A program made the translations under genes and the position numbers. Positions 1-33,561 of a stretch of 33,561 nt of DNA are shown in pieces. Within the stretch, counting starts at the first letter, position 1. Each line of letters begins with the position of its first letter. Below the pieces are notes generated by a model. The model saw only the letters and a program-made list of their open reading frames with translations, was not told the origin of the DNA and ran no database searches. The stretch comes from Kineococcus rubinsiae (GTDB taxonomy: Bacteria > Actinomycetota > Actinomycetes > Actinomycetales > Kineococcaceae), in contig NZ_VWPY01000047.1 in the NCBI RefSeq assembly GCF_011839805.1, positions 1-33,561 of the forward strand, given 5' to 3'.

Positions 1-790
1 CGCCGGCCCCGGGCGCCTCCCGCGCGTCGCGGCCGCTCTCGCGGGCCAGGGCGTCGGCGAAGACGCCCAGCGCCGCGTCGAGCTGCGCGACCTGCGCGGG
101 GCTCGCACCCTTCTGCGGGGCGAACACGGCGGCGGCCCCGCGCGGGCCGAGCAGCGGGTTGTCGACGTCGGCCGCGAGCACCCAGCGCGCCGTCGTCAGC
201 CGCGGGTCCAGGCCGCTTAGGTCCAGGCGGTCGAGGTCGGCCAGGGCCGCGCCGCCGTCGGGCAGGTCGCGCCCGTGCGCGTCGAGCAACCGGGCGCCGA
301 GCGCCGCGAGCAGCCCCGCCCCGCCGTCGGTGGACGCGCTGCCCCCGACCGCCAGCACGAGGTCGCGGGCGCCGTCGTCCAGGGCCGCGCGCACGAGCTC
401 ACCCGTGCCGCGGGTGCTCGCCGTGAGGGGGGCGGGGACGCCGCCGGGCAGCCGGTCCAGGCCCGAGGCCTGCGCCATCTCCACGAGCGCGGTGGAGCCG
501 TCGCGCGCCAGGACCGCGTCGACGGGCTCGCCGGTCGGCCCCGCGACCCGCACGTGCAGCGCCCGCCAGCCCGCGGCCAGGGCGGCGTCGACCGTGCCCT
601 CGCCGCCGTCGGCCAGCGGCACGAGCGTCGTGACCAGGTCGTCCGGGGCGCCGCCGCGCGCCTGCTCGAAGCCGGAGCGCACCCCCTCGGCGACGCAGCG
701 GGCCACCTCCGCGGCGCTCAGCGACCCCTTGAACTTGTCGGGGGCGACGACGACGTGGACGGGCAGCGTCAGCGGTGACGGGAAGCGCAC
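1..790 (-). CDS. glxK: Glycerate kinase, N-terminal part (runs off the window edge)
   Basis: Glycerate kinase phosphorylates D-glycerate with ATP, feeding it into glycolysis and serine metabolism. The minus strand is open from a GTG at 790 to the window edge without a stop, giving 263 codons of a protein that is usually about 370-380 residues; the C-terminus lies outside. The start of the protein carries the family signature APDKFKGSLS (residues 16-25), followed by LADGGEGT and a Gly-rich GGSASTDGG stretch, all typical of the GlxK/GarK family. GTG 790 is the only in-frame start I find just before the signature, but no clear ribosome binding site precedes it. The gene is divergent from the next gene with a very short gap. 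Family assignment is firm; class I versus class II function cannot be told from this part. Confidence 0.9.
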   Translation of the reverse strand, partial: MRFPSPLTLPVHVVVAPDKFKGSLSAAEVARCVAEGVRSGFEQARGGAPDDLVTTLVPLADGGEGTVDAALAAGWRALHVRVAGPTGEPVDAVLARDGSTALVEMAQASGLDRLPGGVPAPLTASTRGTGELVRAALDDGARDLVLAVGGSASTDGGAGLLAALGARLLDAHGRDLPDGGAALADLDRLDLSGLDPRLTTARWVLAADVDNPLLGPRGAAAVFAPQKGASPAQVAQLDAALGVFADALARESGRDAREAPGAG

Positions 791-850
791 CGGGCGAGCT
801 TGGCAGAGGCGGCGCTGGCGCGGGTCCCGGGTGCGCTGCACGCTGGGCCG

Positions 851-1339
851 GTGAGCCCCTCCCGCCTGACCACCGGCGACGTCGGCGCCTGGCTGCTGAA
901 GTCCGCGACGCTGCCGCCCGCGGCACCCGGCGGGTGGGAGCCCGGGACGACCCGGCGGCTGCACCGCTGCGTGCGCCCCACCTACCGGCTCTCCCTCATG
1001 GCCCCCGGCCAGCCGTGCCTGCTGTGGCTGAGCGGGCGCGCCGACCCCGGTGTGCAGGCCGTGGGGACGGTCGTGGCGGCGCCCCGCCTGGACGAGGAGG
1101 GCCGCGACAGCGTGGAGGTGGAGCTGCGCCGGCTGCGGCGCGGGGTGCCGCGGGCGGACCTCGTCGACGACCCGGCGTTCCGCGACGCGGAGGTGGTGCG
1201 GATGGCCGCCGGGAGCAACCCCTCCTACGTCACGCCCGCGCAGCTGGCGGCGGTCGTGGAGCTGCTGGGGGAGGAGGCGGGGGCGCTGGCCCCGCCGCGG
1301 GCGGCGCGGGCCGGGCGGGGACGGGCACGGAGCGGGTGA
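851..1339 (+). CDS. EVE/PUA-like domain hypothetical protein
   Basis: A protein of about 162 residues that looks like a single EVE-type (PUA/ASCH-like) domain: an early GAWLLK strand, then a strand pair with CLLWLSG followed by PGVQAVGTVV, which resembles the 'GD.vl.y.sg...gi.aig.V' core of EVE domains. That superfamily tends to bind modified bases in DNA or RNA, but no function can be given here. Start is uncertain: GTG 851 sits just before the domain, while the frame remains open to TTG 800. Neither has a convincing ribosome binding site. The TGA stop at 1337-1339 lies inside the 3' end of the opposite-strand tRNA-Gly gene, so the two genes overlap tail to tail by nine bases. The fold assignment is tentative; that this is a gene rests on codon-position GC bias and the plausible fold. 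Confidence 0.6.
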   Translation: MSPSRLTTGDVGAWLLKSATLPPAAPGGWEPGTTRRLHRCVRPTYRLSLMAPGQPCLLWLSGRADPGVQAVGTVVAAPRLDEEGRDSVEVELRRLRRGVPRADLVDDPAFRDAEVVRMAAGSNPSYVTPAQLAAVVELLGEEAGALAPPRAARAGRGRARSG

Positions 1340-1401
1340 CGAGAATCGAACTCGCGTAGCCAGTTTGGAAGACTGGGGCTCTACCATTGAGCTACACCCG
1401 C
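1331..1401 (-). tRNA. tRNA-Gly (anticodon TCC)
   Basis: Read on the minus strand from 1401, a 7-bp acceptor stem GCGGGTG/CACCCGC encloses a D arm (AGCTCAATGGTAGAGC), an anticodon arm with loop CTTCCAA (anticodon TCC) and a TTCGATTC T-loop. The discriminator base is T, as usual for glycine tRNA. CCA is not encoded. Length is 71 nt. It is divergent from tRNA-Pro, and about 125 bp between them must hold both promoters. The same tRNA pair next to tig is known from other actinobacteria. Confidence 0.96.
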
Positions 1402-1525
1402 GGACGTCCCGGACCGGTTCCGACGGCGCCCGGGGGCACCACCGGGGCCGGGGCCCGAGGTCGTCGACCAGCCTACCGGGTTCCGGGCGGTAGCCTGCTC
1501 AGGTGCCCGCCGACCGGTGGGTGCG

Positions 1526-1599
1526 CGGGGTGTGGCGCAGCTTGGTAGCGCGTCCGCTTTGGGAGCGGAAGGCCCCCGGTTCGAATCCGGGTACCCCGA
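1526..1599 (+). tRNA. tRNA-Pro (anticodon TGG)
   Basis: A 74-nt cloverleaf: acceptor CGGGGTG pairs with TACCCCG (one G-U), the D arm contains GGCGCAGCTTGGTAGCGC, the anticodon stem CCGC/GCGG holds loop TTTGGGA (anticodon TGG), and the T arm is CCCGGTTCGAATCCGGG. The discriminator is A and CCA is not encoded. It lies about 165 bp upstream of the trigger factor gene on the same strand. Confidence 0.96.
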
Positions 1600-1765
1600 C
1601 GGACACCGCCGGTGGACGCGCGTTCGAGCACGCGCGCCGCCGGTCTCACCGGGGCAGGCGCTCCCGGGGCGGCTAGCATCTCCCGGTCACCCCAGGGGTC
1701 CTCCCCTGCCCGCACGCCTGACCACGACCTCCGCCGCGGCGGAGAGACCCCAGGAGATCCCCGCT

Positions 1766-3202
1766 GTGAAGAGCGACGTCGAGACCCTCAACCCGACCCG
1801 GGTGAAGCTGACCGTCGAGGTCGGCTACGACGAGCTGAAGCCCAGCCTCGACGCGGCGTACAAGACCATCGGCGGCCAGGTGACCGTGCCGGGCTTCCGC
1901 AAGGGGAAGGTGCCGGCGCGGGTCATCGACCAGCGCTTCGGCCGCGCCGCGGTCCTGCAGGAAGCCGTCAACGACGCGCTGCCGAAGTTCTACCAGCAGG
2001 CCATCGAGGCCACGGACTACGTGCCGCTGGGCCAGCCGACCGTCGACGTCGACCAGGTCCCGGACCCCGCGACCGGCGGTGAGCTGAAGTTCTCCGTCGA
2101 GGTCGACGTCCGCCCGACGCTGGAGCTGCCCGACCTCTCCGAGCTGGCCGTCACCGTCGACGACCTCGCCGTCGCCGACGAGGACGTCGAGGCGCGCCTG
2201 ACCTCGCTGCGCGAGCGCTTCGGCACCCTGACCGGCGTCGACCGCGCCGCCGCCGAGGGCGACTTCGTCTCGATCGACCTGCGCGCCGAGATCGGCGGCG
2301 AGGAGATCGAGACCGCCAAGGGCATCTCGTACCAGGTCGGCAACGGCAACATGATCATCGGCCTGGACGACGCCCTCACGGGCCTCTCGGCCGAGGCCAC
2401 GACGACCTTCACGGCCCCCCTCGCCGGTGGCGACCGCGCCGGCCAGGACGCCGAGATCACCGTGACCGTGCAGTCGGTCAAGGAGCGCGTGCTGCCCGAG
2501 GCCGACGACGACTTCGCCCAGATGGCGAGCGAGTTCGACACCCTCGAGGAACTGCGCGCCGACCTCGTCTCGCAGGTCGAGCAGACCAAGAAGTTCGACC
2601 AGGGCCTGCAGGCGCGCGACCGCGTCCTGGAGAAGCTGCTCGAGGTCGTCGACGTCCCCGTGCCCGAGTCCCTCGTCGAGGCCGAGGTGCACCGCCACCT
2701 CGAGCAGGAGAACCGCCTCGAGGACGAGACGCACCGCGCCGAGGTCACCGAGAGCTCCCGCCAGGCGATCCGGAGCCAGCTCCTGCTGGACGCGCTCGCC
2801 GAGCGCGAGGAGGTCGGCGTGGCCCAGGAGGAGCTCGTCGAGTACCTCGTCGGCCAGGCGCAGCAGTACGGCATGGAGCCCAACCAGTTCGTGCAGATGA
2901 TGGACGGCGCCGGCCAGGTCCCGGCCATGGTCTCCGAGGTCCGCCGCCGCAAGGCGCTGGCGATCGCCATGGAGAAGGCCACCGTGACCGACGCGTCCGG
3001 CAACGCCGTGGACCTGGAGGAGCTCGTGGGCTCGGACGAGGACGAGAGCGGGGAGACGGTCGTGGAGAGCACGGACGAGTCCGGCGAGACCGTCGACCCC
3101 ACGGGCGACGACGCGCAGGAGGCGGCCGACGCCGCGGCGGCGCCCGCGGACGAGGCGCCGGCCACCGGCGACGACACCGCCGAGGGCGACAGCAAGGCCT
3201 GA
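1766..3202 (+). CDS. tig: Trigger factor (ribosome-associated chaperone, PPIase)
   Basis: Trigger factor binds the ribosome at the peptide exit and shields nascent chains; its middle domain is a peptidyl-prolyl isomerase. The 478-residue product shows the ribosome-binding signature GFRKGKVP at residues 43-50, a central FKBP-like domain at about 150-240, and a long helical C-terminal chaperone domain ending near 425. The last roughly 50 residues are an Asp/Glu/Ala/Thr-rich low-complexity tail, common in actinobacterial trigger factors but unstructured. Start GTG 1766 is chosen because an AGGAGA box sits a few bases upstream and the protein then begins right at the family N-terminus; the frame itself stays open farther upstream through the tRNA gene. 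It is followed by a strong hairpin and then clpP1, the classical tig-clpP-clpX order. Confidence 0.97.
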
Positions 3203-3216
3203 GGACCCCTCTCGCG

Positions 3217-3250
3217 GTGGGCGCACGGGCAGCGCGGCCCGTGCGCCCAC
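3217..3250 (+). terminator. Hairpin terminator after tig
   Basis: A perfect 13-bp inverted repeat, GTGGGCGCACGGG at 3217-3229 and CCCGTGCGCCCAC at 3238-3250, with an 8-nt loop, begins 15 bases after the tig stop. There is no T-tract, as usual in this GC range. It probably separates tig from the clpP operon. Confidence 0.75.
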
Positions 3251-3295
3251 AGCGAAAAGGAACGGTCCGCCACGTGGGGCGTCGGTGCCCCGCGT

Positions 3296-3301
3296 TAGGG
3301 T
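3296..3301 (+). promoter_or_regulatory. Possible -10 box of the clpP1P2 operon
   Basis: TAGGGT fits the actinobacterial TAnnnT -10 pattern and lies in the 128 bp between the tig terminator and clpP1. I see no good -35 hexamer at the proper distance. A ClgR site would be expected before clpP genes in actinobacteria, but I could not identify a convincing one by eye. Confidence 0.3.
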
Positions 3302-3378
3302 CGATCGAGTTCGGCGGCCTCCCCGCCGGCCCCCGGTACACCCGGGGTGGTCGACCCCAGGAAGGGCCAGGAGACAGC

Positions 3379-4020
3379 GTGAGCGAGTTCATGAGCGCAC
3401 CGGGACTGGTGACGCCGCCGCAGGCCCGCGGCCCGCAGCCGGGGATGGGCCTCGACGACAACGTCTACCAGCGGCTGCTGCAGCAGCGGATCATCTTCCT
3501 CGGCACCGAGGTGCGCGACGAGATGGCCAACGCCATCTGCGCGCAGATGCTGCTGTTGGCCGCCGAGGACCCCGAGAGCGACATCTACCTCTACATCAAC
3601 TCGCCCGGCGGCTCGGTGTCCGCGGGCATGGCGATCTACGACACGATGCAGTACATCAAGCCCGACGTGGCGACGATCGCCACAGGGCTCGCGGCCTCGA
3701 TGGGGCAGTTCCTGCTCTGCGCCGGGGCTCCGGGCAAGCGCTCGGCCCTGCCGCACGCCAAGATCATGATGCACCAGCCGCTGGGTGGCCTCGGCGGCTC
3801 CGCCAGCGACATCAAGATCCTGGCCGAGCAGATCATCCTCACGAAGAAGCAGATGGCCGAGCTCATCGCCCAGCACAGCGGGCGCGACTTCGAGACCATC
3901 ACGCGCGACTCCGACCGCGACCGCTGGTTCACGGCCGAGCAGGCGCAGGAGTACGGCCTGATCGACCACGTCGTCGGGCGCTCCAGCGAGGTCACCGGTG
4001 GTGGTGGCACCGGTGCGTGA
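3379..4020 (+). CDS. clpP1: ATP-dependent Clp protease proteolytic subunit 1
   Basis: Serine peptidase subunit of the Clp protease. In actinobacteria two different ClpP rings assemble into one tetradecamer that is fed by ClpX or ClpC. The 213-residue product has the family landmarks: [11 protein letters not shown], the nucleophile Ser107 in GLAASMGQ, and the catalytic His132 in MMHQPLGG. Start GTG 3379 has an AGGAG box five bases upstream; an ATG four codons later (3391) is the alternative but sits too far from that box. Its stop lies inside the upstream open part of the clpP2 frame, so the two genes are tightly coupled. There is no long propeptide, though some N-terminal processing is usual in this family. 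Confidence 0.97.
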
Positions 4021-4066
4021 CCCCTACCTGCCCTCGAACGGCCACCCGATGGAGGACCGCTACGCC

Positions 4067-4738
4067 ATGGACGCCACGCCCCGCCCGTTCGGCGACCGCC
4101 CGCCGCTGCACGCCCCCTCGGCGCGCTACGTGCTCCCGCAGTTCGAGGAGCGCACGTCCTACGGGATGAAGCGCAGCGACCCGTACACGAAGCTCTTCGA
4201 GGACCGCATCATCTTCCTCGGCGTGCAGGTGGACGACGCCTCGGCGGACGACATCATCGCCCAGCTGATCGTGCTCGAGTCCCAGGACACCGACCGCGAC
4301 ATCATCATGTACATCAACTCGCCGGGCGGCTCCTTCACCGCCATGACGGCGATCTACGACACGATGCAGTACATCCGTCCGGACATCCAGACGTACTGCA
4401 TGGGCCAGGCGGCCTCGGCCGCCGCGGTCCTGCTCGGGGCCGGCGCCAAGGGCAAGCGGTTCGCGCTGCCCAACTCGCGGATCCTCATCCACCAGCCGGC
4501 CATGTCCGGCGGGGACTACGGCCAGGCCTCCGACCTGGAGATCCAGGCCCAGGAGATCCTGCGCATGCGGGAGTGGCTCGAGGACACCCTCTCGAAGCAC
4601 TCCAGCCGCAGCGTCGAGCAGGTGCGCGCCGACATCGAGCGCGACAAGTTCCTCTCCGCCGACGCGGCCGTCGAGTACGGCCTCATCGACGAGGTGCTGC
4701 AGACGCGCAAGGCGTCGCTCAGCGTCACCCCTCGGTAG
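4067..4738 (+). CDS. clpP2: ATP-dependent Clp protease proteolytic subunit 2
   Basis: Second Clp peptidase subunit, partner of ClpP1. With the start used here the protein has 223 residues, nucleophile Ser117 in GQAASAAAV and catalytic His142 in IHQPAMSGG. The Ala where most ClpPs have Met-Gly after the nucleophile is typical of actinobacterial ClpP2. Start choice: ATG 4067 has GGAGG at 4051-4055 and gives an N-terminus close in length to known ClpP2 proteins. The frame is open to GTG 3998, with further candidates at GTG 4013 and ATG 4049, which would overlap or abut the clpP1 stop. The operon arrangement clpP1-clpP2 is certain; the exact first codon is not. Confidence 0.95.
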   Translation: MDATPRPFGDRPPLHAPSARYVLPQFEERTSYGMKRSDPYTKLFEDRIIFLGVQVDDASADDIIAQLIVLESQDTDRDIIMYINSPGGSFTAMTAIYDTMQYIRPDIQTYCMGQAASAAAVLLGAGAKGKRFALPNSRILIHQPAMSGGDYGQASDLEIQAQEILRMREWLEDTLSKHSSRSVEQVRADIERDKFLSADAAVEYGLIDEVLQTRKASLSVTPR

Positions 4739-4764
4739 CTTCAGCGTCACTCGCCCGGGTGTCT

Positions 4765-4798
4765 CCCGGGGGGCCGGTCTGGCACCGGACCCCCCGGG
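4765..4798 (+). terminator. Hairpin between clpP2 and clpX
   Basis: CCCGGGGGGCCGGT at 4765-4778 pairs with 4784-4798 (ACCGG, one bulged A, CCCCCCGGG) around a 5-nt loop. No T-tract follows. It could end the clpP1P2 transcript or attenuate read-through into clpX. Confidence 0.6.
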
Positions 4799-4835
4799 GG
4801 CGTCTAATGAGTCGGATCCCGGTCCCCGCGCCGGG

Positions 4836-4841
4836 TAGCGT
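4836..4841 (+). promoter_or_regulatory. Possible -10 box for clpX
   Basis: TAGCGT after the clpP2 hairpin fits TAnnnT and would give a leader of about 70 nt. That leader holds an imperfect 12-bp hairpin (4859-4870 with 4876-4887, one G-G mismatch). No convincing -35 element is visible. Confidence 0.3.
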
Positions 4842-4918
4842 GAACGGCAGGTGACGCACGGACGGGGGCCCTCGCGGCCCCGGTCCGCGCGTCGTGAGCA
4901 CGAGGAGAGGAATCGTCG

Positions 4919-6205
4919 GTGGCACGCATCGGAGACGGTGGCGACCTGCTGAAGTGCTCCTTCTGCGGCAAGAGCCAGAAGCAGGTCAAGAAGTTGATCG
5001 CCGGTCCCGGCGTCTACATCTGTGACGAGTGCATCGACCTGTGCAACGAGATCATCGAGGAGGAGCTCGCCGAGGCCAACGACCTGGGCCTGGTGGAGCT
5101 GCCGAAGCCGAAGGAGATCTTCGACTTCCTCGACCAGTACGTCATCGGCCAGTCCTCGGCGAAGAAGTCCCTCGCCGTGGCCGTCTACAACCACTACAAG
5201 CGCATCCAGGTCGGCGAGCCCACCAAGGGCCGCGAGGACGCGGTGGAGATCTCCAAGTCCAACATCCTGCTGATCGGCCCCACGGGCTGCGGCAAGACGT
5301 ACCTGGCTCAGACGCTGGCGAAGATGCTCAACGTCCCCTTCGCCATCGCCGACGCGACCGCCCTCACCGAGGCCGGCTACGTGGGCGAGGACGTCGAGAA
5401 CATCCTGCTGAAGCTCATCCAGGCCGCTGACTACGACGTCAAGAAGGCCGAGACGGGCATCATCTACATCGACGAGGTCGACAAGATCGCCCGCAAGTCC
5501 GAGAACCCGTCGATCACGCGCGACGTCTCGGGCGAGGGCGTGCAGCAGGCGCTGCTGAAGATCCTCGAGGGCACGACGGCCAGCGTGCCGCCGCAGGGGG
5601 GCCGCAAGCACCCCCACCAGGAGTTCATCCAGATCGACACGACGAACGTGCTGTTCATCGTGGGCGGGGCCTTCGCCGGCCTCGACCGGATCATCGAGGC
5701 GCGCTCCGGCAAGCAGGGTCTCGGCTTCGGGGCCGCGCTGCGCTCCACCGCGGCCAAGCCGGCGATGACCTTCTCCGAGGTCATGCCCGAGGACCTCATG
5801 AAGTTCGGGCTCATCCCCGAGTTCATCGGCCGCCTGCCCGTCATCACCTCGGTCGAGAACCTCGACCAGGAGGCGCTCGTGCGGATCCTCACGGAGCCGC
5901 GCAACGCCCTCGCCAAGCAGTACCAGCGCATGTTCGAGCTGGACGGCGTGGAGCTGGAGTTCACCGACGACGCGCTGGAGGCGGTGGCCGACCAGGCCAT
6001 CCTGCGCGGCACGGGGGCCCGCGGCCTGCGGGCGATCATCGAGGAGGTCCTCCTCCCGGTGATGTTCGACGTGCCGAGCCGCGACGACATCGCCCGCGTC
6101 GTCGTGACGCGCGAGGTCGTGCTGAAGAACGTGAACCCGACGCTGGTGCCCCGCGAGGCGCCCGTCCGCAAGACCCCGCGCGAGCGGCGCGACAAGTCCG
6201 CCTGA
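4919..6205 (+). CDS. clpX: ATP-dependent Clp protease ATP-binding subunit ClpX
   Basis: AAA+ unfoldase that recognises substrates and threads them into ClpP. The 428-residue protein has a complete four-cysteine zinc-binding N-domain (Cys13, 16, 35, 38), Walker A GPTGCGKT at 120-127, the pore-loop motif GYVGEDVE at 153-160, Walker B IIYIDE at 181-186, an RKH loop (GRKHPHQEF), and the ClpP-docking loop as LGFGA where E. coli has an IGF motif; this LGF form is usual in actinobacteria. GTG 4919 is preceded by AGGAGAGG, so the start is secure. It follows clpP2 by 180 bp with a hairpin between, so it may have its own promoter. A large inverted repeat closes the gene. Confidence 0.98.
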
Positions 6206-6217
6206 GCCGCACCCGCG

Positions 6218-6261
6218 ACGACGAAGGGCCCGTCCCCCCGGGGGGACGGGCCCTTCGTCGT
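6218..6261. terminator. Bidirectional terminator between clpX and the yceI-like gene
   Basis: A perfect 22-bp inverted repeat (6218-6239 and 6240-6261) with no unpaired base between the arms, placed exactly between two convergent genes. As RNA the tip would open into a small C/G loop. It reads equally from both sides and so serves clpX (plus) and the minus-strand operon. Confidence 0.85.
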
Positions 6262-6272
6262 GCCGGGGCCGG

Positions 6273-7130
6273 TCAGGTCGGCTGCAGCAGCGCCTCGATG
6301 TCGATGGCGACCTTCAGCGTCGTGCCGAAGACGGTCACGCCGACGCCGATGGCCTGGTTCCAGTTCATCTTGAAGTCGTCGCGGTGCAGCTCCGCCGTGG
6401 CGGAGAAGGCCGCGCGCGTGCCGCCCCACGGGTCGGGGCCCGAGCCGTTGTAGGCCATCCGCAGCTGCACCGGCCGGGTCGTGCCCAGGAGGGTCAGGTC
6501 CCCGTCGAGCAGCCACACGCCGCCGTCTCCCCGGGTCAGCCCCGTCGAGGCGAAGCGGAGGCGGGGGTGCTGCTCGACGTCGAGGAAGTCGGCGGCGCGC
6601 AGGTGGTCGTCGCGCTGGCGGTTGCCCGTGTCGATCGACGTGGCGTCGATGTCGACCTCGACGTGGGACCGGCTCACGTCGTCGGGCACCGTGATGGCCC
6701 CGGCGAAGGACGTGAACCGGCCGTGGACCGCGGACAGCCCGAGGTGGTGGGCCGTGGCCGTGACCGAGGAGTGCGCCGCGTCGATCACCCAGATCCCCGG
6801 GGCGGGGGTGGGGGAGGCGCCGTGGCGCACCAGGCGCAGGTCACCGAGCGGCCACGACCCGGGCGGCACCACGACGGTGCTCGCCTTCGGGTCGTGCCCG
6901 GGCGCGGCCACCAGGAGGGTGGCCGGGCCCGGCGGCACGTCGGTGAGGGTCAGCGACCCGTCGCTCGCGCTGACGGCGCGGGCGACCTGGCGCCCCTCGG
7001 CGCTGAGCAGGGTCACGGAGGCGCCGGCGACGGGCCAGCCCTCGCGGGTCAGGACCCGCCCCGTGCCGGTGCCGCCCGTGGCGGCACCGGTGCGGGACGA
7101 GGACAGCCTGGCGTCCGGGGAGGAGGTCAT
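6273..7130 (-). CDS. CRD-YceI fusion protein
   Basis: The 285-residue product has two parts. Residues about 22-105 form one carboxypeptidase-regulatory-like domain (beta-sandwich; pattern V..R.G.PV.GA.VTL, then an SDGS turn and a VPPG.A.L.V hairpin). From about 108 to the end lies a YceI domain, recognised by [10 protein letters not shown], the HGRFTSFAG strand and the terminal [17 protein letters not shown] segment. YceI proteins are lipocalin-like and bind polyisoprenoid-type lipids. No signal peptide is visible, so the protein is probably cytosolic or surface-bound by other means. The ATG at 7130 overlaps the stop of the upstream pump gene as ATGA, implying translational coupling. The CRD resembles those on the C-terminus of that pump. 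The domains are clear; the ligand and role are unknown. Confidence 0.9.
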
Positions 7131-9664
7131 GCGCGACGGCTCCCGAGCTCCAGCTGCGCCGCGGCGACGCTGTCCTCCTCGACGTCGACGCTGGTCGCGA
7201 CCGGGGCGTAGCCCGACGCGGTGAGCGTGTAGTGCCCGCCCGCCAGGTCCTCGAAGGAGTAGGTGCCGTCCTCGGCGGTGACGGCCGCGGCGACGACGTC
7301 GCCCTCGGCGTCGACGAGGGTGACCGAGGCCTCGCGGACCCGGCGCCCGTCGCTGGCGGCGATGACGGTGCCGGTCAGGCGCCCGCCGCCGGTGAGCTGC
7401 AGGTCGCAGGTCAGGCTGCCCGCGTCGGGCACCTCGACGCTGCGGGCCAGCGGGCGGTGGGCGTCGCTCTGCGCGGTGAGGACGTAGGAGCCGCCCATCA
7501 GCTGGGCGAAGGCGTAGCCGCCGTTGCCGTCGCTGCGGGTGGAGCCGACGACCTCGCCCGTGATGTCCGTCAGCGTCACGAGGGCGCCGGGGACGGGGAC
7601 CACCGCGTCGGAGACGGCGTCGCGGGTGGCGACCTGCCCCGTGACGGCGGCGCGGCCGGCCAGGACGACGTCCTGGCGCACCGGGGTGCTGCCGACGGGC
7701 ACGAGGGTCGCGGACGGCTGGACGTGCGCGGCGGCGACGATCAGCAGGTAGGTCCCGCCGGTCGGCAGCGCCAGCACGTAGTCGCCGTCGTCCCCGCTGG
7801 TGGTGCGGGCGACTTGCTGACCGGTCTGGTCGGCGAGGGTCACCACGGCGCCGGTCAGCGCCCGGCCGTCGTGGCGGCGGACCGTGCCCGAGACCGTGAG
7901 GCCCGCGTCGGAGCGCGTCGAGGACGCGGCCGTGGCGGCGCCGCGGGGGGTGCCGTCGAGGGCCGCCCGGGCGGTGCCGTTGACGGTGCCGTTGGTGCCG
8001 CCGGTGGTCGTGCTGGCGACGGTCTCGCTGGTCCCGCCGGTGGTCGTGCCCCCGGTCGGCACGCCCGCGCTCACGTCGGCGGGCGCCGCGGTGACGGCGG
8101 CCTCGGCGGCTGCGGCACCCCCGGCGCCGCGCAGGGCGACCTCCTTGAAGAAGAAGGTGAACAGCAGCGCGACGAGCGCGAACGGGGCCGCGATGAGGAA
8201 GACCTCGGCGATCGAGGACCCGTAGGCGGACTGCACGATCGGGCGGACCTGGACGGGCAGGGCGTCGATGTCCGGGATGCCGGTGGTGGAGGCGCCCAGC
8301 GCGGAGGCCGGGATGCCGGCGGCCGTGAGGCCCGTCTCGAGGTGCGAGGCGACGCGGTGGCTGAGGACCGCCCCGAGCGCCGAGACGCCGATGGCGCCAC
8401 CGAGGGTCCGGGTGAAGGCGATGAAGGAGCTGGCCGAGCCGAGGTCCTCGGGAGCGGTCACGTTCTGCACGGCGAGCACGAGGTTCTGCATCATCATGCC
8501 GACGCCGAGGCCGATGAGGGCCATCCACGGGGCGACGATCCAGTAGTTCGTGTCGTACTCGATGGTGCCCATGAGGCCCAGGCCCGCGGTGAGCAGGATG
8601 CCGCCCGCGATGACCCAGGCCTTCCAGCGGCCGGTGCGGGTGATGAACTGCCCGGCGATCGTCGAGGAGAGCACGAGGCCGAGGATCATCGGGATGGTCT
8701 TGACGCCCGACATGGTCGGCGTCTCGTCGCGCGCCAGCTGGAAGTACTGGCTCAGGAAGATCGTCGCGGTGAAGAGGCCGATGCCGACGAAGAGGCTGGC
8801 GAGCGCGGCGATGGTGATGGTGCGGCTGCGGAAGAAGCGCAGCGGGATGATCGGGTCCTTCGCACGGCTCTCGGCGAGCACGGCGAGGGCGAGGAGGACG
8901 ACACCGCCCGCGACGAGGCCGACGGTCCACCAGGAGCCCCAGTCGAACTGCTGCCCGGCGAGCGAGACCCAGATGAGCAGCGCGGAGATGCCGGCGGCCA
9001 GCAGGGTCGCGCCGAGGTAGTCGATGTGGACCTCGCGGCGCGCGGTCTGCGGCAGCTTCAGCTTGAACTGCAGCACGATGAACGCCAGCACGGCGAAGGG
9101 GACGCCGACGTAGAAGCACCAGTGCCAGGACAGGTGCTCGGTCAGCACCCCGCCGATGAGGGGCCCGCCCACGGTCGCGAGGGCGAACGTCGCGCCCAGG
9201 TAGCCGGAGTACCGGCCGCGCTCCCGGGGGGAGACGATCGTCGCCAGGATGACCTGCGCGAGGGCGATGAGCCCGCCGCCGCCGATGCCCTGGAAGACGC
9301 GCATCGTGATGAGCATCCCCATGTTGACGGAGAGGCCCGCGACGGCGGAGGCGACGACGAACAGGACCAGGGCGATCTGGACGAGGACCTTCTTGTTGAA
9401 GAGGTCCGCGAGCTTGCCCCAGATCGGGGTCGAGATCGTCGTGGCGAGCAGGGCGGCGGTGACCACCCACGTGTAGCCGGACTCCGTGCCGTTCAGGTCC
9501 TTGACGATCGTCGGCAGGGCGTTGGAGACGACGGTGGACGACAGGATGGCCACGAACATGCCGAGCAGGAGGCCCGAGAGGGCCTCCAGCACCTGCGCGT
9601 GGGACATCTTCTGCGGCGCCTGCTGCGCGACGTGCTGCGCGTGGGCCGGTGCGGTGGTGGTCAT
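7127..9664 (-). CDS. DHA2-family MFS efflux pump with three C-terminal CRD domains
   Basis: 845 residues. The first about 510 form a 14-helix DHA2 (EmrB/QacA-like) drug/H+ antiporter with motif A GKLADLFNKK and motif C-type GGPLIGGVL. The first helix reads LSSTVVSNALP, so it lacks the Asp seen in the classical LDxTIV motif. After the last helix (about 486-510, followed by Lys/Arg) comes a Thr/Gly-rich linker to about 587. Three tandem carboxypeptidase-regulatory-like domains follow (about 588-670, 674-755, 758-841), each with a 'G.V....GR...GA.VTL.D' start and a DG-Y-F-L-GG-Y hairpin. ATG 9664 has an AGAGGAA box and overlaps the marR stop as ATGA; the end overlaps the next start as ATGA. The substrate is unknown. 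The tail is unusual for a transporter and is nearly repeated at 25185-25949. Confidence 0.93.
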   Translation of the reverse strand: MTTTAPAHAQHVAQQAPQKMSHAQVLEALSGLLLGMFVAILSSTVVSNALPTIVKDLNGTESGYTWVVTAALLATTISTPIWGKLADLFNKKVLVQIALVLFVVASAVAGLSVNMGMLITMRVFQGIGGGGLIALAQVILATIVSPRERGRYSGYLGATFALATVGGPLIGGVLTEHLSWHWCFYVGVPFAVLAFIVLQFKLKLPQTARREVHIDYLGATLLAAGISALLIWVSLAGQQFDWGSWWTVGLVAGGVVLLALAVLAESRAKDPIIPLRFFRSRTITIAALASLFVGIGLFTATIFLSQYFQLARDETPTMSGVKTIPMILGLVLSSTIAGQFITRTGRWKAWVIAGGILLTAGLGLMGTIEYDTNYWIVAPWMALIGLGVGMMMQNLVLAVQNVTAPEDLGSASSFIAFTRTLGGAIGVSALGAVLSHRVASHLETGLTAAGIPASALGASTTGIPDIDALPVQVRPIVQSAYGSSIAEVFLIAAPFALVALLFTFFFKEVALRGAGGAAAAEAAVTAAPADVSAGVPTGGTTTGGTSETVASTTTGGTNGTVNGTARAALDGTPRGAATAASSTRSDAGLTVSGTVRRHDGRALTGAVVTLADQTGQQVARTTSGDDGDYVLALPTGGTYLLIVAAAHVQPSATLVPVGSTPVRQDVVLAGRAAVTGQVATRDAVSDAVVPVPGALVTLTDITGEVVGSTRSDGNGGYAFAQLMGGSYVLTAQSDAHRPLARSVEVPDAGSLTCDLQLTGGGRLTGTVIAASDGRRVREASVTLVDAEGDVVAAAVTAEDGTYSFEDLAGGHYTLTASGYAPVATSVDVEEDSVAAAQLELGSRRA
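7130..7903 (-). repeat. Dispersed inverted repeat, copy 1: three-CRD tail of the first pump
   Basis: This segment encodes the last 258 residues of the first pump. It aligns without gaps to the last 255 residues of the second pump at 25185-25949 on the other strand; about 200 of 255 positions are identical by eye. Several 10-residue blocks are identical (for example TYLLIVAAAH and GYAPVATSVD). Confidence 0.9.
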
Positions 9665-10188
9665 GCGTTCCTCTGCAGGTGGTGCTCCGGGTGGGGACCG
9701 GGCGGGGTCGGGGTGACGGGGGCCGTGGCGCGCGGGCCGCACGCGTCGGGTTCGGCGCACGGAGCGTCCGTCCCGGCGGGGGCGCCGGCGCGGGCGAGGC
9801 GGTCCAGCAGGCGGGCCAGCAGGTCGATCTCCGCGTCGTCCCAGTCGGCGAGCCTCGCGACAAGGGTGTCAACGAGGTGCCGGCGGTGCGACCTGAGCTC
9901 GGCGACGCCGGTCTCGGTGAGGCTGAGGCGCTGGGAGCGGCCGTCCTGCGGGTCCGGGACCGCGGTGAGCAGACCGCGCTGGCGCAGGTGGGTCACCTGC
10001 CGGCTGACCGTGGAGAGGTCGAGACCGAGGGTCTCGGCGACCTCGGAGACGCGGGGGGTGCCGCTCTCGTGCACGGCGGCCAGGGTCGCCGTGGAGGGAG
10101 CGGGGGTGCTGCCCACGATCGCGCGGCGTGCCCGCAGCAGGCCCGGGAGGACGTCCACGAGCCCGGCACAGGCGTGGGGTGTGGCCAT
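9661..10188 (-). CDS. MarR-family regulator (pump-linked)
   Basis: 175 residues with a MarR winged helix: VSEVAETLGLDLSTVSRQV as the helix-turn-helix, then the wing with DPQDGRSQRL and the LTETG turn. MarR proteins bind palindromes as dimers and often repress an adjacent pump until a small ligand binds. ATG 10188 is preceded by GAAGG at proper spacing; the frame continues upstream, but nothing there looks like protein. The stop overlaps the start of the pump gene (ATGA), so regulator, pump and CRD-YceI should be one transcript. A perfect GTTGCA/TGCAAC palindrome lies just upstream in the likely promoter. The last about 35 residues are Pro/Ala-rich and probably disordered. The effector is unknown. 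Confidence 0.92.
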   Translation of the reverse strand: MATPHACAGLVDVLPGLLRARRAIVGSTPAPSTATLAAVHESGTPRVSEVAETLGLDLSTVSRQVTHLRQRGLLTAVPDPQDGRSQRLSLTETGVAELRSHRRHLVDTLVARLADWDDAEIDLLARLLDRLARAGAPAGTDAPCAEPDACGPRATAPVTPTPPGPHPEHHLQRNA

Positions 10189-10223
10189 GTCGACCTTCGC
10201 ATCGAAGTTGGTGTGTGCAAGCA

Positions 10224-10254
10224 ACCGTACTCGCAGATGGTTGCAGCATGCAAC
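10224..10254 (-). promoter_or_regulatory. Promoter and MarR operator candidate of the pump operon
   Basis: On the minus strand TTGCAT (complement of 10248-10253) and TACGGT (complement of 10224-10229) are 18 bp apart and would serve as -35 and -10. A perfect palindrome, GTTGCA-GCA-TGCAAC at 10240-10254, covers the -35 box. A related half-site, TGCAAGCAAC, lies at 10216-10225 over the -10 box. Binding by the adjacent MarR is inferred from position only. Confidence 0.5.
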
Positions 10255-10295
10255 TCCCTGCGGGCGCAGGGGTACTCCGACGGGGTCAGGAAGGG

Positions 10296-10724
10296 CTAGA
10301 GGCTCGCGTTGAGGCGGCCGACGAGGCCGGCGAGCTGGGCGATGTCGTCCTGGCTCCAGTCGCGCAGCCGCTCCCGCAGCCGCTCGCGGCGCGCCTGGCG
10401 CGCGGCGTGGACCCGCTCGAGGCCCGTGGGGGAGAGGGTCAGCCGCACGGCGCGACCGTCGGTGGGGTCGGCCGTGCGCTCCACGAGCCCGAGGCGCTCG
10501 AGCATCTGCACCTGCCGGCTGAGCGTCGGCTTGCCGATGCCGAAGAAGGCCGCGAGGTCCGAGGGACGCGCGTCGCCCGTGTCGTCGAGGCGCACGAGGA
10601 GGCTGTACGCCTCCGACTCCAGGTCCGGGTGCACGGAGCGGGCCACCTCCCGGGAGATCGCCCGCGACCTGCGCAGGAGGACGGCGAGCTCCCGCTCGAG
10701 CTGCTCTCCGGGTCCGGTCACCAT
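10296..10724 (-). CDS. MarR-family regulator
   Basis: 142 residues, a compact MarR protein: an N-terminal dimerisation helix, then the helix-turn-helix PSDLAAFFGIGKPTLSRQV, the wing with DPTDGRAVRL, and C-terminal helices ending in LNASL. It precedes the pump-linked marR on the same strand with a 107-bp gap that contains a promoter-like element, so the two may be transcribed separately. No ribosome binding site is seen before ATG 10724; instead TAGGTT sits exactly six bases upstream, which fits a leaderless start. It is divergent from padR. Target and ligand are unknown. Having two unrelated-looking MarR genes in a row before one pump is unusual. Confidence 0.9.
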   Translation of the reverse strand: MVTGPGEQLERELAVLLRRSRAISREVARSVHPDLESEAYSLLVRLDDTGDARPSDLAAFFGIGKPTLSRQVQMLERLGLVERTADPTDGRAVRLTLSPTGLERVHAARQARRERLRERLRDWSQDDIAQLAGLVGRLNASL

Positions 10725-10730
10725 CAGCCG

Positions 10731-10736
10731 AACCTA
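10731..10736 (-). promoter_or_regulatory. -10 box giving a leaderless marR transcript
   Basis: Minus-strand TAGGTT followed by six bases and then the ATG at 10724. With the usual -10 to +1 distance, transcription would begin at the A of the start codon. Confidence 0.5.
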
Positions 10737-10836
10737 CCGCCTCCCGGGCCGCCCGTGATCCACACCGCGACCCCTCCCGCCGCCTGCCCGCCCCCGGCCC
10801 CGGCGGGTCGGTGTCGACGCGGCGGCGTCCGTGTCG

Positions 10837-10842
10837 TAGGTT
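10837..10842 (+). promoter_or_regulatory. -10 box giving a leaderless padR transcript
   Basis: TAGGTT seven bases before ATG 10850, with no ribosome binding site in between. The same hexamer is used on the other strand for marR. Confidence 0.5.
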
Positions 10843-10847
10843 CACGC

Positions 10848-10870
10848 CGATGCATCGAACCGATGCATCG
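10848..10870 (+). promoter_or_regulatory. Palindromic operator candidate over the padR start codon
   Basis: CGATGCATCG occurs twice (10848-10857 and 10861-10870) with three bases between the copies; each copy is itself a palindrome and together they form a 10-bp-arm inverted repeat. The padR ATG is inside the first copy. This would place a bound repressor on the transcription start, so autoregulation by PadR is the natural guess. Confidence 0.6.
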
Positions 10871-11548
10871 GACGACGACGAGGAGGCCGGCGTGGTGCGA
10901 CGACGGGCGGACTCCCTGCAGCTGGCCGTGCTCGCCCTGCTGGCCGACGGACCGCTGCACGGCTACGAGGTCCGGCGCCGGCTCGACCTGCGGCTCGGGG
11001 CCTTCCGGGCGCTCTCCTACGGCACGCTCTACCCCTGCCTGCGGCAGCTGCAGACGGCGGGCTGGGTCGAGGAGACGACGCAGGCCCGCGTGCCGGGCAC
11101 CGTGACGCCCCGCCGCACCCGGGTCACCTACGCGATCACCGCACCCGGCCGCGACCGCCTCGGGCAGCTGCTCGAGGAGGCCGGGCCGGACGCCTGGGAG
11201 GACGACGCCTTCGGGGTCCGCTTCGCCCTGTTCACGCGCGTCGCCCCCCGCACGCGGCTGCGCATCCTGCAGGGCCGCCGGGCGCGGCTGCTGGAGCGGC
11301 TCGAGCAGCTCTCGCACTCCATCGAGCGCGCGCAGGCCCTCGTCGACGACTACGCGCTCGAGGCCCAGCGCCACGGCCTCGACACCGTCCGGGCCGAGGT
11401 CGACTGGCTCGACGGCCTCATCCAGGCCGAGGAGCGGCAGCCGGCCGCGGTCCCCGGCGTCGAGGACGGCACGACCCCGCCGGCGGCGGGACCGCACGAC
11501 CCCGGGCAGCAGCTGCCCGGGAACCACACAGATGGGGAGAAACCCTGA
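10850..11548 (+). CDS. PadR-family transcriptional regulator, partner of ino1
   Basis: 232 residues with a PadR winged helix at the N-terminus: [19 protein letters not shown] followed by [17 protein letters not shown] and the wing [13 protein letters not shown]-terminal helical segment (about 125-205, '[18 protein letters not shown]') should form the dimer. The last about 30 residues are disordered. Start ATG 10850 is chosen because a TAGGTT -10 box lies seven bases upstream, consistent with leaderless expression; GTG 10811 and GTG 10892 are alternatives. The stop overlaps the ino1 ATG by one base (TGATG), so both are co-translated. A padR gene next to ino1 is a conserved actinobacterial pair, as in Rv0047c-Rv0046c of M. 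tuberculosis, which suggests control of inositol synthesis. Confidence 0.93.
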
Positions 11549-12627
11549 TGGCACCGATCCGCACCGCGATCGTCGGCGTGGGCAACTGCGCGGCCTCCCT
11601 CGTGCAGGGAGTGCACTACTACGCCGACGCGGAGCCGACGGCGACCGTGCCCGGCCTGATGCACGTCATGTTCGGCGACTACCACGTCCGCGACCTCGAG
11701 TTCGTGGCCGCGTTCGACGTCGACGACAAGAAGGTCGGGACGGACCTGGCCGACGCGATCGGCGCGAGCGAGAACAACACGATCAAGATCTGCGACGTGC
11801 CGCCGCTGGGCGTCACGGTGCAGCGCGGCCCGACCCTCGACGGCCTCGGCCGCTACTACCGCGAGACCATCACCGAGTCCGCCGCGCCGGCCGTCGACGT
11901 GGTCGCCGCGCTGCGCGCCGCGCAGGCCGACGTCCTGGTCTGCTACCTGCCGGTCGGATCGCAGGACGCCGCGACCTTCTACGCGCAGTGCGCGCTGGAC
12001 GCGGGCGTCGCCTTCGTCAACGCGCTGCCCGTCTTCATCGCGGGGACCCCGGAGTGGGCGCAGAAGTTCACCGACGCGGGGCTGCCCATCGTCGGTGACG
12101 ACATCAAGTCCCAGGTCGGCGCGACGATCACCCACCGCGTCCTCGCCAAGCTGCTCGAGGACCGCGGCATCCAGCTGGACCGGACCTACCAGCTGAACGT
12201 CGGCGGCAACATGGACTTCAAGAACATGCTCGAGCGCGACCGGCTGGAGTCCAAGAAGATCTCCAAGACGCAGGCCGTCACGAGCAACGTCCACGCCGAC
12301 TTCGGCACCCGCAACGTGCACATCGGCCCGAGCGACTACGTGCAGTGGCTCGACGACCGCAAGTGGGCCTACGTCCGCCTCGAGGGCCGCGCGTTCGGCG
12401 ACGTCCCGCTGAACCTCGAGTACAAGCTCGAGGTGTGGGACAGCCCCAACTCGGCCGGCGTCATCATCGACGCGGTGCGCGCCGCGAAGATCGGGCTCGA
12501 CCGGGGGATCGGCGGCCCGCTGCTGTCCGCGTCCGCGTACTTCATGAAGTCGCCGCCGCAGCAGATGCCCGACGACGAGGGCCGCGCCGCCGTGGAGGCC
12601 TTCATCCGCGGCGACGTCGAGCGCTAG
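11548..12627 (+). CDS. ino1: Myo-inositol-1-phosphate synthase
   Basis: Converts glucose 6-phosphate to 1L-myo-inositol 1-phosphate with NAD+, the first step to inositol, phosphatidylinositol and, in actinobacteria, mycothiol. The 359-residue product is of the short bacterial class: Rossmann motif [14 protein letters not shown] near the start, the conserved [11 protein letters not shown] segment and the catalytic-domain stretch [12 protein letters not shown] with the following [11 protein letters not shown] 11548 has GGGGAGA eight bases upstream and overlaps the padR stop. All core motifs appear intact. Expression probably follows the padR promoter; no separate promoter is visible. No clear terminator follows in the 52 bp before the next gene. 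Confidence 0.97.
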
Positions 12628-12679
12628 GACCGACGCGGGCGACGCGGGCGCTGGGCCGACCGGGCGGCGGGGCCTCAGG

Positions 12680-14221
12680 GTGGCCGCCCGGCGGGCCGAC
12701 GCAGGGAGGATGCGCTCGCGTCTGCCGGCACCGCTGCGGATCCTCCTGGGTCTCGGCGGCGTCCTCGCCCTCCTCGTGCCCGTCGTCCCCGCCGGTGCGG
12801 GGCGCGACGCGTACGCGGCGTCGCTGAGCGTCGCCTTCGTCGTGGCGATGGCGGTGGGGGTGGTGCGCAACCGCCCCCGCCGCCCGCTCGCGTGGTGGCT
12901 CCTGACGGCCGGGGTCGCGTCGTGGGTCGCCGGCGACGTGCTCTGGGACCTGTACGTGTGGGTCTGGGACGTCGACCCGTTCCCGTCGCCGGCCGACGCC
13001 CTCTACCTGTCCGCCTACGTGCTGCTGGCCGCGGGCTGCTGGCAGTTCGTGCGCGCGCGCCAGGGCGGCCGCGACCGCGAGGGCCTCATCGACAGCGCCA
13101 TCTTCACGGTGGGCTTCTGCCTGCTGAGCTGGACGTTCCTCATGCGGCCGACGCTCGCCGCGGTCGACGACTCCGTCCTCGCCCGGGTGCTGGGCGCGGC
13201 CTACCCCCTGGGCGACGTGCTGCTGCTCGCCTTCCTGGTCCGCCTGCTCACCACGACCGGTGGCCGCAGCACCGCGTTCCGGCTCCTCGTCGCCGCGGCC
13301 GGGACGATGCTGGTGGCCGACAGCGCCTACCAGCTCGTCAGCCTCACCGCCGACGACGGCGGCGGGATCCTCACGTCGCTGTGGACGCTGAGCTACCTGC
13401 TCTTCGCCGCCGCGGCCCTGCACCCGTCGATGCGCGGGCTCACCGACCACGGGCCGCCCGCCGGTTGGGCGTTCACCCGCGGCCGGCTCGCGGCGCTGAC
13501 GGCGGCCAGCCTGCTCTCGCCCGGCACGCTCGTGCTGCAGCTGGCCCTGCACCTCGACCTCGAGGCCTGGGCCGTGGCGCTCAGCTCGGTGGTCCTGTTC
13601 CTGCTCGTCGTGCTCCGCATGTCGGGGCTGGTGCACCACCTGCAGGAGCAGGCTGGGCAGCTCGCCGCCCTCGCGCGCAGCGACGCGCTGACGGGGCTGC
13701 CCAACCGGCGCTCCAGCGATGCCGAGCTGGAGCGGCTGCGCGCGCGGGCGCAGCGCGACGGCACCCCGCTGTCGCTGGTCATGCTCGACCTCGACCGCTT
13801 CAAGGCGTTCAACGACACCTTCGGCCACCAGGCGGGCGACCGGCTGCTCGTCGAGGCGAGCGGGGCGTGGCAGAGCGCGCTGACGGTGGCCACGGCCGGC
13901 GCGGACGCGGTGCTCGCCCGCTGGGGCGGGGAGGAGTTCGTCGTCCTGCTGCCCGGGCTGGACGCCGCCGCGGCCGCCGCGGCGGTCGCGGCCCTGCGTC
14001 CCGCGACCCCCGCCGGGCAGACGTTCTCGGCGGGCGTCGCGCAGTGGGACCACCACGAGGACACGGCCTCGCTGGTGCGCCGCGCCGACGCCGCCCTGTA
14101 CCGGGCGAAGGCGGACGGCCGCGACCGGGTGCTGCTCGCCGGCGCGGACGGCGCGGACGAGCAGGGCGCCGGCGCCGAGCGGGCCGGCACCCCGGGGGTG
14201 CCGGCCCAGCCGGTCGGCTGA
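12680..14221 (+). CDS. Membrane-bound diguanylate cyclase (GGDEF protein)
   Basis: 513 residues. The first about 320 contain roughly eight to nine hydrophobic helices with no recognised sensory family beyond a generic multi-helix membrane domain; a Trp/Asp-rich segment (WDLYVWVWDVDPF) lies in the first third. The GGDEF domain starts at about 334 (DALTGLPNRR), then DLDRFKAFNDTFGHQAGD and the active-site loop GGEEF at 416-420, compatible with c-di-GMP synthesis. The RxxD inhibitory site expected shortly before the loop is missing, so product feedback is probably absent. No EAL domain is present. GTG 12680 is used; ATG 12710 is an alternative, although its GGGAGG box directly touches the codon. 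It is 52 bp from ino1, possibly co-transcribed. The signal sensed is unknown. Confidence 0.88.
   Translation: MAARRADAGRMRSRLPAPLRILLGLGGVLALLVPVVPAGAGRDAYAASLSVAFVVAMAVGVVRNRPRRPLAWWLLTAGVASWVAGDVLWDLYVWVWDVDPFPSPADALYLSAYVLLAAGCWQFVRARQGGRDREGLIDSAIFTVGFCLLSWTFLMRPTLAAVDDSVLARVLGAAYPLGDVLLLAFLVRLLTTTGGRSTAFRLLVAAAGTMLVADSAYQLVSLTADDGGGILTSLWTLSYLLFAAAALHPSMRGLTDHGPPAGWAFTRGRLAALTAASLLSPGTLVLQLALHLDLEAWAVALSSVVLFLLVVLRMSGLVHHLQEQAGQLAALARSDALTGLPNRRSSDAELERLRARAQRDGTPLSLVMLDLDRFKAFNDTFGHQAGDRLLVEASGAWQSALTVATAGADAVLARWGGEEFVVLLPGLDAAAAAAAVAALRPATPAGQTFSAGVAQWDHHEDTASLVRRADAALYRAKADGRDRVLLAGADGADEQGAGAERAGTPGVPAQPVG
14181..14207 (+). terminator. Hairpin inside the 3' end of the GGDEF gene
   Basis: Perfect 13-bp arms, GGGCCGGCACCCC (14181-14193) and GGGGTGCCGGCCC (14195-14207), around a single base. 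The element encodes residues near the C-terminus and ends 14 bases before the end of the stop codon. It lies just before a convergent gene (valS), so it may act as a terminator embedded in the coding sequence. Confidence 0.5.
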
Positions 14222-14264
14222 CCCGCCTGCCGTCGAGCGGGCGGCCCCGCCGCGCGAGGACCCG

Positions 14265-16937
14265 TCAGGCGTCGGCGGTGGCGATCTCCGCCTCGGCGCG
14301 CAGCGCGGCGGCCTGCTCGCCCTCGACGGCGGGCACCTCGGCCCAGGTGAGCGAGGCGGCGCGGGCCGCGGCCCGCACGTCGTGCTCGGCGCGCCGCGCG
14401 TCCGCGAGGACGTCCGCCGGGCCGTGGACGGTCGCGGCCGCGAGCTCGGTCTTCTGCGAGACCTTGGCCTCGCTCTTCAGCTTGCGCAGCGCCGAGAGCG
14501 CCTGCGCCGCAGCGCCGAGCACGCCCAGCGCGTCCTCCGCCCCGCCGGCCGGCCCGAGCTCGGCGGCTTCGGGCCACGGCGCGGTGTGGACGGAACCGTC
14601 CTGCCACCACGACCAGACCTCCTCGGCCGCGAAGGGCAGGAACGGGGCCAGCAGCCGCAGCAGAGTGCGCAGGGCGATGGCCGCGGTGGCCTGCGCCGAG
14701 GCGGCCGCCGCCTCCCCGCGGGCGCCGTAGGCGCGGTCCTTGACGAGCTCGACCCACTGGTCGCAGAACGTCCAGAAGAACTGCTCGGTGACCTGCAGCG
14801 CGGTGGCGTGGTCGTAGCGCTCGAAGGCCTCGCCCGCCTGGCGCACCACGACGGCGAGGTTCGCCAGCGTGCTGACGTCCAGGGGGTCGGTCACGGCGTC
14901 GCGGTCGGCGACGTCGCCGCGCTGGACCCCGAGGCCCAGGACGAACTTCGAGGCGTTCAGCAGCTTCATCGCCAGCCGGCGGCCGATCTTCATCTGGCCG
15001 GTGTCGAACGTCGCGTCGGTGCCCAGGCGCGCGGTCGCCGCCCAGTAGCGGACCGCGTCGGAGCCGAACTCCTCCAGCAGCGCCATGGGCGTCACGACGT
15101 TGCCCTTGGACTTGCTCATCTTCTTGCGGTCCGGGTCGAGGATCCACCCCGACAGGGCGGTCCGCCCCCACGGCAGGCCCCCGTGCTCCAGGTGCGCGCG
15201 CACGACCGTGGAGAACAGCCAGGTCCGGATGATGTCCTGGCCCTGCGGGCGCAGGTCCATGGGGAACACGCGCGAGAACAGGTCCTCGTCGCGCTCCCAG
15301 CCACCGGCGATCTGCGGGGTCAGCGACGAGGTCGCCCACGTGTCCATGACGTCGGGGTCCGCCGCGAACCCGCCGGGCACGCCGCGCTGGTCCTCGGTGA
15401 ACCCGGGCGCGGGCTCCGACGCCGGGTCGACCGGCAGCGAGGCCTCCGCCGGCAGGACGGGCGCGTCGTAGCGGGGGGTCCCGTCCTCGTCGAGGGGGTA
15501 CCAGACCGGGAACGGCACGCCGAAGAACCGCTGGCGGGAGACGAGCCAGTCGCCGTTGAGGCCCGAGACCCAGTTGTCGTAGCGGTGCTTCATGTGCTCG
15601 GGGTGCCAGGCGAGTTCCGCCCCGCGCGCCAGCAGGGCCGCGCGCAGCGCCTCGTCGCGGCCGCCGTTGCGCAGGTACCACTGGCGGGTCGTGACGATCT
15701 CGAGGGGGCGGTCGCCCTTCTCGTAGAACTTCACGGGGTGCACGATCGGCTTCGGCTCCCCGACGAGGTCCCCGGACTCGACGAGGGCCGCGACGATGCG
15801 CTCCTTCGCGGTGTGCACGGTGGTGCCGGCGAGCTCGCCCCACAGGGCCTCGCCCGGGCCTCCGGCGATCCACGCGGGGAGCTCGCGCTGGAACCGGCCG
15901 TCCCAGCCCAGCACGGCGCGGGTCGGCAGCTGCAGCTCGCGCCACCAGGTCACGTCGGTGACGTCGCCGAAGGTGCAGATCATCGCGATGCCGGAACCCT
16001 TGGCGGGGTCGGCCAGGCGGTGGGCGAGGACGGGCACCTCGACGTCGAACAGCGGCGAGCGCACCGTGGTGCCGAACAGCGGCTGGTACCGCTCGTCGTC
16101 GGGGTGGGCCACGAGCGCCACGCACGCCGGCACCAGCTCGGGCCGGGTCGTCTCGACGAACACGGGTTCGGCGCCGGGGCGGGCGAAGCCGATGCGGTGG
16201 TAGGCGCCCTCGCGGTCGCGGTCCTCCAGCTCGGCCTGGGCCACCGCGGTGCGGAACGTCGTGTCCCACAGCGTGGGCGCCTCGGCGGCGTACGCCTCGC
16301 CGCGGGCGAGGTTGCGCAGGAACGCGCGCTGGGCGGTCGCGCGGGCCGGCGCGGAGATCGTGGAGTAGGTGTGCGACCAGTCGACCGACAGGCCGAGGCG
16401 GCGCCACACGGCCTCGAACGCCTGCTCGTCCTCGGCGGTCAGCCGCTCGCAGAGCTCGACGAACGTGCGCCGCGAGACCTGCACGAAGTCGCGGTCGCTC
16501 TTGGGGGCCTTCTCGGGCGGGACGAAACCCGCCTCGTAGGGCAGCGACGGGTCGCAGCGCACGCCGTAGTAGTTCTGCACGCGGCGCTCGGTGGGCAGGC
16601 CGTTGTCGTCCCAGCCCATGGGGTAGAACACCGACTTCCCGCGCATGCGCTGGTAGCGCGCGACCACGTCGGTGTGGGTGTAGCTGAACACGTGCCCGAT
16701 GTGCAGGGACCCGGACACCGTCGGCGGCGGGGTGTCGATGGAGTAGACGTCGGCCCGCTCGGAGGTGCGGTCGAAGGCGTACGTGCCCTGCTCGGCCCAG
16801 GCGGGGGACCAGCGGTCCTCGAGGCCGTCGACCGTCGGGCGGTCGGGGACGACCACGCCGGGTGCCGTCGGCGGCGGGCCGGCCGGCGCGGTGCCGGCCG
16901 ACGACGAGGGGGCGGTGCGGGTGCGAGCGTCGGACAT
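14265..16937 (-). CDS. valS: Valyl-tRNA synthetase (archaeal-like type)
   Basis: Charges tRNA-Val. The 890-residue protein carries the class I signatures HIGH at 79-82 (GSLHIGHVFSYTHTD) and KMSKS at 606-610, plus an editing domain between them. The segment after the first signature reads GWDDNGLPTERRVQNYYGV, which is the archaeal/eukaryote-related form; the common bacterial ValRS has a GMDHAGIATQ-type segment here. This second ValRS type is known from some actinobacteria. ATG 16937 is the start; a G-rich stretch upstream is only a weak ribosome binding site. It stands apart from folC, although valS-folC is the usual order in mycobacteria. Whether the genome also has a bacterial-type valS cannot be seen here. 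Confidence 0.95.
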   Translation of the reverse strand: MSDARTRTAPSSSAGTAPAGPPPTAPGVVVPDRPTVDGLEDRWSPAWAEQGTYAFDRTSERADVYSIDTPPPTVSGSLHIGHVFSYTHTDVVARYQRMRGKSVFYPMGWDDNGLPTERRVQNYYGVRCDPSLPYEAGFVPPEKAPKSDRDFVQVSRRTFVELCERLTAEDEQAFEAVWRRLGLSVDWSHTYSTISAPARATAQRAFLRNLARGEAYAAEAPTLWDTTFRTAVAQAELEDRDREGAYHRIGFARPGAEPVFVETTRPELVPACVALVAHPDDERYQPLFGTTVRSPLFDVEVPVLAHRLADPAKGSGIAMICTFGDVTDVTWWRELQLPTRAVLGWDGRFQRELPAWIAGGPGEALWGELAGTTVHTAKERIVAALVESGDLVGEPKPIVHPVKFYEKGDRPLEIVTTRQWYLRNGGRDEALRAALLARGAELAWHPEHMKHRYDNWVSGLNGDWLVSRQRFFGVPFPVWYPLDEDGTPRYDAPVLPAEASLPVDPASEPAPGFTEDQRGVPGGFAADPDVMDTWATSSLTPQIAGGWERDEDLFSRVFPMDLRPQGQDIIRTWLFSTVVRAHLEHGGLPWGRTALSGWILDPDRKKMSKSKGNVVTPMALLEEFGSDAVRYWAATARLGTDATFDTGQMKIGRRLAMKLLNASKFVLGLGVQRGDVADRDAVTDPLDVSTLANLAVVVRQAGEAFERYDHATALQVTEQFFWTFCDQWVELVKDRAYGARGEAAAASAQATAAIALRTLLRLLAPFLPFAAEEVWSWWQDGSVHTAPWPEAAELGPAGGAEDALGVLGAAAQALSALRKLKSEAKVSQKTELAAATVHGPADVLADARRAEHDVRAAARAASLTWAEVPAVEGEQAAALRAEAEIATADA

Positions 16938-16957
16938 GCCCCCATCATCGCAAGACT

Positions 16958-16995
16958 CGGCGCGGCCCGGCGACGACCGCGGCCGGGCCGCGCCG
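16958..16995 (-). terminator. Hairpin terminator after the DUF5684 gene
   Basis: Perfect 13-bp arms (16958-16970 and 16983-16995) with a 12-nt loop, lying between the stop of the DUF5684 gene and the start of valS on the same strand. Confidence 0.6.
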
Positions 16996-17024
16996 GGTCG
17001 TCCCCTCCCCGTCCGGTGCCGGGG

Positions 17025-17447
17025 TCAGGCGTAGCTGGGCCGGACGCCCTGCGCGGCGGCGGGCCCCTGGTAGCGGCTGGAGCCCAGCCACAGGATGAAG
17101 AGGAAGACCGGCGACAGCAGCACCAGGCCCACCGTGAACCCTGCTCCGTGGCCGAAGGACCGGGAGAGGTCGTGGTAGGCGACGATCAGGACGACGAAGC
17201 TGACCACGGGCACGAGCAGCAGCAGGAGCCACCACCACGGGCGGCCGACGACCTTGAGCAGGCAGTAGGTGTTGTAGACCGGGACGAAGGCACCCCAGGC
17301 CGGGGCGTCGGGGTGGGCGGCCTTCTTGAGGACGCCGTACAGCGGCAGGGTGACGAGGAGGTACGTCACCACCGTGCTGATGAGCGACGCGACGAGGACG
17401 CCGGCGATCGCGGCCGAGTCGGTTGTGGTGACTGTCTGCAAGAACAT
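17025..17447 (-). CDS. DUF5684 small membrane protein
   Basis: 140 residues with three to four hydrophobic helices. The middle segment AWGAFVPVYNTYCLLKVVGRP followed by a Trp run matches the DUF5684 pattern often found in small membrane proteins and near signal peptidase genes. The last about 20 residues are polar. The function is unknown. ATG 17447 is used, without a clear ribosome binding site. It is divergent from fadD and upstream of valS, from which a hairpin separates it. Confidence 0.85.
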   Translation of the reverse strand: MFLQTVTTTDSAAIAGVLVASLISTVVTYLLVTLPLYGVLKKAAHPDAPAWGAFVPVYNTYCLLKVVGRPWWWLLLLLVPVVSFVVLIVAYHDLSRSFGHGAGFTVGLVLLSPVFLFILWLGSSRYQGPAAAQGVRPSYA

Positions 17448-17589
17448 GTGTCTGAGAGTGGCAGAGGGTGACGGTCCGCGGAGGCGTTGTGGCCGAGCTC
17501 GCCCGGACGGCGGAGCCCGGCCGTCGCGGGGACGGCCCGTGTGTGAGACTCCGAGCAGCTGCTAGTCGACGACGCCTGCAGGAGCACCG

Positions 17590-19125
17590 ATGACCACTCT
17601 CGCCCACTTCCTCCCCGAGCACGCCCGCACCCGGCCGGACCGCCCCGCGATCCGCCTGGACGAGCACGTCCTGACCTGGGCGCAGCTCGAGGACGCCAGC
17701 GCGCGCGCCGCCGCCCACCTGCGTGCGGAGGGCGTGCAGCCGGGCGACCGCGTGGCGCTCATGCTGCCGAACGTCCCGCACTTCGCCGTCCTCTACTACG
17801 GGATCCTCCGCGCGGGGGGCGTGGTCGTGCCGATGAACCCGCTGCTGCACGCGCGGGAGGTCGCCCACTACTTCGCCGACTCCGGCGCCGTGCTGGCGTT
17901 CGTGTGGCACGGCGTCGCCGACACCGCGCAGGCCGGCGCGGTCGGGGCGGCCACGCGCCTCGTCGTCGTCGAGCCTGCGAGCACGGCGGCGCTGCTGGCC
18001 GGGGTGGAGCCCGACCCCCGCATCCACGACGCGGCGGACGGCGACACCGCCGTCATCCTCTACACCTCCGGCACCACGGGCGCCCCGAAGGGGGCCCAGC
18101 TCAGCCACCGCAACCTGCGCAGCAACGCGGTCACGAGCCAGGAGACGCTCGCGAACCTCGGCGGCGACGAGGTGATCCTCGGTGCGCTGCCGCTGTTCCA
18201 CGCCTTCGGCCAGACCTGCGCCCTGAACACCGTGGTCGTCGCGGGCGCCCAGCTGACGCTGCTGCCGCGCTTCACCCCGGAGGCCGCGCTGGCCGTCATG
18301 CAGCGCGACCGGGTGGCGTACTTCGCGGGCGTCCCCACCATGTACACGGCGATGCTCAACTGCCCCACGGCGTCCGAGTACGACCTGAGCTCCCTGCGGC
18401 AGTGCGTGTCCGGCGGGGCCTCGCTGCCCGTGGAGGTCCTGCGGGCGTTCGAGGAGAAGTTCGGCTGCGCGGTCCTGGAGGGCTACGGGCTCTCGGAGAC
18501 CTCACCCGTCGCCTCCTTCAACCTCCCCGACCGCGAGCGCCGGGCCGGCACGATCGGCGTCCCCGTCCGCGGGTGCGAGATGGGCCTGCGCGCGGCGGAC
18601 GGCAGCGTCAGCGCGGAGGGGGAGATCGGCGAGATCGTCGTGCGCGGCGAGAACGTCATGACGGGGTACTGGAACAACCCCGGCGCCACGGCCGTCGCGA
18701 TCGACGCCGACGGGTGGTTCTCCACGGGGGACCTCGCGACGCGCGACGCGGACGGCTACTACACGATCGTCGACCGCAAGAAGGACATGATCAACCGCGG
18801 GGGCTACAACGTGTACCCGCGCGAGGTCGAGGAGGTCCTCTACGAGCACCCGGCCGTCGCGGAGGCCGCCGTCGTGCCCGTGCCGGACGCCCTGCTGGGC
18901 GAGGAGGTCGGGGCCGCGGTCGTGCTGCGCCCCGGCGCGACCACCACGGTCGAGGAGCTCCAGGCCCACGTGAAGGCGGCGCTCGCGGCCTACAAGTACC
19001 CGCGCCGGGTGTGGCTCGTGGACGAGCTGCCCAAGGGCGCCACCGGCAAGATCCTCAAGCGGAAGATCACCGCGCCGGACCTGCCGGCGGCGGCCGGGAC
19101 GGCGGGGGCTGCGGGCACGCCCTGA
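17590..19125 (+). CDS. fadD: Long-chain fatty-acid--CoA ligase (FadD type)
   Basis: Activates fatty acids to acyl-CoA through an acyl-adenylate. The 511-residue product shows all ANL-superfamily cores: the P-loop YTSGTTGAPKG at about 157-167, GYGLSETSP, the STGDLATRDADGY hinge region, the DRKKDMINRGGYNVYP segment and the catalytic lysine in KGATGKILKR. ATG 17590 has a GCAGGAG box six bases upstream. It is convergent with the fused beta-oxidation gene and shares a strong bidirectional hairpin with it. The context (thiolase, hydratase/dehydrogenase, TetR) supports fatty-acid breakdown, but chain-length and carboxylate specificity cannot be read from sequence. Confidence 0.93.
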   Translation: MTTLAHFLPEHARTRPDRPAIRLDEHVLTWAQLEDASARAAAHLRAEGVQPGDRVALMLPNVPHFAVLYYGILRAGGVVVPMNPLLHAREVAHYFADSGAVLAFVWHGVADTAQAGAVGAATRLVVVEPASTAALLAGVEPDPRIHDAADGDTAVILYTSGTTGAPKGAQLSHRNLRSNAVTSQETLANLGGDEVILGALPLFHAFGQTCALNTVVVAGAQLTLLPRFTPEAALAVMQRDRVAYFAGVPTMYTAMLNCPTASEYDLSSLRQCVSGGASLPVEVLRAFEEKFGCAVLEGYGLSETSPVASFNLPDRERRAGTIGVPVRGCEMGLRAADGSVSAEGEIGEIVVRGENVMTGYWNNPGATAVAIDADGWFSTGDLATRDADGYYTIVDRKKDMINRGGYNVYPREVEEVLYEHPAVAEAAVVPVPDALLGEEVGAAVVLRPGATTTVEELQAHVKAALAAYKYPRRVWLVDELPKGATGKILKRKITAPDLPAAAGTAGAAGTP

Positions 19126-19159
19126 GGAGCGGCCTGAGGACCGGCCCGGGGAACGAGCA

Positions 19160-19192
19160 GGAGGGCGCCGCGCGGACCGCGCGGCGCCCTCC
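19160..19192. terminator. Bidirectional terminator between fadD and the fused beta-oxidation gene
   Basis: Perfect 16-bp arms (19160-19175 and 19177-19192) around one base, placed between two convergent genes. It is extremely GC-rich with no T-tract. Confidence 0.85.
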
Positions 19193-19212
19193 CGTGTTCC
19201 GGGACGGCCGGG

Positions 19213-21264
19213 CTAGAAGGCGCCGACCTCGTGGAAGCGCCGGCCGGTGGCGCGCTCGCTGGCGCCCGTGCGGTCGAGGTAGGGCGTGATGCCGCCGGTG
19301 AACAGCGGGTGGCCCGTGCCGAGCACGAGGCACACGTCGACCTCCTGCGGTCGCGCGACGACGCCGTCGGCGAGCAGCCGGGAGATCTCGTCGGCGAGGG
19401 CGTCCTGCACCCGGACCAGGACCTCCTCCGCGGTCGAGGGGGCGTCGCCCTGCTGCACGACGCCCTGCTCGGCCCCCGTGAGCGCGACGGGTCCCTTGCG
19501 CGAGACCAGGTCGGGGCTGCCGGCCTCGACCCAGCGCTCGAGGTTGTCCGAGACGCGGTAGCGGTCGGGGAACGCGCCGGCGAGCGTGCGGTGCACGTGC
19601 AGCATGACGGCCGGGCCGACGAGGCTCGCCAGGCGCAGCGGCGACATCGGCAGCCCCATCGGGTCGACCGCGCGGTCGGCCTCCAGCAGCGGGGTGCCCT
19701 CGTCGACGGCCCGCATGACCTCGTCGAACATCCGGGTCAGGACGCGGTTGACCACGAAGGCGGGGGCGTCGCTGACGAGCACGCACGTCTTCTTCAGCTT
19801 GCGGCCCAGGGCGAACGCCGTGGCCAGCGTCGCCTCGTCGGTCTGCGGGGTCCGCACGACCTCGACCAGCGGCAGGACGGCCACGGGGTTGAAGAAGTGG
19901 AACCCGACGAAGCGCTCGGGGTGCTCGAGCACCCCGGCCATGGCCGAGACCGACAGCGAGCTGGTGTTCGTGGCGATGACGGCGTCCTCGCGCAGCAGCG
20001 GCTCGAGCTCGCGCAGCATCTGCTGCTTCACCGCGAGGTCCTCGAACACGGCCTCGATCACGAAGTCCGCCAGCCCGAGCGCGGCCTTGTCGGTGGACCC
20101 GGACACGTTCGCACGCAGCCGGTTCGCGGTGTCGGAGGTGATCCGGCCCTTGGCCAGCAGCTCGTCGACGCCCGAGCGGACGAATGCGACGCCCTTCTCC
20201 ACGCGCGCGTCGTCGACGTCGGTGAGCACGATGGGGACCCGGAGGCGGTGCAGCAGCAGGAGCGCCAGCTGGCTCGCCATCAGCCCGGCGCCGACGACGC
20301 CCACGCTGGTGACCTTGCGCGCGAGCTCCGCGGGCGGCGCGCCCTGCGGCTTCTTGCCGGCGCGCTGCACGAGCGTGAACGCGTAGAGGCCCGCGTGCAG
20401 CTCGTCGGAGACGCCGAGGTCGGCCAGGGCCGCGTCCTCGGCGGCGAAGGCCTCCTCGCGCGAGGCGGTGCGGGCCCCGGCGATGAGCTCCAGCGCCCGG
20501 TAGGGGGCGGGGGCCGCGCCGTGCACGCGGGCGTCGGCGACGGCCCGGCCGCGGGCCACGGCGGCGTCCCACGCGGCGGCGTCGCCCGTGTGGTCCGGGC
20601 GCGGCACGACGACGTCGCCGCGGAGCACGCCCGCGGTCCAGCGCAGCGACTCCACGAGGAAGTCGGCCGGCGCGAACGCCGCGTCGGCGATGCCGAGCTG
20701 CAGGGCCGCGGGCCCGTCGATGCTGCGGTTGTTGGCCAGCGCGTTCTCGATCGCGACGGTGACGGCCGCGGCCGGGCCGATCAGGCGCGGCAGCAGGTAG
20801 CAGCCGCCCCAGCCGGGGACGAGGCCCAGGTACGCCTCGGGCAGCCCGAGCCCGCGGGCGCCGGTCGACACGGTCCGGTACGTGCAGTTCAGGGCGGTCT
20901 CGAGGCCGCCGCCGAGCGCGAGCCCGTTGACGTAGGCGAACGTCGGCACGCCCAGGGTGCCGAGGCGGCCGAGGACCGCGTGCCCGCGGCGGCCCAGCTC
21001 CTCGCTGAGCGCGCGGTCGTGCACGGACGCGACCGCACCGAGGTCCGCACCGGCGCAGAACACGCCGTTCGCCCCGGTGACGGCCACGGCGACGACGCCC
21101 GCGGTCTCCACGAGCCCCTGCGCCGCGGTGACGGCCGCGTCGAAGGCCTCCAGCGACTCCGCGCCCAGCGTGGCGGGGCGGCGGGGGTCGCCCGAGGTGA
21201 GGGTCAGCAGGGCCAGCGGGCCGGCGCCGCCGGGCAGGTCGACGAGCCGGACGTGGGTGGGCAT
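19213..21264 (-). CDS. fadJ: Fused enoyl-CoA hydratase / 3-hydroxyacyl-CoA dehydrogenase
   Basis: Bifunctional beta-oxidation enzyme: hydrates enoyl-CoA, then oxidises the 3-hydroxyacyl-CoA with NAD+. Of 683 residues, about 1-210 are a crotonase domain with NGLALGGGLE and the second glutamate in GLPEAYLGLVPGWGG. From about 320 the dehydrogenase begins with VGVVGAGLMASQ; the usual MGxGIA after the Gly-rich turn is replaced by MASQLA, a variant seen in related actinobacterial enzymes. GFHFFNPV with the catalytic His and the C-terminal domain with TGGITPYLDR follow. ATG 21264 overlaps the thiolase stop as TGATG, so both subunits are made together, as in the FadAB complex. The gene symbol is approximate: fadB or fadJ would both fit. 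Confidence 0.92.
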   Translation of the reverse strand: MPTHVRLVDLPGGAGPLALLTLTSGDPRRPATLGAESLEAFDAAVTAAQGLVETAGVVAVAVTGANGVFCAGADLGAVASVHDRALSEELGRRGHAVLGRLGTLGVPTFAYVNGLALGGGLETALNCTYRTVSTGARGLGLPEAYLGLVPGWGGCYLLPRLIGPAAAVTVAIENALANNRSIDGPAALQLGIADAAFAPADFLVESLRWTAGVLRGDVVVPRPDHTGDAAAWDAAVARGRAVADARVHGAAPAPYRALELIAGARTASREEAFAAEDAALADLGVSDELHAGLYAFTLVQRAGKKPQGAPPAELARKVTSVGVVGAGLMASQLALLLLHRLRVPIVLTDVDDARVEKGVAFVRSGVDELLAKGRITSDTANRLRANVSGSTDKAALGLADFVIEAVFEDLAVKQQMLRELEPLLREDAVIATNTSSLSVSAMAGVLEHPERFVGFHFFNPVAVLPLVEVVRTPQTDEATLATAFALGRKLKKTCVLVSDAPAFVVNRVLTRMFDEVMRAVDEGTPLLEADRAVDPMGLPMSPLRLASLVGPAVMLHVHRTLAGAFPDRYRVSDNLERWVEAGSPDLVSRKGPVALTGAEQGVVQQGDAPSTAEEVLVRVQDALADEISRLLADGVVARPQEVDVCLVLGTGHPLFTGGITPYLDRTGASERATGRRFHEVGAF

Positions 21265-22514
21265 CAGCGGGCTCCTGCCGTGTCGGACCCGGAGGCGGTG
21301 CCGGCCGGGGAGGGGACGAAGTCGGCGTGGTGCGGGTTCTCCCACACGACGGTGCCGCCCTGGCCGAGGCCCACGCACATCGCGGTGACGCCGTAGCGGA
21401 CCTCGGGGTGCTCGGAGAACTGGCGGGCCAGCTGGGTCATGAGGCGCACTCCCGAGGCGGCCAGCGGGTGGCCGATCGCGATGGCCCCGCCGTAGCGGTT
21501 GACCCGGGGGTCGTCGTCGGCGATGCCGAAGTGGTCGAGGAAGGAGAGCACCTGCACCGCGAAGGCCTCGTTGAGCTCGAACAGCCCGATGTCCTCGATG
21601 CCGAGACCCGCGTGCCGCAGCGCCTTCTCGGTCGAGGGGATCGGCCCGAGGCCCATCACCTCGGGCTCGACGCCCGCGAAGCCGAAGCCGGCCATCCGCA
21701 TCCGCGTGGTGAGCCCGAGCTCGGCCGCGACGTCCTCGGCGGCCAGCAGGCACGCCGTGGCGCCGTCGGTCAGCGGGGAGGCGTTGCCGGCCGTGACCCG
21801 GCCGTGCGGGCGGAACGGGGTGCGCAGGTTCGCGAGCCCCTCGACCGTGGTCTGGGGGCGGGCGAGCTCGTCGGCGCTCGCGAGGCCCCACGCGCCCTCG
21901 GCGTCGCGGACCGCCACGGGGACGAGGTCGGCGGCGACCTGCCCCGCGGCGACGGCGGCGGCGAACTTCTGCTGGCTGGCGGCCGCGAAGGCGTCGGCGC
22001 GGTCCTTGGTCAGGGCCGGGAACCGGTCGTGCAGCGACTCGGCGGTCTTGCCCATGTCCAGGGCGTCCGGGTCGACGATGCGCTCGGTGAGGAACCGCGG
22101 GTTCGGGTCCATGCCGGCGCCCAGCGGGTGATGGCCCATGTGCTCGACCCCGCCGGCGAGGGCGACGTCGAGCGCCCCGACGGCGATGCTCGCCGCGACG
22201 GTGGTGACGGCCGTCATGGCCCCCGCGCACCAGCGGTCGATGGCGTACCCGGGCGTCGTCACGGGCAGGCCGGCGAGCAGGGCCGCGCTGCGGCCGAGGA
22301 CGAGGCCCTGGTCGCCCGTCTGGGTGGCCGCCGCGACGGCGACCTCCTCCACGCGCTCGGGGGGCAGGGACGGGTTGCGGCGCAGCAGCTCCCGCAGGCA
22401 CGCGACGACCAGGTCGTCGGCGCGCGTGTCGGCGAACAGACCGTCCGGGCGGGCCTTGCCGAAGGGTGTGCGGACGCCGTCGGCGAACACGACGTTCCGG
22501 GTGGTGCGGGTCAC
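21264..22514 (-). CDS. fadA: Acetyl-CoA acyltransferase (3-ketoacyl-CoA thiolase)
   Basis: Catalyses the last step of beta-oxidation, thiolytic release of acetyl-CoA. The 416-residue protein has the nucleophile Cys96 in DRWCAGAM, the NEAFAV motif, the catalytic His in GHPLAASG and the second catalytic Cys in CVGLGQGG. GTG 22514 has an excellent AGGAGG box. The stop overlaps the start of the fused dehydrogenase gene by one base. The TetR gene lies upstream on the same strand with a 134-bp gap holding a TAGGGT box (minus strand, complement of 22565-22570) as a possible -10. Confidence 0.95.
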   Translation of the reverse strand: MTRTTRNVVFADGVRTPFGKARPDGLFADTRADDLVVACLRELLRRNPSLPPERVEEVAVAAATQTGDQGLVLGRSAALLAGLPVTTPGYAIDRWCAGAMTAVTTVAASIAVGALDVALAGGVEHMGHHPLGAGMDPNPRFLTERIVDPDALDMGKTAESLHDRFPALTKDRADAFAAASQQKFAAAVAAGQVAADLVPVAVRDAEGAWGLASADELARPQTTVEGLANLRTPFRPHGRVTAGNASPLTDGATACLLAAEDVAAELGLTTRMRMAGFGFAGVEPEVMGLGPIPSTEKALRHAGLGIEDIGLFELNEAFAVQVLSFLDHFGIADDDPRVNRYGGAIAIGHPLAASGVRLMTQLARQFSEHPEVRYGVTAMCVGLGQGGTVVWENPHHADFVPSPAGTASGSDTAGAR

Positions 22515-22648
22515 GGGACCTCCTCGTCGGTGACGGACCGGGCTCGTCGAGCCGGTCCGCCGCCACCCTACGCGGCGGGCCCAGGTATGCGGTACCGGCG
22601 GTGACAGGTACTTGCCCGGACGGCGCAGCGGCCCGCCCGGGCGGGGGC

Positions 22649-23371
22649 TCAGTCGCGGCGTCCGTGCTTGCGCCGGCCCATGGCCTCGGCGAGCTCCTCC
22701 TCGTCCAGCGGCCGGCCCGGCAGGGCGGCGCACCCGCCGGGCGGGCAGCGCAGGCCGTCCAGCAGCACGGCGAACAGCCGGCGCCAGTGCTCCGGGTGGG
22801 CCGTGCCACCGATCTCGGCCGCCACCTGCACCGCCTCCAGGGTCGTGACGACGTCGCTCGCGGCGACGTCGGGGCGCAGCTGGCCGCTCTCCTGCGCCCG
22901 CCGCAGCAGCCCCTCCACGCGGGGCGCGAGCTGGCTGCGGGCCAGGGCCACGCCCGCGCGGCCGTGGTGCGGGGACATGACGACCTGGCGCAGGCCGCGG
23001 TCCTCGGCCATCCGCTCGCTGGAGGCCACGAGGAACCCGGCCAGGCCCTCCCACGCGTCCTCGGCCCGCGCCGCCTCCTCGGCCAGCTCGACCAGGCCGG
23101 TGATGCGCTCCTCGAAGAGCGCCTCGACGAGGGCGTCCTTGTCGGGGAAGCGGCGGTAGACCGTGCCGACGCCGAGGCCCGCGGCGTGGGCGACGTCGTC
23201 GAGGGTCGCGGCGAAGCCGCGGTCGGCGAAGACGTCGCGGGCCGCGTCGAGCAGGCGCCGGCGGTTGCGCTCGGCGTCGCGGCGCAGCGGGCGCGCCGTG
23301 TCGGCCGGTCCCGCACCGGCGGCCGGCGGCCCGGGCGGTCCCGCGTCGGCGCGGGGGAGTCGTTCGCTCAC
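22649..23371 (-). CDS. TetR-family regulator
   Basis: 240 residues. A roughly 30-residue disordered N-terminus precedes the TetR DNA-binding domain: RRLLDAARDVFADRGFAATLDDVAHAAGLGVGTVYRRFPDK split over helices 1-4. The ligand domain includes a C-terminal region with a CPPGGC pair of cysteines. The gene sits between the beta-oxidation pair (downstream, same strand) and the second CRD-tailed pump (divergent), so it could control either. The GTG start at 23371 lacks a ribosome binding site, but a minus-strand TACCCT hexamer lies exactly six bases upstream, again a leaderless pattern. The nearest palindrome is at 23436-23454, on the pump side. Confidence 0.92.
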   Translation of the reverse strand: MSERLPRADAGPPGPPAAGAGPADTARPLRRDAERNRRRLLDAARDVFADRGFAATLDDVAHAAGLGVGTVYRRFPDKDALVEALFEERITGLVELAEEAARAEDAWEGLAGFLVASSERMAEDRGLRQVVMSPHHGRAGVALARSQLAPRVEGLLRRAQESGQLRPDVAASDVVTTLEAVQVAAEIGGTAHPEHWRRLFAVLLDGLRCPPGGCAALPGRPLDEEELAEAMGRRKHGRRD

Positions 23372-23377
23372 CCGTCC

Positions 23378-23383
23378 AGGGTA
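23378..23383 (-). promoter_or_regulatory. -10 box giving a leaderless tetR transcript
   Basis: Minus-strand TACCCT, then six bases, then GTG 23371. This is the third regulator in the window with this arrangement. Confidence 0.45.
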
Positions 23384-23421
23384 GACCGCGGAAGCGGAGG
23401 CGCCGACTCAAGTTCCGGTGC

Positions 23422-23454
23422 TAGTCTGCGTCGAAGCGGAGAAGAAGTCTCCGC
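23422..23454 (+). promoter_or_regulatory. Promoter and TetR operator candidate of the second pump
   Basis: TAGTCT at 23422-23427 fits a -10 box for the pump gene. Just downstream GCGGAGA-AGAAG-TCTCCGC (23436-23454) is a perfect 7-bp-arm inverted repeat in the leader, before the AGGAGG box at 23461. It may be a TetR operator or simply an RNA hairpin. Confidence 0.45.
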
Positions 23455-23474
23455 GTCACCAGGAGGCCCTCCCC

Positions 23475-25952
23475 ATGCAGACCCCCGCCCCCGTGGCGGT
23501 CGCCGGCGACGGCGGCTCCGCCGACGCGACGGACACCGGATCGCACCGCGCGAAGTGGATCGTGCTCGCGGTCCTCTGCCTCGCGCAGCTGATGGTCGTG
23601 CTCGACGCGACGATCGTGAACATCGCGCTGCCCACCGCCCAGCAGGACCTCGCCTTCTCCGACGAGGACCGCCAGTGGGTCGTCACGTCCTACGCGCTGG
23701 CCTTCGGCAGCCTGCTGCTGCTGGGCGGGCGCCTGTCGGACCTGCTGGGCCGCAAGCTCATGTTCCTCGTGGGCCTGGTCGGGTTCGCCGCCTCCTCCGC
23801 ACTGGGCGGGGCCGCCGAGGGGTTCGGGACGCTCATCGTCGCCCGCGCCCTGCAGGGCGCCTTCGGCGCGATGCTCGCCCCCGCGGCGCTGTCGCTGCTG
23901 ACCACGACCTTCACGGACCCGCGGATGCGGACCAAGGCGTTCTCGATCTTCGGGGCCGTGGCCGGGGCCGGCGGCGGCATCGGGCTGCTGCTCGGCGGCC
24001 TGCTGACCGAGCACCTCTCCTGGCGCTGGTGCCTCTACATCAACGTCGCGCTCGCCGTCGTCGCGGTCGCGGCCGGCGTCGTGCTGCTGACGAACGACCG
24101 CTCCAAGGAGCGGCCGGTCCTCGACTGGTGGGGCACGGTCACCGCGATCCTCGGCCTCGTCGGGGTCGTCTACGGCCTGGCGAACGCCGAGTCAGACGGC
24201 TGGTCGAGCCCGAGCACGTGGGGCTTCCTGGTCGCGGGCCTCGTGGTCCTCGTGGTCTTCACCGTCCTGCAGAGCCGCGTGGCGCACCCGCTGCTGCCGC
24301 TGCGGATCGTGCTGCACCGCAACCGCGGCGGCTCCCTCGTCGCCCTCGCCGTCACGGGCGCGGGGATGTTCGGGGTCTTCCTCTTCCTCACGTACTACAT
24401 GTCCAACAGCCTCGGCTACAGCCCGGTCCAGACCGGCCTGGCGTTCCTGCCGATGATCGGCGCCATCTCGGTCGCCGCGGCCCTGCTGGGCGGGCCCCTG
24501 CTGGCCCGGGTCGGCCCGAAGCCCGTCATCAGCGCCGGGATGCTGCTGGCCGCCGTCGGCATGGTGCTCCTGACGGGCATCGAGCTGGACTCCGCCTACG
24601 CCTCCGCGATCCTGCCGGGCCTCATCGTCCAGGGCCTCGGCCTGGGCCTGGTGTTCTCCGCGGCCATGGCCACGGCGACGCAGGGCGTGCGCGCCGACGA
24701 CGCCGGGGTGGCCTCGGCGATGGCCAACACCACCCAGCAGATCGGCGGCTCGATCGGCACCGCGCTGCTCAGCGCCTTCGCGGGCACCGCGGCCTCGGAC
24801 TGGATCGCCGAGAACGTCGCGGGGGCGCCCTCGCCCGAGCAGCTCGCCGAGGCGACCCTGGCCAGCTACCACACGGCGTTCTGGATCTCGGCCGGGATCT
24901 TCGCCGGCGGGGCCGTGGCGTCCTTCCTGCTGCTGCGCCGCGGCGTGCCCGACGAGGCCGGCGCGGACGCCCCGGGGGAGGGCGCGCACGTCGCCTCCGT
25001 CGCGGTCCCCGCCGAGGCCCCGACCGCCGCGAACCCGACCGCCGCGACCCCGCGCGGCGCGCACCGCGCGCAGCAGCCGGTCCCCGCGGCTCCGGACTCG
25101 GCAGCTCAGGAGACGGCAGCTCAGGAGACGGCGGCCGAGGTCCCCGCGGCCCGGGTGCCCGCGCAGGGCGTCCGCAGCGACGTCGGCCTCACGGTGTCCG
25201 GGAGCGTGCGGCAGCACGGCGGCCGGGCCCTGCCCGGGGCGGTCGTGACGCTGACCGACAAGACGGGGCGCCAGGTCACGCGCACCACCAGCGGCCCCGA
25301 CGGCTCCTACGCCCTCGCGCTGCCGACCGGCGGCACGTACCTGCTCATCGTGGCGGCCGCGCACGTGCAGCCGTCCGCGACGCTCGTCGCGGTCGGCGGC
25401 ACCTCGGTGCGCCGGGACGTGCTGCTGTCCGGGCGCGCCTCGATCGCCGGCCGCGTCGAGAGCCGCGACGCCGCCTCGGGCGCGCTCACGCCCGTCGCGG
25501 GGGCCCTCGTCACCCTGACCGACGTGACCGGCGAGGTCGTGGGCTCCACGCGCACCGACGCCGCCGGGGGCTACGCCTTCGCCCAGCTCCTCGGCGGCAG
25601 CTTCGTGCTGACGGCGCAGAGCGACGCGCACCGCCCGCTGGCCCGCGGCGTGGAGATCCCCGACAGCGGGGGCCTGGCCTGCGACCTGCAGCTCACCGGC
25701 GGCGGGCGCCTGGCGGGCACCGTGGTCGCCGCGAGCGACGGCCGCCGGGTCCGCGAGGCCTCCGTCACCCTCGTCGACGCGCAGGGCGAGGTCGTCGCCG
25801 CCGCGGTCACCGACGACGAGGGCGCCTACTCCTTCGACGACCTGCCCGGCGGGCAGTACACGCTGACCGCGGCGGGCTACGCCCCGGTCGCGACGAGCGT
25901 CGACGTCGAGGAGGACGCGGTCGCGGCCGCGCAGGTCGAGCTCGGCCGCTGA
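23475..25952 (+). CDS. DHA2-family MFS efflux pump with three C-terminal CRD domains (second copy of the tail)
   Basis: 825 residues. Residues about 25-488 form a 14-helix DHA2 antiporter with LDATIVNIALP in helix 1, motif A GGRLSDLLGRK and a motif C-type GGGIGLLLGGLL. The transporter differs clearly from the first pump, which lacks the helix 1 Asp. After the last helix (ending LLLRRG, positive side probably cytoplasmic) there is an Ala/Pro-rich linker with a tandem QETAA repeat, then three carboxypeptidase-regulatory-like domains (about 571-654, 656-740, 741-825) nearly identical to those of the first pump. ATG 23475 has a perfect AGGAGG eight bases upstream. It is divergent from a TetR gene, the usual place of a TetR-controlled pump. 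The substrate is unknown. Confidence 0.93.
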   Translation: MQTPAPVAVAGDGGSADATDTGSHRAKWIVLAVLCLAQLMVVLDATIVNIALPTAQQDLAFSDEDRQWVVTSYALAFGSLLLLGGRLSDLLGRKLMFLVGLVGFAASSALGGAAEGFGTLIVARALQGAFGAMLAPAALSLLTTTFTDPRMRTKAFSIFGAVAGAGGGIGLLLGGLLTEHLSWRWCLYINVALAVVAVAAGVVLLTNDRSKERPVLDWWGTVTAILGLVGVVYGLANAESDGWSSPSTWGFLVAGLVVLVVFTVLQSRVAHPLLPLRIVLHRNRGGSLVALAVTGAGMFGVFLFLTYYMSNSLGYSPVQTGLAFLPMIGAISVAAALLGGPLLARVGPKPVISAGMLLAAVGMVLLTGIELDSAYASAILPGLIVQGLGLGLVFSAAMATATQGVRADDAGVASAMANTTQQIGGSIGTALLSAFAGTAASDWIAENVAGAPSPEQLAEATLASYHTAFWISAGIFAGGAVASFLLLRRGVPDEAGADAPGEGAHVASVAVPAEAPTAANPTAATPRGAHRAQQPVPAAPDSAAQETAAQETAAEVPAARVPAQGVRSDVGLTVSGSVRQHGGRALPGAVVTLTDKTGRQVTRTTSGPDGSYALALPTGGTYLLIVAAAHVQPSATLVAVGGTSVRRDVLLSGRASIAGRVESRDAASGALTPVAGALVTLTDVTGEVVGSTRTDAAGGYAFAQLLGGSFVLTAQSDAHRPLARGVEIPDSGGLACDLQLTGGGRLAGTVVAASDGRRVREASVTLVDAQGEVVAAAVTDDEGAYSFDDLPGGQYTLTAAGYAPVATSVDVEEDAVAAAQVELGR
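25101..25130 (+). repeat. 15-bp perfect tandem repeat in the pump linker
   Basis: GCAGCTCAGGAGACG occurs twice head to tail, encoding a repeated five-residue unit in the linker between transporter and CRD tail. Its lower GC content stands out from its surroundings. Copy number could vary between strains. Confidence 0.85.
25185..25949 (+). repeat. Dispersed inverted repeat, copy 2: three-CRD tail of the second pump
   Basis: Encodes the last 255 residues of the second pump. It is the counterpart of 7130-7903 on the other strand; the alignment needs no gap, and the similarity starts abruptly at GLTVSG after unlike linkers. Confidence 0.9.
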
Positions 25953-25965
25953 CGCCCCGCCTTCC

Positions 25966-25993
25966 GGGCCCGTCCCCGTCCGGGGGCGGGCCC
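25966..25993 (+). terminator. Terminator after the second pump
   Basis: GGGCCCGTCCCC (25966-25977) pairs with GGGGGCGGGCCC (25982-25993), one G-U pair, 4-nt loop, 13 bases after the stop. It separates the pump from the ileS leader. Confidence 0.75.
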
Positions 25994-26058
25994 TGCGCGC
26001 GCCGGGGTGGTGGTGCGGGCCGCGCCGGAACGGGGAAGCCCCGGCGGGGCGGCGCGGT

Positions 26059-26064
26059 TAGACT
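26059..26064 (+). promoter_or_regulatory. -10 box of the ileS operon
   Basis: TAGACT, a good TAnnnT match; transcription would begin near 26071, just before the T-box leader. No strong -35 hexamer is apparent. Confidence 0.5.
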
Positions 26065-26070
26065 CGGCGC

Positions 26071-26304
26071 ACAGGCGTCGACCCGGCCATCACCGGCGAG
26101 CCTCCGGAAGAACGGGCCGTCCGCGGCCTGAGTAGAACCGGACGGGTCCGGCCCGTGACAGCCGGACGACGAGCGGTCGTCGTCGCCGTCCCCCGGTGCG
26201 CCGGGGTCCGGGGTCGATGGCAAGCGGGGTGGTACCGCGGCACCGCCGGACCCGGCGGGAGTCGTCCTCGCAGGTGGCTGATGCACTTGTGCGAGGAGTG
26301 GACG
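26071..26304 (+). promoter_or_regulatory. Translational T-box riboswitch (isoleucine) before ileS
   Basis: The leader senses uncharged tRNA-Ile. Visible parts: a very short stem I, CCGG (26083-26086) with CCGG (26093-26096), whose loop CCATCA carries the isoleucine specifier ATC at 26089-26091; middle stems; and the T-box GCGGGGTGGTACCGCGG at 26224-26240. Its TGGT can pair with the tRNA end, the last T facing discriminator A. The segment TCCTCGCA (26265-26272) is complementary to TGCGAGGA (26290-26297), which contains the ileS Shine-Dalgarno AGGAG (26294-26298): a sequestrator. The same CCTCGC can instead pair with GCGGGG (26224-26229), forming the antisequestrator. Bound uncharged tRNA would therefore free the ribosome binding site. 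This matches the ultrashort-stem-I ileS T-boxes known from actinobacteria; there is no terminator, so control is translational. Confidence 0.92.
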
Positions 26305-29300
26305 ATGTCCGACGCGGTGTCCGACCCGGTGTCCGACGCGACGACCGGCGAGCAGACCACGGCGACCCCCGGTTCGGGGCCCCGGTTCCCGGAGATCGAG
26401 CAGCGCGTCCTGGAGTCCTGGGCGGCCGACGGCACGTTCAAGGCGAGCGTCGAGGCGCGCCGGGGCGGCGCGGCGGGTGAGTTCGTCTTCTACGACGGCC
26501 CCCCCTTCGCCAACGGCCTGCCGCACTACGGCCACCTGCTGACGGGCTACGTCAAGGACGTCGTCCCGCGCTTCCGCACCATGCGCGGGCAGCAGGTCGA
26601 CCGCCGCTTCGGCTGGGACTGCCACGGCCTGCCCGCCGAGGTCGAGGCCGAGCGGCAGCTGGGGATCACCCACAAGTCCGAGATCGAGGAGCTGGGCGTC
26701 GCCCGGTTCAACGACGCCTGCCGCACCTCGGTGCTGAAGTACACGCGTGAGTGGGAGTCCTACGTCACCCGGCAGGCCCGCTGGGTCGACTTCGAGGACG
26801 ACTACAAAACCCTCGACACCGACTACATGGAGTCGGTGATGTGGGCGTTCAAGACGCTGTGGGACAAGGGGCTGATCTACGAGGGCTTCCGCGTGCTGGC
26901 CTACTGCTGGCGCTGCGAGACCCCGCTGAGCAACTCCGAGACCCGCCTCGACGACGTCTACCGCAACCGGCAGGACCCGGCCGTCACGGTCGGGTTCCGG
27001 CTCACGGGCGACGGCGGGCACGAGGAGCTGGCGGGGGTCCTGGCCCTGATCTGGACGACCACGCCGTGGACCCTGCCGAGCAACCTCGCCATGGCCGTCA
27101 ACCGCGACCTCGACTACGTCGTCGTCGAGGGCAGCGGCGAGCACGAGGGCCGGCGCTTCCTGCTGGCCGAGGCGCGCCTGGCGCACTACGCCCGCGAGCT
27201 GGGCGAGGACGCGGCCGAGCGGGTCGTCGGCCGCTACCGCGGCGAGGACCTGCTGGGGGTGCGCTACACCCCGCCCTTCGACTACTTCGCGGGCCGCGAG
27301 AACGCCCACCAGGTGCTGGCCGCCGACTACGTGACGACCGACTCCGGCACGGGCGTCGTGCACATCGCCCCCGCGTTCGGCGAGGAGGACAAGCTCGTCA
27401 CCGACGCGGCCGGCATCGTCCCCGTCGTGCCCGTCGCCTCCAACGGCACGTTCACGTCCGAGGTCCCCGACTTCGCGGGCCTGCACGTCTTCGCCGCCAA
27501 CAAGGAGATCTCCCGCACGCTGCGCGACGGCGTGCTCAGCGGGGCGCTGCTGCTGCGCCTGGAGACCTACGACCACCCGTACCCGCACTGCTGGCGCTGC
27601 GGCAACGCGCTGATCTACCGCGCGGTGTCGAGCTGGTTCGTCGCGGTCACGCAGATCCGCGACCGCATGGTCGAGCTGAACCAGCAGATCACCTGGGTCC
27701 CCGAGCACGTCAAGGACGGGTCCTTCGGCAAGTGGCTGGAGGGCGCGCGGGACTGGTCGATCAGCCGCAACCGCTACTGGGGCAGCCCCATCCCCGTGTG
27801 GACCTCCGACGACCCGGCCTACCCCCGCGTCGACGTCTACGGCTCGCTCGACGACCTCGAGCGCGACTTCGGCGTGCGCCCGGCCGACCTGCACCGCCCG
27901 CACGTCGACGAGCTGACCCGCCCGAACCCGGACGACCCGACGGGCCGCTCGACGATGCGCCGCGTCCCCGAGGTGCTCGACTGCTGGTTCGACTCGGGCT
28001 CGATGCCGTTCGCCCAGGTGCACTACCCGTTCGAGAACCGCGACTGGTTCGAGAGCCACTACCCGGGCGACTTCATCGTCGAGTACATCGGGCAGACGCG
28101 CGGCTGGTTCTACAACGTGCACGTGCTCGCGACCGGTCTCTTCGACCGGCCGGCGTTCCGCACCGCGGTGTCCCACGGGATCCTGCTGGGCGACGACGGC
28201 CGCAAGATGAGCAAGTCGCTGCGCAACTACCCCGACGTCAACGAGGTGCTCGACCGCGACGGCTCCGACGCCATGCGGTGGTTCCTCATGAGCTCACCCG
28301 TCCTGCGCGGCGGGAACCTCGTCGTGACCGAGCAGGGCATCCGCGACTCCGTGCGGCAGGTCCTGCTACCGCTGTGGAACACGTGGCAGTTCTTCCAGCT
28401 GTACTCCTCCACGTCGAGCCACACGCCGCGCTGGCGCACGAGCTCGACCGAGGTGCTCGACCGCTACGTGCTGGCGAAGCTGCACGACACGGTCGTGGGC
28501 GTGACGGCGCAGCTGGAGGCGTACGACATCGCCGGGGCCTGCGAGAGCGTGCGGCAGTTCCTCGACGTGCTGACGAACTGGTACGTCCGGCGCTCGCGGT
28601 CGGCCTTCTGGGACGGCGAGTCCGAGCAGGCGAAGGCCGCGCTGGACACCCTGCACACGGTGCTGGAGACGACGACGCGCCTCGTCGCCCCGCTGCTGCC
28701 GCTGATCGCGGAGGAGGTGTGGCGCGGGCTCACGGGTGGCCGCTCGGTGCACCTGGCCGACTGGCCGGACCCCGTGGACCTGCCCGCGGACCCGGCGCTG
28801 GTCGCCGCCATGGACCGCGCCCGCGCGGTCTGCTCGGTGGCCCTGTCGCTGCGCAAGGGCGCCGGCCTGCGCGTGCGGCTGCCGCTGACGCGCCTGGAGG
28901 TCCTCGACGCCGACCCGTCGGCGCTGCAGGACTTCGCGCAGCTCGTCGCCGAGGAGGTCAACGTCCGCGAGGTCGCCCTCGGCACGCCGGACCGCATCGC
29001 CGAGTTCGGCGTCGTCGAGCGCCTCACGGTCAACGCGCGCGCCGCCGGCCCGCGCATCGGCAAGGAGGTGCAGACCGCCATCCGCGCCGCCAAGGCGGGC
29101 GACTGGCAGGAGCAGCCCGACGGCACGGTCGTCGCGGGCGGCATCGCGCTGCAGGACGGCGAGTTCGAGCGCACGCTCGTCGTCGAGGGGGAGGACACGG
29201 GCCGCGCCACGGCCCCCCTGCCCGGCGGCGGCTTCGTCGTCCTCGACACCGCGGTCACGCCCGAGCTGGCCGCCGAGGGCATCGCCCGCGACGTCGTCCG

Positions 29301-29550
29301 GCTCGTGCAGCAGGCCCGCCGCGACGCGGGGCTCCACGTCTCCGACCGCATCCGCCTCACGGTGGCCGCGGACGGTCCCGTGTGGGCCGCGGTGGTCGCG
29401 CACCAGCACCTCGTCATCGACGAGACGCTGGCCCAGCAGTTCGGTTCGGCCGGGTCCGCCGACGTGCTCGCCCGCGAGGCGGCCACGCTGGTGGGGACGG
29501 TCGAGGGCCACGAGGTCCGGATCCAGGTGGAGAAGGCGGAGCAGCGGTGA
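26305..29550 (+). CDS. ileS: Isoleucyl-tRNA synthetase (eukaryote-like type 2)
   Basis: Charges tRNA-Ile. 1081 residues, longer than the E. coli type (about 940). Class I signatures are HYGH at 74-77 ([10 protein letters not shown]) and KMSKS at 634-638 ([11 protein letters not shown]). The editing domain has the [11 protein letters not shown] motif. The HYGH form, the [10 protein letters not shown] segment and the extended C-terminal domain are those of type 2 (IleS2-like) enzymes, which as a group tolerate mupirocin. ATG 26305 follows the AGGAG box at 26294-26298 and is preferred over the in-frame ATG 26281, which lies in the riboswitch stem. The stop overlaps the folC GTG (GTGA). Expression is under the T-box. 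Confidence 0.97.
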
Positions 29551-31076
29551 GCGGAGACGACGACGAGTTCGGGGACCGGTTCCTCGACGGTCCCCTCGAG
29601 GGTGACGACGAGCGCGACGACGACGACGCGGGGGAGGCCTCGGAGCCGCCGCGCCGCGACGGCAGCAGCGGGGCCGAGATGGACCGCGTGCGCGCGGCCC
29701 GGCAGCGCCCGCAGGAGGACGACCCCCGCTTCGACGACGTCGTGGCGGGGATCCTCTCCCGCAACCCCGAGCACAAGATCCACCCGAGCCTCGACCGGGT
29801 GCGCGAGGCGTGCGCGCTGCTGGGCGACCCCCAGCTGAGCTACCGGGTCGTGCACCTCGCCGGCACCAACGGCAAGACGTCGACCGCGCGGATGGTGGAG
29901 CGCCTCGTGCGCGAGCACGACCTGCGCACGGGCCGCTTCACCAGCCCGCACCTCGTCGACGTCACCGAGCGGATCTCGATCGACGGGGAGCCCGTGAGCC
30001 GCGCGGCGTTCGTCCGCGCGTGGGACGACGTGGAACCCGTCGTGAGCATCCTCGACGCGCGCGCCGCCGAGGAGGGCCTGCCGCGGCTGAGCTTCTTCGA
30101 GGTGCTCACGGTCATGGCGTTCGCGGCCTTCGCCGACGCGCCCGTGGACGTGGCCGTCATCGAGACGGGCCTCGGCGGGACGTGGGACACGACCAACGTC
30201 GTGGTCCCCGACGTCGTCGTCGTGACGCCCGTGTCGATGGACCACGAGGCCTGGCTGGGCTCGACGCTGGAGGAGATCGCCGGGCAGAAGGCCGGGATCA
30301 TCAAGCACGGCGCCACCGTGGTCCTCGCGGCGCAGGAGGAGGAGGCCGAGGGCGTCCTGCTCGCCAAGGCCGCCGCCGAGCGCGTCTCCCTCGTGCGCGA
30401 GGGCGTCGACTTCGGCGTCGTGACCCGCGAGCTGGCCGTCGGCGGGCAGCTGCTGACGCTGCGCACGCGCGGCGGGACGTACACCGACGTCCTGCTGCCG
30501 CTGCACGGCGCGCACCAGGCGCAGAACGCGGCCGTCGCCCTGAGCGCGGCCGAGGCCCTGCTCGCCCTGCCCGGCACCACGCTGGTGCCCGGGCTCGTCG
30601 AGGGGGCGCTCACCGACGTCACGTCGCCGGGGCGCCTGGAGCTCGTGCGGTCCTCCCCGACGATCCTCGTGGACTCCGCGCACAACCCCGGGGGCGCGCA
30701 GGCGCTCGCCGCGGCGGTCGCGGAGGCCTTCACGCTGACGCGGCTCGTGGGGGTCGTCGGCGTCGCGGGGGACAAGGACGTCGAGGGCGTCCTGCAGGCC
30801 CTCGAACCCGTCCTCGCCGAGATCGTCGTGACGCGGTCCTCCTCGCCGCGCTCCATGGACGTCGCGGAGCTCGCGGAGGTGGCCGAGGACGTGTTCGGGG
30901 AGGACCGGGTGCACCAGGCCGACCGGCTCGACGAGGCCCTCACGATGGCCGTCGACCTCGCCGAGGCCGACGGCGGTGCGGGCGGCGGTTACGGTGGTTC
31001 CGGGGCGGGCGTGCTCGTCGCGGGCTCCGTGGTCCTCGCGGGCGACGTGCGGCAGCTGCTGGGGCGGACCTCGTGA
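29547..31076 (+). CDS. folC: Folylpolyglutamate synthase / dihydrofolate synthase
   Basis: Adds glutamate to dihydropteroate and/or folates with ATP. 509 residues. The P-loop GTNGKTS lies at about 106-112, followed by the TSPHL loop, the SFFEVLT and [12 protein letters not shown] segments, and the C-terminal [12 protein letters not shown] motif, as in Mur-ligase-like FolC. Before the enzyme there is an Asp/Glu-rich low-complexity extension of about 45 residues plus a linker (to about 70), which is not part of the catalytic fold. GTG 29547 overlaps the ileS stop (GTGA). Near the end a Gly-rich insert ([13 protein letters not shown]) precedes the last strand. It is thus co-expressed with ileS from the T-box leader unless an internal promoter exists. 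Confidence 0.96.
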
Positions 31077-31435
31077 GGTCCACCAAGCGGACGCTGGCCG
31101 CGACGGCGCTGGCGGCCGAGGCGCTCGTCGTGTTCTTCGCGACGCTCGTCGCGAGCCGGCTCTCGGACGTCGGGCTCACGACGTCGCTCGTGGCGGGCGG
31201 GATCCTGCTGGTGCTGTGCGTGCTGTGCGCCGGGATGCTGCGCCGGCCCTCGGGCTACGCGCTCGGCTGGGTCCTGCAGGCCGTCATCATCGCGTCCGGG
31301 TTCTGGGTCCCGATGATGTTCGGCATCGGCGTCGTCTTCGCCCTCATCTGGTGGGCCGCGATCCACTGGGGCGGGAAGATCGAGCGCGAGCAGGCCGAGA
31401 TCCGGCGCCTCATGAAGGAGCAGTCGGACTCCTGA
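31073..31435 (+). CDS. DUF4233 membrane protein
   Basis: 120 residues with about four hydrophobic helices and a charged C-terminal helix (IEREQAEIRRLMKEQ). This is the DUF4233 family, regularly found right after folC in actinobacteria (Rv2446c in M. tuberculosis). GTG 31073 overlaps the folC stop by four bases (GTGA). In mycobacteria the next gene is ndk; here the operon ends and a convergent sugar porter follows. The function is unknown. Confidence 0.9.
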   Translation: MRSTKRTLAATALAAEALVVFFATLVASRLSDVGLTTSLVAGGILLVLCVLCAGMLRRPSGYALGWVLQAVIIASGFWVPMMFGIGVVFALIWWAAIHWGGKIEREQAEIRRLMKEQSDS

Positions 31436-31443
31436 CCCCCCCG

Positions 31444-31486
31444 CCCTCCGTGATCTTGCAGGGATTACCTGCATGATCACGGAGGG
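31444..31486. terminator. Long imperfect palindrome between convergent genes
   Basis: CCCTCCGTGATC (31444-31455) and TGCAGG (31457-31462) pair with CCTGCA (31468-31473) and GATCACGGAGGG (31475-31486); one T-T mismatch (31456/31474) and a 5-nt loop GATTA. It lies between two convergent genes and probably ends both. It is less GC-rich than the other hairpins here and resembles a dispersed intergenic palindrome (REP-like) rather than a simple terminator. Confidence 0.8.
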
Positions 31487-31513
31487 GACGGGCTCGGTGG
31501 AGTGAGGGGATGG

Positions 31514-32962
31514 TCAGGCGCGGTTCGGGGTCCCGGACTCGGCGCCCATGTCCTCGAGCTCCTGGCCCTTGGTCTCCTGCACGGCCTTGCGGACGAACAC
31601 GAACGACAGCAGGGCGAACACGGCGTAGAGGCCGTAGGCGAACTGCAGCCCCGCCTCGGCGAGCTTCGGGAAGCTCGTGGAGATCGCGAAGTTGGCCAGC
31701 CACTGCGCGGCCGCCGCGACGGCGAGGCCCGCGGCGCGGATCCGGTTGGGGAACATCTCGCCCAGCAGGACCCAGACGACCGGCCCCCACGTGGCGCCGA
31801 ACGAGATGACGAAGAGGTTCGCGAAGATGATCGCGATGACGCCCCAGGGCTGAGGCAGGGAAGGGTTCTCGACGGTGCCCGTGGCCTGCGAGAAGGCGAT
31901 CGCCATCATGGTCAGCGACACGAACATGCCCGCCGAGCCGAACGTCAGCAGCGGCTTGCGGCCGATCTTGTCCACCGTCGCGATGGCGACGAACGTGACG
32001 ACGACGTTGGTGACCGAGGTGATGACCGACGTGGTCAGCGCGTCGGACTCGTCGAAGCCGACGGCCTGCCACAGCGACGTGGAGTAGTAGAAGATCACGT
32101 TGATGCCCACGGCCTGCTGGAACACCGAGAGCAGCAGCCCGACCCAGACGATGGGCTGCAGCCCGAAGCGCGGGCCGCGCAGGTCGCGCAGGCTCGGCTC
32201 GTCGTCCCGCTTGAGGCTCTGGCGGATGTCGTTGACCTTGCGCTGCAGGGCCTCGAGGCTGCGGGTGCCGAGCACCTCGCGCAGCACGTCGGTGGCCTTC
32301 TGCGTCTCGCCCTGGGCGATGAGGTAGCGCGGGGACTCGGGCACCTGCAGGGCCAGGAACACCCAGACCAGCGACGGGATCACCCCGACGAGGAACATCC
32401 AGCGCCACGCCTCGAGGCCGCCCCACGTCGTCTCCGACGCCGAGCCGGCCGTGTTGGCGATGAACGCGTCGGAGAGCAGGGCCGCGAAGATGCCGACCGT
32501 GATGGCCAGCTGCTGCAGCGAGCCGAGCCGGCCGCGGATGTAGGCGGGCGCCACCTCGGCGATGTAGGTGGGGGCGATGACGGAGGCCACGCCCACGCCC
32601 AGGCCGCCGATGACGCGCCAGATGATCAGGTCCCACGTCGCGAACGCGAAGCCCGAGCCGACCGCGCCGATGGCGAAGAGGAGCCCGCCGACGACCATGA
32701 CGGCCTTGCGCCCGAACCGGTCGGCGATGCGGCCCGCGAACCAGGCGCCCACCGCGGCACCCAGCAGGGCGCACGACACGGCGAAGCCGGCCAGGTACCC
32801 GCTCAGCTTGAACTGCCCGTTGATGGCCTCGACCGCGCCGTTGATCACGGAGGTGTCGAAGCCGAAGAGGAACCCCCCGATCGCCGCGACGATCGAGATC
32901 ATCACGACCTTCGTGGTCGTGTGCTCGTCGGCCGCGCGGCCGGCCTCTCGGTCGTCTGCCAT
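31514..32962 (-). CDS. Sugar porter family MFS transporter (sugar/H+ symporter type)
   Basis: 482 residues, 12 predicted helices. Sugar porter signatures: GRIADRFGRK after helix 2, PESPRYLI after helix 6, the substrate-site helix QQAVGINVIFYYS, DKIGRKPLL after helix 8 and an ETKGQ motif near the end. These match the XylE/GalP/glucose porter group, so import of a hexose or pentose is likely, but the sugar cannot be named. ATG 32962 is preceded by a GAGGA box on the minus strand at slightly long spacing. It is convergent with the DUF4233 gene. The small hypothetical gene upstream is separated by 102 bp and a hairpin, so this gene probably has its own promoter. Confidence 0.94.
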   Translation of the reverse strand: MADDREAGRAADEHTTTKVVMISIVAAIGGFLFGFDTSVINGAVEAINGQFKLSGYLAGFAVSCALLGAAVGAWFAGRIADRFGRKAVMVVGGLLFAIGAVGSGFAFATWDLIIWRVIGGLGVGVASVIAPTYIAEVAPAYIRGRLGSLQQLAITVGIFAALLSDAFIANTAGSASETTWGGLEAWRWMFLVGVIPSLVWVFLALQVPESPRYLIAQGETQKATDVLREVLGTRSLEALQRKVNDIRQSLKRDDEPSLRDLRGPRFGLQPIVWVGLLLSVFQQAVGINVIFYYSTSLWQAVGFDESDALTTSVITSVTNVVVTFVAIATVDKIGRKPLLTFGSAGMFVSLTMMAIAFSQATGTVENPSLPQPWGVIAIIFANLFVISFGATWGPVVWVLLGEMFPNRIRAAGLAVAAAAQWLANFAISTSFPKLAEAGLQFAYGLYAVFALLSFVFVRKAVQETKGQELEDMGAESGTPNRA

Positions 32963-33033
32963 CAGGGAGTCCTCGCTCGGATCGGGATCATGACGACGAC
33001 GACTCTCCGCCCCTCGCCCCGCCCCCGCACGTC

Positions 33034-33066
33034 GAGCCCCTGCCGTGCCGCCGCGCGGCAGGGCTC
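33034..33066 (-). terminator. Hairpin at the end of the small hypothetical gene
   Basis: GAGCCC-C-TGCCG (33034-33045) pairs with CGGCAGGGCTC (33056-33066), one bulged C, 10-nt loop. It overlaps the stop codon of the minus-strand gene. Confidence 0.45.
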
Positions 33067-33319
33067 AGGCGTCCTCGCCGCGGGCCGTCGCCAGGTCGTG
33101 GGCGGCCATGTCGACGGCCTCCTCGGCGCGGCGGGCGGCGTCCACGAGCCCCGCGAGCGCGGAGCCCTCGGGGATGCGCACGGAGCGCGCCGCGTACGCC
33201 TTGCCCAGCGACCTCGCCTCGGCCGCGAGGTCGGCCAGCACGTCGGCGGCCGCGTCGCGCGCCGCCCGCAGCGCCTCCTCCTGGGCCCGGGTGTCCTCCC
33301 GGTCGCTGCGCAGCGCCAC
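33065..33319 (-). CDS. Small Ala-rich helical hypothetical protein
   Basis: 84 residues, not recognised. It is predicted to be almost all helix, rich in Ala, Glu, Arg and Asp, with a heptad-like pattern that suggests a two-helix coiled coil broken at RIPEGSAL. No signal peptide or membrane helix. GTG 33319 has a perfect AGGAGG box upstream, the best argument that it is a gene. It lies between a sugar porter gene and another minus-strand gene end, about 90 bp from the latter. Confidence 0.65.
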   Translation of the reverse strand: MALRSDREDTRAQEEALRAARDAAADVLADLAAEARSLGKAYAARSVRIPEGSALAGLVDAARRAEEAVDMAAHDLATARGEDA

Positions 33320-33410
33320 GTCGTCCTCCTGCTCGTCGCCTCCTGGGGGAGCGCCATCCTGCCAGGGGCGGCGCGCGGGGGGTCCGGCGGCGTGGACCGG
33401 CCGGAGCGGC

Positions 33411-33561
33411 TCAGCCGGCGGGGCGGCAGGGGGACAGCGGGGTCCCCCGGGGGTCGAGCAGGGCCGCGCCGAGCGCGGTCCAGGCGGCGCCGGAGGACGT
33501 GGGGGCGCGGGCGTCCAGGCGCGCGGCCGCGGCCAGCAGGCGGGTGCGGGCGGCCTCGTCC
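33411..33561 (-). CDS. C-terminal fragment of an unrecognised protein (window edge)
   Basis: The minus strand is open from the window edge to TGA 33413-33411, giving the last 49 residues of a protein. The visible part begins DEAARTRLLAAAARL, then a short Ala/Leu-rich helix and a DPRGTPLSPCRP end. I cannot place it in a family. Orientation and codon use fit the neighbouring small gene, with which it could form an operon (91 bp gap). Confidence 0.5.
   Translation of the reverse strand, partial: DEAARTRLLAAAARLDARAPTSSGAAWTALGAALLDPRGTPLSPCRPAG

Follow-up and report, generated by a model that had tools for sequence, protein, structure and literature searches.

In Kineococcus rubinsiae, a predicted exporter of the DHA2 family ends in a tail of three tandem carboxypeptidase-regulatory-like domains (CRDs) and is encoded in an operon with a MarR-family regulator and a CRD-tagged YceI protein without an export signal. 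Our preferred reading, to which we give a little under an even chance and in which we infer both the docking and the cargo, is that the tail is a cytoplasmic docking site that brings the CRD-YceI protein, as a carrier of hydrophobic ligands, to the exporter. Within the window, i.e., the whole stretch of 33,561 nucleotides that was analyzed, the relevant features are as follows.

6273..7130, minus strand: CRD-YceI protein, 285 residues (N-terminal CRD at nucleotides 6819-7067, YceI lipocalin-like domain at nucleotides 6282-6809)
7127-9664, minus strand: tailed pump gene, ATG at 9664, stop at 7127, 845 residues
7127..7393, minus strand: CRD3, residues 758-845 plus stop (Pfam and model)
7394..7660, minus strand: CRD2, residues 669-757 (Pfam and model)
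7661..7903, minus strand: CRD1 (CarboxypepD_reg), residues 588-668 (Pfam and model)
7904..8152, minus strand: linker, residues 505-587, mostly disordered, of low conservation
8153..9664, minus strand: DHA2 exporter part, residues 1-504, with 14 membrane helices in the model
9661..10188, minus strand: MarR-family regulator (Pfam MarR_2, 41.2 bits; cut-off, 27), with the start codon at 10188 inferred
10241..10253, no strand: candidate operator palindrome, TTGCA-N3-TGCAA, upstream of the MarR gene
22652..23371, minus strand: TetR-family regulator, oriented divergently from the second pump with a tail
23418-25952, plus strand: second DHA2 pump with a CRD triple

The initial annotation had proposed a complete DHA2 transporter at 7127-9664, followed by a flexible linker and three CRD beta-sandwiches, and both parts of this description, including the exact coordinates, were borne out. 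The pump scored 174 bits against MFS_1 (Pfam) and 256.7 bits against the DHA2 model TIGR00711 (NCBIfam; cut-off, 230.2), which places it in the DHA2/EmrB family, and the tail matched CarboxypepD_reg (PF13620) over three stretches (108 bits; cut-off, 32.3), with SdrD- and SpaA-like surface domains also matched by Pfam. An AlphaFold2 model of the full protein, built from a 40-row alignment (mean pLDDT, 85.4), showed long helices, fourteen in all, over residues 22-504, then a linker (residues 523-586) with pLDDT values below 50, and finally three beta-sandwiches (residues 588-840). The best Foldseek matches of the pump were EmrB (8zal_J), EfpA (8ufd_A), and QacA (7y58_A), all DHA2 proteins with the same 14-helix fold, while the Rv1410 homologue 8pnl was also among the top matches; a further match, the surface protein 6fwv, is not an MFS protein. 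Since the chains of EmrB, EfpA, and QacA, at 470-510 residues, roughly equal the pump part alone in length, they have no such tail. For the tail itself, a search of solved structures by sequence returned one weak match, SdrD. The mean frequency of the commonest residue was 0.65, 0.59, and 0.66 in CRD1, CRD2, and CRD3, respectively, and 0.66 in the pump, versus 0.35 in the linker. A chance open frame or a decaying tail was ruled out by this conservation and by the fact that tail and pump have diverged equally between two of the genomes compared, G000 and G002 (87.6% and 86.1%, respectively).

Several observations strongly indicate that the three CRDs are in the cytoplasm, as the initial annotation had supposed when it placed the C terminus inside. 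The model has an even number of helices, and 19 Lys/Arg residues were counted at the inner side of the pump versus 4 outside, consistent with the DHA2 pattern of 14 helices with both ends inside; a plain hydropathy scan made only 13 of the 14 helices visible but is a weak guide, as it also flagged beta-strands inside the CRDs of four proteins (P0001, the MMPL protein, L301, and L225). The same tail follows the 12 hydrophobic segments of an unrelated MMPL transporter in this genome, and in two soluble triple-CRD frames (L180 and L225), no membrane segment precedes the domains. In addition, at one locus (L301), a single membrane helix followed by RRARR carries a CRD triple beside a CRD-YceI gene.

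The presumed partner of the tail carries the same type of module. Its YceI domain (PF04264) scored 151.4 bits, over the Pfam cut-off, whereas the score against the E. coli-type YceI equivalog NF002994 was only 127.3 bits (curated cut-off, 232). Fold matches included 1wub (TT1927b; TMt, 0.87), 1y0g, and 5ixg, and the fold resembles those of TT1927b, a polyisoprenoid binder, and of 7bwl, an "antibiotic sequester"; on the basis of this fold, the YceI domain may bind isoprenoids or other hydrophobic ligands. The N-terminal CRD matched the transthyretin-like domain of carboxypeptidase D (5aq0_A; E value about 1e-3) and, over 49 loci, fitted CRD1 of the tail best (93.6, versus 84.8 and 81.1 for the other two positions). 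No signal peptide was seen in the CRD-YceI protein of the window. Among the 80 CRD-YceI proteins most similar to the query (the best 80 of 592 confirmed, hereinafter the best 80), a hydrophobic stretch before the CRD was absent in 79, and in the remaining one it precedes the likely ATG. An automatic tally of N-terminal extensions gave a median distance of 3 residues to the closest ATG or GTG, both with and without a tailed pump. By eye, linked CRD-YceI proteins among the best 80 mostly begin at the CRD, and with upstream starts chosen, a seemingly basic leader was noted in 11 of 12 unlinked paralogs versus 14 of 68 linked ones, a hint only.

The three genes of the operon are tightly packed on the minus strand, with the MarR gene first, the tailed pump second, and the CRD-YceI gene third; the MarR stop overlaps the pump ATG, and the pump stop overlaps the CRD-YceI start, in both cases as ATGA. 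With a MarR gene preceding the pump on the same strand, the arrangement is that of a MarR-regulated efflux operon. The palindrome upstream of the MarR gene, a possible operator, has a single match in the whole window and none in 100 shuffles. Of nine further genomes of the genus that were scanned, four have it ~540 to 580 bases ahead of the pump start (5 of 10 including that of the window), its exact form not being found in the other five. The operon context, the adjoining CRD-YceI gene, and the second DHA2-CRD triple gene of the window go beyond the initial annotation. The RNA features of the window are two tRNAs near 1.3 to 1.6 kb, none of them close to the operon.

The initial annotation had regarded either placement of the domains as new for this pump family, but novelty in the sense of rarity did not survive a wider search: of 394 genomes from the class, 51 contained the CRD triple, with the number of triples per genome being a lower bound because at most 6 candidates were scored in each, and the tailed pump was found in all 11 genus genomes searched, always adjoined on the same strand by a CRD-YceI gene. 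These counts also rule out a rarity or an assembly accident. The architecture is therefore common, but it is not, as far as we could find, already characterized: a literature search, which was not exhaustive and included the Pfam names, revealed no description of a CRD-tailed exporter or a CRD-YceI system. Among the 21 plasmid records, none covered 80% of the query in one place, with coverage of 46 to 56% among the 15 matches listed.

The linkage holds well beyond the genus. In the best 80 loci, mostly from Streptomyces, a triple-CRD gene lay upstream of the CRD-YceI gene, on the same strand and within ~400 bases, in 68 cases, and 65 of these 68 genes have an exporter part; no triple was found in the flank of the other 12. 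A MarR relative was present on the same strand within ~1.2 kb in 56 of the 68 linked loci, the remaining 12 comprising 2 with a TetR gene, 3 at contig edges, and 7 with neither. Approached from the tail, of 85 classified triples, 33 with an exporter part had a CRD-YceI gene within the sequence retrieved around them, as did one more triple at a contig end. Four of the 36 group A loci had no CRD-YceI gene, one of them (L192) having only a YceI fragment. Since none was found beside 32 of the 33 triples of group B or beside those of group C, group D, and the MMPL transporters either, the tail must have other uses. In a second pump group, a Polyketide_cyc2 "lipid transport" gene adjoins in 28 of 33 loci, all 28 in a single genus (g57), so that this link may represent one old event kept by descent. 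Pump and CRD-YceI can also part, since in one genome (G018) a pump 68% identical to that of the window lacks the tail and a CRD-YceI gene lies unlinked on another contig.

Judged from the sequences compared, tail and CRD-YceI stay alike at loci where the pump differs and evolve together across pump replacement. Distances were compared over 95 loci (94 plus the window), drawn from 134 at which the pump was matched over nearly its full length and 119 at which CRD-YceI was, in two combined genome sources, named and unnamed, that may overlap. The distance correlation with the YceI domain was 0.94 for the tail and 0.77 for the pump, values that are due in part to common ancestry and to the selection of the 80 loci closest to the query; after thinning to 18 loci, they were 0.73 and 0.12, respectively. 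Within group A pumps, the contrast was small (0.94 versus 0.87 for n = 80; 0.89 versus 0.86 for n = 12), so that it comes mainly from loci with other pumps. Beyond the tail, the pump retained a partial correlation of 0.34 with the YceI domain, a value reached by none of 999 permutations. Two copies in Planosporangium illustrate the pattern: their CRD-YceI genes are 98.6% and their tails 86.2% identical at the DNA level, while their pumps are distant (distance, 1.77).

The tail is a shared module across transporters of two superfamilies, being carried in this genome by three DHA2 pumps as well as by the MMPL transporter. The second tailed pump of the window has a tail 79.1% identical to that of the first, but a pump part only 31.5% identical; as it has relatives without the tail in the genus, it acquired its tail within the genus. 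No CRD-YceI neighbor of this pump was found among the window frames tested. We infer that the tail is a portable adaptor, moved by evolution between exporters.

Because the carrier encoded by the next gene bears the same CRD module, it is tempting to suggest that it docks on the pump and hands over its cargo from inside the cell. In such a scheme, MarR would control pump synthesis, the CRD triple would offer a docking platform at the cytoplasmic surface of the membrane, CRD-YceI would bind there through its own CRD, and the YceI barrel, having captured a hydrophobic molecule (a drug, an antibiotic, a prenylated compound, or a quinone) from the cytoplasm or the inner leaflet, would pass it to the exporter. 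In a broader form, which we hold more loosely, a portable cytoplasmic triple-CRD module on MFS, MMPL, and other anchors might recruit soluble hydrophobic-ligand carriers (CRD-tagged YceI, perhaps START-like) in Actinobacteria, so that cargo would be loaded from the cytoplasm, yielding a carrier-fed exporter that would be an inward mirror of Rv1410-LprG.

Rv1410-LprG, the nearest analogue, likewise pairs an MFS exporter with a hydrophobic-ligand carrier in one operon, and both proteins are needed for full function (PMC10576003). However, according to the part of that paper considered here, which mentions no CRDs, LprG is lipid anchored outside the inner membrane and receives exported lipid, whereas CRD-YceI, without the signal peptide expected of a lipoprotein partner on the outer face, would feed the pump; contact between Rv1410 and LprG is described there as not yet demonstrated, which counts against our model. 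The window pump also differs from EmrAB-TolC systems, as no EmrA-type adaptor was found among the 20 window frames scored with Pfam. While CRD-YceI has its YceI domain and fold in common with the lipocalins TT1927b and BcnA, BcnA is a released protein, which captures antibiotics outside cells, although the authors, in the portion of PMC5350466 considered, doubt that this is its main role; CRD-YceI has an N-terminal CRD and no secretion signal. The lcoA-bcnA pair likewise links a membrane protein gene (cytochrome b561) to a YceI gene, but with a redox protein instead of an exporter, a secreted lipocalin, and, in the portion of PMC9113575 considered, no common docking domain. Finally, compared with the CarboxypepD_reg domains of carboxypeptidase D and surface proteins, also transthyretin-like, PF13620 occurs here three times, on exporters of two superfamilies and probably in the cytoplasm.

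Other readings of the tail have to be weighed against docking. The initial annotation had left the choice between a cytoplasmic ligand-sensing or docking platform, which the evidence on location supports as an interpretation, and an extracellular gate, which found no support. CRDs usually reside in secreted and surface proteins, and the SdrD- and SpaA-like Pfam matches, SdrD as the sole solved sequence relative, and the Foldseek match to 6fwv would fit an extracellular gate or wall anchor; nevertheless, we rejected an extracellular tail, a very improbable reading, on the modeled helix number, the charge bias, the MMPL fusion, the signal-free soluble frames, and the signal-free partner in the operon. 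Should the tail instead be a ligand-sensing or auto-inhibitory gate, one that switches the pump upon binding its substrate in the cytoplasm, CRD-YceI would merely buffer free ligand. Transporters with sensing domains in the cytosol are known, the tails are conserved as much as the pump, and most tails of group B and those of groups C, D, and MMPL have no CRD-YceI beside them; we nonetheless think such a gate unlikely, as ~60 disordered, poorly conserved linker residues make a poor lever and as a pump-specific gate would not be expected on MFS and MMPL transporters, a single-helix anchor, and soluble frames alike.

The presence of four tailed transporters of two superfamilies in one genome, the tail copy that arose on a neighboring pump within the genus, and the soluble triple-CRD frames would all suit a scaffold for oligomers or localization, which clusters exporters or binds a common cytoplasmic structure and has CRD-YceI as one of several clients with the same module. 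Still, a scaffold alone, which we regard as rather improbable, explains neither why the tail agrees more tightly with CRD-YceI than the pump does nor why genes of a ligand-binding type are found repeatedly next to tailed pumps. MarR-controlled stress operons often gather unrelated functions, many YceI and DHA2 genes have no CRDs, and CRD-YceI lies apart from a tail-less pump in G018, all of which would agree with ordinary co-expression, i.e., pump and CRD-YceI answering the same stress but acting separately, with the CRD as a general stability or solubility domain. The CRD module common to partners in one operon and the retention of the pair where the pump differs make this, too, a quite doubtful account.

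The uptake of very hydrophobic cargo by single-component drug exporters is usually attributed to diffusion in the membrane. If our docking model is correct, a lipocalin of the cytosol, docking on the pump via a matching domain, would provide a second explanation, testable with two small soluble proteins, and the tail would lend itself to use as an adaptor that couples carriers to exporters. Tailed pumps are presumably annotated simply as MFS transporters, which makes the module easily overlooked. Streptomyces, in which most of the best 80 CRD-YceI loci were found, is a genus for which self-protection and exporting hydrophobic natural products are important.

The gene at 7127-9664 had been described in the initial annotation as a complete DHA2 pump followed by a flexible linker and three carboxypeptidase-regulatory-like domains (CRDs), and that description stands on the evidence of Pfam, TIGR00711, an AlphaFold2 model, and Foldseek.

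7127-9664, minus strand: DHA2 pump with CRD triple; 845 residues encoded

Residues 1 to 504 form the DHA2 exporter (MFS_1, 174 bits; TIGR00711, 256.7 bits versus a cutoff of 230.2), a secure membership, and PF13620 was matched three times (108 bits versus a cutoff of 32.3). In the model (40-row alignment; mean pLDDT, 85.4), fourteen long helices are followed by three beta-sandwiches, with pLDDT below 50 in the linker (residues 523 to 586), and the top fold matches were EmrB, EfpA, MHAS2168 (an Rv1410 homologue), and QacA. On the features tested, the pump system did not classify as EmrAB type. The finding is real, and its scope is wider than first supposed: it points to a system of exporter and carrier with a common docking domain.

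The stop codon of a MarR gene overlaps the pump ATG, while the pump stop codon overlaps the ATG of a third gene (6273-7130, minus strand), encoding a 285-residue protein (here CRD-YceI) that combines a CRD at its N terminus with a YceI domain. The MarR and YceI domain memberships are secure. The CRD-YceI model (pLDDT, 87.5) matched the folds of TT1927b (1wub), the "antibiotic sequester" 7bwl, Escherichia coli YceI, and BcnA/B; on the features tested, classification as BcnA type, NF002994, or LprG type was not obtained. No signal peptide is visible in the window's CRD-YceI, and a hydrophobic stretch ahead of the CRD was absent from 79 of 80 relatives, the sole exception (L298) having one, but ahead of the likely ATG. 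Upstream of the MarR gene lies a palindrome, TTGCA-N3-TGCAA, that occurs nowhere else in the window; in a scan of 10 genus genomes, counting that of the window, it was exact and similarly placed in five and was not found as an exact match at a similar place in the other five. A second MarR-family gene (10299-10724, minus strand) is located directly upstream of the operon's MarR gene, on the same strand.

With at most six candidates scored per genome, CRD triples were detected in at least 51 of 394 class-sample genomes, from 13 of 138 genera (E ≤ 1e-20). Of the 88 places, four belong to the window's genome; the other 84 were fetched and classified by BLAST, yielding 85 triples, since one locus held two: 36 in group A, 33 in group B, seven P4-like, three in group D, one MMPL, and five unassigned (two soluble, two at contig ends, and one truncated). 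Groups A and B contain the tailed pumps nearest to the first pump, divided at an arbitrary boundary of 50% identity to it (group A, ≥50%; group B, <50%). CRD-YceI was present within the fetched stretch for 32 of 36 group A triples and one of 33 in group B, as well as beside one contig-end triple, and it adjoins a tailed pump in all 11 genomes of the window's genus. The named CRD-YceI relatives (best 80 of 592) are mainly from Streptomyces, but also from Actinomadura, Pseudonocardia, Nocardia, Nocardioides, Isoptericola, and others. At 68 of these 80 loci, CRD-YceI is preceded on its strand, at a distance of up to about 400 bases, by a triple-CRD gene, whose frame includes an exporter part at 65 of them, and 56 of the 68 have a MarR relative within about 1.2 kb upstream, also on the same strand. 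No triple was found in the flank of the remaining 12 (L305, L310, L311, and L313 to L321); in L311 and L313, CRD-YceI sits amid housekeeping-like genes. Many Streptomyces loci (L244, L258, and L272 among them) contain a tail-less MFS frame, roughly 30% identical to protein P0004, a few kilobases downstream of CRD-YceI on the opposite strand. Against the pattern, in a genome of the same order (G018), a relative of the first pump (68% identity) is tail-less, and CRD-YceI lies on a different contig amid unrelated-looking genes with no triple nearby.

L231, 4067-5299, plus strand: CRD-YceI of G018
L230, 1002-3464, plus strand: tail-less pump relative of G018

The tail itself appears to be mobile. 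Besides the two triples in the window, its genome contains two more.

L049, 8963-12121, minus strand: MMPL transporter with triple
L049, 5143-7764, plus strand: third DHA2 pump with triple

The tail ends of these two genes face each other across about 1.2 kb, in which lies a frame with a GGDEF motif (by eye). The two window tails are 79.1% identical (82.3% in DNA), and their pumps are 31.5% identical. The second pump (23418-25952, plus strand) has a tail in G000 and G002, while all seven relatives read (64 to 75% identical; two in G001 and one each in G003, G004, G005, G008, and G009) are tail-less, and the remaining three genus genomes gave no match of ≥60% identity. In G001 and G005, some 17 kb separates a tail-less relative from the tailed first pump, and the same is true of the tailed second pump in G002. 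Given these tail-less relatives, the like spacing, and the similar tails on unlike pumps, the second pump most likely acquired a copy of its neighbor's tail before the split of G000 and G002. Between the pumps, about 3 kb (19231-22601) gave no Pfam match in the two frames tested and no Rfam match.

Tail and CRD-YceI also moved together. At two loci of Planosporangium mesophilum, the DNA of CRD-YceI is 98.6% identical over 791 bases and that of the tail 86.2% over 739 bases, with no further DNA match at E ≤ 1e-5 and with distant pumps (distance, 1.77). Across 95 loci, distances correlated at 0.94 for tail and YceI domain versus 0.77 for pump and YceI domain (the partial correlations were 0.87 and 0.34, and none of 999 permutations reached either); plain correlations after thinning to 18 loci were 0.73 and 0.12. 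Within group A the contrast was small (0.94 versus 0.87), and the co-movement result therefore depends on loci carrying pumps from outside this group. By eye, a basic leader ahead of the CRD was apparent in 11 of the 12 CRD-YceI proteins without a flanking triple, while most of the triple-linked ones inspected (14 of 68) begin at the CRD itself; since automatic counting from the closest start codon showed no such difference, this trait is only a hint.

Several lines of sequence evidence indicate that the tail CRDs sit in the cytoplasm. With fourteen helices and the N terminus inside, the first pump has 9 Lys/Arg residues in inner loops and 10 at inner helix ends, versus two and two on the outer side; a plain hydropathy scan recovered 13 of the 14 helices. 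An MMPL transporter bears the same tail after twelve hydrophobic segments, as do an anchored protein of Actinocatenispora comari (L301) after one N-terminal hydrophobic segment and then RRARR, and two frames with no membrane segment ahead of the domains (L180 and L225).

L301, 4766-6825, plus strand: single-helix anchor, triple CRD, and CRD-YceI; no pump in the same gene
L180, 1823-3247, plus strand: soluble triple-CRD frame that immediately follows a Polyketide_cyc2 gene
L225, 307-4045, minus strand: soluble triple-CRD frame region

L301, in which the anchored gene precedes CRD-YceI and is itself preceded, at about 3.4 kb, by a tail-less MFS frame, is perhaps a minimal form of the system.

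Architecture, operon, and co-movement are the observed steps of a proposed mechanism in which the tail CRDs would dock with the CRD of CRD-YceI, whose cargo would be hydrophobic and would pass to the exporter; the same cargo would de-repress MarR. A secreted YceI protein showed weak binding of antibiotics and deeper binding of lipophilic vitamins, its authors doubting that antibiotics are the main ligands (PMC5350466); an isoprenoid is present in most YceI crystal structures (PMC9113575); a yceI gene increased pinene tolerance of E. coli (PMC4596283); and YceI also occurs in another gene cluster (PMC6868719). In the nearest working analogue, Rv1410-LprG (PMC10576003), an MFS exporter is paired with a lipid carrier, but one on the opposite face of the membrane from that proposed for CRD-YceI. 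Among the matches listed in a title-and-abstract search covering few subscription papers, neither CRD-tailed exporters nor CRD-YceI were found, a weak indication that they are undescribed.

Group B has a different neighbor: in 28 of 33 loci, a Polyketide_cyc2 gene, which we take to be START-like, lies upstream on the same strand, and this gene was absent from all 80 named CRD-YceI loci (best 80 of 592). All of its links to triples, including that to the soluble triple of L180, are confined to one genus (g57); L180 seems to lack the group B pump that 28 other loci of that genus have at this position. The L225 triple lies upstream of, and on the same strand as, genes labeled by eye as encoding a small membrane protein and a sodium:solute symporter-like protein, perhaps a further transporter type linked with free CRDs. 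Finally, one MMPL transporter may represent an independent fusion.

L156, 2024-5452, plus strand: MMPL transporter with CRD triple, of another family; 27% identical to the MMPL transporter of the window's genome
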